Source of the DNA: Opitutia bacterium
Lineage (GTDB): Bacteria > Verrucomicrobiota > Verrucomicrobiia > Opitutales > Opitutaceae
Assembly: GCA_016187945.1 (NCBI GenBank)
Contig: JACPIT010000002.1
Location: 62,001-126,000, forward strand
Direction of reading: 5' to 3'
Length of the DNA stretch: 64,000 nucleotides
How positions within the stretch are numbered: position 1 is the stretch's first letter; the number at the start of each line of letters is the position of its first letter. The notes below the pieces were generated by a model. It did not search any database, had not been told where the DNA came from, and saw only the letters and a list, made by a program, of their open reading frames with translations. The translations under genes were made by a program, and so were the position numbers. Below, piece by piece: positions 1 through 64,000 of the stretch.

Positions 1-537
1 GAGGTCTTCCTGCTTGAGGAACGCGAGGCGTTCTTCGAGGAGCATGCCGAGTTGATGGCTCCAGCGTTGCGCGAGATTCCACTCGTGTTTCCGCTTCAGC
101 GCTTTTTGGGAAACTTCCATCGGCGGACCGGCCGGCGCGAGGAACATCGCGGGCACGATGTCGACGATCACGGTGCCGTGGAAGCTCTCGTTCTTGGCGA
201 GATCCTCGAGCACGGGGAACGGCGAGCTGCCCGCGAGGGCGAGTTGCACGGGGCGCTGGCCGAAGGCTTTTTCGAGCACGTCGAGGTCGGCGTCGAAGAG
301 CATGCGGGACGTGCCGACGAGCACGAGCGAGTTGGGCTGCACCTTCTCGCGCGTCTGCGCCCAGAGGTCGGGCGTGTCGTTGAGCGAGGGCGAGTAGCCG
401 TGGCGGCGCGCGTAGTATTCCCAGCCGACGGCGGCGGTCGCGGTGAGCGCGACGACGGCCGCGAGCACGGCTTTCCACGGGACGGACGGGACGACGCGGG
501 CGAAGTCGAACTCAGAATTGGAAGTAGATGAAGGCAT
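1..537 (-). CDS. SGNH-like acyltransferase partner, C-terminus cut by window edge
   Basis: The visible 179 residues start with MPSSTSNSEF, followed by one N-terminal membrane segment near residues 22-40 and a periplasmic-type domain. The string LVLVGTSRMLFDADLDVLE looks like the first SGNH block, with the Ser in GTSR. The ATG at 537 lies inside the last codons of the MBOAT gene (26-base overlap), so the two are probably translationally coupled. MBOAT proteins of the AlgI type are often paired with SGNH-fold proteins (AlgJ/AlgX-like) that complete transfer of acyl groups to exported polysaccharide. That role is inference from context. The second catalytic block (Asp-His) would lie beyond base 1 and cannot be checked. 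Confidence 0.7.
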   Translation of the reverse strand, partial: MPSSTSNSEFDFARVVPSVPWKAVLAAVVALTATAAVGWEYYARRHGYSPSLNDTPDLWAQTREKVQPNSLVLVGTSRMLFDADLDVLEKAFGQRPVQLALAGSSPFPVLEDLAKNESFHGTVIVDIVPAMFLAPAGPPMEVSQKALKRKHEWNLAQRWSHQLGMLLEERLAFLKQEDL

Positions 538-1933
538 TGCCGTTTCCTTGGGTGAGCATGATGGAGCAGAGCATGACGGTCCAAACGCCGGTGATGGCCC
601 AGCGGGGCGCGCGGGCGACGACGGCTTCCATCGTCGTGTGGCGCAGCAGCCAGTGCGCGCCGAGCAGGCCGGCGGTCACGAGCGCAACTTGGAGAATGTC
701 GCGCGTCGGCAGGATCGCTTCGCCGCTCGGGATTTGTCCGAACATGGCGAGGATGATGGCGGTGGCGGTGCCGAAACTTTGCGCGCGGAAGAACACCCAC
801 GCGATGCAGACGACGAGATACGTCACCGCGCCGACGAGGAGTTGGACACCGAGGGCGTCGGTCCAGGTGGAGTCTTTGAACAGCGCGCGCACGACGCGCT
901 CAAGCACGAGGAACACGCCGTGGATGACGCCCCACGCGACGAAGGTCCACGCGGCGCCGTGCCAGAGGCCGCCGATGAACATGACGATCATCAGATTCAG
1001 CGCCGCGCGCACGACGCCGGCGCGGTTGCCGCCGAGCGGGATGTAGAGGTAGTCGCGCAGGAACGTGGAGAGCGAGATGTGCCAGCGGCGCCAGAAATCC
1101 GAGAAACCGACCGCGGCGTAAGGGAAGCGGAAGTTGTCGCGCAGGTGGAAGCCGAGCGTGAGCGCGCAGCCGATCGCGGTGGTCGAGTAGCCGGCGAAGT
1201 CGAAGAAGATCTGGCCGGAGAACGCCAGCACGCCGGTCCACGCGTCGAGGCTTTGCAGCGGGCCTGGGAAGCCGAAGATTTTTTCGGCGGAGTTCGCGAG
1301 CAAGGTGTCGGCGAGGACGGTTTTCTCGAACAGGCCGAGCGTCATCAGCAGCAAACCCCAGATGAAGCGCGACGCGTCGGGCTTCGGCGGTTGCACGGCT
1401 TGCGGAAGAAAATCCGCGGCGCGCACGATCGGGCCGGCGACGAGTTGCGGGAAGAACGACACGGCGAGCACGAAGTCGCGCAGCGAGCGCGTCGGCTGCG
1501 TGGCGCCGCGATACACGTCGAGCGTGTAGCTCAGCGAGTGAAACGTGTAGAACGAAATGCCGATCGGCAGAAACAGATCGAGGTGCGGCGGCTGGTAGGC
1601 GATGCCGACGAGGCCGAGCAGCGCTTGCGTGTTTTCGAGGAGGAAGTTTCCGTATTTGAAAAACCCGAGCATGCTCAGGTTGGAGGCGAGGCTGGCGACG
1701 AGCCAACCGCGACGCGCGCCGGACGAACCGGCCGCGGCGATGCGGGCGCCGAGCCAGAAGTCGAGCGCGGTGGTCGCGAAGAGCAGGATCGCGAACGGCG
1801 GATTCCAGGCTCCGTAGAAGACGTAGCTCGCGACGAGCAGGAGGTTCTTGCGTGCGTCCCAGTGGCGCAGCGTCCAGTAGGCGCTGAGCACGACGGCGTA
1901 GAACACGACGAACGTGAGTGAATTGAATATCAT
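512..1933 (-). CDS. MBOAT family O-acyltransferase (AlgI-like)
   Basis: A 473-residue polytopic membrane protein beginning MIFNSLTFVVFY. It carries the MBOAT signature: the block around GFSDFWRRWHISLSTF followed by LRDYLYIPLGGNR, and the conserved His in GLWHGAAWTFVAWG. Family members such as AlgI and PatA move acetyl or other acyl groups across the inner membrane for O-acylation of exopolysaccharide or cell-wall polymers. Length matches the family (about 460-500 aa). The downstream SGNH-like gene overlaps it by 26 bases and is the likely partner. No clear Shine-Dalgarno precedes the ATG. The polymer modified cannot be told from the sequence; an exopolysaccharide-type locus lies 33 kb away. 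Confidence 0.93.
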   Translation of the reverse strand: MIFNSLTFVVFYAVVLSAYWTLRHWDARKNLLLVASYVFYGAWNPPFAILLFATTALDFWLGARIAAAGSSGARRGWLVASLASNLSMLGFFKYGNFLLENTQALLGLVGIAYQPPHLDLFLPIGISFYTFHSLSYTLDVYRGATQPTRSLRDFVLAVSFFPQLVAGPIVRAADFLPQAVQPPKPDASRFIWGLLLMTLGLFEKTVLADTLLANSAEKIFGFPGPLQSLDAWTGVLAFSGQIFFDFAGYSTTAIGCALTLGFHLRDNFRFPYAAVGFSDFWRRWHISLSTFLRDYLYIPLGGNRAGVVRAALNLMIVMFIGGLWHGAAWTFVAWGVIHGVFLVLERVVRALFKDSTWTDALGVQLLVGAVTYLVVCIAWVFFRAQSFGTATAIILAMFGQIPSGEAILPTRDILQVALVTAGLLGAHWLLRHTTMEAVVARAPRWAITGVWTVMLCSIMLTQGNGNAFIYFQF

Positions 1934-2186
1934 GGCGTGGAACGGAGGAGCCTAGTGATTCGCCGCACGGATGTCAGCGGGCCGGGCGACCAAAGCGCAC
2001 CGGGCCGGACGGCTAGCGGAGCGCTTGTGCGTGTGCGGGGATGAACATTTCTACGTCCGCGCGCGCGGAGCGGATGCAAGAACCGGTGCGAGCGCGCGGC
2101 GCGTCTCGCGCGTCCGCGCGTCGTGGCCGTCGCGAGACTGAAACGGCCGGCGGACTGCGGGCGAAAAACGGACGTGTCGCCGCGGG

Positions 2187-2213
2187 CGTCAGCCGACTCA
2201 CGTCGGCTGCTAC
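2187..2213. repeat. REP-like hairpin, family C (single arm)
   Basis: Read on the minus strand this is GTAG followed by CAGCCGACGTGAGTCGGCTG, a near-perfect hairpin. It is the only structure I see in the stretch 1934-2226 between two minus-strand genes. The same core recurs at 10983, 52931 and 55755. Confidence 0.8.
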
Positions 2214-2226
2214 GACGGGAACGGAG

Positions 2227-3195
2227 CTACCGGCTCGGCGCGGGCGGCGGCACGCGTTTCAGTTGCCGCGTCACCCAGTCGGCCTCCTCGAACCATTTCT
2301 GCGCGCGGTAGAACTCGCGGAGTTGCTCGTAGCGGCGCACGGGGTCGAAACGCAGGGCGTATTTCAATTTCCGCAGACAGACGGGGCAGGCGTGGAGCGG
2401 CTGGGCGTCGGATTCCTCGAGCGAGTTAGCGCCATTCAGCACGCAGTCGAAATAGACGCAGTGCCACAGGCCGAACATATGCGCGGTCTCGTGGGTGAGG
2501 ATCTTGCAGGCGCGACGCAGCGCCCGGTCGCGCCACCCGGGACCGCGCTTTTCGTCGAAGAACGCCGGATCGTAGCGGGCGAAACTGTAGACACCCACGC
2601 GGTCCTCGAACGTGGCTTCCCCGAAGACGTAGTTCCACTCCTTGTCGGGGTAGAGATCGTCCATCGTCACCGCGAGAAGGCACAACGCGTCGGCCGGCAG
2701 CCGCGCGTGCAGCCAACCGTGGATCGCGCGCGTGAGCCGCTGGCGCTTGTGGGTGAACTCGTTTTCGCGCGGGTCGAACTCGAGGTCGTGCGGGTAGTAG
2801 GCGGGCAGGATTTTGACTTCGGTCTGAAAGAATGTGGCGGCGTATTCGCGCAGCACGGCGAGCGATGGCGCGTCGTCCGCCGGGAATTCGCCGAGCGGCA
2901 GAAGGTAGATCACGCGGCGTTTCTCGTCGGCGCGGATCGCCGCGGAGGCGCGATACTCGTCGAAGGTTTGGCCGGGCTCACGGTGAAACATCAGCCAGTC
3001 GCCGCGCCGGGGCGTCGCGATGGGCGGAAAATCCGCGTCGGCTCGGAACAGCTCGCGCACGAGTTCCGGCTCCTCGTAAAGATTGCCGGTCGCGCCGGTG
3101 CGCTCGTTGTCCGAGGGACGCTCGAATGCGGCGAAAACGGTCGTTGCGGCGAGAAACCAAAGCGCGGCGAGACGGAGAAGGCGGAGGTTTCGCAC
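2227..3195 (-). CDS. exported archaemetzincin (peptidase family M54)
   Basis: With a GTG start at 3195 the protein has 322 residues and begins with a hydrophobic signal-like segment (about residues 5-22). The zinc site HETAHMFGLWHC (His235, Glu236, His239, His245) continues into Cys246, Cys251, Cys270 and Cys273, the CX4C-X18-CX2C arrangement of archaemetzincins. EESDAQPLHACPVCLRKL is close to the animal AMZ consensus as I recall it. The family cleaves peptides, but substrates are poorly known. The open frame continues upstream over the FKBP gene, but that part is antisense. GTG at 3195 is chosen because it leaves the signal peptide at the N-terminus. The start is less certain than the function. 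Confidence 0.85.
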   Translation of the reverse strand: MRNLRLLRLAALWFLAATTVFAAFERPSDNERTGATGNLYEEPELVRELFRADADFPPIATPRRGDWLMFHREPGQTFDEYRASAAIRADEKRRVIYLLPLGEFPADDAPSLAVLREYAATFFQTEVKILPAYYPHDLEFDPRENEFTHKRQRLTRAIHGWLHARLPADALCLLAVTMDDLYPDKEWNYVFGEATFEDRVGVYSFARYDPAFFDEKRGPGWRDRALRRACKILTHETAHMFGLWHCVYFDCVLNGANSLEESDAQPLHACPVCLRKLKYALRFDPVRRYEQLREFYRAQKWFEEADWVTRQLKRVPPPAPSR

Positions 3196-3248
3196 GCGCG
3201 GAGACTGCGAGTTTTGCGCGCGGCGTTCAACTCCGCAGCGGTCGACGA

Positions 3249-3278
3249 GGAGCGGCGATATTATGTCGCCGTTCCGTG
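3249..3278. repeat. GGAG-type REP-like hairpin (CGGCGATAT core), copy 1
   Basis: GGAG is followed by CGGCGATATTATGTCGCCG, a 19-base hairpin, and then TTCCGTG. A 30-base match with one mismatch occurs at 51021-51050. Here it lies between divergent archaemetzincin and FKBP genes. Confidence 0.85.
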
Positions 3279-3342
3279 AGGACGCGGGTGCAAAAGGAAT
3301 TTCGAGGCTGATTTTCGTTCGGGGCTCGCCCATCGTGCGAGC

Positions 3343-3834
3343 ATGAAACGTCCGGTGATCATCGCCTCGTTCCTCGTTGTGCTCGCGCTTGCCGGTTGCG
3401 GACCGAAGGAGCCGGCGCAGCCCGAGGCGCCGGAAAAGTCCGTCGCGGAGGAGCGACGTGAGAATTGGTTCGGTGCGAAACTCGCCGCCGATCCGACGAT
3501 CCAGTGGCGCGAGAGCGGCCTCGGTATCCAAGTGCTCAAGGCCGGCGACGGCCCGCTGCCGCAGCGCACGGACAAGGTCCGCATCAACTACGTCGGCCGT
3601 CTGCTCGACGGCACGGAGTTCGACCGCTCGCCGGCGGGCAAGCCCGCGACGTTCCGCGTGCAGGAGATGGTCACGGGGCTCGCGGCGGGCATGTCGACGG
3701 TGCGGGCGGGTGGAAAATCCGTTTTCTACATTCCGCCGCATCTCGGCTACGGTGGCGTCCGCGCGGGGAAAATCCCGCCGAACTCGTCGCTGGTGTTCGA
3801 GGTCGAGTTGCTCGAGGTGAATCCGAAGGAGTGA
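3343..3834 (+). CDS. FKBP-type peptidyl-prolyl isomerase lipoprotein
   Basis: A 163-residue protein with a lipoprotein signal MKRPVIIASFLVVLALAGC (lipid Cys19), a charged linker, and a C-terminal FKBP domain at about residues 61-160. Diagnostic strings are VRINYVGRLLDGTEFDRS, the Phe/Tyr pocket in SVFYIPPHLGYG, and IPPNSSLVFEVELLEV. It should speed prolyl cis-trans isomerisation during folding in the periplasm, anchored to a membrane. The long charged N-terminal segment resembles FkpA/Mip-type proteins but is too short for a full dimerisation arm. It is transcribed alone, divergent from the archaemetzincin. Residues after Cys19 (GPKE) do not give an Asp+2 inner-membrane retention signal. Confidence 0.93.
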   Translation: MKRPVIIASFLVVLALAGCGPKEPAQPEAPEKSVAEERRENWFGAKLAADPTIQWRESGLGIQVLKAGDGPLPQRTDKVRINYVGRLLDGTEFDRSPAGKPATFRVQEMVTGLAAGMSTVRAGGKSVFYIPPHLGYGGVRAGKIPPNSSLVFEVELLEVNPKE

Positions 3835-3841
3835 GGCGAGG

Positions 3842-3864
3842 GTAGGGCGCGGACTCCGTTCCGC
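3842..3864. repeat. possible single REP-like hairpin (GTAG + CGCGGA core)
   Basis: GTAGGGCGCGGACTCCGTTC can fold through CGCGGA pairing with TTCCGCG. It sits just after the FKBP stop. No second copy was seen in the window, so the call is tentative. Confidence 0.4.
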
Positions 3865-3948
3865 GTCGAGAACTCGCACCGGCATGCGGAGTCGATCCTG
3901 CTCGCAGTGCTCTGCCGCACGAGCGCTGGCGGGGGCGGATACGCGCGA

Positions 3949-5430
3949 TCAGCGACCGGACAAATTGCGGATCGCGGCAGCGATTTGCGCGGTGTCGGCG
4001 CGATAGCGTTCGACCGCTTTCGGATCGTTCGTGCGCAAGGCAGTGGCGAGGTGTTTGAAGGCCGCAACACGCAGCCGGCAGATCTCGACGAGCGCGTGGC
4101 GTTGTTTCGCGGTTCGCTTGTCGGGCGCGAGCGGCAACGCGGTCAACTTGGCCGACCAGTCGCGGTAGAAGGGGATCAGTTTGTTTTCGAGCGTGGCGAT
4201 GTATTCCTCTCGCGCGTGGTTCTGGCGAGCGCTGGCGAAGGCGGCCTCATCGTCGCTGAGCAGCTTGGCTTCGCGCTCGATGAAGGGGCGGTTCAGGTCG
4301 TCGAGCGCGAGTTCCTCGGCGATGCGGTAATCGAAGCGCGGTGTCGCGGCTACGCCGACGATGCAGAGCGCAGCGACGGCGAGCGCGGCGAGTTGCAGAC
4401 GGCGCGGAGTGTCGCGGCGGCGGATTTCGGCGTCGACCGGGAGCGCGAGAATCCAGCCGAGCGCGAAACCGCCGAGGAGTCCGCCCGCGTGAGCGGAGTT
4501 GTCGATGCCGGAGCGGGCGAAGCCGTAGAGCACGTTGTAGGCGACGAAGCCGAGCATGCTTTTCACCATGGGGCCGAAAATTCCCGCGGGCAGCCGGTGC
4601 TTTTCGCGGAGCATGTAGCCGAGGATCGCGCCGTAGACGCCGAAGACCGCGCCAGACGCGCCGGCGCTCCAGGTCTTGTCGCCGTGCCAGGCGATGCTGA
4701 GGAAGCCGCCGGCGAGTCCGGCGCCGAGATACGTGAGCGCGAAGCCGGCGCGGCCGAGCAGCCGCTCGAGCAAGTGGCCGGCGGAGAATAGCGCCCACAG
4801 ATTCATCGCCAGATGAATGACACCGTAGTGGAGAAACATCGCAGTGATCAGGCGCCACCACTCGCCATCGGTCGTCGCGGCGCCGTTGTTCGCGCCGTAG
4901 CGGACGTAAGGCATGATGTCCGCGACCTCGACGAATCCGGCGCCGAGCACGCCGGCCATCACGAGAAACACGGCGACGTTCAGGCCGATGATCCAGTTCG
5001 TCACCGAGCGGGCGGGCGGTTGCGGGCCGGCGACAGCGACGAGTCGGTCGTGAAACTGCGCCGTCGCCACGAAGTCGTCGTCGAGCGTCGTCGGCAGCAG
5101 GCGCGCGATGTCGCGCGCGAACAGCGGGCTGTCGGCGAAGAACACGAAGAGTTGTCCATCGCGCACCGAACCGGCCCGGCGCGTGAGGAATTGGACGCAG
5201 TCGTCCTGCACGACGACGTTCGCGATCTCGGCCGCGTTGAACGTCAGCGTGATCGTCCCGGAGGCAAAAAGGCGGCGCGGCGCGCCGGTGAACTCGTAGC
5301 TTGGGCCTTCGGGATGGATCGTGAGCGTGCCGCGGCCTTTCAACTCGGCGTTCGAGAGGCGACCGGCGAATTGCTCGTAGCGGACGGGGAAGGAGAGGAC
5401 AGAGGCGGAGCCGGCGGGAACTTCGGACAT
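3949..5430 (-). CDS. rhomboid family intramembrane serine protease with N-terminal soluble domain
   Basis: From the ATG at 5430 the protein has 493 residues. Residues 1-130 form a soluble, beta-rich, PH-like region. Residues 145-345 form the rhomboid domain: HLAMNLWALFSAG supplies the oxyanion His/Asn, GASGAVFG the catalytic Ser (about 259), and SAHAGGLLGG the catalytic His (about 314). The last 130 residues are soluble and charged. Rhomboids cut transmembrane substrates inside the membrane. A further upstream Met at 5547 is possible but would overlap the divergent neighbour, and its residues look like non-coding sequence. The neighbour across the short divergent promoter is a rhomboid-like protein lacking the Ser. 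Confidence 0.92.
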   Translation of the reverse strand: MSEVPAGSASVLSFPVRYEQFAGRLSNAELKGRGTLTIHPEGPSYEFTGAPRRLFASGTITLTFNAAEIANVVVQDDCVQFLTRRAGSVRDGQLFVFFADSPLFARDIARLLPTTLDDDFVATAQFHDRLVAVAGPQPPARSVTNWIIGLNVAVFLVMAGVLGAGFVEVADIMPYVRYGANNGAATTDGEWWRLITAMFLHYGVIHLAMNLWALFSAGHLLERLLGRAGFALTYLGAGLAGGFLSIAWHGDKTWSAGASGAVFGVYGAILGYMLREKHRLPAGIFGPMVKSMLGFVAYNVLYGFARSGIDNSAHAGGLLGGFALGWILALPVDAEIRRRDTPRRLQLAALAVAALCIVGVAATPRFDYRIAEELALDDLNRPFIEREAKLLSDDEAAFASARQNHAREEYIATLENKLIPFYRDWSAKLTALPLAPDKRTAKQRHALVEICRLRVAAFKHLATALRTNDPKAVERYRADTAQIAAAIRNLSGR

Positions 5431-5545
5431 GTTGTGAGTTCGGTGGCAAACTGGCGGCGCGGACGGGCGAGTCAAACGCGTCCTCGGGGCGCCGGTCCCG
5501 GCTTGTGCGGCGGGCTCGGATGGACAAGTTTCGCGACTAATCCGC

Positions 5546-6349
5546 ATGCAAGACTACTCCTCCGAAGATCGTCAGCCGCTCTTTTGGTGGCGCGGGCATC
5601 CGATCCACACCGCGCTCGCGATCGTGGTATTTTACTGCGCCACGATGGTGGTGACGACGGTGCTCATGGCGCTGCGGGTGACGTGGCCGCTCGGCTGGCT
5701 GGATTTCAGCAGCGAGGCGGTGTGGCACGGGCAAGTCTGGCGGATCGCGACGTATGGCTTGGATAATCCGCCGAGCCTCTGGTTCGTCGTCGACATGTTC
5801 ATGCTCGCGTGGTTCGGGCGCGAACTGGAGCGGTTTTTCGGACGCGCAGTGTTTCTGAAATTCTACGTCTGCCTCTACCTGCTGACGCCGCTGGTGTTCA
5901 CGTTGCTCGGGGTTTGGTGGCCGATGACGCTGGCTGGCGAGACGGGGGCGTTCGCGATGTTCATCGCGTTTGCGACGCTCTATCCGGACGCGATGATGCT
6001 TTTCAACCTGCTCGCCAAGTGGGTGGCGGCGGCGCTGGTCGGCATCTTCACGCTGATCCACATCGCGAACCGCGACGTGGCCGGGCTGGTTTCGTTGTGG
6101 AGCACGGTGGCATTCGCGTTCTGCTTCGTCCGCTACGAACAGGGCGCGCTGACGCTGCCGCGTTTCCGGCTGCGCGCGCCGAGCGGGCCCGCGCCCGCGG
6201 TGCGGCCGACGGCGCCTCCGAAAGCGGCCGAGCTCGACCAGCTCCTCGACAAGATCGCGCGCAGCGGCCTGCACAGTCTGACGCCGGGCGAGCGGGTGCG
6301 GCTGGAGCAACTGAGCCACGACGCGAATCGCCGGCGCGGAGCGCGGTGA
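5546..6349 (+). CDS. rhomboid-like membrane protein, probable pseudoprotease
   Basis: A 267-residue protein with about six membrane segments (residues 20-200) and a soluble tail. The tail contains LDQLLDKIARSGLHSLTPGE, the small C-terminal motif seen in bacterial rhomboid homologues (DUF6576-like). At the site where active rhomboids have GxSG this protein has GETG (Thr133), and the last membrane segment carries HIANRD rather than the catalytic His block. It therefore looks catalytically dead, comparable in principle to iRhom/derlin proteins. It is read divergently from an active rhomboid gene, which suggests a shared promoter region and perhaps a shared job. Fold assignment is by pattern, not by search. 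Confidence 0.75.
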   Translation: MQDYSSEDRQPLFWWRGHPIHTALAIVVFYCATMVVTTVLMALRVTWPLGWLDFSSEAVWHGQVWRIATYGLDNPPSLWFVVDMFMLAWFGRELERFFGRAVFLKFYVCLYLLTPLVFTLLGVWWPMTLAGETGAFAMFIAFATLYPDAMMLFNLLAKWVAAALVGIFTLIHIANRDVAGLVSLWSTVAFAFCFVRYEQGALTLPRFRLRAPSGPAPAVRPTAPPKAAELDQLLDKIARSGLHSLTPGERVRLEQLSHDANRRRGAR

Positions 6350-6432
6350 TTTTTTCGCGCCGCGTGCGGAGGGCGTGTCCGGAAGCGGCGGGTTCGTTCG
6401 TCGAACCTGTCGAAACCGCCTCACTTCACGCC

Positions 6433-6918
6433 ATGGAAACCAGCCTCGCTCCCACGCCCGTCGCTCAACGCGAACTCGTCCTTCAGCGCACGCTCCACGC
6501 GTCGCGCGAAAACCTTTTCCGCTGCTGGACCGACCCGCAGCTCATCACGCAGTGGTTCACACCGCCGCCGTGGAAAACCGTGCACGCCGAGATGGACGTG
6601 CGTTCCGGCGGCCGGAGCTGCATCACGATGCGCGCGCCCGACGGGCAGGAGTTCCCCAATCGCGGCATCTACCTCGAGGTCGTGCCGAACGCGAAGATCG
6701 TGTTCACCGACGCGTTCGTCGGTGCGTGGGAACCGTCCGAGAAGGCGTTCATGGTCGGCACGATCGCGTTCGAGGATGCGGGCGACGGGCGGACGCTCTA
6801 CACGGCGCGCGTGCAGCACTGGTCGGTCGCTGATCGTGAGGCGCACGAGAAAATGGGTTTTCACGAAGGCTGGGGCCTCGCCACACAGCAACTCGAAGCG
6901 CTCGCGCAAAAAATCTGA
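6433..6918 (+). CDS. SRPBCC domain protein (AHSA1-like)
   Basis: A 161-residue protein starting METSLAPTPVAQ. It has the START/Bet v1-like pattern of the AHSA1 group: LHASRENLFRCWTDPQLITQW at residues 22-42, WKTVHAEMDVRSGG, then MGFHEGWGLATQQLEALAQ at the end. These proteins bind hydrophobic ligands or act as co-chaperone-like or stress proteins, and many sit near ArsR or other regulators. None is adjacent here. Length is normal. The longer upstream frame overlaps the preceding rhomboid-like gene in another phase and is rejected. Biological role unknown. Confidence 0.85.
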   Translation: METSLAPTPVAQRELVLQRTLHASRENLFRCWTDPQLITQWFTPPPWKTVHAEMDVRSGGRSCITMRAPDGQEFPNRGIYLEVVPNAKIVFTDAFVGAWEPSEKAFMVGTIAFEDAGDGRTLYTARVQHWSVADREAHEKMGFHEGWGLATQQLEALAQKI

Positions 6919-6973
6919 AGCGCTGAACGCTGTGGCGGCGAGCACCAGCGAGCCGTCGTTCGTCGCACCCCAC

Positions 6974-7034
6974 GTAGCGGAACGCGTGAGCGTTTCGTTG
7001 TCCGCACGAGCGAAAAGCTCACGCTTTCCGCTAC
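6974..7034. repeat. REP-like pair, family E (GTAGCGGAA), copy 1
   Basis: GTAGCGGAACGCGTGAGCG opens and its near-complement ends in TTCCGCTAC. Both arms can form their own hairpin. A second copy is at 58072-58131. It lies between convergent SRPBCC and phosphatase genes. Confidence 0.8.
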
Positions 7035-7070
7035 GACCCGGGCGCACTTTTCCCCGGAAGTCGTCCAAGC

Positions 7071-7940
7071 TCAGTCGAACCGCACCGTCGCCGTCACCGG
7101 GAAATGATCGCTCGGCGTCTGACCGTTCTCGGCGTAGTCGACGATCGCGGCTTCGGTCACGCTCGCGGGCTGGCGCGCGAGGATCCAGTCGATGCGCTCG
7201 CCGGCGCGCTTCGGAGATTGGTAACCGTGAAACGTGTTCAGGCCGTCGTTCGTGCGGTGCCCGGCGGCCAGCCAGGCGTCGGTGAGCCCGGCGGTTTGCG
7301 TGAGCGTCGTATAGGCTGCGCTCGCGCCGGCGAGGCAGTTGAAATCGCCAACGAGCAGCAGCGGCACGCGCGGATCGACGCGCGCCAGCCGCGCGGCGAG
7401 GAGCCCGGCGGATTTTGCGCGCGCGGTCTCGCTCTCGTGATCGAAGTGCGTGTTCCAGAGCTCGAACTCGCGTCCCGTCGCACGCTCGCGGAGGCGCACC
7501 CACGTCACCATGCGGCGGTAGCGGTTGCCCCACGTCATCGAGCCGATGACGTCGGGGGTGTCGGAAAGCCAGAAGTGGTCGAAGGAGACCGGCTCGAATT
7601 TGTCGCGGCGGAAAAACACCGCCATGAACTCGCCGCGGCTGCCGCCCTCGCGCCCGAGCCCGATCCAATCGTAACTCGGCAAATCTGCCGCCATGTCGCG
7701 CAGTTGGCCGTAGAGTCCTTCCTGCGTGCCGAAAACGTCAGGTGTCTCGCGTTCGATGACGCGCCGCATGATCGGCCGCCGTTCCGGCCACGCATGTGGC
7801 GGCTCCGCGCTCGCGAAACGCAGGTTGAAAGTCATCACGCGCAACTCGAACGGCGTTGCCGCGTCGGCGGCGCGCAGGAGACCGGTGAGGAGCAGGGCGG
7901 CGAAACTGAGCATCGTGAAACGGGCAAGACAGCGGGGCAT
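7071..7940 (-). CDS. exported endonuclease/exonuclease/phosphatase family protein
   Basis: A 289-residue protein with an N-terminal signal peptide (cleavage near LLRAADA, residue 27). It has all EEP landmarks: LRVMTFNLRF (Asn39), TQEG (Glu74), NTHFDHES, VGDFNC and the terminal SDHFPV. These residues bind Mg2+ and hydrolyse phosphodiester or phosphomonoester bonds. Close relatives annotated endonuclease/exonuclease/phosphatase are secreted proteins in Verrucomicrobiota and Bacteroidota. The substrate (nucleic acid, sphingomyelin or sugar phosphate) cannot be told. The initial Met could also be the one at residue 10, since both would leave a signal peptide. It is transcribed alone, flanked by REP-like repeats on both sides. 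Confidence 0.9.
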   Translation of the reverse strand: MPRCLARFTMLSFAALLLTGLLRAADAATPFELRVMTFNLRFASAEPPHAWPERRPIMRRVIERETPDVFGTQEGLYGQLRDMAADLPSYDWIGLGREGGSRGEFMAVFFRRDKFEPVSFDHFWLSDTPDVIGSMTWGNRYRRMVTWVRLRERATGREFELWNTHFDHESETARAKSAGLLAARLARVDPRVPLLLVGDFNCLAGASAAYTTLTQTAGLTDAWLAAGHRTNDGLNTFHGYQSPKRAGERIDWILARQPASVTEAAIVDYAENGQTPSDHFPVTATVRFD

Positions 7941-8043
7941 GCCGTCACGGTGCGCGGATTCGCCGCGCGCGCGAGTGCGGATTCGCGGCTGGCGGCGATG
8001 AGACGGAAGCGCCGCACAACCTCGGATGCACGCGCGCGGAAAT

Positions 8044-8120
8044 TGTAGGAGCGGCTTTACGCCGCGATTCGATCGAAGGCGGCAGCCGCCCGCGAATCGC
8101 GGCGTAAAGCCGCTCCTGCA
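8044..8120. repeat. REP-like inverted pair, family A, copy 1
   Basis: TGTAGGAGCGGCTTTACGCC opens and its complement GGCGTAAAGCCGCTCCTGCA closes the element. Each arm holds a GCGGC-TTTAC-GCCGC hairpin after GTAG. Other copies are at 28089, 29453, 31189 and 41432. It lies between divergent genes. Confidence 0.93.
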
Positions 8121-8227
8121 ACTCGGGCGCCGGTCGCACGAGCGCAGCGCTTTTCGCGTCCGCTGTGCCGGCCCGCGCGCGTTGCTCGCTTGTCTCGTGC
8201 TCCCGGCGAGCGCACAAACGACCGCGC

Positions 8228-8827
8228 ATGAACTTCGATCCGCGCCCGATTCTCCTCGAAGGCCAGCACGTCCGCCTCGAACCGCTCGCCGGGTCCCATC
8301 GCGCGCCGCTGCTGGCGACCGCGCAGCAACCGCCGGACGTGTTTCAGTGGTTCCTCACCGACTCGCTCGCGAAACCGGCGGTGTTTCACGCGTGGTTCGA
8401 CGATGCCCTGCGCAACATCGCCGCCGGCACCGAGGTCGCGTGGGCGATCGTGCGCCGCAGCGACGGCAAGCTCGTCGGCTCGACGCGCTACCTCGACCTC
8501 CGACGCGCGAATCGCGGCCTCGAGATCGGCAACACCTGGCACGCGCGCGAAGCCCAGCGCACCGCGATCAACACCGAGGCGAAGTTCCTGCTGCTGCGTC
8601 ACGCGTTCGAGGCGCTCGGCGCCGTGCGCGTGCAGTTGAAGACCGACGAGCGCAACGAGCCCTCGCGCCGCGCGATCGCCCGTCTCGGCGCGCAGTTCGA
8701 GGGCGTGTTGCGGCGCTACCAGACGCGCTTCGACGGCTACGTGCGCAACACCGCGATGTTCGCCATCGTCGCCGACGATTGGCCGGCGGTGCGTGCGCGT
8801 CTCGAGGCGCTGCTGACCGCGCGCTGA
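8228..8827 (+). CDS. GNAT family N-acetyltransferase (RimJ/RimL type)
   Basis: A 199-residue protein starting MNFDPRPILLEGQHVRLEP. The pattern is that of the RimJ/RimL-like GNAT group: VRLEPLAGSHR at the N-terminus, VGSTRYLDLRRANRGLEIGN for the beta4-beta5 region, then TEAKFLLLRHAFEALGAVRV and DERNEPSRRAIARLGAQFEG for the acetyl-CoA-binding half. It should acetylate an amine from acetyl-CoA in the cytoplasm. Protein N-termini or small molecules are possible acceptors. Start chosen at the Met directly before the conserved beta1 strand. The frame extends upstream, but that part has no family similarity. No operon partner. Confidence 0.9.
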   Translation: MNFDPRPILLEGQHVRLEPLAGSHRAPLLATAQQPPDVFQWFLTDSLAKPAVFHAWFDDALRNIAAGTEVAWAIVRRSDGKLVGSTRYLDLRRANRGLEIGNTWHAREAQRTAINTEAKFLLLRHAFEALGAVRVQLKTDERNEPSRRAIARLGAQFEGVLRRYQTRFDGYVRNTAMFAIVADDWPAVRARLEALLTAR

Positions 8828-8916
8828 TTTCGCTCGGAGCGGAGTAGGGTGACAACGCTCTTGCGCCGTGCGCCGCGCTTTGCGTTCATCCCCGGGCCTA
8901 TCAACCCAACACCCCT

Positions 8917-10767
8917 ATGAACGAACTGCGCTCGCGCATGCTTGCAGCCTTGGCCGTGCTCGGATTCACCGCCTCGGCTTTTGCCCAAACCGCTCCGGCC
9001 AACCGGACGTTTTCGACTTACTACTTCTTCGGCGACAGCCTCACGGACAGCGGAAACACCTTCGCGCTCACCGGCTCGCCGGGCGCGCCGTATTATCAGG
9101 GCCGCGTCTCGAACGGCATCACCTACGCCGAGTATCTCGCCCCCGGGCTCGCCGCGGCGGCGACGACTTCCTCGAATGGCGCACGGCTGAACTTCGCCTT
9201 CGCGGGCGCCACGGCGACTGTCGGCAGCGCCGTTCCGAACCTCCAAACGCAGGTCGCGATGTATCAGGCGCGCGGCATCGCCGCGAAAGCCGACGGCCTC
9301 TACGTCGTCCTCGCCGGCGCCAACGATCTCCTCAACACCGTCTCGGTGCCCGCGACGCAAAACGGCCCCGCGCTCACGAACGCCGGCGTCGCGGCGTCCA
9401 GCGCCGTCGCCACCGCCGTGAAGTCGCTCGCCACGCTCGGCGCGAAAAACGTCCTCGTGCTCAGCCTGCCGGACATCTCCAAGACGCCGCGCTTCACCAC
9501 CGGTTCCGGCGCGCCCGCCGCGGCGCTCATCCAGGTCGGTTCCTACGCGTTCAACAACGACATCAAGGGCCGCCTGCTCGCCTCGGGCATCGGCGCCGAC
9601 GTGAACCTCACGGTCTTCGATCTGAACTCGGTGCTCGCGACCGTGCTCGCCAACCCGCAGCGCTTCGGTTTCTCGATCACGAATCAGGACTACGTCGACA
9701 TCCTCCTCGCCGGCGGCAGTCCCGGCGACGCCGGCCAATACGTTTTCTGGGACGGCATTCACCCGACCACGAAGATGCACGCCGTCTTCGCCACCGTGCT
9801 CACCGAAGTGCTCAATCCCGAGTTCGTGCTCGGCACGTTCGCCGCGCACGGCACCGCCGCTCTCGCGGCGACCGACATGACCGCAGACGCGCTCGCCGGC
9901 CGCCTCGACACGACGCGCGCCGCCGTGGGCCGCCACAGCGCCGACGGCTGGATCAGCTACGGCTACAAAACCGGCGCCTACAACCGCGACAGCTACCGCA
10001 ACGATTTCGATTTCTCCGGCAGCGTCGTCACTGCCGGCTTCGATCTCAATCTCACCCCGGAACTCCTCGTCGGTGCCGCCGTCTCTGCGGAAAATCTGAA
10101 GACCGACCTCAAGGCCGGCGCCGGCTCCGGCCAGATGCGCGGCCAGCTCGTCGCCGTCTACGCGCAGTGGAAATCCGGCGCGTTCTTCTCCGACGCCAAC
10201 GCCGCCTACGGTTCGCAGGATTTCAAGGATCTCAAACGCACCACCGCACTCGGCGGATTCCAGACCAGCGGCGAAACCGACGGCGACCGCGTCGCCGCCG
10301 CCGTGCGTGTCGGCGCCGATTTCTCCTCGGGCGCGCTGCGCTTCACGCCCTTCGCCGGCCTCCGCTACGCGAAGGCGAAGCTCGACGGCTACACGGAAAC
10401 CGGCGTCACCGGACTGAACTTCGTGTTCGACGGCCAGACCGCAAAATCCTTCGAGGGCCTGCTCGGCGCGACCGCCGACTGGACGATCGACAACCACACG
10501 CTGCCGCTCGTGCTCAGCGCCTCCGCCGTCTATCAGAAGGACATGGCGGACGACACGCGCAGCTTCAGCGGACGCCTCGCCGACACGATCGCCGCGACCT
10601 CCACGATCAACGTGGCCGACGGTCTCGGCGAGACGTTCAAGGTCGGCCTGCGCGCCAGCGGTCTGGTGAGCAAGCGCTGGGGCTGGTCGCTCGGTTACCT
10701 CGCCGACTTCCGGAAAGACGGCAACACGGCCAATCAATACATGTTCGCGCTGCAAACGGGCTTCTGA
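8917..10767 (+). CDS. autotransporter GDSL/SGNH esterase (EstA-like)
   Basis: A 616-residue outer-membrane protein. It has a signal peptide (residues 1-23, cut after AFA), and a passenger GDSL esterase domain with block I FGDSLTDSGN (Ser41), GANDLL in block III and DGIHPTT (Asp/His about 279-282) in block V. A C-terminal autotransporter beta-barrel starts near residue 340 and ends YMFALQTGF with terminal Phe. This matches the EstA family: lipase/esterase displayed on the cell surface while tethered to its own barrel. It is a single-gene unit followed by a strong terminator. Activity is expected on short-chain esters or lipids; the natural substrate is unknown. Confidence 0.95.
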   Translation: MNELRSRMLAALAVLGFTASAFAQTAPANRTFSTYYFFGDSLTDSGNTFALTGSPGAPYYQGRVSNGITYAEYLAPGLAAAATTSSNGARLNFAFAGATATVGSAVPNLQTQVAMYQARGIAAKADGLYVVLAGANDLLNTVSVPATQNGPALTNAGVAASSAVATAVKSLATLGAKNVLVLSLPDISKTPRFTTGSGAPAAALIQVGSYAFNNDIKGRLLASGIGADVNLTVFDLNSVLATVLANPQRFGFSITNQDYVDILLAGGSPGDAGQYVFWDGIHPTTKMHAVFATVLTEVLNPEFVLGTFAAHGTAALAATDMTADALAGRLDTTRAAVGRHSADGWISYGYKTGAYNRDSYRNDFDFSGSVVTAGFDLNLTPELLVGAAVSAENLKTDLKAGAGSGQMRGQLVAVYAQWKSGAFFSDANAAYGSQDFKDLKRTTALGGFQTSGETDGDRVAAAVRVGADFSSGALRFTPFAGLRYAKAKLDGYTETGVTGLNFVFDGQTAKSFEGLLGATADWTIDNHTLPLVLSASAVYQKDMADDTRSFSGRLADTIAATSTINVADGLGETFKVGLRASGLVSKRWGWSLGYLADFRKDGNTANQYMFALQTGF

Positions 10768-10811
10768 GCCCGGCGCCCCCGCGGAAAAGACCGCGAGAAT
10801 TCAAAAACGAA

Positions 10812-10840
10812 GGCCGCGCCAAGAGCGCGGCCTTTTTTTT
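10812..10840 (+). terminator. rho-independent terminator after the esterase gene
   Basis: GGCCGCGCC and GGCGCGGCC-type arms (ggccgcgcc aaga gcgcggcc) are followed by eight T residues, 45 bases past the esterase stop codon. Confidence 0.92.
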
Positions 10841-10891
10841 CGCCGGCTGCCGCGGAAGGCCAAGTGCCGCGAGAAACCGACCACTGGAGTC

Positions 10892-10956
10892 GGCGCCATC
10901 AGCCCGCGAGGCGTGCGCTTCGACGGCGTCAACCCGCGGGGCTGATGGCCCCGCCG
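10892..10956. repeat. inverted repeat, GGCGCCATCAGCCC type
   Basis: GGCGCCATCAGCCCGCGAGG pairs with a later CCCGCGGGGCTGATGGCCCC. Unlike the REP-like families, no GTAG is seen at its ends. With the terminator and the family C repeat it fills the 334-base gap 10768-11101; no gene is visible there. Confidence 0.75.
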
Positions 10957-10982
10957 CCAAGGCGCGCGAACTCGCCTCAGTC

Positions 10983-11079
10983 GTAGCAGCCGACGTGAGG
11001 AGGCTGAGGGGCGCGCGGCAGCGCTGCGGCGAGACGCGGGCGCGCGGGTTTTTCTCAGCCGCCTCACGGCGGCTGCTAC
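10983..11079. repeat. REP-like inverted pair, family C
   Basis: It opens GTAGCAGCCGACGTGAGGAG and closes CCTCACGGCGGCTGCTAC. Both arms carry a CAGCC-GGCTG hairpin. It lies between convergent esterase and thioredoxin-like genes. Confidence 0.88.
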
Positions 11080-11101
11080 GCGGTCCACGCGGCCACGTTT
11101 A

Positions 11102-11587
11102 TCACTCCGGCTGCCACTGGCGCAGGAACGCGACGACTTTGTCCGGATCGTGCGCGGACTTCCCGTCTTCGAGTGCGCCGGTCTCCTGCGTCGTGAGCAT
11201 GTGGCCGTTGCGGTCGAGCAAGACGAGCACCGGCAAGCCGTTCTTGATCGGATTGCCGAAGCGTTCGTTCACGGCGTCGTTGCGCTTCTTGCCGTCGCGG
11301 TGATTCACGTCGACGTGCACCACGATGTAGTGCGCCTTCAATTCGCGGCGCACCGCGCTGTTGTTTTCAAAAAGTTCGTGCAGACGACGGCACCAGATGC
11401 ACCAGTTCGCACCGAAGACGACCAGAACTTGTTTTTGGTCCCGCTTGGCGAGGCGGACGGCTTCGTCGACCTGGGCGGTGCCGTCGGCCTGGGTGTCGTA
11501 GACGTCGGGGCCGGCCTTCGGATATTCGGGTTCGGCGCGGAGCGCGGTCGTGGACGCGAGGAGAGCGAGAAGGACGAGGTAACGCAT
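11102..11587 (-). CDS. exported thioredoxin-family protein
   Basis: A 161-residue protein with a signal peptide (MRYLVLLALLASTTALRAEP, cleavage about residue 18) and a thioredoxin-like fold with active site WCIWC (Cys63, Cys66) after VLVVFGAN. The cis-Pro region is GLPVLVLLDRNG. WCxWC sites of this type occur in DsbD C-terminal-like and DUF255/SoxW-like proteins that handle disulfides in the periplasm. Start ATG 11587 is chosen because it gives the signal peptide. The much longer upstream frame runs antisense through the repeat and the AraC gene and is not credible. No adjacent redox partner is seen. Confidence 0.9.
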   Translation of the reverse strand: MRYLVLLALLASTTALRAEPEYPKAGPDVYDTQADGTAQVDEAVRLAKRDQKQVLVVFGANWCIWCRRLHELFENNSAVRRELKAHYIVVHVDVNHRDGKKRNDAVNERFGNPIKNGLPVLVLLDRNGHMLTTQETGALEDGKSAHDPDKVVAFLRQWQPE

Positions 11588-11667
11588 GGGGCACAGGCTA
11601 GCCAGAGAGCCCTCCCGCGTCGAGCGTGGGGTGTCCAGCGCCGGCCGATTCGGACCGCGATGCCTGG

Positions 11668-11751
11668 GTAGGGCGAGTCGTCCCGACGAGCCGCTCGTTC
11701 GTCGCGTGTTTTGTCCGCGAGCCACGGCTCGTCGGGGACGACTCGCCCTAC
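11668..11751. repeat. REP-like inverted pair, family F (GTAGGGCGAGTCG)
   Basis: It opens GTAGGGCGAGTCGTCCCGAC and closes GACGACTCGCCCTAC. Single occurrence in this window. It lies between the thioredoxin-like and AraC-type genes, both minus strand. Confidence 0.85.
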
Positions 11752-11802
11752 CGAGAGCAGGCCGGTCGCGGACGGCGACGCCGTCGGATCGCGCCGCTCG
11801 GT

Positions 11803-12693
11803 TCACTTCCGGCGGATCGGCACGAGGAAGTCGAATTCGCAGCCGGCGCCGCCGTCGCCGAAGCGCTCGTCCTGCCGGTCGAGGTTCGGCGCACCGGTGT
11901 GCATGAACTCCGAGCGCGGCAACCACGAGCCGAACGCGTAGTTGATCGTCTCGCCGAGTTTCGCGACCGGCCCGCGGTGCGTGAAGCACGCGTAGGTGCT
12001 CGCACGGATGCGCCAGAGCGCGAGCGGCGGCGCGGCCTCGCGCGAAACGGCGACGTTGATCGCGGCGAGGTATTCGAGTTCGTCGGGATGGCGGCGATCG
12101 CTGTCGGCGGGACAGCGCACGGCGCCGTAGACATATTTGTCCACCTGCGGCTGGAGCTGCGCGATGAGCGGGCAGAACCGGGCGTAGAGGCGCGGCACGA
12201 CAGCGGTGTTGTCGGCGTCGGGCGACATCGGGCCGATGAAGCGGGCGGTGAGGCCGAGGAGATTGAGCGCGGGGAGTTCGATGATTTGTGGTTCCATGGA
12301 CGTTTGGCGGGGCAGGCGTTTGAGACGGCGAAGCGTGAGGCGCGGGCGGGTGCGATTCCAAGCGAGCCCGCCGCGGCGGCGAAACTCGCTCGGCGTCACG
12401 CCGAACGCGGCGCGGAACGCGCGCGTGAACGCCTCGTGCGACTCGAATTGGTAGTCCAGCGCGAGATCGAGGATCGGCCGGCGCGAGTTTTTCAGTTCCT
12501 CCGCGGCGGCGGTGAGGCGGCGCTTGCGGATGTAGGAGCCGAGCGAATCGCCGGTCATTTCGGCGAAGATGCGGTGAAAATGCCAGAGCGAGAAACCGGC
12601 GCGCCGCGCGATGGCGTCGAGCGAGATCGGCTCGCGGAGGTGCCGCTCGATCGTGTCGGCGGCGCGGATGACGGCTTGGCGGTAGTGGTCCAT
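11803..12693 (-). CDS. AraC-family regulator with GyrI-like effector domain
   Basis: From ATG 12693 the protein has 296 residues. Residues 1-105 are the AraC double helix-turn-helix: ISLDAIARRAGFSLWHFHRIF, then DLALDYQFESHEAFTRAFRA and FGVTPSEFRRRGG. Residues about 130-296 form a GyrI/SOUL-like ligand-binding domain (RFIGPMSPDADNTA, LWRIRASTYACFTHRGP). This is the Rob/SoxS-plus-effector layout of drug- or small-molecule-responsive activators. Upstream residues of the open frame lie in a repeat and lack similarity. Targets unknown; no efflux gene is adjacent. Confidence 0.9.
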   Translation of the reverse strand: MDHYRQAVIRAADTIERHLREPISLDAIARRAGFSLWHFHRIFAEMTGDSLGSYIRKRRLTAAAEELKNSRRPILDLALDYQFESHEAFTRAFRAAFGVTPSEFRRRGGLAWNRTRPRLTLRRLKRLPRQTSMEPQIIELPALNLLGLTARFIGPMSPDADNTAVVPRLYARFCPLIAQLQPQVDKYVYGAVRCPADSDRRHPDELEYLAAINVAVSREAAPPLALWRIRASTYACFTHRGPVAKLGETINYAFGSWLPRSEFMHTGAPNLDRQDERFGDGGAGCEFDFLVPIRRK

Positions 12694-12756
12694 CGCTGAA
12701 TTCGGCGGCGACTGTAGCAGAGCGCTGCGCGCCGTCGCTTGATTTGTTGTGCGAAT

Positions 12757-12907
12757 CGAGTGCGGCGAACCGCCGCAGCGGTCTGTGGCCGACCGGTCAG
12801 ACGCGAGTGCGGCGACGAGAGTCCTTGTCGCCGCCAGGGACGGCGGCGACCACCTTGCCGGTGCGCGGCGCACGCGGTCGTTTTCGGCGGTCATAGACCG
12901 CCGCTAC
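12757..12907. repeat. REP-like repeat region, family H (CGGCGGTC)
   Basis: The right arm read on the minus strand is GTAG plus CGGCGGTCTATGACCGCCG, a perfect hairpin. A diverged left arm (GCGGCGAACCGCCGC, then CGGTCTGTGGCCGACCG) lies about 100 bases before. It occupies the gap between the AraC start and the methyltransferase stop. Confidence 0.75.
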
Positions 12908-12911
12908 AGGG

Positions 12912-13850
12912 TCAGCATTTCCGCGCGAGCCAGAAACGGCATTCGTCGGAAAAATCCTTCACCGCCGTCGACTCGACGGCGATGCGGCGGCGCATCTCGT
13001 CCCACTCGTGCGTCCAGCCGGTGGCGGCGAGGTCTTCGAGGATCTCGGTGCGATCCGGCAGATGCATGAACACGCGGTAATTGTCGTCGTCGACGAAGTA
13101 GCGGTCGCCGAACTCGACGAGCACGGGATCCTGTTTGCCCTGCGCCCAGAGCTCCGCGTGGCGCGCCCAGTGGCGGCGCTCGGCCGGTTCGTCGTCGCGA
13201 TCGTGCGTCGTGAAGAGCAGCGGCGCGCCGGGCGCGGCGAGCGCGTGCAGCCCGCGCAGCGCCGCGCGGCGATTCTCGCGACCGGGGATTTGCATCAGCC
13301 CGTTGAAGAGAAACAGCACGCCGGCGAACAGCGCCGGCGCGACGGAGCGACGGGCGGTCGAGTAACCTGTTAGGTTACTCTTCGCTTGGCGCCTCGCGCT
13401 ATTTCCACTCTGCGGGGGTGTGGCCCGGTAACCTATTAGGTTACCGTTGCCGGTGGCTCGCTCGGAAGCGGGGACGGAAGTGTAACCTAATAGGTTACAC
13501 TTGTCCGGGAGCTGCGTGGCGTCGGCGTGGAGGAGGCGGATGCGGCGGGTGAGCTTTTTCTCGCGGGCGAAGTGGCGGGCCTGGTCGAGGAGTTCTTCGG
13601 CGAAGTCGAAGGCGGTGATCTTGGTGTAGCCGAGTTCGGCGAGCGCGAGCGTCACGCGGCCGGTGCCGCAGCCGGCTTCGAGGAGCGGGGCGCGCGGGTC
13701 GGGGAAATGTTGCTCGATGAGTTTCTGCTCGGAGGCCCAGAGGCCGAGGCGCTCCGCGGCGCGTGCGTAGTGCACGACGGATTCGAGCGCGTTGAAGTCG
13801 GCGCGCACGGTGGCGCCGGTGATTTTGCGAGCGGAGTCGGAAGGGGGCAT
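12912..13850 (-). CDS. class I SAM-dependent methyltransferase with in-frame repeat insertion
   Basis: A 312-residue protein with motif I LLEAGCGTGRV (residues about 55-65), acidic ITAFDFAEE, and LLHADATQLPD, followed after an insert by FAGVLFLFNGLMQIPG. It is a Rossmann-fold SAM methyltransferase; substrate unknown. Between ATQLPD and FAGVLFL lies about 60 residues of low-complexity sequence in which CNLLGYT, GNLIGYR and SNLTGYS recur. These are translations of three copies of a 17-bp palindrome. Removing the segment would leave a normal-length enzyme of about 250 residues. Whether the insert is tolerated as a surface loop is unknown. Confidence 0.85.
   Translation of the reverse strand: MPPSDSARKITGATVRADFNALESVVHYARAAERLGLWASEQKLIEQHFPDPRAPLLEAGCGTGRVTLALAELGYTKITAFDFAEELLDQARHFAREKKLTRRIRLLHADATQLPDKCNLLGYTSVPASERATGNGNLIGYRATPPQSGNSARRQAKSNLTGYSTARRSVAPALFAGVLFLFNGLMQIPGRENRRAALRGLHALAAPGAPLLFTTHDRDDEPAERRHWARHAELWAQGKQDPVLVEFGDRYFVDDDNYRVFMHLPDRTEILEDLAATGWTHEWDEMRRRIAVESTAVKDFSDECRFWLARKC
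13362..13498. repeat. three 17-bp palindromes GTAACCTAATAGGTTAC inside the methyltransferase
   Basis: Copies at 13362-13378 (GTAACCTGTTAGGTTAC), 13428-13444 (GTAACCTATTAGGTTAC) and 13482-13498 (GTAACCTAATAGGTTAC). Starts are 66 and 54 bases apart, both multiples of three, so all stay in the same reading phase. The AT-rich palindrome core stands out from the surrounding GC-rich sequence. Confidence 0.95.
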
Positions 13851-13861
13851 CGGTGCGGTGA

Positions 13862-13972
13862 GTAGCGCCGGTCTTCGACCGGCGAGAACCCATTTGAGAG
13901 CGAGCGGGATCAGGGAAGCGCGGGTGGCGGCGGCGGTGGACGTTCTTTCCGCCGGTCAGAGACCGGCGCTAC
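13862..13972. repeat. REP-like inverted pair, family G (CGCCGGTC); supplies a stop codon
   Basis: It opens GTAGCGCCGGTCTTCGACCG with a perfect CGCCGGTC-GACCGGCG hairpin and closes with GACCGGCGCTAC. The closing CTAC (13969-13972) contains, on the minus strand, the TAG stop of the neighbouring rRNA methyltransferase gene. Confidence 0.9.
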
Positions 13973-15120
13973 TTCTTTTTCCAGGTGGCGAGGAACATGC
14001 CGTTGGCGTTCAGTTCGTGCGGCTGGAGGAAAAGTTGAGAGCCGGGAGCGGAGGGCTGAGCGCCCGGGAAGACGGGGACGGGTTCAAATTCAGGGTGCGC
14101 GGCGGCGAAGGCGTCGGCGACGTCGGTGGTCTCGGCGCGCGTGAGCGTGCAGACGGAATAGACGAGGCGGCCGCCGGACTTCAGCGAGCTGGCGACGTGG
14201 TCGAGCAGGCGTTGTTGCACGGCGGCGAGTTCGCGGACGTCGGCGGGTTGCGTGGTCCAGCGCGCGTGCGGGTTGCGCTGCCAGGTGCCGACGCCGCTGC
14301 ACGGCGCGTCGACGAGCACACCGTCGAATTTGGTTTTCGTCGGGAGCTTGGCGGAGCCGTCCCACGGTGCGGTGCGGTAGTTGAACATGCCGGCGCGCGC
14401 GGCGCGTTTTTTCAGATGGTCGAGGCGGCGGACGGAGCGGTCGCTGGCCCAGAGGAGGCCTTTGTTCTGCATCAGATCGGAGAGATGCAGCGTCTTGCCG
14501 CCCTCGCCGGCGCAGGCGTCCCACCAAGTCTGGCCGGGCTGCGGCGCGCAGGCGTGGCCGACGAGTTGCGAGGCGAGGTCCTGGATTTCGAAGCGGCCGT
14601 CGCGGAATTCGTCGGTGAGAAACAGGTCGCGGGGGCCGGAGTAGCGAAAGGCGGAGAGTTGAGAGTTGAGGGTTGAGAGTTGAGAGCTGGGGGCGGGGGC
14701 GCAGTCGCCGAGGAGGGCGGGCAGGTTGGCGGCTTCGTTTTGTTTGGCGCGGAGCCAGAGGACGGGTTCGCGTTGGAGCTGGCGCAGCCAGTCGGGCGCG
14801 ACGTCCATCTCGGTTTTCAGCCAGTCGGGCACGGCGCGGGCGGCGAGCGCCTCGGCTTTGAACGACCCCGGTGCGCGGTCGAAGCGCGCCTGCAAATCGA
14901 GCGCGGCCGCGGCCTGTTTTTGCAGCGACTGTTTCGGCTCGAGCCAGCGCCACCAGCGGAAATACGCGAACACCGCGCGGCTGACGGCGCGGCGGAGCGC
15001 GGGGGCGGAGCCGTGGCGCGTGCGGCCAAGCGTCTCGCGCAGGGCGGCGTCGGCGGGCGTGCCGGTTTGCACGAGCTTCAGGACGCGCGCGGCTTCGTTG
15101 AGGAGGGCGGTGTCGGTCAC
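13969..15120 (-). CDS. NOL1/NOP2/Sun (RsmB-like) RNA cytosine-5 methyltransferase
   Basis: From GTG 15120 the protein has 383 residues. Diagnostic parts are the SAM motif region WWDACAGEGGKTLHLSD, motif IV VLVDAPCSGVGTWQRNP (catalytic Cys in PC) and motif VI VYSVCTLTRAET (second Cys), then a C-terminus NANGMFLATWKKK. These enzymes make m5C in rRNA or tRNA. An in-frame insert SSQLSTLNSQLSAF around residues 145-158 comes from a 7-bp-period repeat. The stop codon TAG belongs to a REP-like element. A longer N-terminus up to 15315 is possible but looks non-coding. Exact RNA target not determined. Confidence 0.88.
   Translation of the reverse strand: MTDTALLNEAARVLKLVQTGTPADAALRETLGRTRHGSAPALRRAVSRAVFAYFRWWRWLEPKQSLQKQAAAALDLQARFDRAPGSFKAEALAARAVPDWLKTEMDVAPDWLRQLQREPVLWLRAKQNEAANLPALLGDCAPAPSSQLSTLNSQLSAFRYSGPRDLFLTDEFRDGRFEIQDLASQLVGHACAPQPGQTWWDACAGEGGKTLHLSDLMQNKGLLWASDRSVRRLDHLKKRAARAGMFNYRTAPWDGSAKLPTKTKFDGVLVDAPCSGVGTWQRNPHARWTTQPADVRELAAVQQRLLDHVASSLKSGGRLVYSVCTLTRAETTDVADAFAAAHPEFEPVPVFPGAQPSAPGSQLFLQPHELNANGMFLATWKKK
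14654..14687. repeat. 7-bp-period repeat (GAGAGTT) within coding sequence
   Basis: Five near-copies of GAGAGTT/GAGGGTT in tandem. On the coding strand it reads Ser-Gln-Leu-Ser-Thr-Leu-Asn, in frame with the methyltransferase. The same heptamer is found twice in dnaE. Confidence 0.9.
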
Positions 15121-15334
15121 GTGCCGAGGGCAACGGCGTGGCGGAGATTTTTCAAGCGCACATCCTCGTGCGTCATCGGCTAAAGATTTAGCGCTACCGC
15201 CCGATATGGAGAATCGGCAGAGCTGGGGCCAAGGCTCGCCCTCATCCACGTAACGCCTGACCCCTTCCACGCGACTGCCCGCTCGGCGCGGCCGCTGGGC
15301 CGGGGTCGGCCTCACCCCCCGAACTCAGTCAGTC

Positions 15335-17086
15335 ATGAAACATTGGACCATCGCGCAACGCGTTTCCGGCGGCTTTGCCGCCGTGCTGCTCATCATCCTT
15401 GGCCTCGGCGCATTTGTGCTCGTCTCCGGCGAGCGGATCGCCCGCGAAAGCGCCCGCTCGGCGCGCGCCAGCGAACTGGCGGCCACCGTCCTCGAGGTGC
15501 GCAGCCGGGCCTTCCGCATCCAGGCCAATTTCTACAAACACATCAACGCCCACACCGCGGCGGACATGGACGAAATCGAGGCGCGGATCGGCGCGCTGCG
15601 GCAGGACAACAACGCGGGCATGAAGTCGTGCGAACGGCTTTACGGCGAACTCGGGCTCGGACGGGCGGAGTTTGACCGGCTCGCGGCCTTGATGGCGCGC
15701 TTCCGGGGCACGCTGGACGATTTTCTCAAGGAGAGCCGGCAGGCGACGGACAACGAGGCGAGCGCGCGTGTCTACGCGCATGCTCGGACAGACTTCGATC
15801 CGATCATCCGCGATTACGACGTGGTGCTCGACGGCGTGGCGCAGTCGGCGCGCCAGCTCGCGGCGGAGAGCGACGCTGCACTCGCGGGCACGGTGCGCGG
15901 CAGTCAGCGCGCGGCGATGGGCGGCGCCGGTGCGGCGCTCGTGGCGGGTGCGCTGCTGGGTTTCCTGATCGTGCGCGGCACCAGTCGTGCGCTCCGGCAA
16001 GTTGCCGACGTGCTCGCCGGCTCCGCCGCGCAGGTGGCGGCAGCCGCGAGCCAGGTGTCGTCCGCGAGCCAGTCGCTCGCGCAGGGCGCCAGCGAGCAGG
16101 CGGCTTCGCTGGAGGAGACCAGCGCGTCGCTCGAAGAGATCAACAGCATGGCGCGCCGCAACGCCGACGGTGCCGCCAGCGCCCAGACGGTGGCGACCGA
16201 GACGCGGCAGTCGAGCACGCTCGGCGCACAGCAGATGGGCGAGATGGTCGGAGCGATGGATGCGATCAAATCCTCCTCCGACAACATTGCGAAAATCATC
16301 AAGACGATCGACGAGATCGCCTTTCAGACGAACATCCTCGCGCTCAACGCCGCGGTGGAGGCCGCCCGCGCCGGCGAGGCCGGGGCCGGATTCGCGGTCG
16401 TGGCCGACGAGGTGCGCGCGCTCGCCCAACGCGCCGCCCAGTCGGCGCGCGAGACCGCCGAGCGCATCGAGGATTCCCTCCAGAAGAGCGCGCACGGCGC
16501 CGCCATCTCCGGCCGCATGGCCGAGAGTTTGAAGCAGATCGAAAACCACGCCATGCGCGTGAACGATTTCGTCTCCGACATCGCGACGGCGTCGCGCGAG
16601 CAGACGCAGGGGCTCGCGCAGATCGGCGGCGCCATTGCCCAGATGGACAAGGTGACCCAGGCCAACGCCGGCAGCGCGGAGGAGACGGCCAGCGCGGCCG
16701 AGGAGCTGAACGCGCAGGCGCTCGCGATGCAGGAAAGCGTGCAGGACTTGCTGCGCCTCGTCGACCGCGCCGCCGCGCGCGCGGAATCCGTGGCGACAAA
16801 ACGCGGGAGCGCCGCGCCGGTCCGGCCGGTGCTGGCAGCGCGACCGACGCGCGTCACCGCGGCGACGCCGGACGCGCCGCCCGTGCGCGGACGCGACGCG
16901 CAGGACGAGTTCTTCCGCGACGACGTGCGCGAGCGCGGCACGGCGCACGCGCACGCTCACGCGAATGAAGCGCACCACTCGCCGCACTCGGCGCCGCGAC
17001 ACCACACGACCGCGACGGCCGAACACACTCCGCACCGCCTGCCGGCATTGACCTCCGAGCGCGGCAGCGACGCGGGAGAGAACTGA
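15335..17086 (+). CDS. methyl-accepting chemotaxis protein with His-rich C-terminal tail
   Basis: A 583-residue chemoreceptor. It has a membrane segment at residues 12-33, a four-helix-bundle type periplasmic sensor (35-188), a second membrane segment (191-212), and a long cytoplasmic coiled coil. The signalling tip is [20 protein letters not shown], then [20 protein letters not shown]. The MA domain ends near 485. The remaining 100 residues are Pro/Ala/Arg-rich and end in a His-rich stretch ([14 protein letters not shown] and RHH). It should relay periplasmic ligand binding to CheA/CheW. No che genes are in the window. The periplasmic ligand is unknown. The His-rich tail is unusual and could bind metal ions. 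Confidence 0.95.
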
Positions 17087-17327
17087 CCGCGGCGGGCCAG
17101 GCGACTGAAGAACCGCGCGCGAACACGAATGGATGGGAATTCAGACCGCCGAACCGCATCGATGCCGGCTGACGCCGCAGCCGGCGTGCGGAAGCTGGGA
17201 AGAGCGGAAGATCGTTCCGCAGTCTGCCAGTCGCCCTCTGAATTTGCACGTTGTCGGGTCGCCGCTTGGCCCGTCCTGCCACAGCCTTGGCGACGGCGGG
17301 TCGGCGGGCCGCGGCTGAGTTGACGGT

Positions 17328-17356
17328 CTCGGCCCGGCCACGAGGGCCGGCCCTAC
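17328..17356. repeat. single REP-like hairpin (GTAG + GGCCGGCC)
   Basis: On the minus strand it reads GTAGGGCCGGCCCTCGTGGC, folding GGCCGGCC with GGCCGGGCC. It lies in the 313-base gap 17087-17399 between convergent genes. The rest of the gap is GC-rich with no gene that I can support. Confidence 0.65.
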
Positions 17357-17399
17357 CGTGCAGAAGCCGTTCGGCGGGCGACGTCGCTCCGCGTCGGAC

Positions 17400-19367
17400 T
17401 CAGAGGTGCTTTTTCAGAAACGCCTCGATGCGCGTGAAGAGCTCGATGCGGTGCTTGAGTTCGACGAAACCGTGCGACTCGTAAGGAATGAAAAGGGCTT
17501 CGTGCTCCACGCCGTTCGTCTTGAGCGCCTTCACGAGGCGGCGCGATTGGCTGGTATCGGCGTTGTTGTCCTCGGTGCCGTGGGCGACGAACACGGGAAT
17601 TTTGATTTGGTTGACGGAGTAGAACGGCGACAGCGCCTCGAATTTCTCCGCCTGCTGTTTCGGATCGCCGATGTTGCGGCGGAGCCACGCGGCGCGGAAT
17701 TCGTTGTCGTTGTCGCGGTCTTCCGACTGCATGCGTTTCCAGTCGAAGACGCCGGCGATCGTGACCGCGCATTTGTAGAGGTCGGGCTCGAACGCGGCGC
17801 CGCACACCGCGAGGTAGCCGCCGAAACTGCTCCCGATGATGGCGAGGTGGGCGGGGTCGGCGACCTTGGCGTCCACGAGGGCGCGGACGCCGTCGGTGAC
17901 GTCGTCGTGCATCCGGCGGAAATCGAACATGGGGGTGCGGCTGATCGCGGCGTTGTAGCCGGAGGAGCCGCGGTAATTCGGGCGGAAGACGATGTAGCCG
18001 CGGCTGGCGAAGAACTGGCTTTGCGGATCGTAACCCCAAACGTCGCGATGCCACGGCCCGCCGTGCGGCAGCACGATCATCGGACTCGGCCGGCCCTCGA
18101 CGTAGTTGAGCGGGACGGTCACGTAGCCGTCGAGTTTGAGCCCGTCGCGAGTCGGAAAAGTGACGAGGCGGACGGGAGCGAGCAGCTTTTCGGGCAGCCA
18201 CGGTGCGAGGCTGGTGAGTTCCTTGAGTTGTCTCTTTTGGCGGTCGAACAGGTAGAGCGTGCCGGGATGCCGGTCCGAGTAGCTCACGATCAGCATCCGG
18301 CTGCCTTCGCGGTCGCGGCTGACGATGGAGTTGAGGCCGCCCGGCGGCAACGAGGCGTCGATGTCGCGTTGCAGAGCCGCGTCCTCCGCGCGCAGCCAGA
18401 CTTGCTGGGTGGCTTGGCGCGCGTAGCTGAGGCCGACGATGTCCTTTTCGGCGGCGGAGTAGCGCACTCGGCCGTCGCGGAAATCGTATTTCTCGTCGCT
18501 GTGCAGTGCGGGGCCGCGGGTGCCGTCGACGGTGTTGAAGCGCACGAGGTCGCTGGCTCCGGTGGCGTTGCGGTGGGCGACGAAGAGCACGTTGGGATCG
18601 GCATCGACGGCGAGGGGCGAATCGATCTCGAGGTCGATCGAGACGGGCGACCAATTTTCTTTGGCGTCGCGACGGATGCAGATCAGGCGACCGTCGGAGT
18701 GGGCGATGGCGTAGCGAATCTCGCCGTCGCGATCGCGCAACCAGCGCTGCACGCCTGAGACGAATTTGGGGATCGGGATCGAGTGATGGACGTTCATCGC
18801 GTCGCCGGGGCTGCGTTGGCTACGACGGAGATCGACTTCGACCACCCCCTCATCGCGGCCGTTGTTACTGGCGGAGCGGTGAATCCAGAGAAGAATGTTG
18901 TCGGGCCGCTGGCGCGGTTTGCCGAGGACTTCGACGGCGTCGCGGGAGTTGAGCGTTTTGACGCGGTAGGGGTCTTTGCGGTCGGCGACGTAGAGCCCGA
19001 ACGCGTAGTGATTGTCCTTCACGATGGAAAACACGAGACGGTCGTCGTCGGTCCAGGAGAAACTCGAAATGTTGAGGTCCGTGGTGCCGCGCACGCCGGT
19101 GGGTGGACCGCCGGCAATGTCGAGGATCGCGAGGGAGTTGGCGTCGTGCTTGAGGTCGTGCGTGAGCACCGCGAGGTGGGTGCCCGCGGGGTTGAGCTGG
19201 GGCGAACGGATCGCCGGGGGGCGGAAGAAGGCCTCGACGGGAATTTCTTCGGGCCGAGGGACGGTCGCGGCGGGCGACGGCGGCGCCGGATCGGCGGCGA
19301 GAAGGCGGACGGCGAGCGTGACGACGAGGACGGCGGCAGAGCAACGCCGCGCGAGGCGAGTTGGCAT
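17400..19367 (-). CDS. exported prolyl oligopeptidase family (S9) peptidase
   Basis: A 655-residue protein with a signal peptide (residues 1-24, ending VRLLAAD), a seven-bladed-propeller-like N-terminal half (50-400) and a C-terminal alpha/beta-hydrolase. The nucleophile block is IIGSSFGGYLAVCGAAF, the acid is in VAHGTEDNNAD and the His in IPYESHGF. The order and spacing match S9 family serine peptidases (acylaminoacyl-peptidase/DPP-like). HGGPWHRDVWGYDPQ supplies the oxyanion region. It probably degrades oligopeptides in the periplasm. Released pyroglutamyl peptides could feed the pcp/pxp locus elsewhere in the window, but that link is only inference. Confidence 0.93.
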   Translation of the reverse strand: MPTRLARRCSAAVLVVTLAVRLLAADPAPPSPAATVPRPEEIPVEAFFRPPAIRSPQLNPAGTHLAVLTHDLKHDANSLAILDIAGGPPTGVRGTTDLNISSFSWTDDDRLVFSIVKDNHYAFGLYVADRKDPYRVKTLNSRDAVEVLGKPRQRPDNILLWIHRSASNNGRDEGVVEVDLRRSQRSPGDAMNVHHSIPIPKFVSGVQRWLRDRDGEIRYAIAHSDGRLICIRRDAKENWSPVSIDLEIDSPLAVDADPNVLFVAHRNATGASDLVRFNTVDGTRGPALHSDEKYDFRDGRVRYSAAEKDIVGLSYARQATQQVWLRAEDAALQRDIDASLPPGGLNSIVSRDREGSRMLIVSYSDRHPGTLYLFDRQKRQLKELTSLAPWLPEKLLAPVRLVTFPTRDGLKLDGYVTVPLNYVEGRPSPMIVLPHGGPWHRDVWGYDPQSQFFASRGYIVFRPNYRGSSGYNAAISRTPMFDFRRMHDDVTDGVRALVDAKVADPAHLAIIGSSFGGYLAVCGAAFEPDLYKCAVTIAGVFDWKRMQSEDRDNDNEFRAAWLRRNIGDPKQQAEKFEALSPFYSVNQIKIPVFVAHGTEDNNADTSQSRRLVKALKTNGVEHEALFIPYESHGFVELKHRIELFTRIEAFLKKHL

Positions 19368-19454
19368 GATGCGTTCTTTCTAGGCCCGCCGCGACGAGAG
19401 CGCGACGCGAGCGTGCGGTCAACGCCGGTTGTGCGAAGAGGCGCCGGCGAGATC

Positions 19455-19535
19455 GGAGGGCCGAGTTCCGGCGGGGGGTGCGAATGGGATGCCGCCGGCG
19501 CACGCGTTCGCGGCCTCGCGGGAGCTCGGCCCTCC
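19455..19535. repeat. REP-like inverted pair, family I (GGAGGGCCGAG), copy 1
   Basis: It opens GGAGGGCCGAGTTCC and closes CGGGAGCTCGGCCCTCC. GGAG replaces GTAG, the known alternative REP tetranucleotide. A second copy is at 35231. It lies upstream of the S9 peptidase gene and downstream of dnaE. Confidence 0.85.
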
Positions 19536-19557
19536 AGGAGGGCGGTGGCGGCGTCAG

Positions 19558-22500
19558 TTAGCTGCGTTTGCCCCAGCGGCGGACTTCTTTCAGCTCGGGG
19601 GCGCGGGTTTCGATCAGGGCGCCGGCGCAGGCGGGGTGGTTGCGGAGCGTTTGAAATGCCGGACCGGTGACGCGCCACTTCAATGCAAAGGACGTCTCGG
19701 CGATCGGCGCGACGCGGCCTTCGAAGAGGAAGGCGATCTCGACCTTCGTGTCGCCGTTGGCGGCGTCGATGGCTTTGCGGAGCTTCGGGAGAAAATCGGT
19801 GACGCCGGGGTGGTCGGGCGTGAGGAGCCAGGTGACTTTGCGGACGTTGTTCGGGAGATAGGCGTCGAGGTGGTAGACTTCCTTGATGTTCAGGCGCGCG
19901 CCGTCGTTGCCCTTCATCACCGAACCGAGGAGCGCGACGGGGATGTTTTCCGCGAGGAGCTTGCCGTAGGTCTCGTAGGCGTCGGCATACATGTTGACCG
20001 AGATCGTGGCGCGCTTGCTCGCGAGGTTGAAGAAGGCCCACGGGCGGTTGTCGCGTTTCGAGAGGCGCTTGGTGATGCCGCTGATGAGGCCGGTGAGGCG
20101 GAACTCGACGCGGTCGCCTTCGAGGAGAACGGTTTCCTCGGTGTGCGTGCAGAGCGCTTCGGCGAGGCCGGCGTAGGCGTTGAGCGGGTGGCCTGAGACG
20201 TAGAAGCCGAGGAGTTCTTTCTCGAATTGGAGACGCTCTTGGGCACTGAAGTCGGTGGCGGAGTCGGACGAGTTGAGAGTTGAGGGTTGAGAGTTGAGAG
20301 ACTTGGCAGCGGATTTTTTCTTCGGTTTCTCGTCGGCGAGCATGTCCAGGAACGAGTGCTGGCCGGCGGCTTTGTCCCGGGCGTGGGCGGCGGCGCCGGC
20401 GAGGGCGGCGTCGATGCCGTCGAAGAGCGGCTTGCGCGGCGCGTGGCTGTAGTCGAAGGCGCCGGTCTTCACGAGGTGTTCGAGCACGCGCTTGTTGATC
20501 GCGCGGCCGTCGACGCGGCGCACGAAGTCCTCGAAGTCGGCGAAGGGGCCGTTGGCTTCGCGTTCCTCGATGATTTTCGCGGCGGCGAGTTCGCCGACGC
20601 CCTTGATGCCGGCGAGGCCGAAGCGGATCGCGCCGCCTTCGGCGGCGCGATCCGTGGTTGAGAGTTGAGGGTTGAGAGTTGAGAGACTGGAGGATTGGGA
20701 GCCTTTCTGGCTCTCAACTCTCAACTCTGAACTCTCAACTTTCTTCACCACCGGCGTGAAATCCCCACGAGACTCGTTCACATCCGGGCCCAGCACTACG
20801 ATCCCCATGGCTTCGGCTTCGGCGATGAAGTGGGAGACTTTTTCCGCGTTGCCGAGTTCGGCGGTGAGCACAGCGGCCATGAACTCGACGGGGTAGTTCG
20901 CCTTGAGAAACGCCGTCTGGTAGCTGACGAGCGCGTAGGAGGCGGAGTGGGATTTGTTGAAACCGTAGTTCGCGAACTTGTTCAGCAGGTCGAAGATTTC
21001 GTTGGCCTTCGCTTCGCTGATGTTGTTCACGCGCTTCGCGCCTTCGACGAACTTGATGCGCTCCTTCGCCATCGCGTCGGCGTCCTTCTTACCCATCGCG
21101 CGGCGGAGCATGTCGGCGCCGCCGAGCGTGTAGCCGGCGATGATTTTGGCGCACTCCATGACCTGCTCTTGGTAGACGATGATACCGTAGGTTTCCTTGA
21201 GCGACTGTTCGAGGAGTGGATGCGGGTAGGCGACGGTGGACGGGTCGCGTTTGCCGCGGGCGTAGTCGGGGATGAATTGCATCGGGCCCGGGCGGTAGAG
21301 GGCGCAGATGGCGTTGATGTCGTTGATGTCGGTCACGCCGACCTGCTTGCAGGCGTTCTGCATGCCGCCGGATTCGAGCTGGAACACGCCGACGGTCTTG
21401 CCGGCGTTGAGGATCGCGTAGGTTTTCGGGTCGTCGAGCGGGATGGTCTCGATGTCGAAGTCGGGTTTCGCGGTGCGGCGGACGTTTTTCACGGCGTCGT
21501 CGATGACGGTGAGCGTCTTCAGGCCGAGGAAGTCCATCTTCAGCAAGCCGAGTTTGCCGACGGCGTTCATGTCGTATTGCACCGTCACGTCGCCTTCCTG
21601 GAGCGTGAGCGGGACGAACTCGTCGAGCGGTTTGTCGGTGATGATGATGCCGGCGGCGTGCTTGCCGGTGTTGCGCACCATGCCTTCGAGGACGAGGCCC
21701 TGATCGAGGATTTTGTGCGCGACGGGGTTTTTTTCGTATTCGTTTTTGAGCTCCGCGGATTTCTCCATCGCGGACTTCAGCTCGATGTTGAGCTCGTCGG
21801 GGATCATCTTCGCGAGGCGGTCGGCTTCGGCGAAGGGCAGGTCGTGCACGCGCGAGACGTCGCGCACGACCATCTTCGCGCCGAGCGTGCCGTAGGTGAT
21901 GATGTTCGCGACGCAATCGTTGCCGTATTTCTGACGGACGTAGTCGATGACCTCGCCGCGACGGCGCATGCAGAAGTCGATATCGAAGTCGGGCGGCGAC
22001 ACGCGCTCGGGGTTGAGGAAGCGCTCGAAGAGGAGCTTGAAGCGAATCGGGTCGAGATTGGTGATGCCGAGCAGATACGCGACGAGGCATCCGGCGCCGG
22101 AGCCGCGGCCGGGGCCGACAGGGATGCCGTGCGATTTCGCCCAGTGGATGAAATCCCAAACGACGAGGAAGTAGTCGATGAAGCCGGTGACGCGGATGAT
22201 CGAGAGCTCGAAGGCAAGGCGAACGACGAGTTCCTCTTCGAGCGGCAGGCCGTTGTAGTCGGGCGCGGTCGGTTTCTGGCCGGCGGGGAGATTCGTGAGT
22301 TTCGCGAGGCGCTCGGCGACGCTCGGGCGCGCGGCGATCTCGGCGTAGTTGTAGCCGTAGCGTTTCTTCAGACCTTCGACGCAGAGCTGGTCGAGGTATT
22401 CGCCGGGCGTGAGCTGGTCCTTGATTTCGGCGGGAAGCGGATACTTCGGGTAGCGCTCGGAGCCTTTCGGAAAGGGGATGATGCCCGTCTCGCACATTTC

Positions 22501-23325
22501 GGCGACGGCTTGGGTGTTCGTGAGCGAGTCGGGGACTTCGCCGAAAATTTTCGCCATCTCGTCGCGCGACTTCAGGTAGAATTGCGTGCCGTCGAACTTC
22601 ATGCGGTCCGTCTCGGCGACCTTCGCGCCGGTTTGGATGCAGAGGAGCGAGTCGTGCGGGCCGGCGTCTTCGTGGTTCACGTAGTGAACGTCGTTCGTGC
22701 AGATGACTTTTAGGCCGAACTCCTCGCCGAGTTTCAGCAGGCCGGGGATGATTTTGCGCTGCTCGGGGATGCCGTGGTCCTGGATTTCGACGAAGAAATT
22801 TTCGCGGCCGAAGATTTCCACGAAGCGCCCGCAGGCGAGGCGCGCCTGTTCGTAGCGGTCGTGGAGCAGGTGCTGCGGCACGATCGCGGCGAGGCAGCCG
22901 GTGAAGCCGATGAGGCCGCCGGAGTGGCGCGCGAGCGTGTCCATGTCGGCGCGCGGCTTGTAGTAAAAGCCCTTGAGATGCGCGTAAGAGACGAGCTTCA
23001 GGAGGTTTTGGTAGCCCTGAAGATTCTTCGCGAGCAGCCCCATGTGGTAGTAGCTCTTGCCGTCCTCGGAGCGGCCGGCCTTTTCGAGCGCGGAGCCTTC
23101 GGTGAGATAAATTTCGCAGCCGATGAGCGGCTTGATGCCGTAGGTTTTCGCGGCGTTGTAGAACTCGATCGCGCCATACATGTTGCCGTGGTCGGTGAGC
23201 GCGAGGGCGGTCATGCCCAGATCCTTGGCGCGGCCCATCAGGCGGTCGATGCGGCACGCGCCGTCGAGTAGGCTGTAGTCGGTGTGGACGTGAAGATGGA
23301 TGAAATTGGTGTCTGAGGCGGCCAC
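19558..23325 (-). CDS. dnaE: DNA polymerase III alpha subunit with two in-frame repeat insertions
   Basis: From GTG 23325 the protein has 1255 residues. The N-terminal PHP domain starts FIHLHVHTDYSLLDGACRID; the polymerase palm has GPGRGSGAG and PPDFDIDFCMRRRGE (catalytic Asp pair). Helix-hairpin-helix and OB-fold regions follow. It is the replicative polymerase catalytic subunit. Two segments interrupt conserved sequence: about residue 860-895 (SSELRVESQ, later SSLSTLNPQLS) and about 1005-1017 (SLNSQPSTLNSS). Both are translations of the GAGAGTT heptamer repeat. The first is a perfect-looking DNA hairpin. A TTG at 23379 would add 18 residues; GTG is preferred because it places the PHP motif at the usual distance. 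Confidence 0.95.
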   Translation of the reverse strand: MAASDTNFIHLHVHTDYSLLDGACRIDRLMGRAKDLGMTALALTDHGNMYGAIEFYNAAKTYGIKPLIGCEIYLTEGSALEKAGRSEDGKSYYHMGLLAKNLQGYQNLLKLVSYAHLKGFYYKPRADMDTLARHSGGLIGFTGCLAAIVPQHLLHDRYEQARLACGRFVEIFGRENFFVEIQDHGIPEQRKIIPGLLKLGEEFGLKVICTNDVHYVNHEDAGPHDSLLCIQTGAKVAETDRMKFDGTQFYLKSRDEMAKIFGEVPDSLTNTQAVAEMCETGIIPFPKGSERYPKYPLPAEIKDQLTPGEYLDQLCVEGLKKRYGYNYAEIAARPSVAERLAKLTNLPAGQKPTAPDYNGLPLEEELVVRLAFELSIIRVTGFIDYFLVVWDFIHWAKSHGIPVGPGRGSGAGCLVAYLLGITNLDPIRFKLLFERFLNPERVSPPDFDIDFCMRRRGEVIDYVRQKYGNDCVANIITYGTLGAKMVVRDVSRVHDLPFAEADRLAKMIPDELNIELKSAMEKSAELKNEYEKNPVAHKILDQGLVLEGMVRNTGKHAAGIIITDKPLDEFVPLTLQEGDVTVQYDMNAVGKLGLLKMDFLGLKTLTVIDDAVKNVRRTAKPDFDIETIPLDDPKTYAILNAGKTVGVFQLESGGMQNACKQVGVTDINDINAICALYRPGPMQFIPDYARGKRDPSTVAYPHPLLEQSLKETYGIIVYQEQVMECAKIIAGYTLGGADMLRRAMGKKDADAMAKERIKFVEGAKRVNNISEAKANEIFDLLNKFANYGFNKSHSASYALVSYQTAFLKANYPVEFMAAVLTAELGNAEKVSHFIAEAEAMGIVVLGPDVNESRGDFTPVVKKVESSELRVESQKGSQSSSLSTLNPQLSTTDRAAEGGAIRFGLAGIKGVGELAAAKIIEEREANGPFADFEDFVRRVDGRAINKRVLEHLVKTGAFDYSHAPRKPLFDGIDAALAGAAAHARDKAAGQHSFLDMLADEKPKKKSAAKSLNSQPSTLNSSDSATDFSAQERLQFEKELLGFYVSGHPLNAYAGLAEALCTHTEETVLLEGDRVEFRLTGLISGITKRLSKRDNRPWAFFNLASKRATISVNMYADAYETYGKLLAENIPVALLGSVMKGNDGARLNIKEVYHLDAYLPNNVRKVTWLLTPDHPGVTDFLPKLRKAIDAANGDTKVEIAFLFEGRVAPIAETSFALKWRVTGPAFQTLRNHPACAGALIETRAPELKEVRRWGKRS
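20271..20300. repeat. 7-bp-period repeat within dnaE, second insert
   Basis: Tandem GTTGAGA/GTTGAGG units, read in frame as SLNSQPSTLNS-like sequence on the dnaE strand. The polymerase sequence resumes normally on both sides. Confidence 0.9.
20657..20742. repeat. heptamer-repeat hairpin within dnaE, first insert
   Basis: The left arm is four GTTGAGA-type units, the right arm CTCTCAACTCTCAACTCTGA and onward. The arms are complementary and about 25 bases apart, so the insert can fold as one long hairpin. It stays in frame across dnaE. Confidence 0.92.
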
Positions 23326-23423
23326 GGGGCCGCATCGGAAGCCGCGCGCCAGAGGCCCGCAAGTGGAAACACCCGACAACTTGCCGACAGGCGAAGTTCG
23401 TTCATGCGTGGGACGTTAAACAG

Positions 23424-23502
23424 GTAGGGCGGGCGCTCCGGACCCCGCCGTCGGGCGTCGCTGTGGCCGCGTTCGCAGCGGTGTCGGGAGACCCTGCTCT
23501 AC
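23424..23502. repeat. REP-like mixed pair (GTAGGGCGGG / GTAGAGCAGG)
   Basis: It opens GTAGGGCGGGCGCTCCGGAC (hairpin GGCGGG with CCCGCC) and closes with GAGACCCTGCTCTAC, the complement of GTAGAGCAGGGTCTC. The two arms belong to different core sequences. It lies between dnaE and rpsU, divergent genes. Confidence 0.65.
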
Positions 23503-23519
23503 ATCGGAAAAAATAGCTA

Positions 23520-23555
23520 TTGACGCGCCTCGCGGCGCCCGGCTTCTTGTGGACC
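23520..23555 (+). promoter_or_regulatory. putative rpsU promoter (TTGACG)
   Basis: TTGACG at 23520 is followed 31 bases later by GGACCTTT at 23551. The rpsP leader has TTGACA at 54130 and GGACCTTT at 54161, the same distance. No good -10 hexamer is seen (CTTCTT is the closest), so this is a comparative call. Confidence 0.5.
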
Positions 23556-23585
23556 TTTCGACCTTTCCGAACCACTCCCTTTCCC

Positions 23586-23783
23586 ATGTCCATCGAGATC
23601 AAAATGCGCAAAAACGAGCCGATCGACCGTGCGCTGCGCCGCATGAAGAAGAAGCTCGACCGCGAGAACATCATCAAAGACGTGCGCGCGAAGCGTTACT
23701 ACGAGAAGCCCTGCGAGCGTCGCCGCCGCAAGGATAAGGTCGCCGCCTTCACGGCGATGCTCCGCGCCCGCTACGCGAACTGA
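23586..23783 (+). CDS. rpsU: 30S ribosomal protein bS21
   Basis: A 65-residue very basic protein starting MSIEIKMRKNEPIDRALRRM. It matches bS21 through RMKKKLDRENIIKDVRAKRY and YEKPCERRRRKDK. It belongs to the small subunit near the 3' end of 16S rRNA and takes part in initiation. Start ATG 23586 is chosen because it directly precedes the conserved N-terminus; no Shine-Dalgarno is visible. It has its own promoter-like sequence and terminator, so it is a single-gene unit divergent from dnaE. Confidence 0.95.
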   Translation: MSIEIKMRKNEPIDRALRRMKKKLDRENIIKDVRAKRYYEKPCERRRRKDKVAAFTAMLRARYAN

Positions 23784-23805
23784 GTTCCGCGTCGCTCCGT
23801 TTCCG

Positions 23806-23842
23806 AACCGGCCGCTGCCTAGTGCGCGTGGCCGGTTTTTTA
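23806..23842 (+). terminator. terminator after rpsU
   Basis: AACCGGCC and GGCCGGTT arms, a 16-base loop, then a T tract, 22 bases past the rpsU stop. Confidence 0.85.
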
Positions 23843-23930
23843 TTGGCCGAAAGGCCAGCAGGCGACACGCGGCCGCCGCACCCGACGGCTTGCCAGACCC
23901 GCAAAGTGTTGTCCTAGTGCGAGGTCACAC

Positions 23931-24884
23931 ATGAAGCCGATCCTCTCGCTGTCTAGCTGCTGGTTGTCCCAGCGCCATCAGGACGGCTACGAGATGCTCA
24001 AGGAAATGGCCGCACTCGGCTTCGAGTGGGCCGAGCTCAGCCACGGCATCCGTATCACGCTTGTGCCCGGCATCCTGAAGGGCGTCGAGGAAGGCATCAT
24101 CAAAATCTCCTCGTGTCACAATTTCTGCCCGCTGCCGACGGGCATCACGCACGCCGCGCCGAATCTCTACGTGCCGAGTTCCAAGGATCGCCGCGAGCGC
24201 GAGCAATGGCTGCGCCACAGCCGCCGCTCGGTCGAGTTCGCGAGCCAGGTCGGAGCGAAGAAACTCGTGCTGCACCTCGGCAATTTCGAGTTCTTCTGGC
24301 TGAATCCCGTGCGCAAGATCGAGCGCTACGTCGACGCGCATCCCGGCGAAGACCTCACGAAGGACGCCGCCTACCAGAAGCTTCTCGCCGGCGTGATGGC
24401 GAAGCTGCGCGCCCACAAAGCGCTGTTCTGGGAATACACGCGCGCCGGCATCGCGGAGCTGTTGCCCTACGCCACGAGCAAGGGCGTCGCGCTCGCCTTC
24501 GAAAACCGCGAGAAACTCGAGGAGCTGCCGCTCGACGAGGACTACCAGCAATTCATCGAATCGCTCCCGCCCGAAGCGCTCGGCGGCTACTGGCACGACA
24601 CCGGCCACGCGCACATCAAGGAAAGCCTCGGCGTCCTGAATCACCGCGAGCACCTGACGAAAAACGCGCCGCGCGCGATCGGCTTTCACCTGCACGACGT
24701 CAGTGCCGACGGCCACGACCACCAGGCAGTAGGGTCGGGCAAAGTGGACTTCGCGATGATCAGCGAATTCTGGCGCCCCGAGCACACGCTCGTGCTGGAG
24801 TTCAGCCCGCGCCTGACGGTCGAGGAAGTGATCGTGTCGAAGCAGCGCGTCGAGACGCTGCTGAAGCACCGGTTCGGGGGGTAG
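23931..24884 (+). CDS. TIM-barrel (AP endonuclease family 2) sugar isomerase-like protein
   Basis: A 317-residue protein beginning MKPILSLSSCWLSQRHQDGY. It has the xylose isomerase-like TIM-barrel layout (PF01261): GFEWAELSHG in strand 2, KKLVLHLGNFEFFW, GVALAFENREKL with the metal Glu, YWHDTGHAHIK with Asp/His metal ligands, IGFHLHDVSADGHDH, and LVLEFSPR. Such proteins isomerise or epimerise sugars or inosose, usually with a divalent metal; the substrate here is unknown. The TAG stop is part of the GTAG of a REP-like element that also ends the convergent mutY. No operon partner. Confidence 0.88.
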   Translation: MKPILSLSSCWLSQRHQDGYEMLKEMAALGFEWAELSHGIRITLVPGILKGVEEGIIKISSCHNFCPLPTGITHAAPNLYVPSSKDRREREQWLRHSRRSVEFASQVGAKKLVLHLGNFEFFWLNPVRKIERYVDAHPGEDLTKDAAYQKLLAGVMAKLRAHKALFWEYTRAGIAELLPYATSKGVALAFENREKLEELPLDEDYQQFIESLPPEALGGYWHDTGHAHIKESLGVLNHREHLTKNAPRAIGFHLHDVSADGHDHQAVGSGKVDFAMISEFWRPEHTLVLEFSPRLTVEEVIVSKQRVETLLKHRFGG

Positions 24885-24973
24885 GGCCGGCTTCAGCCGG
24901 CCCGGGTGAAAGCAGGTTCGCGGTCTTCGGCTGCGAACGCTGCCGCTGATGGTCCGGCTGAAGCCGGACCTAC
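24881..24973. repeat. REP-like inverted pair, family D; supplies stops of both flanking genes
   Basis: It opens GTAGGGCCGGCTTCAGCCGG and closes CCGGCTGAAGCCGGACCTAC; both arms are near-perfect hairpins. TAG at 24882-24884 ends the TIM-barrel gene. CTA at 24970-24972, read on the minus strand as TAG, ends mutY. Confidence 0.93.
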
Positions 24974-26037
24974 CTCAGCAATTCCGCGATCCAGCGCTTG
25001 TGCGGGCCGGAGAGCGTGACGCGGTCGAGGTCGTCGCGCGCGACCCACTCGAGCGTGCCGTCGGCGGCGATGCGTTTGCGCAACGCGGCGTCGGGCTTCA
25101 CGGCGAAAATCTGCTCGGTGATCTGAAAGCGCGTGATCGTGCGGCGCTTCGTGGCGAGCAACGCGGAGGCGTCGGGCTTCACGCCGAGGTCGTGCGCTTC
25201 GGGCAATTCGTGCACGCCGGCGAGCCGCTTCGCGTCCGCGCTGCCACGGCGCAGCAGGAGGCGTCCGCGCTCCAGGACGAAAGTCCGTATTACGGACTTT
25301 TGCTCGATCTGCTTCGGCGCGAAACGGGGGAGCGACTCGGCATTGCCGGCGCGGCGCGCGGCGCAGAACCCGGCGACGGGGCAGGTGAGGCAGAGCGGCT
25401 TCACGCGGAAGCAGACGGTCGCGCCCAGTTCCATCATTGCCTGGTTGTGCGTGCCGGGGTCGCACGTTGGTGCGGCATCGCCGCGCGACGTGGCGCCGGC
25501 GATTAGCGCGTCGGCGAGTGGCGTGAAGTGTTTCGCGGCGTCCACGCCCGTGGCGAAGCGCTTCGTTTCGCCCGTGAGGCGCGCGAGGATGCGCACGACG
25601 TTGCCGTCGACGCACGCGGCGGGTTCGCCGAACGCGATGCTCGTGATCGCCGCGGACGTGTAGGGGCCGATGCCGGGCAACTCGCGCCACGCGGCCGGCG
25701 TGCGCGGCGGGGCGGGCATTGCGGCGACGGCTTGCGCGAGCTTGTGGAGGTTGCGCGCGCGCGAGTAGTAGCCGAGGCCTTCCCAGAGTTTTAGCACCTT
25801 CGCTTCGGGCGCGGCGGCGAGCGCGGCGAAATCCGGCAACTCCCGCAGCCAGCGGTCGAAGTAGGGCAACACCGTCGCGACCTGCGTCTGCTGCAGCATG
25901 AACTCCGACACGACCGTCTTGTAGAGCGACGGCGCCTCGCGCCACGGCAGGCGCCGCTGGTGCACTCGATACCAGTCGTGGAGCGCGGCCTGAAATTCGG
26001 TGCGGCGGGCGATGAGTTGCGCGGAAGGATTGGCCAC
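24970..26037 (-). CDS. mutY: A/G-specific adenine glycosylase MutY
   Basis: A 355-residue enzyme that removes adenine mispaired with 8-oxoguanine. RLPWRE and EFMLQQTQVATVLPYF open the glycosylase domain. LPGIGPYTSAAITSIAFGE is the helix-hairpin-helix, VDGNVVRILARL carries the catalytic Asp region, and CFRVKPLCLTCPVAGFC with an earlier Cys forms the 4Fe-4S loop (C-X6-C-X2-C-X5-C type). The C-terminal part (about 235-355) is NUDIX-like, for 8-oxoG recognition. The start is GTG 26037, which lies in a repeat arm (GGCCACGAAGAGGCACGAG on the plus strand). The stop is provided by a REP-like element. Confidence 0.95.
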   Translation of the reverse strand: MANPSAQLIARRTEFQAALHDWYRVHQRRLPWREAPSLYKTVVSEFMLQQTQVATVLPYFDRWLRELPDFAALAAAPEAKVLKLWEGLGYYSRARNLHKLAQAVAAMPAPPRTPAAWRELPGIGPYTSAAITSIAFGEPAACVDGNVVRILARLTGETKRFATGVDAAKHFTPLADALIAGATSRGDAAPTCDPGTHNQAMMELGATVCFRVKPLCLTCPVAGFCAARRAGNAESLPRFAPKQIEQKSVIRTFVLERGRLLLRRGSADAKRLAGVHELPEAHDLGVKPDASALLATKRRTITRFQITEQIFAVKPDAALRKRIAADGTLEWVARDDLDRVTLSGPHKRWIAELLR

Positions 26038-26173
26038 GAAGAGGCACGAGAAGACACAAAAAGGGCGCGGAGGGAAGGCGGGTTTTGCCCGTCGCGTTCG
26101 CTCCGCCGGCTAGCCGGAGGCGAGGTGAGTGTTACGGAAAGTTTTTCGTGTATTTTTGTGCCTCTTTGTGGCC
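26032..26173. repeat. inverted repeat of the GGCCACGAAGAGGCAC type between mutY and rnhC
   Basis: GGCCACGAAGAGGCACGAGA at the left pairs with TTTTTGTGCCTCTTTGTGGCC at the right. It covers the whole divergent spacer, including the mutY GTG start codon. Similar CACAAA/TTTGTG elements are at 43575 and 54477 and inside the 163-bp elements. Confidence 0.8.
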
Positions 26174-26184
26174 ACCTCAGCTCC

Positions 26185-27195
26185 ATGCCGAAACGGTTCG
26201 ACGACGCCGCGGAAGAAAAGCCGAAGGCGCTCTCCACTTACACGATCAAGCTCGACGACGCGCAGATGGGAAAACTGCGCGCCGCCGTGGCGAAGAAGTA
26301 TTGGGAGGAAGTCGAAGTGCCGTATGCGCGCTTCGCGTTCAAGGGCCCGAAGGTCAACGTCACCGCCTACACGAGCGGCAAGGTCGTCGTCGCTGGCAAG
26401 GAGACCGAGGATTTCGTGCAGAACGTCATCGAGGCCGAGGTCACCGGTCTCGCGAAACTCGGCTACGACGACGTGCATCACCCCGAGTGGTTCGAGCCGC
26501 ACGCAGGCCTCGACGAGTCGGGCAAAGGCGACCTTTTCGGGCCCGTCGTGGCCGCCACGGTGATCGCGGAGCGTTCGGCGATCGAGGCCTGGCGCAAAGC
26601 CGGCGTGCGCGACTCGAAGAGCATCGAGGATTCGCAGATTCTCAAACTCGACGAACTCATCCGCGGCACGCCCGGCGTGGTCGTCGAGGTCGTCTATTGC
26701 GGCATGGCGAAATACAACGAGCTGATGGCGAAGCCCACCGCCAATCTCAACCGCCTGCTCGCCTGGCAGCACGCGCGCGCCCTCGAGGCGGCGTTGCAGA
26801 AAAAATGGGTGCCGCGCGGCCTGCTCGATCAGTTTTCGAAGGAACCGCTCGTGCAGCGCGAGCTGAAGAAGCGCGGACTCGAGCGCTTCAACCTCGAGAT
26901 GCGCACGAAGGCGGAAGAGGACCCAGTGGTCGCGGCCGCGTCGGTTATCGCGCGCGCGGAGTTTGTGCGGCAGATGCGCGAATTGTCGCGCGAGTTCGGC
27001 GAGAAGCTTCAGTTCGGCGCCGGCGCGTTGGCGAAGGCGCAGGCCTCGCAGATCATCGCGAAGCTCGGCGTGCAGGCCTTGCCGCGGTTCGCGAAGCTGC
27101 ATTTCCGGACCAGCTACGAAGTGGTCGCCGCGGCCGGCAAGCTCAGCGAGCTGCCGCTCAAGGAGCCGAAGGAGAAGACGGAGTGGCGGCGGTGA
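26185..27195 (+). CDS. rnhC: ribonuclease HIII
   Basis: A 336-residue enzyme. The N-terminal 95 residues are the TBP-like substrate-binding domain special to RNase HIII (TYTIKLDDAQMGKLRAAVAK, VNVTAYTSGKVVVAGKE). The catalytic domain starts GLDESGKGDLFGPVV (Asp-Glu pair) and continues through GVRDSKSIEDSQI and MRTKAEEDPVVAAASVIAR. It removes RNA from RNA-DNA hybrids. Start ATG 26185 directly follows a repeat element. rnhB, encoding RNase HII, follows 115 bases downstream in the same direction, an adjacency suggesting coordinated use. RNase HIII is known from PVC bacteria such as chlamydiae. Confidence 0.95.
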   Translation: MPKRFDDAAEEKPKALSTYTIKLDDAQMGKLRAAVAKKYWEEVEVPYARFAFKGPKVNVTAYTSGKVVVAGKETEDFVQNVIEAEVTGLAKLGYDDVHHPEWFEPHAGLDESGKGDLFGPVVAATVIAERSAIEAWRKAGVRDSKSIEDSQILKLDELIRGTPGVVVEVVYCGMAKYNELMAKPTANLNRLLAWQHARALEAALQKKWVPRGLLDQFSKEPLVQRELKKRGLERFNLEMRTKAEEDPVVAAASVIARAEFVRQMRELSREFGEKLQFGAGALAKAQASQIIAKLGVQALPRFAKLHFRTSYEVVAAAGKLSELPLKEPKEKTEWRR

Positions 27196-27233
27196 GGAAA
27201 TTCTCGATGGTGTTCGGAGCGAGACATTCGCGG

Positions 27234-27299
27234 GTGGGCCAGCGCGCTTGCGCGCGCTCTGCCGCGATGGGCGGGGCGCGCGCGAGCGCGCTGACCCAC
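27234..27299. repeat. inverted pair, GTGGGTCAGCGCGCT type
   Basis: It opens GTGGGCCAGCGCGCTTGCGC and closes GAGCGCGCTGACCCAC. The first four bases are GTGG rather than GTAG. It lies between rnhC and rnhB. Confidence 0.8.
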
Positions 27300-27310
27300 G
27301 GAGGGCCGCG

Positions 27311-28093
27311 ATGCCGGTGAAACGTCGACAACTTCGCGGGTTCGACCTCAAGCAGATCTACGGCTTCGAGGGACTCATCGGCGTCGACGAGGCCGGGCGA
27401 GGGGCGTTGGCCGGACCGGTCGTGGCGGGCGCCGTGCTCGTGTCGCGCGAATTTCTCGAGGGAAAATGGGCCGTGACGAAGGGCGGGCGCGTCAACGACT
27501 CGAAACAGCTCAGCGCGGAGGAACGCGCGGCGTTGTGGGCGGAGTTCGACGAACTGGCGCACGCCGGACAGATTCACGCGACCTTCGGCGTCGCGAGCGT
27601 TGCGGAGATCGAGACGCTCAACATTCTCGGCGCGACCAAGCTCGCGATGCGCCGCGCGCTGGAGCAAATTTATCCGCCGACGGCGTTCGAGCGGAAAACG
27701 GAGCCGGACCTTTTCGCGAGCGAGGCGGAGCGGTCCGCGTTTCAGCCGACGGTCTCGTGCAAGGTGCTCGTCGACGGCTTGCCGCTGCGGCATTTTCCGT
27801 ATCCGCACGAGGGGCTGGTGAACGGCGACGCGCGTTCGCTGTGCATCGCGATGGCGTCGATCATCGCGAAGGTGACGCGGGACCGGATGATGGACGAACT
27901 CGACAAGGTGCACGCCGGCTACGGCTTCGCGCAGCACAAAGGCTACGGCACCGAGGAGCACCGCGAGGCGGTGTTGCGGCTCGGGCGCTGCATCGCGCAC
28001 CGGGACAGTTTCCTGAGGAAGCTCTTCGCGCAGCCGCGCGACCTCGAAGGGCAGTTGACGTTCTTCGGCGAGGGCGCGGCGCCGGAGCTGTAG
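27311..28093 (+). CDS. rnhB: ribonuclease HII
   Basis: A 260-residue enzyme starting MPVKRRQLRGFDLKQIYGFE. The catalytic Asp-Glu pair is in LIGVDEAGRGALAGPVVAGA; RVNDSKQLSAEERAALW and the later VLVDGLPLRHFP and CIAMASIIAKVTRDRMM supply the other acidic residues. It cuts at ribonucleotides embedded in DNA. An insert of about 20 residues (IYPPTAFERKTEPDLFAS) lengthens it against the usual 200-220. Its TAG stop is the TAG of the GTAG that opens a family A REP-like element. Upstream in-frame sequence overlaps rnhC in another phase and is rejected. Confidence 0.95.
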   Translation: MPVKRRQLRGFDLKQIYGFEGLIGVDEAGRGALAGPVVAGAVLVSREFLEGKWAVTKGGRVNDSKQLSAEERAALWAEFDELAHAGQIHATFGVASVAEIETLNILGATKLAMRRALEQIYPPTAFERKTEPDLFASEAERSAFQPTVSCKVLVDGLPLRHFPYPHEGLVNGDARSLCIAMASIIAKVTRDRMMDELDKVHAGYGFAQHKGYGTEEHREAVLRLGRCIAHRDSFLRKLFAQPRDLEGQLTFFGEGAAPEL

Positions 28094-28164
28094 GAGCGGC
28101 TTTACGCCGCGATTCGAACACGGCGTGCGCTTCGAACCAATCGCGGCGTAAAGCCGCTCCTACA
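28089..28164. repeat. REP-like inverted pair, family A, copy 2; supplies rnhB stop
   Basis: It opens TGTAGGAGCGGCTTTACGCC and closes GGCGTAAAGCCGCTCCTACA. GTAG at 28090-28093 contains the rnhB stop. Confidence 0.95.
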
Positions 28165-28239
28165 AGTTGGGGCTATGCGCGATTCGCTGGCGTTGACGCG
28201 CCCCGCCGCTCCGTGCTGATTAGCGGGCGCGCGCATCGC

Positions 28240-29415
28240 ATGGCTGGCAAGAAGCACACTTCCCTCGACAAGGTTCTCGGTCGGCTCGACCAGCTCGATC
28301 AGGCCAATCTGCAAAACCTCGTGCAACGCCTCGCGCGCGAGCGGATGCTGCTCGAGTCGGTGTTCAACACGCTCCAGGAGGGCGTGCTCGTGATCGATGC
28401 CGACGGCGAGATCGACTACGCGAACGAGGCCGCGATGCGCCTCATCGGCTTGAAGGAGAGCGACGCGACGGGAGCTTCGCTGTGGCGGCTCGTGCCGGGC
28501 TTGAGGGCGTCGCTCGGCGATGTCGCGACCGACGAGGACCAGCGGCGGAATTCGCCGTTGGTGACGCGCGAGTTCGAGCTGAACTATCCGCAGCCGCGCG
28601 TCGTGCGGCTCTACCGCGTGCCGTTTCACGAGGGGCCGGGCGGCGCGATGCGCTACGCGATCATCCTGACCGACATCACGAGCGAGAAACAATCGACGGA
28701 GGAGTTGATCGAGAACGAGCGTGTGTCGTCGATCCTGTTGCTCGCGGCCGGCGTGGCGCACGAGCTGGGCAATCCGCTCAACTCGCTCACGATTCACCTG
28801 CAACTGATCGAGCGCCGCCTGAAGAAAATGCGCGGCACGAAGGACGGCGACGCGCTGGCGGAGTCGCTGCGCATCTGTTCGGACGAGGTGGCGCGACTCG
28901 ACGGCATTATCCGGAATTTTCTCGAGGCGATCCGGCCGCGCCCGCCCGACCTCGCGGAGGTGAACGTCGTGGAGGTGATCGAGGACGTGCTGCGGTTCCA
29001 GTCGCGCGAACTCGAGGATCGCGGCATCACGATCGACGGCGAACTGCCCGCGAGCACGCCGGTGATCATGGCCGATCGCGACCAGTTGAAGCAGGTGTTC
29101 TTCAATCTCGTGAAGAACGCGATGGAGGCGATGTCGCCCGGCGGCCGGCTCAGCGTGCGCGTGCGCGCGGACGACGATTCGGTCTACGTCGCGTTCGCCG
29201 ACACGGGCAGCGGCATCCGCGCGGCGGACATGGCGAAACTTTTCTCGCCCTACCACACGACGAAGCAGAGCGGGCACGGGCTCGGGCTGATGATCGTGCA
29301 GCGCATCCTGCGCGACCACGGCGGGCACGTCGGCATCGAGAGCAAGGAAGGCGTCGGCACGGTGGTGACGCTGCAATTCCCGCAAAAGCATCGCCGCGTG
29401 CGGATGCTGAAGTGA
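28240..29415 (+). CDS. PAS-containing sensor histidine kinase (NtrB/AtoS-like)
   Basis: A 391-residue cytoplasmic kinase with no membrane segment. Residues 35-150 form a PAS domain ([20 protein letters not shown]). The HisKA box is [20 protein letters not shown] (His about 171). The ATPase domain has the N box [11 protein letters not shown]1 [14 protein letters not shown]2 GHGLGLMIV and a closing [11 protein letters not shown]. It should autophosphorylate and pass phosphate to a response regulator. The likely partner is the NtrC-like activator at 33819, which is 4.4 kb downstream rather than adjacent. Start ATG 28240 is chosen where the coiled N-terminus begins. The preceding sequence is repeat. 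Confidence 0.93.
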
Positions 29416-29452
29416 GGGCGGCGCCGGTTTGACGCGGCGGGTTTTGGAAATT

Positions 29453-29566
29453 GGAGGAGCGGCTTCACGCCGCGATTGATGCGATCGCCGCGAAGCCGCC
29501 CCCACGTTCGAATCGCGGCGTTCATCCTTCGCCAAGGCTTCGGACGACCGGAAAGCCGCTCCTACA
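29453..29566. repeat. REP-like repeat, family A, copy 3 (rearranged)
   Basis: It starts GGAGGAGCGGCTTCACGCCG and ends AAAGCCGCTCCTACA, with extra diverged pieces (ATCGCGGCGTTCATCC) in between. This looks like a family A pair with an internal insertion or a second partial unit. Confidence 0.8.
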
Positions 29567-29702
29567 GTGCTGGAGGCGCCGGCCGCGACACAGTTGTCGT
29601 TACGTGCAAACATTACACGCAACGCCTGCGCAGCGTTGGGCAAAAGGCGGCGGGCCGTGGCGCGCGCTTCCGGGCATGATGCAATGGCCGGAAACCCCAC
29701 GG

Positions 29703-31127
29703 ATGTCTCCGCCTCTCCAACCGCACACGGCGAAATATGCCTGGTCCACCATCGGTCGCGCTTCGCCGCCGAAGCGGGCCGCGGAGGAGCGCGTGGCGGA
29801 TTTTCGCGAGATCTATCGCGAGTTCGACGATGCGACGGTGCGGGCGCAGGCCGCGCGTTGCATCCAGTGTCCGAAGCCGGGCTGCGTGCAGGCGTGCCCG
29901 CTGAACAACCGCATCCCCGAGTGGCTGGCGTTGACGGCGCAAGGCGACTTTCTCGGCGCGGCGGCGCTCTCGCGCAGCACGAGCAACATGCCCGAAATCT
30001 GTTCGCGCGTGTGCCCGCAGGAAAAGTTATGCGAGGGCTCCTGCATCCTCACGGCGAAAACCGATGCCGTGGCGATCGGCGCGGTGGAGCGTTTCATCAA
30101 CGAATACGCGTTCCGCCACGGCGTGCTCGAACTCGTGCAGGCGCCGCCGAACGGGCGGCGCGTGGCGGTCGTCGGTTCCGGCCCCGGCGGGCTCGCGTGC
30201 GCGGATGAACTCGCGAAGCTCGGCTACGGCGTGACGGTGTTCGAGTCGCAGCTCATCCCCGGCGGCCTGCTCGTGAACGGCATCCCGGCGTTCAAACTCG
30301 AGAAGAGCGTGGTCGAACGGCGCGTCGATCTGCTCGCGCGGCGCGGCGTGGAATTCCGCCTCGGCGTGAAGGTCGGCTGGGACGTCTCGTTCGAGGCGTT
30401 GGGCGAGAAATACGCTGCGATTTTCCTCGGTGTGGGCGCGCAAAAGCCGAAGCCGCTCGATATTCCGGGTGCGAATTTGCGCGGCATCGTCGACGCACTG
30501 CCGTTTCTCATTCAGAAAAACGTCGATTCGCCACTCGTCGAAGGGGAGCCGATCGAAGTCCGCGGCAAACGCGTCGTGGTGCTCGGCGGCGGCGACACGG
30601 CGATGGATTGCCTGCGCACGGCGCTGCGCAGCGGTGCCGCCGAGGTGTCTTGCGTGTATCGCCGCGACCTCGCGAACATGCCCGGCAGCCGCAAGGAATA
30701 CGCCAACGCTGTCGAGGAAGGCGCGCGGTTTCTTTTTCTCACCAATCCGACCGAAATCGCCGGCAACGCGAACGGCGACGTCGTCGAAGTGCGTTGCACG
30801 CGGATGGAGCTCGGTGCGCCCGACGCGTCGGGTCGGCGGAAGCCGCGCGCGGTGCCGAATTCGGATTTCGCGATCGCGGTGGATCTCGTGCTGGTCGCCT
30901 ACGGTTTCGATCCGATTTCGTGGCCGGAGGGGAGCAGGTTTGCGCAGATCGAAGTCGACGATTGGGACGGACTGAAGGTCGACGCGAACCAGATGACGAG
31001 CCTCGCCGGCGTGTTTGCCGGCGGCGATTCCGTGCGCGGGCCGAGTCTCGTGGTGCACGCCGTGCGCGACGGCCGGCGCGCGGCGGCGGGGATGCACCGC
31101 TGGATCGAGGAGCAGGTGACGGCGTAG
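29703..31127 (+). CDS. gltD: glutamate synthase small-subunit-like NAD(P)H oxidoreductase
   Basis: From ATG 29703 the protein has 474 residues. The N-terminal iron-sulfur region has CIQCPKPGCVQACPLNN and EICSRVCPQEKLCEGSC, eight Cys in two clusters. The first FAD Rossmann motif is VAVVGSGPGGLACADEL, the NAD(P)H motif VVVLGGGDTAMDC, and the C-terminal FAD motif LAGVFAGGDSVRG. This is the GltD/PreT layout. It delivers electrons from NAD(P)H, classically to GltB for glutamate synthesis; no gltB is in the window, so it may serve another acceptor. Alternative starts at 29676 and 29679 would add up to nine residues. The gene is preceded by a REP-like repeat. Confidence 0.9.
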   Translation: MSPPLQPHTAKYAWSTIGRASPPKRAAEERVADFREIYREFDDATVRAQAARCIQCPKPGCVQACPLNNRIPEWLALTAQGDFLGAAALSRSTSNMPEICSRVCPQEKLCEGSCILTAKTDAVAIGAVERFINEYAFRHGVLELVQAPPNGRRVAVVGSGPGGLACADELAKLGYGVTVFESQLIPGGLLVNGIPAFKLEKSVVERRVDLLARRGVEFRLGVKVGWDVSFEALGEKYAAIFLGVGAQKPKPLDIPGANLRGIVDALPFLIQKNVDSPLVEGEPIEVRGKRVVVLGGGDTAMDCLRTALRSGAAEVSCVYRRDLANMPGSRKEYANAVEEGARFLFLTNPTEIAGNANGDVVEVRCTRMELGAPDASGRRKPRAVPNSDFAIAVDLVLVAYGFDPISWPEGSRFAQIEVDDWDGLKVDANQMTSLAGVFAGGDSVRGPSLVVHAVRDGRRAAAGMHRWIEEQVTA

Positions 31128-31188
31128 CGCGGCGGGCGGGCGGAGGCGCGCGCGGGCGGGATGCGTGCGGGCGGGGGCGCGATGATTT

Positions 31189-31264
31189 TGTAGGAGCGGC
31201 TTTATGCCGCGATCGGTTCAATGCGCGCGCGACGTTCGAATCGCGGCGTAAAGCCGCTCCTACA
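31189..31264. repeat. REP-like inverted pair, family A, copy 4
   Basis: It opens TGTAGGAGCGGCTTTATGCC and closes GGCGTAAAGCCGCTCCTACA. It is followed after a 23-base spacer by a family B pair, the same order and spacing as at 41432. Confidence 0.94.
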
Positions 31265-31287
31265 ATTCACGCGAGCGCAGGTTCGGG

Positions 31288-31349
31288 GTAGCGCGGTGCT
31301 TTAGCCTGCACCGAAAAATGCTCCAGCACGGGCTAAAGCACCGCGCTAC
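31288..31349. repeat. REP-like inverted pair, family B, copy 1
   Basis: It opens GTAGCGCGGTGCTTTAGCC and closes GGCTAAAGCACCGCGCTAC. It forms a composite with the family A copy before it. Confidence 0.93.
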
Positions 31350-31393
31350 TCGCAGCGTTCGCATCGCCGCTGCCGACTCTGGCCTAGCCGGCG

Positions 31394-32281
31394 CTACTTC
31401 GGCGGTAGCGGACCGTCGCGACGATCGTCGTCGCGCGAGCGATCGGGCGATTGACGTGGCTCGGGCGTCTCGCGCGGCTCGGGAGTGTGGCGCGGCTCCG
31501 TGCGCGTGACGGTGGGCGATGGAGGCGTCGCGCGTGGGTGGTAGTCGTGGCTGCGATCGTTGTTGTTGTCGGGACGATTCGGCGAGTGACGGTCGCGCCA
31601 GTCGGAACCGCGATCGCGGCTGGGCTTGTCGGTGCGGCCGTCGTGATTGCGATTGCGGTCATCCGGACGGCCATCGTGATTCCGGTCGCGATCGCGCGGG
31701 TGGCTCGGCGTAGGATCGGAAATGACGGGCGGCGGCGGCGTGCGGCGCGGCTCGACGGGAGGCAGGTCGTCGCGCGGATAATACGGGCGGAGATAGTCGC
31801 GCGGCTGGTAACGATAATAGCCGGGGGCGGGATAAGGACTGTAGTAGTAGCCTTGGTCGAACCACGGGTCGTAGGTCGGCCAGTAATCGTCGGAACCGAC
31901 GGACACGCGAACATCGCCGCTGACGCGAGGGGCCGAGGAGTAAAATGCGCCGGTGCTGCCCGGGTTGAAGATCGTCACTTTGAAACCGCCGCTTTCGGCG
32001 ATGGAGACGCGGATGATGCGATCGGCCGCGGCGGCATTGCTCACCAGGATGTCGTCGGGGCCGAGCAGGCCGCTCTCGGTGAGGTAGCGGACGACTTCGT
32101 CGCGTTTCGCCTGGAGCTGTTCGGTGGTCAGTTTGCCATCCTCGGAGGCGAGGAGGAGCGCGGTGTTGATCTTGTAGACCGCATGCGTGGTGACGCGCGG
32201 TGGAGGCGGGGTCGAACACGCCGCGAGTGCGAGCAGGCAGCTCGCAAGCACCGGAGCGAGGAGGACGCGCAGACAGGCCAT
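31394..32281 (-). CDS. lipoprotein with Arg/Asp/Pro-rich tail and two calcium-loop-like motifs
   Basis: A 295-residue protein with lipoprotein signal MACLRVLLAPVLASCLLALAAC (lipid Cys22). Residues 30-130 form a small folded region (VYKINTALLLASEDGKLTTE, RIIRVSIAESGGFKVTIF). A Tyr/Pro-rich stretch (130-175, DQGYYYSPYPAPGYYRYQP) precedes a low-complexity Arg/Asp/Pro/His tail. Within the tail, DRNHDGRPD (199-207) and NRNHDGRTD (210-218) match the DxNxDGxxD core of calcium-binding EF-hand or thrombospondin-3 loops. I do not recognise the family. It is an envelope protein; function unknown. It lies downstream of a tiny lipoprotein gene on the same strand. Confidence 0.75.
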   Translation of the reverse strand: MACLRVLLAPVLASCLLALAACSTPPPPRVTTHAVYKINTALLLASEDGKLTTEQLQAKRDEVVRYLTESGLLGPDDILVSNAAAADRIIRVSIAESGGFKVTIFNPGSTGAFYSSAPRVSGDVRVSVGSDDYWPTYDPWFDQGYYYSPYPAPGYYRYQPRDYLRPYYPRDDLPPVEPRRTPPPPVISDPTPSHPRDRDRNHDGRPDDRNRNHDGRTDKPSRDRGSDWRDRHSPNRPDNNNDRSHDYHPRATPPSPTVTRTEPRHTPEPRETPEPRQSPDRSRDDDRRDGPLPPK

Positions 32282-32334
32282 GCGGTCACTGTTCGCCCGT
32301 TCAGAAAGAATCGCAAACCTGCTTCGCGTGCGAG

Positions 32335-32496
32335 TTATGGTGGCTGAACCGTGCCTTGGTGGGCGGGGGAGAGCGCGCTGGGTTTGTTCATTGGCATATC
32401 GGCGCAGCCGGCGAGCAATGTGGCGGCCAGCGTCGCCATCGCCACGACAAGACGCCCTCCTCCGAAGCGCGCGCGACGATATCGCATGAGGTTCAT
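32335..32496 (-). CDS. tiny lipoprotein (53 aa)
   Basis: From ATG 32496 the product has 53 residues: a basic N-terminus (MNLMRYRRARFGGG), a hydrophobic stretch LVVAMATLAATLLAGC with lipid Cys31, and a mature part of 23 residues starting CADMPMNKPSALSP. The lipobox LAGC is canonical. Tiny lipoproteins of this size are common entericidin-like or orphan envelope peptides, but no family is recognised. The reading frame extends upstream to 32685, but that part overlaps the next gene and looks non-coding. Called from the lipobox alone, so moderate certainty. Confidence 0.55.
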   Translation of the reverse strand: MNLMRYRRARFGGGRLVVAMATLAATLLAGCADMPMNKPSALSPAHQGTVQPP

Positions 32497-32608
32497 GCGT
32501 CCTGCGACGCGGAAAGCGTGCGAACGTTCCCCGCGGTGCGGCGCGGGAGCGAGATTCCGGAAAAGCGCGGCGGTGGCGTGCGGGATTTTCCCGGGGGTGG
32601 AGCGGCGC

Positions 32609-33289
32609 TCAGCCGCGCTCGTGCTTCCAGTTGCGCGCCTTACCGGCGGCGAGCCACTCGAGAGTAGTAGCGAGGCGCCTGGCACGCGTCTCGGGGCGCT
32701 TCGCCTCGGTGATCCATTCGAGATATTCCTTGCGGTGGCTGTAACTGAAGGCGGCCCACGCGGCGGCAGCGCGCCGGTTTTTCTTCAGCGCGGCCGCGAG
32801 ATCAGCGGGGACGCGCAGCGGACGGCGTGGTGCGATCTGGCGCTTCGGTCGCGCGGGCAAGCCGGCGCGCGTGCGCTCGGCGGCTTTTTGTAGGAAGCCG
32901 ACTATGGTTTTGTCCGGCGGAAGGTCGGCGAGGCTCGCGATGCGGCCGGCGGCGCCCATGGCATCGGCGTTGGCGTGATGCTTTTCAAATTCGTCCGTGA
33001 TGTCGCGGCGCCAGAAGCCGAAGGTCGCGTGCGCCTTGAATGCGGCCATGAGGCAGAGGTTCGTGCCGTCGAGCGTGAAGAACGGCATGCTCCACTTGAT
33101 AGTCTCGGCGGCGTCGGGGACGGCGCGGTGCACGAGCGCGCGGAGGTGGGCGAGGATGGGTCGGGCGAAAGGCGCGGCTTTCGCGAGGTAGGCATCGATG
33201 CGCGGGTCGGTGGCGTGGGGCCTGCGGAGAGTCAGTCGATCAACTCGAGATTCGTCAGGCGTATTTCGTGGGCTCCGTGGTCGATCCAA
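32609..33289 (-). CDS. YdeI/OmpD-associated DUF1801-type protein
   Basis: A protein of up to 226 residues. The core is DPRIDAYLAKAAPFARPILA, then VPDAAETIKWSMPFFTLDG and LMAAFKAHATFGFW, the DUF1801 fold. A C-terminal YdeI-type tail follows: ALKKNRRAAAAWAAFSYSHR, then KEYLEWITEAKRPETRARRL. Function is not established; members are linked to stress. The start is uncertain. TTG 33289 gives 226 residues but overlaps the preceding small gene by 58 bases. A CTG overlapping that gene's TGA stop would give about 208 residues beginning just before the conserved core. Three minus-strand genes in a row suggest co-transcription. Confidence 0.85.
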   Translation of the reverse strand: MDRPRSPRNTPDESRVDRLTLRRPHATDPRIDAYLAKAAPFARPILAHLRALVHRAVPDAAETIKWSMPFFTLDGTNLCLMAAFKAHATFGFWRRDITDEFEKHHANADAMGAAGRIASLADLPPDKTIVGFLQKAAERTRAGLPARPKRQIAPRRPLRVPADLAAALKKNRRAAAAWAAFSYSHRKEYLEWITEAKRPETRARRLATTLEWLAAGKARNWKHERG

Positions 33290-33492
33290 TAGGAAAGCAT
33301 CCAGCGACCGATAACCTTCACCTTATGCGCCCGGCCGTCCTCGCCGGGCGCTTGGAAGTCACCGGATAGGTCGGGGCGGATGACCAGTGTCGCGAGGAAC
33401 GCTTCGATCGGACGTCGGTCGGGCCGCCGCATCAGGCGCAGCGTTTCAAACACCGACAACGCCGCGACGATTTCGTAGGCCCGAGGCGTCAA
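33232..33492 (-). CDS. RelE/ParE-like small protein, putative toxin of a TA-like pair
   Basis: From a TTG start at 33492 the product has 86 residues (TPRAYEIVAALSVFETLRLM then RRPDRRPIEAFLATLV and, at the end, WMLSYWIDHGAHEIRLTNLE). Size, basic helices first and beta strands last resemble RelE/ParE-fold toxins, but no catalytic pattern is clear. The TTG overlaps the TGA stop of the preceding 63-codon gene as TTGA, a coupling typical of operonic pairs. The frame is open further upstream, but that part overlaps the first gene and lacks sense. Toxin activity is inference from gene layout. Confidence 0.5.
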   Translation of the reverse strand: MTPRAYEIVAALSVFETLRLMRRPDRRPIEAFLATLVIRPDLSGDFQAPGEDGRAHKVKVIGRWMLSYWIDHGAHEIRLTNLELID

Positions 33493-33680
33493 CGGGTCGA
33501 GCGCACGAGGCCGCGCTTGGTGGCGCGGAGTCGCACGTTTCGGCCCAGGGAAATTTGTTCGTCGCCGGAGGTGAGGCGGTGGCGAAACTCCGGTTCCTTC
33601 GAACGCAAGTAGGCGAGCAGGTAACGTTGATCGGCGGGAGAGCAGCGATCGACGACGGCGCGCAGTTCGGAACGGGACAT
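33489..33680 (-). CDS. small protein, putative antitoxin partner
   Basis: A 63-residue protein starting MSRSELRAVVDRCSPADQRY. The N-terminal half is helical with SPADQRYLLAYLRSKEPEF, a pattern seen in small antitoxin-like or DNA-binding proteins; the C-terminus is basic (RNVRLRATKRGLVRSTR). It overlaps the next gene by 4 bases (TTGA). I do not recognise a named family. The assignment as antitoxin rests on size, order and overlap. Confidence 0.5.
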   Translation of the reverse strand: MSRSELRAVVDRCSPADQRYLLAYLRSKEPEFRHRLTSGDEQISLGRNVRLRATKRGLVRSTR

Positions 33681-33818
33681 GCACGGAAGAATCGGCGCGG
33701 CATCGCGCGAGTCAAGCGGCGGCTCTCAAGCCTCCAACCGCCTTTCGCGCGCGCTCGCTGTGCCATCGCGTCTCGTTTCCCGTTGACCGGGCTGGAGGCG
33801 GGCGGCTTCATCGCGGGC

Positions 33819-35189
<1,371 letters not shown>

Positions 35190-35230
35190 GCGCGCGCGCC
35201 GACGCGTTCATTTCGTTCCGTCCCGCTGAT

Positions 35231-35297
35231 GGAGGGCCGAGCTCCTGCGAGGCCGCGGGAGGCGGGCCACAACGGCCTCGCGGGAGCTCGGCCCTCC
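35231..35297. repeat. REP-like inverted pair, family I (GGAGGGCCGAG), copy 2
   Basis: It opens GGAGGGCCGAGCTCC and closes CGGGAGCTCGGCCCTCC. It lies between the NtrC-like gene and the membrane glycosyltransferase. Confidence 0.88.
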
Positions 35298-35328
35298 ATT
35301 GGAGCCGTCTCGCGGCCGACTACCTGCG

Positions 35329-37101
35329 ATGAAATCGACGCAGGACTTCATCCACTGGCTCGAACAGGGCGCGGGCGCGCGCGGGTTGCGTGCGGCGGTG
35401 CTCGTCGTGGCGGCGCTGGCGCTGACGGTCGTGTTTTCGTGGAAGCAGTTTCACGGTCCGCCGAACGAGTGGACGCTCCAGCAGGTCGAACTCGGCCGGC
35501 AGCTCGCGCAAGGGCACGGATTCACAACGCGAGTGAACTACCCGCAAACCTACGCCGTCATGAAGGCGCGCGGCGTGCCGCTGAGCGAGACGCGGCTTTA
35601 TCCGGAGCTGCACCACGCGCCGCTGTATCCGCTCGTGCTCGCGGCGGTGTTCAAGCTCGCGCCGGCGAGCCTGTGGCAGCACGTGCCCGCGCCGCCGAAC
35701 GGCTGGGCGCCGGACTACGTGGTGCTCGCGGTGAATCTCGCGCTGTTCTGGCTCGCGATCGGACTGACGTGGCGGCTCGCGCGGCGGTTGTTCGACGAGC
35801 GCGTCGCCTGGCTCGCGGCGCTCGGCGCGGCGGTGTCGGTGACGCTGTGGCAGCAGACGGTCGTCGTGAGCGGTTTGCCGTTGCTGACGGTGCTCGTGCT
35901 GGCGGTGTTTCTCGTGCTCGCGGGCGCGGAGGAGGCGTGGGGCGAGTTTCCGGAGCGCGGCGTCGGTTTGTTCGCGCGCGTGGCAGCGCTCGGGGCGTTG
36001 GGCGCGCTGCTGTTTCTCGCGGAGTATTCGGCCGGGCTCGTGTGGCTCGTGCTCGCCGGCTATCTCGCGTGGCGCGTGCGCGGCGTGGCGCGTTGGCCGG
36101 CGTTGGGGATTTTTTTCGGCGTCGCACTGCTGCTCGTGACGCCGTGGCTCACGCGCAACGTCGCCGTCGCCGGGCACCCGCTCGGGCTGGCATGGCAGAA
36201 TCTGGCGTTGAAAGCCGACGACATCACGGCGCTGCCGAGCGCCGCGCGCAACACGGCGAGCGTCGAGGCGATCGGGCTCGACCTGAAGAAGCTCGGCAAC
36301 AAGGGCCTCACCGGCATGGAGCGCAATCTCAAGGAGCGCATCTGGTCCGGCGGCGGGTTGCTCTTCACGGCGTTCTTCGTCGCGGGGCTGGCGTATCAGT
36401 TCCGCCACGGTCCGACGAATCGCGTGCGCTGGTGCTTTGCGGTGACGTTGCTCGTGCTGCTCGCCGCGCAGCCGTTTTTCAACTCGGGCGAGAGTCCGCG
36501 CTTGCCGGCGTATTATCTGGCGCCGCTGCTGATCGTGTTCGGCGCGGGATTTTTTGCGGTGCTCGTGTCGAGTCAGACGCCGCTCGCGCCGCATTGGCGC
36601 TGGGTGGTGGGGTTGTTGCTCGCCGTGCAGGCGCTGCCGCTGGTGCGCGACTGTCTGGAGCCGCGCAAGGTGCACTTTTATTACCCGCCGTATTTTCCGA
36701 ATCTGTTCATGGAGCTGCGGCGCGACAGCGAAGCGCGTTTCCAGCGCGGCGTCGCCGTGGCGTCGGATGTGCCGGCGGGGACGGCGTGGTATGGCCAGCA
36801 GCGCGTGTGGTCGAAGCCGGAACGCTTGCGCGATTTCTACGAGATCACGGTGCAGCAACCGATCGGCGCACTTCTGCTGACGCCGGTGACGCTCGACCGG
36901 CCGTTCTTCACGGAGCTGGCCGCGCGGCGCGAGGATGCGATCCGCACGTTGAGCGACACGGGTGGGTGGGGACCGGTCTACGCTGGCCTCGTGACGCGCC
37001 GCATGCCGGCGAATTTTCCGCTCAACGGCACGCCGCAGCGCCTCACCGAAAATATGGTGCTGCTCGTCGATCCGGGGGCCTTTCGGCCAAGGGGAAATTG
37101 A
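35329..37101 (+). CDS. GT-C type membrane glycosyltransferase-like protein
   Basis: From ATG 35329 the protein has 590 residues with about ten to twelve membrane segments. The first (residues 20-38) is followed by a periplasmic loop with ETRLYPELHHAPLYPLVL, the loop type seen in ArnT/PMT-like GT-C enzymes that use lipid-linked sugar donors. The last 150 residues are soluble (FYYPPYFPNLFMELRRDSE). It stands first in a row of four plus-strand genes for polysaccharide export, so it may add sugars or act in polymer assembly. The donor and acceptor are unknown. A longer start at 35299 reads through repeat sequence and is rejected. Confidence 0.75.
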   Translation: MKSTQDFIHWLEQGAGARGLRAAVLVVAALALTVVFSWKQFHGPPNEWTLQQVELGRQLAQGHGFTTRVNYPQTYAVMKARGVPLSETRLYPELHHAPLYPLVLAAVFKLAPASLWQHVPAPPNGWAPDYVVLAVNLALFWLAIGLTWRLARRLFDERVAWLAALGAAVSVTLWQQTVVVSGLPLLTVLVLAVFLVLAGAEEAWGEFPERGVGLFARVAALGALGALLFLAEYSAGLVWLVLAGYLAWRVRGVARWPALGIFFGVALLLVTPWLTRNVAVAGHPLGLAWQNLALKADDITALPSAARNTASVEAIGLDLKKLGNKGLTGMERNLKERIWSGGGLLFTAFFVAGLAYQFRHGPTNRVRWCFAVTLLVLLAAQPFFNSGESPRLPAYYLAPLLIVFGAGFFAVLVSSQTPLAPHWRWVVGLLLAVQALPLVRDCLEPRKVHFYYPPYFPNLFMELRRDSEARFQRGVAVASDVPAGTAWYGQQRVWSKPERLRDFYEITVQQPIGALLLTPVTLDRPFFTELAARREDAIRTLSDTGGWGPVYAGLVTRRMPANFPLNGTPQRLTENMVLLVDPGAFRPRGN

Positions 37102-37161
37102 TTTGCGTCTGTATAGGGGAAGGGGCTTGCTCGTGACTCGGAAAACCCTCCCGAGCTGACC

Positions 37162-38337
37162 ATGAACTTCCCGTTACGCTCCTTCGCTATAGCGGCGCTT
37201 TTCCCGGCTGTGGCCTTCGCGGTTTACGCGCCGATTCCCGAGCAGGATCAAGGTAAGGCGCTATCCTTCCGCCTCGGCGCGTCGGTCTATCAGGACTCGA
37301 ATATCTTCGGCGCCGCCACAGGCGAGATCGACAGCATGGTTTACTCGGTCACGCCGTCGATCAGCTACAACGGGTCGCTCGATGACCAGACGTTCCTGTC
37401 CGCGGGCTACGATCTCAGCCTCGATCATTTTGTCGACCGCCCGGACAAGAAAAACCTGACGAGCCACACCTTCAACGCCCGCGTCGCGCACGCCTTCAGC
37501 GACTCGACCAACATCGACGTGAGCGACAGCTACCAGATCGCGAAGAACCCGCAGTCGCTGCTGGCCGGTCTGCCGTTGAACACGGACCAGTCGTTCAAGA
37601 TGAACCAGTTCAACACGCGCTACGTGACGTCGCTGAGCCAAAAGACGAACCTCACGCTCAAGTATCGCAACATCTCCTTCGCCTACGACCTCGACTCGCT
37701 CGCTGCGCAACTCGACCGCATGGAGCATCTCGCCGGCCTCGAAGTCTCCTACGCGCTCCTGCCCGAGACGAAGCTCGCCGGCGAATACCGTTACCAAAAC
37801 GTCTCTTACGACCAGAACTCGGGCAACAAGGACAAGCGCTCGCACTTTTTCCTCGGCGGCTTCGACTACAGTCCCGGTCAAAACCTCACGCTCACCGCCC
37901 GCGGCGGCTTCGAGGATCGCACGCGCGAAGGCGAGAGCGACACCACCGCGCCTTACGCCGAACTGAGCACGCGCTACACCTATGGCGACAACTCCTTCCT
38001 CGCCGCCGGCTACATCTACACGCTCGAGGAGCCGTCCGATGTCGGCCGCTTCACCGATACGAAAGTGAACCGCTTCTTCGTGAACGTGCAGCACCGCCTC
38101 TCCGCGCTCGTCACCGCGTCGGGCTCGATCGATTGGGAGCCTTCGCAACTCCAGGGCCGCGCCGGCGTCGCCGATCTCGACGAGACGACCTCGCGCATCG
38201 GTTTCGCCCTTTCCTGGCTCCCGACGAAGAACTGGGTGGTCAGCGCGACGCTCGACGCCGACAAGGTCAGCTCCGACGACCCGAACCGTGAGCAGGACCG
38301 CACGCGCTACGGCGTTTCGGCTCGCTTCTCGTTTTAA
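37162..38337 (+). CDS. outer-membrane beta-barrel protein of an exopolysaccharide locus
   Basis: A 391-residue protein with a signal peptide (residues 1-20, cut after AFA) and a repeated pattern of amphipathic strands rich in aromatic residues and Gly, ending GVSARFSF with terminal Phe. Strings such as LSFRLGASVYQDSNIFGAAT match the outer-membrane beta-barrel proteins often annotated outer membrane beta-barrel protein or GumD/EpsL-associated in polysaccharide loci. It may be the outer-membrane element for secretion. The gene lies 60 bases after the GT-C gene and 18 bases before the Wzc-like kinase, so one operon is probable. Confidence 0.82.
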   Translation: MNFPLRSFAIAALFPAVAFAVYAPIPEQDQGKALSFRLGASVYQDSNIFGAATGEIDSMVYSVTPSISYNGSLDDQTFLSAGYDLSLDHFVDRPDKKNLTSHTFNARVAHAFSDSTNIDVSDSYQIAKNPQSLLAGLPLNTDQSFKMNQFNTRYVTSLSQKTNLTLKYRNISFAYDLDSLAAQLDRMEHLAGLEVSYALLPETKLAGEYRYQNVSYDQNSGNKDKRSHFFLGGFDYSPGQNLTLTARGGFEDRTREGESDTTAPYAELSTRYTYGDNSFLAAGYIYTLEEPSDVGRFTDTKVNRFFVNVQHRLSALVTASGSIDWEPSQLQGRAGVADLDETTSRIGFALSWLPTKNWVVSATLDADKVSSDDPNREQDRTRYGVSARFSF

Positions 38338-38355
38338 CGGCGTTACCCCGCCGCA

Positions 38356-40515
38356 ATGGCTTCGCCCAACTCCGGTCACGACACCGCGACCCTCACCGAT
38401 TTCGTCGGTCTGCTGCGGCTGCGCCTCACGCTCGTCCTGCTCGTGTTCGGCCTCGTGCTGATCACCACCGCTGGCGTCACCGCGCTCCTCCCGAAGTGGT
38501 ATCTCGCCGTCGCGAAGATCCGCGTCGAGAAACCCGAGAGCGAAGTGAAGCTCTTTCAAAACCAGAGCGCGGCCTACTACGATCCGTATTTCATCCAGGA
38601 CCAGTTCGAGATTCTCCAATCGGAAAAAATCCTCTACCGCGTCATCGACAATCTGAAGCTGAGCGAAGTCTTCGGCCGCCAGTTCGGCGACGGCCAGCCG
38701 TGGCCCACCGCGACCGCCTACCAATACCTGACGAAAAAGATGTTCACGCCCGAGTCGCGCCGGGCGACTTCGCTGATCGAACTGAACGTCCAGGCCCGCG
38801 AGCCGCAGCTCGCCGCGACGATCGCCAACGAGATCGCCCGCGTCTACGCCAGCGACCGCGTCGACCTCGCCACCTCCGAGCAGCGCGAAGGCCTCGCCAA
38901 ACTCCGCGGCGAACTCGAGAAACAGGAGCGGGTCGTCACCACCCAGCGCGACCGCGTCGAAAAACTTCGCAAGGATCTCGACATCTCCGGCGTCGACCTG
39001 AACCAACGCTACTCCGACATGGAAATCGAGCGCCTGCGGCAGATGCAGAACTCGCTCATCGCTCTCCGCGTCGACGCCATCGGCCGCAAGACGCGCTGGG
39101 AGCGCTTCCGCACCATCGCCGTCGAGGAGCGCCGGAACCTCGTCAACTCCGAGCTGATCTCCGACCCGAACATTCAAAACCTGCTTCAGGCCTTTCTGAT
39201 CGCCGATCAGAACCTCACGCGCCTCAAGGGCCGCCTCGGCGAAGCCCACCCCGACCTCATCTCCGCCGTCGACGCGCGCGCCAAAATCCAGGAGCAGCTC
39301 GACAACCAGCTCAAGGGCTACGAGAGCTCGCTCGAGATGGCCTTCAAGGAGTCCGAGGCGCGCGTCACCGAACTCGAGCGCCAGCTCGCGCAGGCCAAGG
39401 TCGACCAAATCCTCTCCGCGCGCGAACGCATGCGCCCGTTCGAGGAATCGGCGTCCAAACTCGACGACGAGCAGCGCCTGCTCACGACGCTCAAGCTCAC
39501 GCTCCGTCAGCGCGAAATCGATTTCCAGGTTCCGAAGAAAACCATCGAGATCCTCAACACCGCCGAACCCCCGCGCTTCCCGGCGAAGCCGAACTGGACG
39601 CTGAATCTGCTCTTCGCCGCCGTGTTCGGCCTCGTGCTCGGCGTCGGTGCTGCGGTGCTGGTCGAATATTTCGACACCAGCTTCCGCAACGTCGCCGACG
39701 TGGAATCGAAGCTGAACCTGCCCGTGCTCGGCGTGATCCCTCATCAACATGCCCCCGAGCAGCGCCACGACGCCGATTCCCCCGAAGGCGAGCCGTTCCG
39801 CGTGCTCCAGACGAATCTCAACCTCGCGCTCCGCGCCGGCCAGCCGATCGCGCTCAGCATTTTTTCCGCCGGTCCCGGCGAAGGCAAATCCACCACGCTC
39901 CGCCAGCTCGCGCTCTCGATGGCCGCCGCGGGCGAGCGCGTGCTGCTGATCGATTCCGACGTGCGCCGGCCCACCCAGCACCGCCTCGCCGACGTCGCGC
40001 GCGAGCCCGGTCTCGCGGACATCCTGCTGAACAAAACCGCGTGGACCGATTGCCTGCGGCGCGACGCCTCCGGCCTCGACCTCATCACTGCGGGCACGGC
40101 GAGCGGCGTGACGCTGAGCCTCCTCTACGCGAACAAACTCCGCGAACTCGTCGCCGAGTTCAAAGGCCGCTACGACAAAATCCTCTTCGACTCGCCGCCG
40201 ATCATCGGCGTCAGCGACGCGTCCGTGCTCGCCAGCATCGCTGACGGCACCGTGCTCCTCATCCAGCACCGCCGCAATCCCGCGAGCATGGTCCACCGCG
40301 CAAAGCAGATCGTCGACAGCGTGAAGGCGCCCATCGTCGGCGTCGTGCTCAACCAGGTGCCGACCGGCTCCGGCGAGGATTACGGCTACTACACCGCGAA
40401 TTACTCGTATTATTCGCACGACGGCGGGCAGAAAAAGTCCGGCGGCAAGGCCGGTCGTGCGGCCGACAAACTCGCACTTACCGAATCGGACGACCGGATG
40501 AAAAAGCGCACCTGA
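38356..40515 (+). CDS. polysaccharide co-polymerase/tyrosine autokinase (Wzc/GumC-like)
   Basis: A 719-residue protein. Residues 15-110 hold the Wzz domain with membrane segment LTLVLLVFGLVLITTAGV, followed by a long coiled-coil periplasmic region (170-390) and a second membrane segment (410-435). The C-terminal BY-kinase has Walker A SAGPGEGKSTTLRQLA, A' VLLIDSDVRRPTQ and B YDKILFDSPPIIG. A Tyr cluster (YGYYTANYSYYSHD) near the end is the usual autophosphorylation site. It controls chain length and export of capsule or exopolysaccharide. Other Wzy/Wza components are not in the window. Confidence 0.95.
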   Translation: MASPNSGHDTATLTDFVGLLRLRLTLVLLVFGLVLITTAGVTALLPKWYLAVAKIRVEKPESEVKLFQNQSAAYYDPYFIQDQFEILQSEKILYRVIDNLKLSEVFGRQFGDGQPWPTATAYQYLTKKMFTPESRRATSLIELNVQAREPQLAATIANEIARVYASDRVDLATSEQREGLAKLRGELEKQERVVTTQRDRVEKLRKDLDISGVDLNQRYSDMEIERLRQMQNSLIALRVDAIGRKTRWERFRTIAVEERRNLVNSELISDPNIQNLLQAFLIADQNLTRLKGRLGEAHPDLISAVDARAKIQEQLDNQLKGYESSLEMAFKESEARVTELERQLAQAKVDQILSARERMRPFEESASKLDDEQRLLTTLKLTLRQREIDFQVPKKTIEILNTAEPPRFPAKPNWTLNLLFAAVFGLVLGVGAAVLVEYFDTSFRNVADVESKLNLPVLGVIPHQHAPEQRHDADSPEGEPFRVLQTNLNLALRAGQPIALSIFSAGPGEGKSTTLRQLALSMAAAGERVLLIDSDVRRPTQHRLADVAREPGLADILLNKTAWTDCLRRDASGLDLITAGTASGVTLSLLYANKLRELVAEFKGRYDKILFDSPPIIGVSDASVLASIADGTVLLIQHRRNPASMVHRAKQIVDSVKAPIVGVVLNQVPTGSGEDYGYYTANYSYYSHDGGQKKSGGKAGRAADKLALTESDDRMKKRT

Positions 40516-40517
40516 CG

Positions 40518-41402
40518 ATGCTCCACCCGCGGGTCTTCGGGCCGCTTCTCGCGAGCATCGCGCTCGCGACGGCCGGACGCGCGGCGGAAGTTCGCATCGT
40601 CGGCTCAGACCTGCTCGGCCCGGCGTTCGCCGCGGCGCTCGAAAAGTTTGGTCGCGAGAACGGCGCAAAAATCGCCGCGACGCTCGCGGGCACGCGTCCC
40701 GGCCTCGACCAGCTCCGCGCGGGTGTCGCTGACGTTGGGCTCTTCGCCCTGCCGCCGGGTGAAACGCCGCCGGCCGCGCCCTTCGTCGCTCACGTGATCG
40801 CCTGCCAACCGGTCGTGCTGATCGTGCCGGACAAGCTGCCGTTGACGCAGCTCACCGCCGCGCAGGTGCGGGGGATTTTCGCCGCGACGGGCGCCGAGAA
40901 TCTCACGCTTTGGGGCGAACTCGGCCTCACCGGCGAGTGGCGCGCGCGCACGATCGCGATTCATGTCGTCGAGCCCGCCGCCGCGCTGACATTGCCGCTG
41001 TTCCGCCGTCTCGCGCTGAGCGGCGCCGAGTTGAAGCCCCTGGCGAACACCGCCGCGCTCGACCGCGTCCTCGACCGCGTGCGCGCCTCCGACAACGCCA
41101 TCGGTCTCGTCGCGACACTGCCCGCACAGGGCAGCGGCCTGCGTGCGCTCGCGCTGGCGCCGAGCGTCCGGGAATCCGCGCATCAGCCTACCGCTGCGAA
41201 TCTCCACGACGGCAGCTACCCGTTGCGCCTGCCGCTCTACCTCGTCTTTCGGCGTGAGGCGGTGCCGCGACTGCTGGTGTTTTTGCGGTTCTTGCTGAGC
41301 GACGAGTGCGCCGACGCGCTCGCGCAGGCAGATTTCCAACCGCTCCCGCCCGACGCCCGCAACCAACTCGTATTCGAGCTGGAGGAACTGGCGCAACCCT
41401 GA
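40518..41402 (+). CDS. PstS-like periplasmic substrate-binding protein
   Basis: A 294-residue protein with a signal peptide (residues 1-22, ATAGRAAE) and a type II periplasmic-binding fold. EVRIVGSDLLGPAFAAALEK and ADVGLFALPPGE match PBP-like domains of the phosphate-binding group, but the phosphate loop TGSSG is absent. LTAAQVRGIFAATGAENLTL corresponds to the conserved LTxxQLxxIFxG string. It starts 2 bases after the Wzc-like stop, so it belongs to the same operon. In this setting it may bind a small anion or act as an assembly sensor rather than feed a transporter; no ABC genes are near. Confidence 0.8.
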   Translation: MLHPRVFGPLLASIALATAGRAAEVRIVGSDLLGPAFAAALEKFGRENGAKIAATLAGTRPGLDQLRAGVADVGLFALPPGETPPAAPFVAHVIACQPVVLIVPDKLPLTQLTAAQVRGIFAATGAENLTLWGELGLTGEWRARTIAIHVVEPAAALTLPLFRRLALSGAELKPLANTAALDRVLDRVRASDNAIGLVATLPAQGSGLRALALAPSVRESAHQPTAANLHDGSYPLRLPLYLVFRREAVPRLLVFLRFLLSDECADALAQADFQPLPPDARNQLVFELEELAQP

Positions 41403-41431
41403 CGCGACGCTTCGGCCCTGCTCGCGTGAGC

Positions 41432-41507
41432 TGTAGGAGCGGCTTTATGCCGCGATTGGTGCGAAGCGCATGCCGCGTTCGGATCGCGGCGTAAAGCCGC
41501 TCCTACA
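41432..41507. repeat. REP-like inverted pair, family A, copy 5
   Basis: It opens TGTAGGAGCGGCTTTATGCC and closes GGCGTAAAGCCGCTCCTACA, followed after 24 bases by a family B pair as at 31189. Confidence 0.94.
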
Positions 41508-41531
41508 GTTTTCGCGAGCGAGGGGTTTGGC

Positions 41532-41593
41532 GTAGCGCGGTGCTTTAGCCCGCGTCTGGGGATTTTTCAGCGCGGGCTGAAGCACCGCGCTAC
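41532..41593. repeat. REP-like inverted pair, family B, copy 2
   Basis: It opens GTAGCGCGGTGCTTTAGCCC and closes GGCTGAAGCACCGCGCTAC. It is the second half of a composite with the preceding family A copy. Confidence 0.93.
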
Positions 41594-41603
41594 CGAAAAA
41601 ACA

Positions 41604-41635
41604 GGGCGGGACCACTCGGCCCCGCCCGTTTTTTT
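41604..41635. terminator. terminator between convergent operons
   Basis: GGGCGGG and CCCGCCC arms (with GGACCACTCGGC between) are followed by seven T on the plus strand and preceded by six A (T on the minus strand). It can serve both the exopolysaccharide operon and the ccsA operon. Confidence 0.88.
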
Positions 41636-41681
41636 GCGAATGGAAGCGGGTGGGAGCACCCGCCCCAAATCAGAGGGGAAA

Positions 41682-43553
41682 TCAGGTCGCGGCAGTCGCT
41701 TCGTCGCTCGTCGCGCGGAAGCTCTTCCACTTTTCGAGGGGGATCGCGGCGAGCGCGATGATGAGCAGTTGCGAGATCACGAAGCCGACGAGCCAGTAGA
41801 AGGCGGCTTCCATGAAGCCGTAGCTGTGCAGGCCGACGCCGAGCATGTTCGTGCCGAACCAGCTCCAGCTCGTGACGATGTTGCCGAAGACCGCCATCGC
41901 CATCATGCCGCGCGCCTTCACCAGGCCGCCCCAGCGGGCGTGGAGGATGATGGCGTTCCAGATCACGATGATGAGCGCGCCGTTTTCCTTCGGATCCCAG
42001 CCCCAGAAGCGGCCCCACGACTGGTCGGCCCAGATGCCGCCGAGGACCGTGCCGACGAGGCTGAACAGCGTGGCGAAACACACGATGCCGTAGACCATGC
42101 GGTAGAGCGCGTCGGCCGTGGCCTTGTCGAGCGACTGGGTGAACACGCCGCGGAAGATGTAGATGATCGCGAGGAAGCCTGCGAGGTAGGTCGCGGAGTA
42201 GCCGACCGTCACGGTGACGACGTGCGTCGCGAGCCAGAAATTCGAGTCGAGCACGGCGCGCATCATCTCGAGCGTGTCGCCGCTGAGCGAAAGGTGGTGC
42301 GCGATGAGCAGCGTGGCGAAGCCGACAAGTCCGCCGGCGGTGCTGCCGACGCCGTTCTTGAACGTTTTCTCGAGGATCAGGCAGAGCAACACGGTTGCCC
42401 AGCCGATGAAGAGCGCGGACGAGTAGAGGTTCGTGACCGGCGGGCGCGATTCGAGCCACATGCGCGTCAGTATGCCGGCGGTCGTTGCGACGAACGCGAG
42501 GGCGAGCAGCCAGAACGCGGAGCGGCCGAGCACGTCGGGCCATTTGAGCCAGGAGAAGACGGCGAGCAGGAACGCGATCACGTAGAGCGTCATGCTGCTG
42601 TAGAACGGTGCGGCGGCGTTGAAGCGCGACTCGACGTCGCTCTTGCGCATCGCTTCGGGATAGCGCTTCGCGAGCTGGTCGTGCAGCACGCTGACGATCT
42701 GGTTGAACTGCGAAGCGTCGCTTTTGCGCCAGGCATGGCCGAGCGCGGCGTAGCCGAGGACGGTCGGGTTCACGCGGCCGGCCCCGAAGGACTCGATCAG
42801 GGCGCTGCCGGCGGTGCGCCAGTTGTTCGCGTTCGCGTCGCCGGTGTCGGGCGGGACGGTGCGAAGGTTGCCGACGGATTCGATGTAGGAAAAGCGGTCG
42901 GCCATTTCCTTCATCGCCTGGACGGCTTCGAGATTGTGCGGCTGGTTGGCTTGCTTCGCGCGGATGGCGGCGATGCCGGCGGGGAGGGCTTTATCGAATT
43001 GGACGAGTTCCGAGAGGAAGTCGGGCGAGTCGGGCACTTGCACGCTGGCCTTGAGCTGCAGGTAGAGAATCACGCGTTCCTGCACGGACATGACCTGCTT
43101 TTGAAACGGCGTGCGGAGCTGGGGCTCGACGCTGTCGACCATGCGCGCCTGACGTTCGAGCTCGGGGAGTTGCGGGCGGAGCTGCTCGTAAGAGAAGCGT
43201 TTTTTGCCGTCGCCGTCCTCGACGTTCAGCTTGAGCAGGTCGACGACCTCGTGGTTTTCGATGAGGAAAATCTTGTAGGTGTCGGCCTTCGCGGGGTGGA
43301 AGAGCGTGTCGGCGAGCCAGGCGTCGGGGGTGATGGATTTTCCGTCGGGCGTGGCGATGTATTGGCTGCCGCGGATCGAGAGGATCGAGGTGCGCGCGAC
43401 GGTGTCGAGGGGCTTGATGCGGCCGCCGACGAGGACGGGCACGCGGCCGAAATCGGTGAGATTGAAACCGGCTTTGTCTTTCGGCTCGCGCAGCGTCGAC
43501 GCGAGATAGAGCGCGCCGAGGGCGAGGACGATGAGCGGGAGGAAACGTTTCAT
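41682..43553 (-). CDS. ccsA: cytochrome c biogenesis protein CcsA with long N-terminal extension
   Basis: A 623-residue protein. Residues 1-320 form an exported/periplasmic region (first membrane segment residues 4-20, then GRVPVLVGGRIKPLDTVART). Residues 325-615 are the CcmC/CcsA membrane domain with eight or so segments and the haem-handling tryptophan-rich block SWGRFWGWDPKENGALI. It is part of System II cytochrome c maturation, passing haem to apocytochromes with ResB. resB lies 104 bases upstream in the same operon. The long extension with PLDTVAR is typical of CcsA in PVC and Bacteroidota-type proteins. C-terminus at SDEATAAT. Confidence 0.93.
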   Translation of the reverse strand: MKRFLPLIVLALGALYLASTLREPKDKAGFNLTDFGRVPVLVGGRIKPLDTVARTSILSIRGSQYIATPDGKSITPDAWLADTLFHPAKADTYKIFLIENHEVVDLLKLNVEDGDGKKRFSYEQLRPQLPELERQARMVDSVEPQLRTPFQKQVMSVQERVILYLQLKASVQVPDSPDFLSELVQFDKALPAGIAAIRAKQANQPHNLEAVQAMKEMADRFSYIESVGNLRTVPPDTGDANANNWRTAGSALIESFGAGRVNPTVLGYAALGHAWRKSDASQFNQIVSVLHDQLAKRYPEAMRKSDVESRFNAAAPFYSSMTLYVIAFLLAVFSWLKWPDVLGRSAFWLLALAFVATTAGILTRMWLESRPPVTNLYSSALFIGWATVLLCLILEKTFKNGVGSTAGGLVGFATLLIAHHLSLSGDTLEMMRAVLDSNFWLATHVVTVTVGYSATYLAGFLAIIYIFRGVFTQSLDKATADALYRMVYGIVCFATLFSLVGTVLGGIWADQSWGRFWGWDPKENGALIIVIWNAIILHARWGGLVKARGMMAMAVFGNIVTSWSWFGTNMLGVGLHSYGFMEAAFYWLVGFVISQLLIIALAAIPLEKWKSFRATSDEATAAT

Positions 43554-43574
43554 GGCGTGGGAAATTCAGAGCTG

Positions 43575-43643
43575 GGCCATAGAAGGCGCAAAAGGCGGAG
43601 AAGAGAGGGGATCGTTTTTGTGTCTTTTGCGCTTTTTGTGGCC
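43575..43643. repeat. inverted repeat GGCCATAGAAGGCGCAAAAG type between ccsA and resB
   Basis: GGCCATAGAAGGCGCAAAAG pairs with CTTTTGCGCTTTTTGTGGCC. It is related to the elements at 26032 and 54477. Confidence 0.75.
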
Positions 43644-43657
43644 AAAACTTCGGCAGG

Positions 43658-44836
43658 TTAGGCGGCGTTAGTCGCGCTCGCGTTGGCGGCGGAGCGTTTG
43701 CGGATGAAGCCGGCGAGGGTGATGCCGAACTGGATGCAGAGGCCGAGGCCCATCATGATGCAGGCGATGTAGGGCAGCAGCCAACTCGGGTTGCGGACGA
43801 CCTGGAGGACCGTCGTGGTGTCGTTGTTGTCGAAGCCCGCCTGATAAAACGTGTAGCCGCCGTAGCGCAGCGGGTTGTTCATGAAGATCAACGCTTCGCG
43901 GTCTTCCTTACCGTCGTCCCCCTTGAGGCGGACGCGGCTCGAGAAATTCTTCGGAATCTCCGTGCCGGGATATTTGTCGTGGCTGAACTTGAGCAGCGTG
44001 AGCGCGAATGGCTTGTAGGTGCGCGTCTGGCGCAGCGCGATTTCCCACTGTTTGCCGCCGTAGGTGAACGTCTGCGGCTGCGCGAGCATCTGCGAGGCGA
44101 GCCAGATGCCTTGGCTGCCTTCCGGCGCGACGATTTCGACGTAGGCGCCGGGGACGTTTCGCTCGTTCGGCTTGTAGGTGATCTTCTCCGGCGTGAGCAC
44201 GAGATTGGTGCCGAAGCCCTGCGTGGCGACGGGACGCGGACCGGCGAACGGGCCGACGCGCATCAGATTCGTGTTCGGGTAATACTCCTTCACGTCGACG
44301 CGGAAGGGCAGGTCTTTGTGCTGGATCGATTTTTTGTCGGCGAGCGCGGCCTCGGGGATCGCGACGACGAGATCGGTCTTCGGGTCGCTGTGGTCGATGA
44401 GGACGAGTTCGTTGGCGGAGAAACTTTCCGAGTAGTGCTTCGTCTCGCCGGTATCGAGGCGCATGAAGCTCTCCTGCGACATCAGGCCGGTGAAGAGTTC
44501 GCCGAGCAGGAGGAGAATGAGGCCGGCGTGCGCGAGTTGGATGCCGGATTTTTTCCAGGTGAACGAGAACCGATAGACGTGCGCTGCGATGAGGTTGATC
44601 AGCAGCAGGCCGCCGATGAAGTAGCCGCCGGGGAATACCGGGATCGAGACGTTCGAGTCGGGGATTTGCCAGAGCACGGCGAACGAGCGGAAATATTTCG
44701 CCTGCACGGCCCAGATGCCGAGGTTGACCTGATCGAGCGTCGCGACGAACACGAGGATCATCGAGAGGATCAGCAGCCAGACCGTGAGCTGCAGGGAGAC
44801 GAAGAAGTCGCGGAACGAGCGGAGCGTGGCGTTCAT
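43658..44836 (-). CDS. resB: cytochrome c biogenesis protein ResB
   Basis: A 392-residue protein with membrane segments near residues 15-35, 70-90, 100-118 and a last one near 355-380, enclosing a large periplasmic domain. The start FFVSLQLTVWLLILSMILVF and the GIQLAHAGLILLLLGELFTG region match ResB. The periplasmic domain ends DREALIFMNNPLRYGGYTFY, a strongly conserved ResB string. It works with CcsA in System II haem ligation. The gene starts 2 bases after the upstream lipoprotein stop, so three genes form one minus-strand operon. Confidence 0.93.
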   Translation of the reverse strand: MNATLRSFRDFFVSLQLTVWLLILSMILVFVATLDQVNLGIWAVQAKYFRSFAVLWQIPDSNVSIPVFPGGYFIGGLLLINLIAAHVYRFSFTWKKSGIQLAHAGLILLLLGELFTGLMSQESFMRLDTGETKHYSESFSANELVLIDHSDPKTDLVVAIPEAALADKKSIQHKDLPFRVDVKEYYPNTNLMRVGPFAGPRPVATQGFGTNLVLTPEKITYKPNERNVPGAYVEIVAPEGSQGIWLASQMLAQPQTFTYGGKQWEIALRQTRTYKPFALTLLKFSHDKYPGTEIPKNFSSRVRLKGDDGKEDREALIFMNNPLRYGGYTFYQAGFDNNDTTTVLQVVRNPSWLLPYIACIMMGLGLCIQFGITLAGFIRKRSAANASATNAA

Positions 44837-44838
44837 GT

Positions 44839-45537
44839 TCAGCGGGCTTTGACGGTGGAGAGGAAGGTGCGGAACGCCTCGCGCTGGCTCGCGACGAGCG
44901 AGTCAGGGCCGGTGAGTTTGAAGAACCACGTCTCGCCCTGATACGGCACGATCGCGCCGAGCAGGCGCATCGACGGATTGCCGGACGTGCCGGCCATTTC
45001 GACGAAGTCGATGTGCAGGCCGTTCGCTTCGAGGTGTTCGATGGATTTCTCGACTTCGGCGTCGCCGATCGGCGCGAGGCCGATCTGGCCGCGCCAGCGG
45101 TTCACGTTGGCGTGCAAGCCGCCCGTGTCGCCGGGGAATGCGGTGATCGACAGGTCGCCGGCCGCGCCGCCTTCGCCGGGGACGGTGTAGCTGCCTTTGC
45201 GGATCGAGCCCGGCGCGCGCTCCTGCCATTGGGCGGGCGCGGACCAGACGAGCGCGTTGTTCTTGCTGACGGCGCCTGCCGGCAGGCCGGCCGCGGCCAT
45301 GCCGCCGTCATTGGTCGTGGCGCCGGGCGCGCTGGCGTTGTTCGCGCCGCCGATGGGCGGATGGCCGTCGGGAAGCTGGCCCTGCGCGGCGCCGGCCATG
45401 GCCATCTTCGGGCGTTCGGCGTGAGGCGGAGCGGAGTCGCGCGGCGCGCGGTAGGACACCACTTCGCGGTCTTTGCAGCCGGCGAGGAGGAGCACTGAGG
45501 CGACCAGCGTTTGCGTGGAAAAACGTCGGAGGGACAT
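44839..45537 (-). CDS. lipoprotein of the cytochrome c biogenesis operon
   Basis: A 232-residue protein with lipoprotein signal MSLRRFSTQTLVASVLLLAGC (lipid Cys21). A low-complexity linker (residues 30-90, rich in Gly, Ala, Pro) leads to a folded domain of about 140 residues: LVWSAPAQWQERAPGSIRKG, DLSITAFPGDTGGLHANVNRW and PYQGETWFFKLTGPDSLVA. This pattern resembles periplasmic proteins of unknown function seen beside resB/ccsA in Verrucomicrobiota. It is the first gene of the operon. A role in cytochrome c or haem handling is inferred from position only; no CXXCH motif is present. Confidence 0.82.
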   Translation of the reverse strand: MSLRRFSTQTLVASVLLLAGCKDREVVSYRAPRDSAPPHAERPKMAMAGAAQGQLPDGHPPIGGANNASAPGATTNDGGMAAAGLPAGAVSKNNALVWSAPAQWQERAPGSIRKGSYTVPGEGGAAGDLSITAFPGDTGGLHANVNRWRGQIGLAPIGDAEVEKSIEHLEANGLHIDFVEMAGTSGNPSMRLLGAIVPYQGETWFFKLTGPDSLVASQREAFRTFLSTVKAR

Positions 45538-45556
45538 GCGTGGATTTTCTGAACCC

Positions 45557-45600
45557 TATACTCGGATAAGGGCAACACCAAGCCCCCTTCATCCGATAGC
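45557..45600. promoter_or_regulatory. inverted repeat in divergent pxpB/lipoprotein region
   Basis: TCGGATAAGGG (45562) is complementary to CCCTTCATCCGA (45586-45597) with one mismatch. TATACT lies just before at 45557. It sits midway between divergent genes and could be an operator for the pyroglutamate genes. This is inference. Confidence 0.4.
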
Positions 45601-45677
45601 CCGCTTAGTAATTGGCAAAATGCGCACAGGGCGGATTTTTACTGCGCGCCGCGCCTCCGAATCCTTAGAAAACTCTC

Positions 45678-46409
45678 ATGCGAATCACGCCGGTGGGCGA
45701 CAACGCGCTGCGGATCGAACTGGGGGCGGCGATCGACGAGGCCACGCAACGCAGCGTGCAAGCGGCGTGTGCCGGACTCGATGCGGCGGCGATCCCCGGC
45801 TTCACCGAACTCGTGCCCGCTTACACGACCGTCACCGCGCACTACGATCCGGGCGCGGTCGTGGCGGCGGGTGCGCCCGCGGACGACATCGTGGGCTGGC
45901 TGATGACGCGCGCCGAGCTCGCTTTGAAAAGCCTGCCTGCCAAACCGGCGCGTCAGGGCAAGACGGTCGAGATTCCGGTGTGTTACGGCGGCGAGTTCGG
46001 GCCCGACCTTCCGCGCGTCGCGGCGCAGGCCAAGCTGTCGCCGGAAGAGGTCGTGCGGCGACACGCCGCGGGGAATTACGTCGTGCACTTGGTCGGTTTT
46101 GCGCCGGGCTTTCCGTATCTCGGCGGCATGGACGTGGCGCTGGCGACGCCGCGGCTCGCGCAACCGCGCGCGCAAGTGCCGGCCGGCTCGGTGGGCATCG
46201 CAGGAGCGCAAACCGGCGTGTATCCGCTCGCGACGCCCGGCGGCTGGAACCTGATCGGCCGCACGCCGGTGAAACTCTTCCGCCCCGAGGAGAATCCGCC
46301 GGTGCTGTTGCAGGCGGGAGATCGCGTAAGGTTTCGCGCGATCGAGGCGAACGAGTGGAGGCGAGAAGAGGAAAGCTCCAAGCTCCAACATCCAAGCTCC
46401 AGAGAATGA
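45678..46409 (+). CDS. pxpB: 5-oxoprolinase subunit PxpB (KipI-like)
   Basis: A 243-residue protein starting MRITPVGDNALRIELG. It has the KipI/PxpB core: VEIPVCYGGEFGPDLPRVAA, VVHLVGFAPGFPYLGG, then PRAQVPAGSVGIAGAQTGVY and TPGGWNLIGRTPVKLF. With PxpA and PxpC it opens 5-oxoproline to glutamate using ATP. It is the first gene of the pyroglutamate locus. The C-terminal tail after VRFRAIEANEWRR is SSKLQHPSSRE and is encoded by the left arm of a 163-bp repeat element, which also supplies the stop codon. Confidence 0.95.
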   Translation: MRITPVGDNALRIELGAAIDEATQRSVQAACAGLDAAAIPGFTELVPAYTTVTAHYDPGAVVAAGAPADDIVGWLMTRAELALKSLPAKPARQGKTVEIPVCYGGEFGPDLPRVAAQAKLSPEEVVRRHAAGNYVVHLVGFAPGFPYLGGMDVALATPRLAQPRAQVPAGSVGIAGAQTGVYPLATPGGWNLIGRTPVKLFRPEENPPVLLQAGDRVRFRAIEANEWRREEESSKLQHPSSRE

Positions 46410-46535
46410 CCAAACCGATGAAACCACGAAGGCACAAAAGCACAAAGTCGGAGGCTCCCTCCGTGTCTCTGTGCCTTTGTGGTTCATCTTCGCTTTGGTG
46501 TTTCTGTGGAGCTTGGATGTTGGAGCTTGGAGCTT
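46373..46535. repeat. 163-bp inverted-repeat element, copy 1
   Basis: Left arm AAGCTCCAAGCTCCAACATC and onward; right arm GGAGCTTGGATGTTGGAGCT. Both are built of 7-bp units (AAGCTCC, AACATCC). Inside is a second pair, CACGAAGGCACAAAAGCAC against CTGTGCCTTTGTGGTTC. The same 163-base length and plan occurs at 50126-50288. Confidence 0.93.
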
Positions 46536-46605
46536 CCGCGCAGCGGCCGCTTGGAACTTCCGCGTCGCGGGTGCGCGGGTTTTTCGCGACGAAAGGAGCG
46601 ATGTC

Positions 46606-47583
46606 ATGCTGACGGTGCTCAAACCCGGTCTGCTCACGACCGTGCAGGATCTCGGCCGCTTCGGTTATCAGAAGTTCGGCGTGGTCGTGGGCGGCGCGCT
46701 CGATCGCTTCGCGGCGCGCGTGGCGAACGCGATCGTCGGCAACGACGACAATGCCGCCGTGCTCGAGATGGCGCAGCTCGGGCCGGAGCTGCGCTTCGAA
46801 CGCGACACGCTGATCGCGTGGGGCGGAGCGGAATTCGACGCGCGGCTCGGCGGCGAGCCGCTGCCGGCCGATCGCGCGGTCGCGGTGCGTGCAGGCGAGA
46901 CGATCGCGTTTGGCGCGGCGCGAGCCGGCGTGCGCGCCTGGCTCGCGGTGGCCGGCGGCATCGACGTGCCGCTCGTGCTCGGCTCGCGCACGACGTATCG
47001 GCGCGGCGGGTTCGGCGGCTTCGAGGGTCGGCCGCTGCGCGCGGGGGATCGGCTGCGTTGCGGTGACGAGTCGGAGTGGGCGGCGCGCTACCGGAGCACG
47101 GCGCCGCGTTTTTCCGCGTGGTCGGTGCGACCGCACACGCTCGGTAAACCGGCGCCGGCGGGCGTCGTGCGCGCGCTGCGCGGGCCGGAGTGGGAATGGT
47201 TCGGCGCGGAGGCGCATCGGGAGTTTTTCGCGAGCGAATGGCGCGCGACCAAGGATGCCGATCGCATGGGCGTGCGGCTCGCCGGGCCGGCGCTGCCGCA
47301 GCGAGAAAGTCGCGAAATGATTTCCGAAGGCGTGGCGGACGGCGTCGTGCAAGTGCCCGCGGGCGGTGCGCCGATCGTGCTGCTGGCGAGCCGGCAGACA
47401 GTCGGCGGTTATCCGCGCATCGCGGCGGTCGCAACGGTGGACATCGGTCGAGTGGCGCAACTCGCGCCGGGAAGGTCGATCAGGTTTCAGGAAATCGCGG
47501 TCGCTGAGGCGCACGTCCTTTACTTGGCGCGCGAACGCGATCTGAATCGCGTCCGCACCGGCCTGGTTCGGCTGGCCGGTTGA
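46606..47583 (+). CDS. pxpC: 5-oxoprolinase subunit PxpC (KipA-like)
   Basis: From ATG 46606, preceded by a good AAAGGAG at 46592-46598, the protein has 325 residues. The core is GLLTTVQDLGRFGYQKFGV, ARVANAIVGNDDNAAVLEMA, VAGGIDVPLVLGSRTTYRRG and, near the end, LLASRQTVGGYPRIAAVATVDI. It pairs with PxpB as the biotin-carboxylase-like partner of PxpA. In-frame upstream sequence to 46471 is translation of the 163-bp repeat and not the protein start. pxpA follows 7 bases downstream. Confidence 0.95.
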   Translation: MLTVLKPGLLTTVQDLGRFGYQKFGVVVGGALDRFAARVANAIVGNDDNAAVLEMAQLGPELRFERDTLIAWGGAEFDARLGGEPLPADRAVAVRAGETIAFGAARAGVRAWLAVAGGIDVPLVLGSRTTYRRGGFGGFEGRPLRAGDRLRCGDESEWAARYRSTAPRFSAWSVRPHTLGKPAPAGVVRALRGPEWEWFGAEAHREFFASEWRATKDADRMGVRLAGPALPQRESREMISEGVADGVVQVPAGGAPIVLLASRQTVGGYPRIAAVATVDIGRVAQLAPGRSIRFQEIAVAEAHVLYLARERDLNRVRTGLVRLAG

Positions 47584-47590
47584 ACCACGC

Positions 47591-48346
47591 ATGCGCATCG
47601 ATCTGAACTGCGACCTCGGCGAAGGGGCCGGCCACGACGCCGAGCTGATGCCGTTGATCACGTCGGCGAACATCGCGTGCGGCGCGCACGCGGGCGACGA
47701 GGCGACGATGCGGGCGACGGTCGAGCTGGCGCTGCGCCATGGCGTGGCGATCGGTGCGCATCCGGGCTTCGCGGATCGCGAGCATTTCGGGCGCCGCGAG
47801 CAGCCGGTGACGCCGGAGGAAGTTTTTCAGCTCGTGCGGAAACAGGTTTTCGCGCTGCAAGGCATTGCGCGCGACACGGGAGCCGCTGTCGCGCACGTGA
47901 AGTTGCATGGCGCGCTCTACAACTTGGCCGCGCGCGACGCGGCGATCGCGGAGGCGGCGGCGTATGCGGTGCGAGACGCCGGACCGGAGCTGGTTTGGTT
48001 TGCGCTCGCGGGCAGCGCGCAGGTGGCGGCCGGGCGTGAATGCGGACTGACGGTGGCGAGCGAAGTGTTCGCGGACCGGACCTACCAAGCCGACGGTTCG
48101 CTCACGCCGCGGTCGCGAGCGGACGCGCTGATCGCGGACGAAAACATCGCGGTCGCGCAGGTGCTGCGGATGGTGCGCGAACGGAAAGTGTGCGCGACGG
48201 ACGGGGCCGACGCCGCGATCGCGGCCGACACGGTGTGTCTGCATGGCGATGGTGCGCACGCGGTGGAGTTCGCGCGGCGACTGCGCGCGGAGCTGGCGGC
48301 GGCGGGCGTGGAGGTGCGGAGTTTTGCCCGCGAATCACGCGAATGA
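47591..48346 (+). CDS. pxpA: 5-oxoprolinase subunit PxpA (LamB/YcsF family)
   Basis: A 251-residue protein starting MRIDLNCDLGEGAGHD. The family core is LMPLITSANIACGAHAGDEA, then HGVAIGAHPGFADREHFGRR, VAHVKLHGALYN and AVRDAGPELVWFALAG-like strands, ending CLHGDGAHAVEFARRLR. It is the catalytic subunit for ATP-dependent hydrolysis of 5-oxoproline. The last residues ARESRE plus stop come from the left arm of a GCGAAT-type inverted repeat, so the natural C-terminus was probably altered. Confidence 0.95.
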   Translation: MRIDLNCDLGEGAGHDAELMPLITSANIACGAHAGDEATMRATVELALRHGVAIGAHPGFADREHFGRREQPVTPEEVFQLVRKQVFALQGIARDTGAAVAHVKLHGALYNLAARDAAIAEAAAYAVRDAGPELVWFALAGSAQVAAGRECGLTVASEVFADRTYQADGSLTPRSRADALIADENIAVAQVLRMVRERKVCATDGADAAIAADTVCLHGDGAHAVEFARRLRAELAAAGVEVRSFARESRE

Positions 48347-48418
48347 GCGCGAATTTCCGGAGCATTTCACGGGCGATGCGCGGCGCGATCATTCGCGCAG
48401 ATTCGCCTGATTCGCGGG
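48328..48418. repeat. GCGAAT-type inverted repeat, copy 1
   Basis: CCGCGAATCACGCGAATGAG at the left pairs with GATTCGCCTGATTCGCGGG at the right. The left arm gives the pxpA stop; the right arm merges into GGGAGG, the ribosome-binding site of the DUF969 gene. Confidence 0.85.
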
Positions 48419-48428
48419 AGGTTTTTCT

Positions 48429-49139
48429 GTGATTAAACTCATCGGCATCCTCGTCGTCGCGGCTGGGTTCGCGCTGCGGTTCAACACGCTGCTGGTCGTC
48501 ATGGCGGCGGGCATCGCGACGGGGCTCGTGGCGGGGATGTCGTTTCACGAGATCATGGAGCAGTTCGGGAAATTTTTCGTCGAGAACCGCTACATGACGT
48601 TGCCCGTCGTGCTGATCGTGCCGGTCGTTGGGTTGCTGGAACGCTACGGCTTGCAGGAGCGGGCGGAAACTCTGATTCGGCGCGCAAAGGCGGCGACGGC
48701 GGGGCGCGTGATCCTGCTCTACACGGCGGTGCGGCAGATTTCGATCGCGCTCGGCGTGAACATCGGCGGGCACGCGCAGATGGTGCGGCCGCTGGTGGCG
48801 CCGATGAGCGAAGGGGCGGCGCACGCGCAGCACGGCGAGCTGCCGGAAAAAACGAAGGAGGCGATCCGCGCACACGCGTCGGCGGGCGAGAACGTCGGCA
48901 ATTTCTTCGGCGAGGACGTGTTCATCGCGGTCGGCGCGATTCTGCTGATGAAGGGATTTTTCGACGGGCTGAAGATCGAGGTGAGCGTGTGGGCGATGGC
49001 GTTGTGGGGACTGCCGACGGCGCTGGTAGCGTTCGTTGCGATGTGGTGGCGGACGCGCGTGCTCGATCGGCGGATCGCGCGGGAAGTCGCGGAGCAGAAT
49101 GCCGCGGCGGCGCGCGGCGCGAAGGAGGAGGCGCGATGA
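48429..49139 (+). CDS. DUF969 membrane protein, probable pyroglutamate permease subunit
   Basis: A 236-residue protein with six or so membrane segments, starting with GTG 48429 behind GGGAGG (48416-48421). DUF969 strings: VIKLIGILVVAAGFALRFNT, FFVENRYMTLPVVLIVPVVG, LLYTAVRQISIALGVNIGGH and ENVGNFFGEDVFIAVGAILL. The next gene encodes DUF979, always its neighbour in the loci I know. Together they resemble a two-subunit transporter and sit between pxpA and pcp, so transport of 5-oxoproline is a reasonable inference. Stop overlaps the next ATG as ATGA. Confidence 0.88.
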   Translation: MIKLIGILVVAAGFALRFNTLLVVMAAGIATGLVAGMSFHEIMEQFGKFFVENRYMTLPVVLIVPVVGLLERYGLQERAETLIRRAKAATAGRVILLYTAVRQISIALGVNIGGHAQMVRPLVAPMSEGAAHAQHGELPEKTKEAIRAHASAGENVGNFFGEDVFIAVGAILLMKGFFDGLKIEVSVWAMALWGLPTALVAFVAMWWRTRVLDRRIAREVAEQNAAAARGAKEEAR

Positions 49140-50101
49140 ACAGCGTGTTTTCGGTGGAGCTGTTCTACGTGATCTCGGGCGTGGTGTTCGCCGGCGTGGG
49201 CTGGCGGGCGTTGCGCCATCCGCGTCAGCCGCGCCGGTGGGGCTCGGTCGTTTTCTGGGCATTGCTCGCGATCGTTTATCTGTTCGGCAAGTCGCTGCCG
49301 CCGGCCGCAGTCGGTTACGCCGTGCTCGTGATGTCGGTGCTGGCGGCGTTGCGGCAGGTGGAGAAGCCCGCGGCGGAGGGCGCGTCGCGCGAGGAGCGCG
49401 CGGCGGCGGCCGAGCGGCTCGGCAACAAGCTGTTCGTGCCGACGCTGCTGATTCCGGCGACGGCGGTGCTGGGCGCGCTGGTGCTGGCGAAAATTTCGTT
49501 CGGCGGCGTCTGGTTGCTCGACCACAAGAACGCGACGCTCGCGGCGCTCGGGGTCGGCGGGTTGATCGCTCTGGCGGCGGCGTTGCGGATCACGCGTGCG
49601 GCGCCGGCGGTGCCGATCGGCGAGGGGAGCCGGTTGTTGCAGGCGATCGGTTGGGCGCTGGTGCTGCCGCAGATGCTGGCGGCGCTCGGGGGGATTTTTG
49701 CCCAGGCGGGCGTCGGGCAAGTCGTGTCCGAGTTGGTCGCGAGCGCACTGCCGACGCAGTATCCGTTCGTGGCGGTGGCGGCGTATTGCGTGGGGATGGC
49801 GCTGTTCACGATGTGCATGGGCAACGCGTTCGCGGCGTTCCCGGTGATCACGCTCGGGATCGGCCTGCCCCTGATCGTGCAGCAGCACCACGGCAATGTC
49901 GCGATCATGGCCGGCATCGGGATGCTGTCGGGCTATTGCGGGACGCTGATGACGCCGATGGCGGCGAACTTCAACATCGTGCCCGCGATGCTGCTCGAGT
50001 TGCGCGACAAGAACGCTGTCATCCGCGCGCAGGTGCCGCTCGCGCTCGCGATTCTCGCCGCGAACGTGGTCATCATGTGGCTGTGCGTTTACCGTTTTTA
50101 G
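49136..50101 (+). CDS. DUF979 membrane protein, probable pyroglutamate permease subunit
   Basis: A 321-residue polytopic protein beginning MNSVFSVELFYVISGVVFAG. A strong AAGGAGG (49122-49128) precedes the ATG, which overlaps the stop of the DUF969 gene. DUF979 strings: ERLGNKLFVPTLLIPATAVL, FVAVAAYCVGMALFTMCMGN, AFAAFPVITLGIGLPLIV and GYCGTLMTPMAANFNIVPAM. The charged cytoplasmic loop near residues 75-95 is typical. It should act with the DUF969 protein as a membrane carrier. The substrate is inferred from the flanking pxpABC and pcp genes and is not shown by sequence. Confidence 0.88.
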   Translation: MNSVFSVELFYVISGVVFAGVGWRALRHPRQPRRWGSVVFWALLAIVYLFGKSLPPAAVGYAVLVMSVLAALRQVEKPAAEGASREERAAAAERLGNKLFVPTLLIPATAVLGALVLAKISFGGVWLLDHKNATLAALGVGGLIALAAALRITRAAPAVPIGEGSRLLQAIGWALVLPQMLAALGGIFAQAGVGQVVSELVASALPTQYPFVAVAAYCVGMALFTMCMGNAFAAFPVITLGIGLPLIVQQHHGNVAIMAGIGMLSGYCGTLMTPMAANFNIVPAMLLELRDKNAVIRAQVPLALAILAANVVIMWLCVYRF

Positions 50102-50125
50102 AAACCGAAGCGGGCCGCGGCGCGG

Positions 50126-50288
50126 AAGCTCCAAGCTCCAACATCCAAGCTCCAGAGAAACACCAAACCGGAGATGAACCACAGAGCCACAAAGGCACAG
50201 AGCAGAACGGCGTCTTTGTGCCTCCGTGTCTTTGTGGTTTCATCGATCTTTCTATTCACTGGAGCTTGGATGTTGGAGCTTGGAGCTT
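50126..50288. repeat. 163-bp inverted-repeat element, copy 2
   Basis: Left arm AAGCTCCAAGCTCCAACATC, right arm TTGGATGTTGGAGCTTGGAG; the internal pair is ATGAACCACAGAGCCACAAA against TTTGTGCC and TTTGTGGTTTCAT. It covers most of the 234-base gap between DUF979 and pcp. Confidence 0.94.
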
Positions 50289-50335
50289 TTTCTCCGCGCT
50301 CCTAGTTTCTCCTCCGCATCGCAACGCCCCTCTCC

Positions 50336-50974
50336 ATGCGCAACATCCTCCTGACCGGATTCGAGCCGTTCGACGGACAAGCCATCAACCCTTCGGAGGA
50401 AATCGCGCGAGAGATCAACGACGCGAAGATCGCGCGCCACCGCATTGTCGGCGCGCTGCTGCCGTGCGTGTTCGGCACGGCGATCAAGGAGCTGAAGCAT
50501 CAGATCAAGCTGCACGATCCGGACATCGTCATCTGTCTCGGTCAGGCGGGCGGCCGCGCGGAGATCACGCCGGAGCGCGTGGCGATCAACATCGACGACG
50601 CGCGCATTCCCGACAACGCGGGCCAGCAGCCGATCGACAAGGCGATCGTGAAGGACGGGCCGGCGGCGTATTTTTCGACGCTGCCGATCAAGGCGATCGT
50701 GCAGGAACTGCGGAAGCACGACATCCCGGCGGCGGTTTCGCAGACGGCGGGCACGTTCGTCTGCAATCACGTTTTCTACGGTCTCATGCACGAACTCTCG
50801 ACGCATCGCGCGGGCGTGCGCGGCGGGTTCATCCATGTGCCGTTCGTGCCGGAGCAGACGAGCGACAAGCCGAGCTTGCCGTTCGAGAAAATGACCGAGG
50901 CCGTGCGGCTCGCGATCGCGGCGAGTGTCGATTACCACCGGGACATCAAGAGCGCGGGCGGGCAGGTGAGCTGA
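50336..50974 (+). CDS. pcp: pyrrolidone-carboxylate peptidase (pyroglutamyl peptidase I)
   Basis: A 212-residue cysteine peptidase (C15) starting MRNILLTGFEPFDGQAINPS. The catalytic Glu is in GGRAEITPERVAINIDDARI, the Cys in SQTAGTFVCNHVFYGL and the His in GGFIHVPFVPEQ. It removes N-terminal pyroglutamate from peptides in the cytoplasm. It closes the pyroglutamate locus: peptide cleavage here, ring opening by PxpABC, membrane carriage by DUF969/DUF979. A 163-bp repeat element separates it from DUF979, so it may have its own promoter. Confidence 0.96.
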   Translation: MRNILLTGFEPFDGQAINPSEEIAREINDAKIARHRIVGALLPCVFGTAIKELKHQIKLHDPDIVICLGQAGGRAEITPERVAINIDDARIPDNAGQQPIDKAIVKDGPAAYFSTLPIKAIVQELRKHDIPAAVSQTAGTFVCNHVFYGLMHELSTHRAGVRGGFIHVPFVPEQTSDKPSLPFEKMTEAVRLAIAASVDYHRDIKSAGGQVS

Positions 50975-51020
50975 GGTCGGAGGGCGGAGGACGAGAGTCT
51001 GAGTTGCGGCTCGGGCCGGT

Positions 51021-51050
51021 GGAGCGGCGATATTATATCGCCGTTCCGTG
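51021..51050. repeat. GGAG-type REP-like hairpin (CGGCGATAT core), copy 2
   Basis: GGAG plus CGGCGATATTATATCGCCG, a perfect 19-base hairpin, then TTCCGTG. It is a near-identical partner of 3249-3278, here between convergent pcp and the PP2C gene. Confidence 0.9.
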
Positions 51051-51061
51051 GACGCAGCCGG

Positions 51062-52657
51062 TCATTTTTGCGCCGCGAACTCCATCGCCACGATGCACAC
51101 GTCGTCGGCGAGGGCGCCGGTGCCACCGGTGTAGTCGCGCACCGTGCGGAGGAGTTGGTTGCAGGTGGTGTCGAATCTCGCGGCGGCGCACTGGCCCAGG
51201 ATGAAGCACAGCCGGTCCTCGCCGAAACAGGAGCCGCTCGAGTTCGTCGCCTCGATCAGGCCGTCGGTGAAAGCGAAGAAGCGGTCGCCGGGGGCGAACG
51301 AGGTCTGACCGGAGGTGTAGGCGAAGCGCGGGAGCAGGCCGGCGGCGGGCTCGGGGTCGGGGAGCGCGAGGCGTTCGATCTCGTTGCCGCCGCGGATGAG
51401 AATCGGCGGCGGGTGGCCGGCGTTGGCGTAGTGCAGCGTGCGGGCTTCGAGATCGACCAGCGCGAAAAACGCCGAGGCGAACATCGCGGAGCCGGACTGT
51501 TCCGCGATGGGGCAGAGCGCTTCGTTGAGCTCGTTCATGACGTGCGCGGGATCGGCGGCGCGCGGACCCAACTCCTGAAACACGCCGCGGATCATCGCGG
51601 TGAGCAGACCGGCGCGGACGCCGTGGCCCATCACGTCGCAGATGAGGAGGCCGCAGCGCGTGTCGGAGAGTTGGAGGAGGTCGAAGAAATCGCCGCCGAG
51701 CGTCGTGGCGGGAACGTAGCAGTGCGTGAAGCGCAGCGCGCTCGCTTCGGGGGCGACGCCGCGCGGGAAGACCGGGTAGGGGCGCGAGAGCAGGACTTCC
51801 TGGAGCTGGCGCGCCATGAGGACGTCGGCTTCCATCTCCTCGGTGCGGCGGGCGAGTTCCTGTTCCGCGAGTTTGCGGTTCGTGATGTCGTGGCTGATGC
51901 CGACGATGCCGGCGATCTGGCCGCGAACGTCGCGGAAGGGAACCTTCGTCGTGAGCGACCAGCGGGTGGTGCCGTCGTCGAGGGTGGCGGATTTCTCGTT
52001 GTTCAGGATCGACTGGCCGGTGGCGAGCACCTGCTGATCGTCGGCCATGGCGACTTCGGCGCGTTCGCCGGGGAGGATTTCGCGAAGCGTGTGACCGGTG
52101 ACTTGTTCCTGGGTTTTGTCGCCGAGGCTCGCGAGATGGGCGTGGTTGTTGAGGAGGTAGCGCGACTCGAGATCCTTGACGTAAATGCGGCTGGGGAGGT
52201 GGTCGATGATCGTGCGGAGGAGGTTGCGCTCGTCGGTGAGTTTTTCCTCGGCAAGTTTGGCGGCGGTGATGTCGCGCGTCAGGCCGAAGGTGCCGATGAT
52301 TTTGCCGCTGGCGTCGCGCCACGGGAGCTTCGTCGTCGAGACCCACGCGGCGGTGCCGTCGCGCATCGTGATGTGTTCCTCTTTGCCGATGACGGCGCGG
52401 CCGGTGCGGATGATCTCGAGCTCGTCGGCGCGGGCGCGCTCGGCGTGTTCGGCGGCGAAATAGTCGAAATCGGTTTTGCCGACGCACTCTTCCGGGGAGG
52501 CGGCGCCGAGGAGGCGGGCTTGGGCGACGTTATTACGGACGAAGCGGCTCTCGGTATCTTTGAAATAGATGCGGTCTGGCGTCGCATCCATGAGCATGCG
52601 GACGATGGACGAATCGACGGACTCGGCGGGGAAAAGGAGCGGCGGGACTTCGCTCAT
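51062..52657 (-). CDS. PAS-PAS-SpoIIE type PP2C serine phosphatase
   Basis: From ATG 52657 the protein has 531 residues and no membrane segment. Two PAS domains (residues 20-130 with ATPDRIYFKDTESRFVRNN, and 148-262 with LPSRIYVKDLESRYLLNNHA) precede a linker coiled coil and a SpoIIE/RsbU phosphatase (300-530). The phosphatase carries TTLGGDFFDLL, CDVMGHGVRAGLL, FAFTDGLIEA and LADDVCIVAM with the metal Asp residues. Such proteins dephosphorylate anti-anti-sigma factors or related signalling proteins after PAS sensing. The partner switch proteins are not in the window. A longer start to 52696 (TTG) is possible. Confidence 0.93.
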   Translation of the reverse strand: MSEVPPLLFPAESVDSSIVRMLMDATPDRIYFKDTESRFVRNNVAQARLLGAASPEECVGKTDFDYFAAEHAERARADELEIIRTGRAVIGKEEHITMRDGTAAWVSTTKLPWRDASGKIIGTFGLTRDITAAKLAEEKLTDERNLLRTIIDHLPSRIYVKDLESRYLLNNHAHLASLGDKTQEQVTGHTLREILPGERAEVAMADDQQVLATGQSILNNEKSATLDDGTTRWSLTTKVPFRDVRGQIAGIVGISHDITNRKLAEQELARRTEEMEADVLMARQLQEVLLSRPYPVFPRGVAPEASALRFTHCYVPATTLGGDFFDLLQLSDTRCGLLICDVMGHGVRAGLLTAMIRGVFQELGPRAADPAHVMNELNEALCPIAEQSGSAMFASAFFALVDLEARTLHYANAGHPPPILIRGGNEIERLALPDPEPAAGLLPRFAYTSGQTSFAPGDRFFAFTDGLIEATNSSGSCFGEDRLCFILGQCAAARFDTTCNQLLRTVRDYTGGTGALADDVCIVAMEFAAQK

Positions 52658-52763
52658 GGGGAGACGCACGATGGGTGGTGCGAACGCGCGGCGCAATAGG
52701 AGAGAGCGGACATGCCGCGCAGTGCGGCAGCGGGCGTGAGGGCGTTGAGCAGGCAGAAGCGCT

Positions 52764-52889
52764 CCCGCGAATGGCGCGAATTGGCACGGATGCAGAGGGA
52801 GAGAAAGTCCTTATCTTCTGCTCAATCGAGTGCGCCGATCGATCTGGGGATCGGGGGTTTCATTCGCGCGCATTCGCGAAATTCGCGGG
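52764..52889. repeat. GCGAAT-type inverted repeat, copy 2
   Basis: CCCGCGAATGGCGCGAATTG at the left pairs with CGCATTCGCGAAATTCGCGGG at the right. It lies in the 322-base gap 52658-52979 upstream of the PP2C gene and downstream of ychF. No gene is visible in the gap. Confidence 0.85.
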
Positions 52890-52930
52890 CGATTGCCTGA
52901 GCCCGATCGAACTGGCGCGCGGGAGTGGTG

Positions 52931-52955
52931 TCAGCCGACTGACGTCGGCTGCTAC
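52931..52955. repeat. REP-like hairpin, family C (single arm)
   Basis: On the minus strand GTAGCAGCCGACGTCAGTCG, a perfect CAGCCGAC-GTCGGCTG type hairpin. It lies 25 bases past the ychF stop. Confidence 0.85.
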
Positions 52956-52979
52956 GAGATCGCGGGAGCGGGACGCGGC

Positions 52980-54083
52980 TCAGTTGTTGAACCGGAAGAG
53001 CGCGACGTCGCCGTCCTGGAAGACGTATTCCTTGCCTTCGAGGCGGTATTTGCCGGCTTCGCGGGCGGCGGCAGTGGAGCCGAGGCGCACGAGGTCTTCG
53101 TAGCTGACGACTTCGGCCTTGATGAAGCCGGCCTCGAAGTCGGAGTGGATGACGCCGGCGGCCTGCGGGGCTTTCCAGCCCTTCACGATCGTCCAGCAGC
53201 GGACTTCCTTTTCACCGGCGGTGAAGTAGGTTTGGAGGCCGAGGAGCGCGTAGGTGCCTTTGATCAGCGCGGACACGCCGGAGTCGTCGACGCCGAGATC
53301 CTTGAGGAACGCCTTTGCTTCTTCGGGCGGCAGATCGATGAGCTCGGCCTCGATCTTGGCGCTGATCGGCACGTAGGCGGCGTCGTGGTGCGTGCGGACG
53401 TATTCGGCGACTTTTTGGACGAATTTGTTTTGCTCGGCGGTGGCGAGGTCGGACTCGGCGACGTTGCACGCGAAGAGCACGGGCTTGGCCGTGAGGAGCT
53501 GGAAGAGTTTCATCTGCGCCTTCTCCTCGGGCGTGGCGTCGAGGACGTTGGCGGTCTTGCCGGAGTTGAGGTGCGGCTCGAGTTTTTGGAGGAGGGCCAT
53601 CTCCGCGATGGCTTCCTTGTCGCCGGACTTGGCTTTCTTCTGCGTCTTGTCGATGCGCTTCGTGACCGCGTCGAGGTCGGCGAGCACGAGTTCGGTCGTG
53701 ATCACCTCGATGTCGCGGACTGGATCGACGCCGCCCATCGTGTGGACGACATCGCTGTCTTCGAAGCAGCGGACGACTTGGACGATCGCGTCAACTTCGC
53801 GGATGTTCGCGAGAAACTGATTGCCGAGGCCTTCGCCCTTCGAGGCGCCGGCGACGAGGCCGGCGATGTCGACGAACTCGATCGCGGCGGGCACGACGAC
53901 GTTGGTCTTGGCGATGGCTTTGAGGACGTAGGCGCGCTCGTCGGGCACGATCACGACGCCGACATTCGGGTCGATGGTGCAGAACGGGTAGTTCGCCGCC
54001 TCGGCCTTGCGGGAGCGGGTGAGGGCGTTGAAGAGAGTGGATTTGCCTACGTTGGGCAGACCGACGATGCCGGCTTTGAGCAT
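52980..54083 (-). CDS. ychF: redox-regulated ATPase YchF
   Basis: A 367-residue member of the Obg-related P-loop group. G1 is GIVGLPNVGKSTLFNALTRS, then ANYPFCTIDPNVGVV and DIAGLVAGASKGEGLGNQF (G3). A helical insert near 130-200 and a C-terminal TGS domain (RCWTIVKGWKAPQAAGVIHS, KEYVFQDGDVALFRFNN) complete it. YchF binds ATP rather than GTP and associates with ribosomes. It is divergent from rpsP, with 128 bases between them, a sensible position for a ribosome-associated factor. Confidence 0.97.
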   Translation of the reverse strand: MLKAGIVGLPNVGKSTLFNALTRSRKAEAANYPFCTIDPNVGVVIVPDERAYVLKAIAKTNVVVPAAIEFVDIAGLVAGASKGEGLGNQFLANIREVDAIVQVVRCFEDSDVVHTMGGVDPVRDIEVITTELVLADLDAVTKRIDKTQKKAKSGDKEAIAEMALLQKLEPHLNSGKTANVLDATPEEKAQMKLFQLLTAKPVLFACNVAESDLATAEQNKFVQKVAEYVRTHHDAAYVPISAKIEAELIDLPPEEAKAFLKDLGVDDSGVSALIKGTYALLGLQTYFTAGEKEVRCWTIVKGWKAPQAAGVIHSDFEAGFIKAEVVSYEDLVRLGSTAAAREAGKYRLEGKEYVFQDGDVALFRFNN

Positions 54084-54129
54084 AAAGTTGGAACGTTAAG
54101 GGGTCGAAATCAGCGTCACCAATGGGGGC

Positions 54130-54168
54130 TTGACAAGGCCAAACCGTTTTCGACTCTCTTGGACCTTT
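54130..54168 (+). promoter_or_regulatory. putative rpsP promoter (TTGACA)
   Basis: A consensus TTGACA at 54130 with GGACCTTT at 54161, 31 bases later, the same spacing as in front of rpsU. The -10 is weak (ACTCTC at the 17-base spacing). Confidence 0.55.
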
Positions 54169-54211
54169 TCCAAATCAACCACCGCTGTTCGCTCAGCATC
54201 TCAGCACTACA

Positions 54212-54469
54212 ATGGCACTCACGATCCGTCTTTCCCGCTTCGGCACCAAGAACGAGCCCCACTACCGCGTGGCCGTCGCCGAAGCCCGTTCGCGCCGCGA
54301 TGGCGACGCGGTCGAATATCTCGGCAGCTACAACCCCAACGCCAAGGGCAACCCGCTGACGATCAAGCTCGACCGCTTCGACTACTGGGTCTCCAAGGGC
54401 GCCAAGCCGTCGGACACCGTGCGTTCCCTTGTGAAGCGCTCGAAGAAGGCCGCGGCCGCCACGGCCTGA
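54212..54469 (+). CDS. rpsP: 30S ribosomal protein bS16
   Basis: An 85-residue protein starting MALTIRLSRFGTKNEPHYRV. The bS16 core is RVAVAEARSRRDGDAVEYLG, SYNPNAKGNPLTIKLDRFD and WVSKGAKPSDTVRSLVKRSK. It binds 16S rRNA in small-subunit assembly. It is first in a run with trmD and rplS, the usual bacterial order, but rimM is missing between rpsP and trmD. A perfect-stem terminator-like hairpin stands between rpsP and trmD. Confidence 0.97.
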   Translation: MALTIRLSRFGTKNEPHYRVAVAEARSRRDGDAVEYLGSYNPNAKGNPLTIKLDRFDYWVSKGAKPSDTVRSLVKRSKKAAAATA

Positions 54470-54476
54470 GCTGATT

Positions 54477-54595
54477 AACACCAAGGAAGCGAAGGGCGCG
54501 AAGGTGCCCGACGCGCGGATTCGGCCTCGGAACGTTCCGGGGCCTTTTCATTTCGGCCCTTGGCGATCTTCGCGGCCTTCGTGTAGAGAGTTTTT
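54477..54595. repeat. inverted repeat AACACCAAGGAAGCGAAGGG type in the rpsP-trmD spacer
   Basis: ACCAAGGAAGCGAAGGGCGC at the left pairs with CTTGGCGATCTTCGCGGCC and onward at the right, with gaps. It surrounds the terminator-like hairpin at 54523. Confidence 0.65.
54523..54548 (+). terminator. terminator/attenuator-like hairpin between rpsP and trmD
   Basis: GGCCTCGGAAC and GTTCCGGGGCC form an 11-bp stem with one mismatch, followed by TTTTCATTT. It may reduce read-through from rpsP into trmD-rplS. Confidence 0.65.
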
Positions 54596-54598
54596 CTC

Positions 54599-55279
54599 GT
54601 GCGCATCGACGTCCTCACGCTCTTCCCCGCCATGCTCGACGGTTTTCTGTCCGAGAGCATGCTCGGTCGCGCGCGCGAGGCGAAGCTGCTCGAAATAAAC
54701 GTCCGCAACACCCGCGATTGGGCGACCGATAAACACAAGACGACCGACGACCGGCCCTTCGGCGGTGGCGCCGGCATGGTGATGAAGTGCGAACCGATCT
54801 TCGCCGCCATCGAGGAGCTGCAAACGCCGGGTTGCCGCCGCATCTACCTCACGCCCGACGGCGCACCGTTCACGTCCGCCCGCGCCGAGCAGCTCGCGAA
54901 GGAGCAGCATCTTATCTTCCTCAGCGGACACTACGAAGGCGTGGACCAGCGCATCCGCGACACGCTCATCGACGAGGAGATCAGCATCGGCGATTACGTG
55001 CTCACGAACGGCACGCTTGCGGCCGCCGTCGTCATCGATGCGCTCGCGCGTTTCATCCCCGGCGTGCTCGGTGAAGAAAAGTCATTGACCAGCGAAAGTT
55101 TCACTCGCAACTTGCTCGACTTTCCCAATTACACGCGTCCCGCCGTTTACCGCGGCATGTCCGTGCCGGAAGTGCTCCTCGAGGGGCATCACGGCAAAAT
55201 CGAGAAGTGGCGGCACGCGCAGCAGTTGACGAAAACCGCCAAAGTCCGACCCGATTTACTAAAGAAACAGCAGCCATGA
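54599..55279 (+). CDS. trmD: tRNA (guanine37-N1)-methyltransferase TrmD
   Basis: A 226-residue enzyme starting with GTG 54599 (MRIDVLTLFPAMLDGFLSES). The trefoil-knot SPOUT core is FGGGAGMVMKCEPIFAAI, LIFLSGHYEGVDQRI and ISIGDYVLTNGTLAAAVVID, then LLDFPNYTRPAVYRG. It makes m1G37 in tRNA to prevent frameshifting. Its TGA overlaps the ATG of rplS as ATGA, so translation is coupled. Confidence 0.97.
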   Translation: MRIDVLTLFPAMLDGFLSESMLGRAREAKLLEINVRNTRDWATDKHKTTDDRPFGGGAGMVMKCEPIFAAIEELQTPGCRRIYLTPDGAPFTSARAEQLAKEQHLIFLSGHYEGVDQRIRDTLIDEEISIGDYVLTNGTLAAAVVIDALARFIPGVLGEEKSLTSESFTRNLLDFPNYTRPAVYRGMSVPEVLLEGHHGKIEKWRHAQQLTKTAKVRPDLLKKQQP

Positions 55280-55647
55280 ATCCCATCGTCCAAGAACTCT
55301 CCGCCGCCCAGGTGAAGCACGCTAAGGCCCCTTTCAAGGTCGGCGACGGCGTCCGCGTCCACACCAAGGTCCGCGAAGGTGACAAAGAGCGCGTCCAGAT
55401 TTTCGCCGGTGTCGTGATCGCCCACAAGGGCAGCGGCATCAACGAGACGTTCACCGTCCGCCGCATCAGCTACGGCGAGGGCGTCGAGCGCGTGTTCCCG
55501 GTCAATTCGCCGAACGTCGAGAAGATCGAGGTCGAACGCGACTCCGAGCCGGGCAAGGCCCGCCTCTACTATCTCCGCGAGCGCACCGGCAAGGCCGCCA
55601 TGGCGGTCAAAGAGAAGCGCTTCGAGGAAGCCGCCGCCAAGGCCTGA
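55276..55647 (+). CDS. rplS: 50S ribosomal protein bL19
   Basis: A 123-residue protein starting MNPIVQELSAAQVKHAKAPF. The bL19 core is FKVGDGVRVHTKVREGDKER, VQIFAGVVIAHKGSGINETF and TVRRISYGEGVERVFPVNSP, with ARLYYLRERTGKAA at the end. It lies at the subunit interface. Start ATG 55276 overlaps the trmD stop. A terminator follows at 55681. Confidence 0.97.
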   Translation: MNPIVQELSAAQVKHAKAPFKVGDGVRVHTKVREGDKERVQIFAGVVIAHKGSGINETFTVRRISYGEGVERVFPVNSPNVEKIEVERDSEPGKARLYYLRERTGKAAMAVKEKRFEEAAAKA

Positions 55648-55680
55648 GTTTCGGCCGAATCGGGCTGATTCAATTTTCAA

Positions 55681-55706
55681 AGCGAGCCGCGAGGCTCGCT
55701 TTTTTG
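55681..55706 (+). terminator. terminator after rplS
   Basis: AGCGAGCC and GGCTCGCT arms with a 4-base loop and a run of T, 34 bases past the rplS stop. Confidence 0.92.
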
Positions 55707-55754
55707 TTGGCCTCAAAAAGCCGAAAGGGCGCGCTAGATCGGCCGGCCTCCCGT

Positions 55755-55824
55755 GTAGCAGCCGACGTGAGGAGGCTGGTGAACACGGCGCGGCGTTCGC
55801 CAGCCTTCTCACGTCGGCTGCTAC
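55755..55824. repeat. REP-like inverted pair, family C
   Basis: It opens GTAGCAGCCGACGTGAGGAG and closes CTCACGTCGGCTGCTAC. It is the main content of the 413-base gap 55648-56060; the rest before transketolase (GATGCGACCCGGCGCATGAC and an AT-richer leader) probably holds the tkt promoter, not identified. Confidence 0.9.
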
Positions 55825-56060
55825 GAAAAACAGCGAAGAGGTTGCACGCTCTTGCTGCGCTCTCCGCGATCGCCGCGTGCGCGCGAAGCGAGTTGCGTGT
55901 GCGCGCCATGCTCACGTCGCGCTCGACGTTCGGTGAAAAATCCGCCGATTCCCCATGAGAATCATTCATGGATTTCGCACGATGCGACCCGGCGCATGAC
56001 ATCATTTGGGCTTTGCAGAACCGAACGCTGACGAGATAAAGAACCGCCCTAATTTTTTTC

Positions 56061-58055
56061 ATGAAGCTGAATACCGAAATCCTCGCTCAAGCTTGCGCGC
56101 AGGCCCGTGGCCTCGCCATCGACGCTGTCCATAAGTGCTCCTCCGGCCACCTCGGCCTGCCGCTCGGCGCCACCGAGATCGGCGCCATCCTCTACGGCCA
56201 CGCGCTCGTCCACAATCCCGACGAGCCGCGCTGGCTCAACCGCGACCGCTTCGTCCTCTCCGCCGGCCACGGCTCGATGTTCCTCTACTCGTGGCTCCAC
56301 CTCAGCGGCTACGACCTCTCGCTCGACGAGGTGAAAAACTTCCGCGTTCTCCACAGCAAGACGCCCGGCCACCCCGAGTTTCACGAGACGCCCGGCGTCG
56401 AGTGCACCACCGGCCCGCTCGGCCAGGGCATCGGCAACGCCGTCGGCTTCGCGCTCTCCGGCAAGATGGCCGAGGCGCGTTTCAACACCGCCGAGCACGC
56501 CATCTTCGATCACCATGTCGTCGTCCTCGCCGGCGACGGCTGCATGCAGGAAGGCGTCGCGATGGAAGCGGTCGAATTCGCCGGCCACCAAGGCCTCGAC
56601 AACCTCATCCTCATCTACGACTCCAACGACGTCACACTCGACGCCATGGCCGACAAGACGCAGAGCGAGAACACCGCGCTGCGTTTCAAGGCGATGAATT
56701 GGGACGTCCAGACGCTCGCCGATGGCCACGACCTCGCCGCGATCCTCAAGGCCGTGAACAAGGCCAAGAAAACCAAAACCGGCCGCCCGCAGCTCATCAT
56801 CGCGAAGACGATCATCGGCAAAGGCATTCCCGAAGTCGCCGGCACCTCGAAGGGCCACGGCGAAGGCGGCGCGAAATTCGCCGACGCTGCCCGCGCCGGT
56901 CTCGGACTTCCGGCCGACCAGCACTTCTTCGTCAGCGAGCAGGTCCGCGAGTATTTCAAGGCGCACAAGAGTCGCCTGAAGCGCACCTACAACAAGTGGC
57001 AGAAAACCTACGCCGCGTGGGCCGCCGCGAATCCCGAAAAGGCCGCGCTCCTCGAGTCGCGCTCCGCGCCGATCAGCGCCGCGCACCTCATCGAGAAAGT
57101 CATCCCGCACTTCCCGGCCGATGCGAAGCTCGCCACCCGCGCCGCCGGCAAGGACGTGCTCCAGTCGGTCGCCGCCGCGTTGCCGCTGCTTATCTCCGGC
57201 TCGGCCGACCTCCACGGCTCCACGCTGAACTACATCGCCGCCGACAAGGATTTCGACAAAGCCAACCGCGCCGGACGCAACCTCCGCTACGGCATCCGCG
57301 AGCACGGCATGGCCGCCATCAACAACGGCGTCGCCTACGACGGCATCTTCCGCACCTCGTGCGCGACGTTCCTCGTGTTCGCCGATTACTCGCGCCCCTC
57401 GATGCGTCTCGCCGCACTCGCGAAGCTCCCCGTCCTCTACGTCTACACGCACGACTCGATCGGCGTCGGCGAAGACGGCCCCACGCACCAGCCGGTCGAA
57501 ACCGTTTCCGGCCTGCGCGTCATCCCGAATCTCGACGTCATCCGCCCCGCCGATCCCGAGGAAACCGCCGGCGCCTTCGCCGCCGCGCTCGAGCGCACCG
57601 ACGGCCCCACGCTCCTCGCGCTCACGCGCCAGGCGGTGCCGATGCTCAACGACATTTCGGTGAGCGAGCGCCGTGCGGGCGTGCTCAAGGGCGGCTATGT
57701 CGCCGTCCAGGAAACCGCGCCGCTCACGCACATCCTCCTCTCGTGCGGCAGCGAACTGCAGTGGGCCGTCGCCGCCGCGAAGCAGCTCGGCGCCGGCGTG
57801 CGCGTCGTCTCCGTTCCGTCGTTCTCGCGCTTCGACGCCCAGTCGCAGGAATATCGCGACGCGGTCCTCCCGCCGTCGTGCCGCAAGCGCGTCGCGATCG
57901 AGGCCGGCGTCACCGGCCTGTGGCACAAGTATGTCGGTCTCGATGGCAAGGTCGTCGGCATCGACCGCTTCGGCCTCAGCGCGCCGGGCAACATCGCGAT
58001 GAAGGAACTCGGCATCACCGCCGAGTCCGTCGCCGCCGCCGCGCAATCGCTCTGA
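56061..58055 (+). CDS. tkt: transketolase
   Basis: A 664-residue thiamine-diphosphate enzyme. The first domain has [20 protein letters not shown], then [40 protein letters not shown] and the TPP motif [20 protein letters not shown] with Asn in [10 protein letters not shown]. The pyrimidine-binding domain has [20 protein letters not shown] (catalytic Glu) and [18 protein letters not shown]. The C-terminal domain ends [20 protein letters not shown]. It moves two-carbon units in the pentose phosphate pathway. It is a single-gene unit with its own terminator downstream. Length is typical. Confidence 0.97.
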
Positions 58056-58071
58056 GTTGTCTCGTTCCGGT

Positions 58072-58131
58072 GTAGCGGAAGTCGTGAGGCTTTCGCGAAC
58101 GCCGGGGCGAAATTCTGACGAATTCCGCTAC
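58072..58131. repeat. REP-like pair, family E (GTAGCGGAA), copy 2
   Basis: It opens GTAGCGGAAGTCGTGAGGCT and closes GACGAATTCCGCTAC. It lies right after transketolase. Confidence 0.8.
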
Positions 58132-58185
58132 GAACCGCCGCGCCAGCGCTCAGAGCCACGCCGCTCTGCCGCGCACCGTTCTCGA

Positions 58186-58212
58186 AACCCGCACGCGAGT
58201 GCGGGTTTTTTG
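58186..58212 (+). terminator. terminator after transketolase
   Basis: ACCCGCAC and GTGCGGGT arms with GCGA loop and six T. It separates transketolase from the marR-efflux genes. Confidence 0.92.
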
Positions 58213-58308
58213 CGTTTGGTGCCGGAACATTTCCGAGCTGAGCGTAAGGGTTTTCCCGGTGGGGTGGCCGTTCGGCTAAAAGTCACAAAACTCCCCTTGC
58301 GAAAATCA

Positions 58309-58320
58309 TTAGGAGGCTAA
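58309..58320. promoter_or_regulatory. possible MarR operator half-palindrome
   Basis: TTAGGAGGCTAA is a TTAG-N4-CTAA palindrome 26 bases before the marR start. MarR proteins bind palindromes near their own promoters; this match is suggestive only. Confidence 0.35.
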
Positions 58321-58345
58321 CAGTCAGCCGCCTTACCTTTCCGCC

Positions 58346-58912
58346 ATGCCTCATCTGATGCTCAAGGATCTGCCGCGCTACGAATGCCTCCTCGAGGCGG
58401 CGCGTGAATTTCCCGAGCTCGACCCGACTGCGGCTGAGGCTTACCTGCATCTGCTCCGCACGGCCGACGACGTGTTCGCGCTGTCGGAATCGCGCCTGGC
58501 GGCAGCCGGCATCTCGCAGGGCCGGTTTGGAGTGCTGATGTTGCTGTCGCACTGTTCCGGACCGCGCAATGGCAACGCATCTTGTGCGACGGGCCCGCGC
58601 ACGCCCGCCGAACTCGCCGACGCTGCCGGCGTCACGCGCGCGACGATGACCGGCCTCATCGATACGCTTGAACGCGACGGTTACGTGGTTCGTGAGCCCG
58701 ATCCCTCTGATCGTCGAATGCTGCTCGTGCGCCTGACCCGCAAAGCCGAGAATTTCCTCACCCGTTTTTTGCCGATCCATTTTCGCGGCGCGAGCGAGGT
58801 GATGGGCGCGTTGAGCGACTCCGAACGCAAAACGCTCGTCCGTCTCCTCGGCAAAATCCAGCACCAGCTCGCGACGCTGCCGCCGCCCGCGCCGACGCAG
58901 AAGACCGCCTGA
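58346..58912 (+). CDS. MarR-family transcriptional regulator
   Basis: A 188-residue winged-helix regulator. The recognition region is TPAELADAAGVTRATMTGLI, then DTLERDGYVVREPDPSDRRM and LLVRLTRKAENFL for the wing. It is about 40 residues longer than classic MarR because of an N-terminal arm (LKDLPRYECLLEAAREFPEL). It stands 31 bases before genes for an RND efflux system, so it probably represses or tunes them in response to a small toxic ligand. Confidence 0.93.
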   Translation: MPHLMLKDLPRYECLLEAAREFPELDPTAAEAYLHLLRTADDVFALSESRLAAAGISQGRFGVLMLLSHCSGPRNGNASCATGPRTPAELADAAGVTRATMTGLIDTLERDGYVVREPDPSDRRMLLVRLTRKAENFLTRFLPIHFRGASEVMGALSDSERKTLVRLLGKIQHQLATLPPPAPTQKTA

Positions 58913-58943
58913 AAATTTCCCCACGAATCCAACCACGACGACC

Positions 58944-60086
58944 ATGATCCGCCCAATCCTGCAATTTGTCGCCGGCCTCGTCGCCTGCGCTTTGTTCATC
59001 GCCGTTCCGCTCGGCGTGCTGAAGATCACGCAATTCAAGGCCATGGGAGCGCAAGCCGCCGCCATGGTGTTCCCGCCGACCGTCGTGACCGCGACCGAGG
59101 CGAAAAAAGAAGTCTGGGGCGAAAGTCTCTCCGCTCCCGGCTCGCTCGAAGCCGTGCAAGGCGTGACGATCGCCGCCGAAGTGCCCGGCAAGGTCGCGAA
59201 GATCGCCTTCGAGGCCGGCGCCGTGGTGCAGGAGGGCGACCTCCTCGTCCAGCTCGACACGTCGAGCGAGGAGGCGCAGCTCCGCGCCGCCGAGGCGACC
59301 GCCGCGCTGGCCCGCGCCAATCTCGCTCGCGCCCGTGAGCTCCGCTCCAGCGGCACCAACTCGCCCGCCGAGCTCGACGCCGCCGATGCCCAGGCGCGCC
59401 AGGCCGACGCCCAAGCTGAAAATCTCCGCGCCATCATCGCGAAGAAAGCGATCCGCGCGCCGTTCTCCGGCCGCCTTGGCCTGCGCCTCGTCAACCTCGG
59501 CCAGATTCTCCGCGACGGCGCAGCGATCGCCACGCTCCAGACGCTCGACCCGATCTACGTCAACTTCGCCATGCCGCAGCAGCGCATCGGCCAACTCGCC
59601 CCCGGCACCGCCGTGCGCGTGACGAGCGACGCCGCCCCGGGCGCCAAGTTCGACGGCACGATCCACGCGGTCAGTCCCGAGATCGACGCCGCGACCCGCA
59701 CCGCGCGCGTGCAGGCGACGATCGCCAACGCCGGCGAAAAACTGCGCCCCGGCATGTATGCCAGCATCGAGGTGATCCTGCCCGCCGAGCGCGAGGTGCT
59801 CGCCATCCCGACCACGTCCGTGCTCTACGCGCCCTACGGCGACACCGTTTTCGTGATCGAGGAAAAACCCGCCAAGGACGGCGCGCCCGCTCAATTGGTG
59901 CTGCGCCAGCAATTCGTCCGCCTCGGCAACGCGCGGGGCGATTTCGTCAGTGTCCTCGAAGGTCTCAAGCCCGGCGACCGCGTCGTCACCACCGGCGTGT
60001 TCAAGCTGCGCCCGGGCATGCCCGTCGCGATCGACAACGCGCTCGCGCCCGCGATGAGCCTCGCGCCGAAGCCGAACAACACCTGA
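58944..60086 (+). CDS. RND efflux periplasmic adaptor (membrane fusion protein)
   Basis: A 380-residue protein with an N-terminal membrane anchor (residues 8-27). A lipoyl/barrel-sandwich half is LSAPGSLEAVQGVTIAAEVP then GAVVQEGDLLVQLDTSSEEA. An alpha hairpin (AAEATAALARANLARARELR) follows, then IRAPFSGRLGLRLVNLGQIL and beta-barrel AVSPEIDAATRTARVQATIA. It bridges the inner-membrane pump and the outer-membrane channel. No lipobox is seen, so anchoring is by the N-terminal helix. The pump gene starts 22 bases downstream. Confidence 0.95.
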   Translation: MIRPILQFVAGLVACALFIAVPLGVLKITQFKAMGAQAAAMVFPPTVVTATEAKKEVWGESLSAPGSLEAVQGVTIAAEVPGKVAKIAFEAGAVVQEGDLLVQLDTSSEEAQLRAAEATAALARANLARARELRSSGTNSPAELDAADAQARQADAQAENLRAIIAKKAIRAPFSGRLGLRLVNLGQILRDGAAIATLQTLDPIYVNFAMPQQRIGQLAPGTAVRVTSDAAPGAKFDGTIHAVSPEIDAATRTARVQATIANAGEKLRPGMYASIEVILPAEREVLAIPTTSVLYAPYGDTVFVIEEKPAKDGAPAQLVLRQQFVRLGNARGDFVSVLEGLKPGDRVVTTGVFKLRPGMPVAIDNALAPAMSLAPKPNNT

Positions 60087-60108
60087 AGCCACCGCGGTTC
60101 CCCGCGCC

Positions 60109-63100
60109 ATGAAACCCACGACCTCCTTCTTCACCGACCTGTTCATCAAGCGGCCCGTGCTGGCCATTGTGGTGAACCTCGTCATCGTCATCGCCGGCAT
60201 CCAGGCGTGGCGCACGCTCTCCGTGCGCCAGTATCCGCGCAGCGAGAACGCCGCTGTCGTCATCAACACTGTCTACGTCGGCGCCAACGCCGAGCTCGTG
60301 CGCGGCTTCGTCACCACGCCCCTCGAGCGCGCCATCGCTTCCGCCGACGGCATCGACTACATCGAGTCGAAGAGCCTCCTCGGCTTCTCGACGATCAGCG
60401 CGCGCCTCAAACTCAACTACGAAACCACCAAGGCGCTCGCCGACATCACCTCGAAGGTCAACCAGGTCCGCAACGAGCTGCCGCCCGAGGCCGAGATTCC
60501 CTCGATCGAGGTTCAGTCGACCGATCAGTCGTTCGCGTCCGCCTATCTCGGCTTCAGCTCCGCGATTCTTTCGCAGAGCGAGATCAACGACTACATCGTG
60601 CGCGTCATCCAGCCGCGCCTCGCCGCCGTCGCCGGGGTGCAGCGCGTCGAAATCATCGGCGACCGCACGTTCGCGATGCGCATCTGGCTCAAGCCGGAGA
60701 AAATGGCCTCGCTCAACATCAGCCCCGCGCAGGTACGCCAGGCGCTCGCTGCGAACAATTACCTCGCCGCCATCGGCACCACCAAGGGCTCGCTCGTGCA
60801 GGTGAACCTCACCGCCAACACCGACCTGCACAGCGTGCAGGAATTCCGCCGCCTCGCCATTCGCGAGAAGGACGGAGCGGTCGTGCGCCTCGAGGACATC
60901 GCCGACGTCGTGCTCGGCGCCGAAAATTACGACACCGCCGTCCGCCAGACCGGCCAGACCGCCGTCTTCATCGGCGTGTATACGCTGCCCGACGCGAATA
61001 CTGTCGACGTCGTCAAACGCGTCCGCGCCGAACTCGACCTGATCAAGAAGGATCTGCCCAACGGCCTCGAAGCGAGCGTCGGCTACGATTCTTCCGAGTA
61101 TATCAGCAACGCGATCACCGAGGTCACGCACACGCTGATGGAGACGCTGCTCATCGTCGTCATCGTCATCTTCCTGTTCCTCGGCTCGGTGCGTTCCGTG
61201 CTCGTGCCGATCATGGCCATCCCGATTTCGCTCGTTGGCGGCGTCTTCCTGATGCAGCTCTTCGGCTTCACGCTGAACCTCCTCACGCTGCTCGCCATCG
61301 TGCTCTCGGTCGGTCTTGTCGTCGACGACGCGATCGTCGTCGTCGAGAACGTCGAGCGCCACCTCCGCGAGGGCCGCTCGCCGTTCGATGCGGCGATCCT
61401 CGGCGCGCGCGAGCTCGCCGGCCCGGTCATTGCAATGACCGTCACGCTGATCGCCGTCTACACGCCGATCGGTCTGCAAGGCGGCCTCACCGGCGCGCTG
61501 TTCCGCGAATTCGCGCTCACGCTTGCGGGCGCGGTCACGATTTCCGGCGTGGTCGCGATCACGCTTTCGCCGATGATGTCCGCGCGGCTGCTCAAGAGCG
61601 CGGCGGAGGAGGAGGCCGGCTTCACTGGCTGGGTGAATCACCGCTTCGACAAACTCCGCGAGGCCTACGGCCGCACGCTCGACCGCACGCTGAACATCCG
61701 CCCCATCGTCTACGCGGTGTGGATCGTCATCGGCCTGTGCACCGTGCCGATGTATATGTTCTCGCCGCAGGAACTCGCCCCGCCCGAGGACCAGAGCGTC
61801 ATCTTCAGCGGCATCGCGGCCGCGGCCAACGCCACGTCGGACCAAAAAAATCACTTCGGCAAAGCGGTCGAAGACGCCTTCATGGTCACGCCCGAGCGCG
61901 AGGCGACGTTCCAGATTCTGTTCCCGCCCTCGACGGGTGCGGCGTTCGGCTTCGACGGCTTCGGCGGCATGGTCGTGAAACCCTGGGAGCAGCGGAATCG
62001 CTCCGTCTTCCAGATGCTCCCCGAAGTGCAAGGGCGCCTGTCGCGCATCCCCGGTTTTGAAGTCTACGCGCTCACGCCGCCGGCGCTCCCGGGCGGCAGC
62101 AACTTCCCGGTGGAGTTCGTCATCGCCTCCACCGCCGATGCGCCGCAGCTCCTCGATTTCGCGCGCCAGATCGTCATGCGCACGATGACCGATCCGGCCG
62201 CGAAGGGACTCTTCTATTTCCCTCCGCTCGTTGACCTGAAGATCGACCAGCCCCAGTCCGAAATCGTGATCGACCGCGAGAAAGTCGCCGCGCTCGGCCT
62301 CAATCTCGCGCAAGTCGGCGCCGATCTCGCCTCCGCGCTCGGCGGCAACTACGTCAACCGCTTCAACATCGCCGGCCGCAGCTACAAGGTCATCCCGCAG
62401 ATCGAACGCAGCGAGCGTCTCAATCCCGAGCAGCTCAGCGATCTTCAGATCACCGGCCCGAACGGCCAGATGATCCCCGTCAGCTCGATCGCGCACATCG
62501 AGAACAAGACCGTGCCGCGCTCGCTGAACCGCTTCCAGCAGCTCAACGCCGTGAAAATTTCGGGTGCCACCGGCCAGCTCGATGCCGCGCTCAAGTTCCT
62601 CGAAAAAACCTCCCGCGAAATCCTGCCGCCCGGCTACACATTCGACTACACCGGCGAGTCGCGCCAGTTCCGCCACGAGGGCAGCAAGTTCCTGCCGGCC
62701 TTCATCCTCTCGATCGTGCTGATCTTCCTCGCGCTCGCGGTGCAGTTTAATTCGTTCCGCGATCCGGTCGTGATCCTCTTCGGCTCCGTGCCGCTCGCGC
62801 TGTTCGGTGCGCTGGTGTTCACGTTCCTCCGCATCCCGGACCCGAACACGCCCTTCTGGACCTCCGGCTGGACGACCACGCTCAACATCTACGCGCAGGT
62901 CGGCCTCGTCACGCTCGTCGGCCTGATCGCGAAGAACGGCATCCTCGTCGTCGAGTTCGCCAACAAGCTCCAGGAAGAAGGCCGCTCGAAGATCGACGCC
63001 GTCCGCGAAGCCGCGCGCACGCGCTTCCGTCCCGTGCTGATGACGACCGCCGCCACGATCGCGGGCCACTTCCCGCTCACGCTCGTCGACGGCCCCGGCG

Positions 63101-63267
63101 CCGCCGCCCGCAATTCCATCGGCCTCGTCCTCGTCGGCGGCATGGCGATCGGCTCGCTCTTCACGCTCTTCGTGCTCCCGTCGGTCTACGTGCTCCTCGC
63201 CAAGGAGCACCGCGCCACCGCACCGGCCTCGCAACCGGTGATTGCCGAACCGGCCCCCGCCAAATAA
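60109..63267 (+). CDS. RND efflux transporter, HAE1 type (AcrB-like)
   Basis: A 1052-residue, twelve-helix proton-driven pump. The first helix is RPVLAIVVNLVIVIAGIQAW. Motif strings include RQYPRSENAAVVINTVYVGA, the proton-relay Asp pair in LSVGLVVDDAIVVVENVERH, and LVGLIAKNGILVVEFANKLQ in the second half. Two large periplasmic loops sit between helices 1-2 and 7-8. Length and order match the HAE1 family that expels drugs, detergents or dyes. Substrate range cannot be read from sequence. It works with the adaptor before and the TolC-like protein after. Confidence 0.97.
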   Translation: MKPTTSFFTDLFIKRPVLAIVVNLVIVIAGIQAWRTLSVRQYPRSENAAVVINTVYVGANAELVRGFVTTPLERAIASADGIDYIESKSLLGFSTISARLKLNYETTKALADITSKVNQVRNELPPEAEIPSIEVQSTDQSFASAYLGFSSAILSQSEINDYIVRVIQPRLAAVAGVQRVEIIGDRTFAMRIWLKPEKMASLNISPAQVRQALAANNYLAAIGTTKGSLVQVNLTANTDLHSVQEFRRLAIREKDGAVVRLEDIADVVLGAENYDTAVRQTGQTAVFIGVYTLPDANTVDVVKRVRAELDLIKKDLPNGLEASVGYDSSEYISNAITEVTHTLMETLLIVVIVIFLFLGSVRSVLVPIMAIPISLVGGVFLMQLFGFTLNLLTLLAIVLSVGLVVDDAIVVVENVERHLREGRSPFDAAILGARELAGPVIAMTVTLIAVYTPIGLQGGLTGALFREFALTLAGAVTISGVVAITLSPMMSARLLKSAAEEEAGFTGWVNHRFDKLREAYGRTLDRTLNIRPIVYAVWIVIGLCTVPMYMFSPQELAPPEDQSVIFSGIAAAANATSDQKNHFGKAVEDAFMVTPEREATFQILFPPSTGAAFGFDGFGGMVVKPWEQRNRSVFQMLPEVQGRLSRIPGFEVYALTPPALPGGSNFPVEFVIASTADAPQLLDFARQIVMRTMTDPAAKGLFYFPPLVDLKIDQPQSEIVIDREKVAALGLNLAQVGADLASALGGNYVNRFNIAGRSYKVIPQIERSERLNPEQLSDLQITGPNGQMIPVSSIAHIENKTVPRSLNRFQQLNAVKISGATGQLDAALKFLEKTSREILPPGYTFDYTGESRQFRHEGSKFLPAFILSIVLIFLALAVQFNSFRDPVVILFGSVPLALFGALVFTFLRIPDPNTPFWTSGWTTTLNIYAQVGLVTLVGLIAKNGILVVEFANKLQEEGRSKIDAVREAARTRFRPVLMTTAATIAGHFPLTLVDGPGAAARNSIGLVLVGGMAIGSLFTLFVLPSVYVLLAKEHRATAPASQPVIAEPAPAK

Positions 63268-63280
63268 CCTCCTTGTTTTC

Positions 63281-64000
63281 ATGAATGCGTTCAAGCGCCT
63301 CATCCTCCTCACCATCGCCGCCGCGCTCGCGCAGCCGCTCCTCGCGGACATGCCCGCGACGCCCTTCCAGCCCGACGGCAAAGCCGACCCGAGCTACATG
63401 GTGCCCGACGAACTCTCGTTGAACTACGCGCTGTCGTTCGCGCTCGATAACAACTTCGCCATCCGCCAGGCGAAGGAGCGCATCCGCCAGCAGGAAGGCA
63501 TCGTGCTCGAGGTCCGCTCGCAGCAGATCCCGAACGTCTCCAGCACCGCCGGCTACTCCGGCTACGCGCAACAGCTCTCGACCACCGGGGACGATCGTTC
63601 GTGGTCGATCAACATCACGGCACGCCAGGTCGTCTTCGCGGGCGGCGGCATCACCGCCGCCGTGAAGGCTCAGCGGCTCGCCCTCGACGCGGCTGCGCTC
63701 CAGCTCCAGACCGTCATCGATGTCGCCCTGCTCGACGTGCGCACGAAGTTCTACAACGTCCTCGTCTCCCGTGAGCGCATCAAGGTGCAGGAGCAAAACG
63801 TCGAGCTGCTCCGCCGCCAGCTCCAGGACGTGAAGAACCGCTTCGAGGCCGGCACCGTCTCGAACTTCGAGGTGCTCCGCGCCGAGGTCGCGGTCGCCAA
63901 CGCCCAACCCGCGCTCATCAGCGCGCGCAACAACTTCCGCCTCGCAATCGACGACCTGCGCCAGGCCCTCGGCTTCGTCACGAGCGACGCGACCAACCTC
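63281..64000 (+). CDS. TolC-like outer-membrane efflux protein, C-terminus cut by window edge
   Basis: The visible 240 residues begin MNAFKRLILLTIAAALAQPL with a signal peptide cut near ALAQPLLAD. The outer-membrane efflux pattern follows: LSLNYALSFALDNNFAIRQA, RQQEGIVLEVRSQQIPNVSS, then VDVALLDVRTKFYNVLVSRE-type helix and QEQNVELLRRQLQDVKNRFE and GTVSNFEVLRAEVAVANAQP. It should form the trimeric exit channel of the efflux system. It begins 13 bases past the pump stop, so all four genes from marR on may share transcription. The second repeat of the channel lies beyond the window. Confidence 0.93.
   Translation, partial: MNAFKRLILLTIAAALAQPLLADMPATPFQPDGKADPSYMVPDELSLNYALSFALDNNFAIRQAKERIRQQEGIVLEVRSQQIPNVSSTAGYSGYAQQLSTTGDDRSWSINITARQVVFAGGGITAAVKAQRLALDAAALQLQTVIDVALLDVRTKFYNVLVSRERIKVQEQNVELLRRQLQDVKNRFEAGTVSNFEVLRAEVAVANAQPALISARNNFRLAIDDLRQALGFVTSDATNL

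Follow-up and report, generated by a model that had tools for sequence, protein, structure and literature searches.

In REP/RAYT systems a gene is flanked by palindromic repeats, pairs of these repeats are dispersed, each type of protein has its own class of repeat, and changes within the palindromes are compensatory (PMC2817692). Rickettsia palindromic elements (RPE), for their part, are palindromic DNA carried in frame within many unrelated protein genes (PMC10969869). Here we compare with these systems a methyltransferase gene from an Opitutia bacterium, found in a stretch of 64,000 nucleotides (hereafter the window), in which three short palindromes share one reading frame. We consider that these palindromes are probably the cognate DNA sites of a small Cro-like HTH protein encoded elsewhere in the genome, whose binding we infer.

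Palindromes in a methyltransferase gene and across the genome

The window carries three 17-bp palindromes, namely, GTAACCTGTTAGGTTAC (13362-13378), GTAACCTATTAGGTTAC (13428-13444) and GTAACCTAATAGGTTAC (13482-13498), spaced by 66 and 54 bp as the initial annotation had reported, where 100 dinucleotide shuffles give a chance expectation of 0 matches. They translate as CNLLGYT, GNLIGYR and SNLTGYS within the gene of a class I SAM methyltransferase (Methyltransf_25, E=3e-12), and the segment of roughly 60 residues that had been described in this enzyme corresponds to a loop of 60 codons (Table 1). With their outer arms the palindromes extend to 21, 21 and 25 bp, and the outer bases differ among the three yet remain complementary. 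The common phase of the palindromes, which had been taken to be informative, is real, and all 14 genic copies of the core GTAACCTAWTAGGTTAC checked among the ORFs of the same genome also use its one open frame. However, only one of the three reading frames of this core is free of stops, and since the other two contain them the shared phase is no evidence by itself. The 54- and 66-bp spacings are also seen outside genes, and therefore coding is not their cause.

Table 1. Features of the methyltransferase locus in the window.
Feature	Position	Strand	Remark
SAM-dependent methyltransferase gene, 312 aa	12912..13850	-	palindrome carrier
Methyltransferase loop, 180 nt (60 codons)	13329..13508	-	between ADATQL and FAGVLF
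Palindrome 1 with extended arms, GAGTAACCTGTTAGGTTACTC	13360..13380	.	outer base A, as in the Lys-type code
Palindrome 2 with extended arms, CGGTAACCTATTAGGTTACCG	13426..13446	.	
Palindrome 3 with extended arms, AAGTGTAACCTAATAGGTTACACTT	13478..13502	.	outer base T, as in the code of the resident HTH protein
Box M of the 54-bp pair, TCCGAGCGAGCC	13455..13466	-	15 and 10 nt from its two palindromes
Box M of the 66-bp pair, CGCAGAGTGGAA	13403..13414	-	placed by eye, from the box M motif

The core GTAACCTNNNAGGTTAC has 32 exact copies in the window genome, and its reversed control has none. A pattern with loosened arms, GTNNNCTAWTAGNNNAC, matches this genome 46 times, and 45 of the matches are perfect palindromes even though the NNN positions were left free; their versions are GTAACC, GTCACC and GTAGTC. 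On contig C9 of the window genome (G000), to which all counts per 1.36 Mb refer, 24 perfect palindromes are centred on TAWTA, against 0 in a Markov control. The outer arms of the dispersed copies vary from copy to copy while complementarity is kept. The copies are found between genes and inside genes, there always in the only open frame, and many of them lie deep in unrelated coding genes. Palindrome pairs also occur in records named Opitutus, Candidatus Didemnitutus, IMCC26134 and other Opitutaceae or Opitutia.

At several places a dispersed palindrome overlaps a stop codon or lies just behind it (L025, L026 and L030, near position 2016-2170), and the TAA within GTAACC can provide the stop codon, for instance that of the HTH gene itself. 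Other palindromes were noted in passing. First, GGCGATANNNTATCGCC is repeated 13 times in the 1.36 Mb of C9 (loci L154-L221, e.g. C9:21045 and 42268). Second, two ACTCCGTAATACGGAGT palindromes stand 789 bp apart (C9:318999 and 319788), where no HTH match is listed; the same type brackets an HTH gene in G002. Third, GC-rich REP-like palindromes of a separate dispersed family, GGCGGTC or GCCGGTC NNN GACCGGC/GACCGCC, occur at window positions 12886, 13867 and 13951. REP-like repeats GCCGGTCNNNGACCGGC (GCCGGTC) number 57 in 1.36 Mb, and the GC-rich palindromes are probably the repeats of the RAYT genes.

The palindromes are usually paired at distances of about 45, 54 or 66 bp and thus on the same face of the helix, forming doublets of about 62-86 bp. 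Over 77 distinct pairs from many genomes, the spacings fall at 44-48, 52-57 and 64-69 bp, and rarely at 37 or 77 bp, with a period close to one helical turn (R = 0.66 at 10.5 bp and 0.69 at 11 bp; simulated maximum, 0.43). Between the paired palindromes lies a conserved 12-bp box with the consensus YCMGAGNGAAAR, termed box M, whose distance in most pairs is about 14-15 nt to one palindrome and 10-12 or 23 nt to the other. The log-likelihood of this motif is 147, compared with 24-43 in shuffled spacers.

The methyltransferase loop itself differs in length among genera. In outgroup genera (G054, G066, G072 and G081) it has 18 nt and no palindrome; in many genera it has 30 nt, that is, one palindrome, with arms GTCACC, GTCATC, GTCACG, GTCACT, GTCAAC, GTAACC or GTAGTT; and in most members of the window genus it reaches 111-180 nt, with traces of one to three palindromes. 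The long loop of the window genome arose by the addition of further palindromes at 54 and 66 bp. In 28 orthologous loops, two-sided changes were found in 10 of 10 pairs. The covariation score was 0.451, compared with 0.149 after shuffling and at most 0.142 after sliding; rows entered the alignment when they were palindromic at least in part, and the percentage paired is inflated by this choice. The earlier suggestion that the DNA sequence itself is under selection is thus strongly supported, as orthologues in other genera keep the palindrome at the same codon position with both arms changing together. The same residues without palindromes, which would have refuted this suggestion, did not turn up: where orthologues have C-H-x-L/I-x-D, its codons almost always form a palindrome or a decayed one.

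A small HTH protein family and its probable sites

On contig C9 of the window genome, at 39.6 kb (C9:39607-39957), an ORF of ~118 aa with a C-terminal HTH sits between two palindrome pairs. The family to which it belongs, of about 120 aa, occurs in 73 of 150 Opitutaceae genomes, and in 33 of 49 genera, with 1-8 copies each; outside the family a phylum-wide search gave weak matches only, and no member was found in phages, plasmids or viral contigs. None of the Pfam and NCBIfam models scored above cut-off for this protein (weak matches were to YdaS, HTH_31 and HigA), and a PDB sequence search returned only weak homeobox and Cro matches. The AlphaFold (AF2) model (pLDDT 83.7) consists of helices throughout; its residues 44-114 are similar to lambda-repressor-like domains, with scores that are weak and do not prove kinship (best Z 7.9, lambda CI 6.6, best Foldseek E 0.42).

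In most cases measured, the HTH ORF starts 0-3 nt past the upstream palindrome, and it ends at, or shortly before, the downstream one. Divergent paralogues have a palindrome of their own, identical on both sides of the gene, e.g. TTTGCCGTATTACGGCAAA, ATGTTCGTAATACGAACAT or TGTAACGTAATACGTTACA; as exceptions, some HTH genes have a palindrome on one side only, or none. With one site immediately before the start of its gene and a second at the end, the HTH protein probably controls its own expression. At L068, L069, L081 and L089 the start codons, 0-3 nt after the palindrome, leave no space for an ordinary ribosome-binding site outside it, and translation may start in a leaderless or site-controlled manner. 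The HTH gene is syntenic in six species, and no conserved neighbour of the HTH genes was found except the family itself and synteny shared within the genus.

Protein and site covary. For 55 HTH genes, distances between recognition helices correlate with distances between palindromes (Mantel r = 0.66), also when the rest of the protein is controlled for (partial r = 0.62). Within helices of the QR type, this relationship can be read residue by residue. First, Lys is paired with A or G as the outer base (7/7), Arg with an outer pyrimidine (32/32, T in 31), and Pro with TT in place of TG (3/3). Second, His at the next variable helix position goes with GTC in 17 of 19 cases, and other residues with GTA in 19 of 23. 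The Lys/Arg rule was then checked on the dispersed sites: at their half-sites the base outside GTAACC or GTCACC is a pyrimidine in 120 of 128 cases in Arg genomes, with a purine in 8, as against a pyrimidine in 40 of 136 in Lys genomes, with a purine in 96. Fisher tests of the recognition code (K/R/P, and H vs Q/N) gave p=6.5e-8, 8.7e-5 and 5.8e-6, and the comparison of the dispersed sites of Arg and Lys genomes gave p=2e-29 (five genomes); in all these protein-site counts and covariation tests ancestry is shared and incompletely corrected, and the p-values are optimistic.

Genomes with a GTAACC-type HTH have 15-51 sites and those without it 0-8. GTAGTC sites abound in G012 and also occur in G000, two genomes that have a GTAGTC-type HTH; G001 has none of them. 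G012 also has 8 GTAACC sites, for which no matching HTH was found in a genome that is 86% complete. A perfect methyltransferase palindrome is kept without a detectable HTH in G005, G046, G050 and G056; in these genomes either the HTH disappeared not long ago or escaped detection, or there is a different binder. The palindrome of the loop is closer to the HTH palindrome of its own genome than to those of other genomes (permutation p=2e-4), the two being exactly or nearly the same in G010, G021, G060, G065 and G076. Since the loop palindrome is conserved and matches the resident HTH type, the site is old: it was not inserted anew in every species but has been rewritten.

In the mechanism that we propose, an HTH dimer would read one palindrome of 17-21 bp, with the recognition helix contacting the outer bases via its Arg/Lys/Pro position, and the third and fourth arm bases via its His or Gln/Asn position. 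Two dimers would sit on one helix face, 4, 5 or 6 turns apart, flanking the conserved 12-bp box. The doublets are dispersed in and between genes, and have multiplied beside older sites. A protein-binding site was one of two explanations offered in the initial annotation, and the cognate HTH family together with the recognition code supports it.

Mobile palindromes, fixed operators and other explanations

The second explanation, a mobile palindrome, is supported only in part. Genomes of the genus have between 0 and 51 copies, and the loop lengthened in steps; on the other hand, the comparison of G000 with G001, whose intergenic regions are too diverged for target duplications, showed neither a target duplication nor a clean empty site, and the HTH gene stays in place. 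Roughly half of the comparable loci are common to these two genomes, and others are absent. At one common locus the palindrome type is swapped, with a GTAGTC pair (L029, position 3079) and a GTAACC pair (L134, position 10694) at the same gene position, and at L142 a decayed GTCATC type in one genome stands against GTAACC in the other. Copy number and loop growth suggest that the doublet probably spreads as a unit. To judge from our analysis, a stable gene with a changing population of sites looks like REPIN/RAYT behaviour (PMC2817692), but no nuclease is linked here.

An ordinary regulon, in which the palindromes would be fixed transcription-factor operators for the control of host genes, without spreading themselves, might also account for sites that persist at orthologous places while their bases change with the protein, and for the synteny of the HTH gene. 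We regard this as possible, if rather unlikely, given the many sites deep within unrelated coding genes, the strong differences in site sets among close species (0-51 copies, several unshared loci), the doublets added within the methyltransferase loop, and the several HTH paralogues in a genome, every one of which has a palindrome type to itself.

It is improbable that the palindromes are REPIN-like and moved by an unlinked Y1 (RAYT/IS200-type) transposase, with the HTH protein as an accompanying regulator only. Y1_Tnp proteins do occur in 12 of 13 genomes of the genus, REP-like repeats are also present in the window genome, and the architecture is like that of REP/RAYT (PMC2817692). Nevertheless, G004, G005 and G006 combine 8-14 Y1 matches with 0-1 GTNACC sites, none of the listed Y1 genes of the window genome is close by position to these palindromes, most REPs have a GT(A/G)G head and an asymmetric, GC-rich stem that these palindromes lack, and the palindromes covary with the recognition helix of the HTH protein. 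RAYT was rejected as the mover, as Y1 numbers are uncorrelated with palindrome numbers.

An RNA hairpin acting in the transcript, as a terminator or in processing or attenuation, is very improbable. Its stem would be suited by the perfect arms, the 3-nt loop and the covariation, and several sites do lie at gene ends, but on the coding strand the arms mismatch as A-C in 5 cases and as G-T in 3, so that G-U is not favoured; the helical spacing of the pairs and the HTH code are features of double-stranded DNA, and an Rfam search gave nothing at gathering score. Finally, although orthologues show similar residues again, it is scarcely credible that selection acts on the peptide C-N/H-L-I-G/S-Y/D as a protein loop with the palindrome as by-product, since unrelated genes and DNA outside genes contain the same palindromes, their arms change in concert, and outgroup enzymes are missing the loop.

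Returning to cognate sites of the HTH protein, we tentatively put forward that they may form part of a new two-component repeat class, in which paired palindromes bracket the gene of a nuclease-free Cro-like protein, populate its genome, spread there, and co-evolve with its recognition helix. No description of such a palindrome/HTH pair was found in the literature searched, including searches for the core sequence and for Opitutaceae palindromes. The palindrome/HTH pairing described here would connect palindromes scattered over bacterial genomes with a DNA-binding protein whose recognition code can be read, and would do so without a transposase of the kind by which REP repeats are explained. 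It would also provide a natural series of protein/site pairs, in which genome-wide sites track single residue changes and the co-evolution of binding protein and site is thereby directly testable, and a candidate explanation for palindromes within coding genes.

Comparison with known systems

The REP, BIME and REPIN sequences with their RAYT share with the present system a palindrome-flanked gene, dispersed copies that are often paired, a repeat class for each protein, and compensatory changes. However, the partner here is an HTH protein without Y1/HUH nuclease and with no PF01797 match; the palindromes are perfect, AT-centred and symmetric, with many in coding DNA; and the pairs are helically phased around a central box. 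In place of the GT(A/G)G head and GC-rich palindrome of REPs, the types found here are GTAACC, GTCACC and CGTAWTACG-type, and only the GTAGTC type begins with GTAG. A MITE would be marked by target-site duplication and a clean empty site, and the comparison of G000 with G001 gave no clean empty site.

As with RPE, a palindromic element lies in frame in several unrelated genes. In contrast, RPE are about 150 bp long, whereas the unit here is 17-25 bp and comes in pairs, with a predicted cognate HTH protein and continued covariation; to our knowledge, no partner protein is known for RPE. Lambda-type Cro/CI (XRE) repressors differ in that the present sites form a dispersed multi-site family and bracket the gene at both ends, there is no phage context, and the HTH protein passes no Pfam or NCBIfam cut-off. 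The predicted HTH may be lambda-repressor-like, with the weak model scores given above. What the two have in common is an odd-length 17-bp two-fold site and the protein's own gene adjoining the site.

Follow-up and report, generated by a model that had tools for sequence, protein, structure and literature searches.

The window, by which we mean the whole 64,000-nucleotide stretch of contig JACPIT010000002.1 that was analysed, contains two genes that converge on a 93-bp repeat element. The plus-strand gene encodes a xylose-isomerase-like protein, and the minus-strand gene resembles mutY, matching TIGR01084 with 243 bits, which is under the NCBIfam cut-off of 286.5. The names TIM-barrel and mutY, given to the two genes in a preliminary description of the window, hold on these profile matches. 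The element opens with GTAG and closes with CTAC, and each end is a small hairpin located directly at its own tag. The stop codon of the TIM-barrel gene (TAG, 24882-24884) lies within the GTAG at 24881-24884, while that of mutY, read from 24972 down to 24970 on the minus strand, lies within the CTAC at 24970-24973. The coordinates and open reading frames thus bear out the earlier claim that a single element supplies the stop codons of both genes. The positions of these features, together with those of other repeat families in the window, are collected in Table 1.

Table 1. Convergent genes, the repeat element between them and further REP families in the window
Feature	Position	Strand	Description
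TIM-barrel gene	23931..24884	+	xylose-isomerase-like TIM-barrel protein, PF01261 AP_endonuc_2, 317 aa
mutY-like gene	24970..26037	-	A/G-specific adenine glycosylase, PF00730 HhH-GPD, TIGR01084, 355 aa
93-bp element	24881-24973		two-headed REP, REPIN-like dimer, GTAG superfamily, between two convergent genes
Left REP head	24881..24903	+	GTAG tag and hairpin, 8-bp stem GGGCCGGC, loop TTCA
Right REP head	24951..24973	-	GTAG tag and hairpin, 8-bp stem GGTCCGGC, loop TTCA
REP dimer spacer	24904..24950	none	variable, contains internal hairpin
Family B	8045, 28090-28163, 31190-31263, 41433-41506		REP family
Family C	31288-31349, 41532-41593		REP family
Family D	2213, 10983, 52955, 55755-55824		REP family
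Family F	13862-13972		REP family

Both ends of the element carry a GTAG tag followed by a short hairpin with an 8-bp stem. The inverted arms (24880-24903 and 24951-24974) were 92% complementary, and the 93 nt folded with -66.5 kcal/mol (z -7.2), a value that none of 200 shuffled sequences equalled. When the head was written as the pattern GTAGG-N(1-4)-CCGGCTTNAGCCGG (also GTAGG-N-CCGGCTTCAGCCGG), 90 exact copies of this family, termed family A, were found in the 5.47-Mb genome, compared to 0 for the reversed control pattern. These heads grouped into 71 sites, 19 of which carried two exact heads, and 15 of these 19 two-headed sites were 91-94 bp long. The variable base pair of the stem was complementary in 82 of the 90 heads (57 G-C, 14 A-T and 11 T-A). 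In contrast, only 8 of 19 dimers had the same variable base in their two heads. The conserved unit is thus the single-REP hairpin, which is the expected substrate of RAYT (REP-associated tyrosine transposase); a long two-arm hairpin as the conserved structure is ruled out by the poor agreement between dimer partners.

Family A has expanded in the lineage of the window's genome. G001 and G002 have one exact head each, and 11 other relatives have none; in the two nearest relatives, G001 and G007, which carry 1 and 0, the family is near-absent, and orthologous flanks exist there. The organism belongs to the Opitutaceae: the TIM-barrel gene is 87% and 85% identical in these two genomes of the same genus, and its nearest named records are Candidatus Didemnitutus MAGs (76%). 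As a separate observation, about 2.5 kb of sequence with family A REPs at its borders (L088:3989-6533, equal to G000:C10:196389-198933 in the window's genome) was absent from G001 and G007, where its flanks adjoin each other.

Family A consists of GTAG-tagged REPs in a REPIN/BIME dimer arrangement, and the element is therefore a member of a common kind of small bacterial repeat, ordinary in kind; its docking pattern is what makes it of interest. With the GTAG REP superfamily as a whole it shares the features given by Di Nocera et al. 2013 (PMC3733652): a GTAG beside a short GC-rich hairpin, high copy number, head-to-head dimers, and positions between convergent genes or behind unidirectional ones. 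GTAG repeats are abundant in Opitutus terrae according to the same text. Like the REPINs/BIMEs described by Bertels and Rainey 2011 (PMC3116915), family A consists of two inverted REPs with a spacer of near-fixed length; that work proposed the doublet as the mobile unit and placed the conserved 16-mers of SBW25 71 bp apart. The sequences differ between those repeats and family A.

To identify candidate transposases, the genome was searched for Y1_Tnp, which gave 8 matches. Two of these RAYT genes were flanked by REPs, L034 by GTAGGAGCGGCTTTACGCCGCG, a different REP family also present in the window, and L033 by GTAGCGCCGGTCTCCGACCGGCG; across the genome, RAYT flanks belonged to families B and F. 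In both genes (L034:1348-1863 and L033:1222-1815) the stop codon is the TAG contained in the GTAG tag of the immediately following REP, and members of that REP's family also precede each gene in inverted orientation. As judged from this arrangement, L034 and L033 appear to be two REPtrons in one genome, resembling the RAYT / TnpA-REP REPtrons of PMC2817692 and PMC8266576 in that these two Y1_Tnp genes are flanked by inverted GTAG REPs. Against NCBIfam REP_Tyr_transpos, the L034 protein scored 75.8 bits, under the cut-off of 80, and the L036 protein 90 bits. A third Y1_Tnp gene, L031, has a GGGCGATATTATATCGCCC palindrome just downstream. Family A flanked none of the eight Y1_Tnp genes within about 1.5 kb. 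The abstract of PMC8266576 calls the spread of REPs poorly understood.

Other repeats were also present in the window. At least four further GTAG REP families, often as dimers, were observed (Table 1), and the tags at 28090 and 13972 double as stop codons. Copies of GTTGAGAGTTGAGGG occur at 20272-20303, 20657-20688 and also 14658-14703; two of them lie inside the minus-strand ORF 19558-23379, adding LSTLNPQLSTT-like stretches to its protein. This ORF presumably represents a replicative DNA polymerase III alpha gene. Near-identical 45-bp AAGCTCCAAGCTCCAACATCC repeats are found 3.75 kb apart, at 46373-46417 and 50126-50170.

To assess how often a REP tag coincides with a stop codon, genes were called with our own simple codon-score gene finder, and same-direction stops within -250 to +100 nt of each family A head were counted. 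Such a stop was present for 62 of the 90 heads, always at offset 0 or a negative offset, and absent for the other 28; 3 ends lay inside genes. Family A is thus mostly extragenic and close to gene 3' ends, as in the GTAG REP superfamily. At 26 of the 62 testable ends the GTAG was exactly the stop codon, a count that includes a spurious-looking 64-aa ORF at C1:225582, which is absent from the orthologue table (25 genes, higher gene-score cut-off). At 10 further ends, a TGA stood directly or one base before the tag (offset -4 or -5). For the 50 ends with offsets of -30 to 0, the exact coincidence had a probability of about 1e-25 under a uniform model, and chance overlap of GTAG with a stop is ruled out. 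None of the 62 ends had its stop 1-100 nt inside the element, offsets being counted only to +100; because out-of-frame reading meets no stop anywhere in the element in 42 of 76 test frames, this absence is weaker than it looks. In the window itself, four of eight TAG stops (13971, 24882, 24972 and 28091) lie in REP tags of three families.

At least one end was exactly a stop at 25 of the 71 sites, and both ends at 1 of 71, the element at 24881-24973. The per-end rate is near 0.4, and six of the two-headed sites are tight and convergent; about one double case is expected from these figures, so no special cause is needed for it. The coincidence is also in agreement with earlier work: that the TAG stop of flanking ORFs is often provided by the termini of GTAG REPs was already in print in 2013 (PMC3733652), and in the two species examined there most convergent REPs lay no more than 20 bp from both flanking 3' ends.

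The portions of that paper considered here contain no comparison of orthologues or of empty sites. In a literature search that lay mostly outside subscription journals, we found no recognisable comparison of empty sites at stop codons. Among TIM-barrel orthologues of at least 65% identity, 21 of 25 share the final residue, whichever stop codon follows; in L045/L324 the gene ends there with TAG and no hairpin, and in G007 the stop is TGA. In L043/L322 (Ca. Didemnitutus MAG), mutY likewise has a TAG after the same final residue, the two stops being just 7 nt apart. For each gene taken separately, therefore, orthologues lacking the element share the end residue, some with a TAG of their own, which is the finding that the preliminary description had named as speaking against it. 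The preliminary description held that the element terminates translation of both neighbours; both TAGs do lie physically inside it, but the stronger reading, that the element is the reason the genes end here, is not supported by the orthologue sequences.

We further compared stop codons at genes ended by family A with those of orthologues in the two nearest relatives. Orthologues ending in TAG were found for 6 of 16 such genes versus 6 of 86 others in G001 (Fisher p 0.003) and for 3 of 13 versus 6 of 72 in G007 (p 0.14), where the background comprised genes of the compared stretches at whose stop no REP was detected, the gene sample of the window's genome (G000) was enriched for REP sites by construction, and the two comparisons are mutually dependent. 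When only same-residue ends were considered, with background genes ending in TAG in the window's genome excluded, TAG was found in G001 for 5 of 9 genes against 2 of 58 in the background (p 0.0002), and in G007 for 2 of 7 against 1 of 46 (p 0.04). In G001, four of the five TAGs are GTAG, and these could be marks of other REPs. At site C1:262132, the gene in G001 has an identical GAG-TAG end and no element behind it. For the ends at -4/-5, no GTAG follows directly after the stop in the relatives examined.

These results lead us to favour, as on balance the probable explanation, that a REP dimer docked onto pre-existing stops of both neighbours in a tight convergent gap. The dimer would be a short non-autonomous repeat, presumably moved by RAYT, and at least one of the stops it met, possibly both, would have been a G-TAG. 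We infer docking on existing stops because an insertion directed to a stop by GTAG does not alter the protein, and the higher frequency of TAG in relatives at REP-ended genes than in the background is consistent with it. Against docking, most relatives have TGA or TAA at genes ended by family A (10 of 16 in G001 and 10 of 13 in G007), and no RAYT flanked by family A itself turned up. In 5 of 16 and 4 of 13 pairs, moreover, the protein of the relative is longer, an excess over background that was not significant, so in some places the TAG of the element may have shortened or replaced a protein end.

A strong rival, which we nevertheless regard as rather unlikely, is imprecise insertion or REP-driven replacement of the spacer, followed by selection that keeps joins just behind the stop or with the TAG of the tag in frame. 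The pile-up of exact and -4/-5 ends at the stop would be accounted for in this way, as would the short gaps: non-REP sequence between the stops was at most 15 nt at 6 of 10 two-headed convergent sites, compared to 33 of 150 convergent spacers in G001. However, the enrichment of TAG in relatives is not predicted by this process alone, and docking remains the favoured account.

The view of the preliminary description, that the insertion brought the TAGs and thereby set or reset both protein ends, is unlikely. It agrees with the presence of the TAGs in the element, with the rarity of TAG in G001 (94 of 959 genes), and with the mutY of G001, which has TGA at the same end residue. Some genes ended by family A also show altered terminal codons, and their relatives encode longer proteins, with a maximum of 11 extra codons (C12:664374). 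On the other side, element-free orthologues share the end residue, and it is at these very genes that relatives carry an excess of TAG.

A further proposal, that the element terminates transcription of the two convergent genes in both directions, is quite improbable and found no positive support: its very stable hairpin and convergent position would suit such a role, but no intrinsic terminator (a GC hairpin followed by a T-run) was detected in the element on either strand, the only 2 matches lying outside it at 24664-24677, and family A copies also occur inside predicted genes (L084, G000:C9:1166760; L099, G000:C15:27433). Relative to the G001 alignment, the two-headed copy at L084 replaces a stretch of coding sequence.

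An effect on translation can also be considered. In E. coli, translation is lowered by REPs that lie no more than 15 nt from a stop codon (work cited in PMC12306157). As the stem starts within 2 nt of both stops here, mild damping of both proteins would be the most concrete prediction by analogy, and the hairpin 0-2 nt past the stop may slow the last translation steps of both genes.

To examine whether the same junction is affected in other Opitutaceae, 82 orthologous loci (80 named loci plus G001 and G007) were surveyed. The TIM-barrel stop was GTAG in 23 of the 82, with a hairpin behind it in 6; mutY was convergent in 61 loci, where its stop was GTAG in 14, 6 of these with a hairpin. Under a strict hairpin test, hairpins accompanied 4 of 23 GTAG stops versus 0 of 59 other stops of the TIM-barrel gene (p 0.005), and 3 of 14 versus 1 of 47 for mutY (p 0.03). 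The hairpins come from different sequence families. Other REP families have thus occupied this junction in other Opitutaceae, in one case at both stops. In that case, L329 (JANYAM010000263.1, Opitutus sp. MAG), an unrelated REP pair lying in a 46-nt spacer between the genes carries both stops, which appears to be an independent double case at the same gene junction; copies of its left and right heads numbered 3 and 2 in the examined stretches of the window's genome.

A broader reading, which we put forward only tentatively as a possibility, is that the stop codon serves as a safe harbour for RAYT/REP: a GTAG guide would pick G-TAG stops, including that of the transposase itself, insertions would spare proteins, and different families would dock independently on the same gene ends, sometimes on both convergent stops. 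Since one family occupies 71 sites in this genome and is almost missing from close relatives, a natural before/after comparison is available. For annotators, a stop that overlaps a REP should not be taken for a sign of a truncated or altered protein. If GTAG truly selects G-TAG stops, the genetic code itself would provide a mobile element with a target that is neutral for coding.
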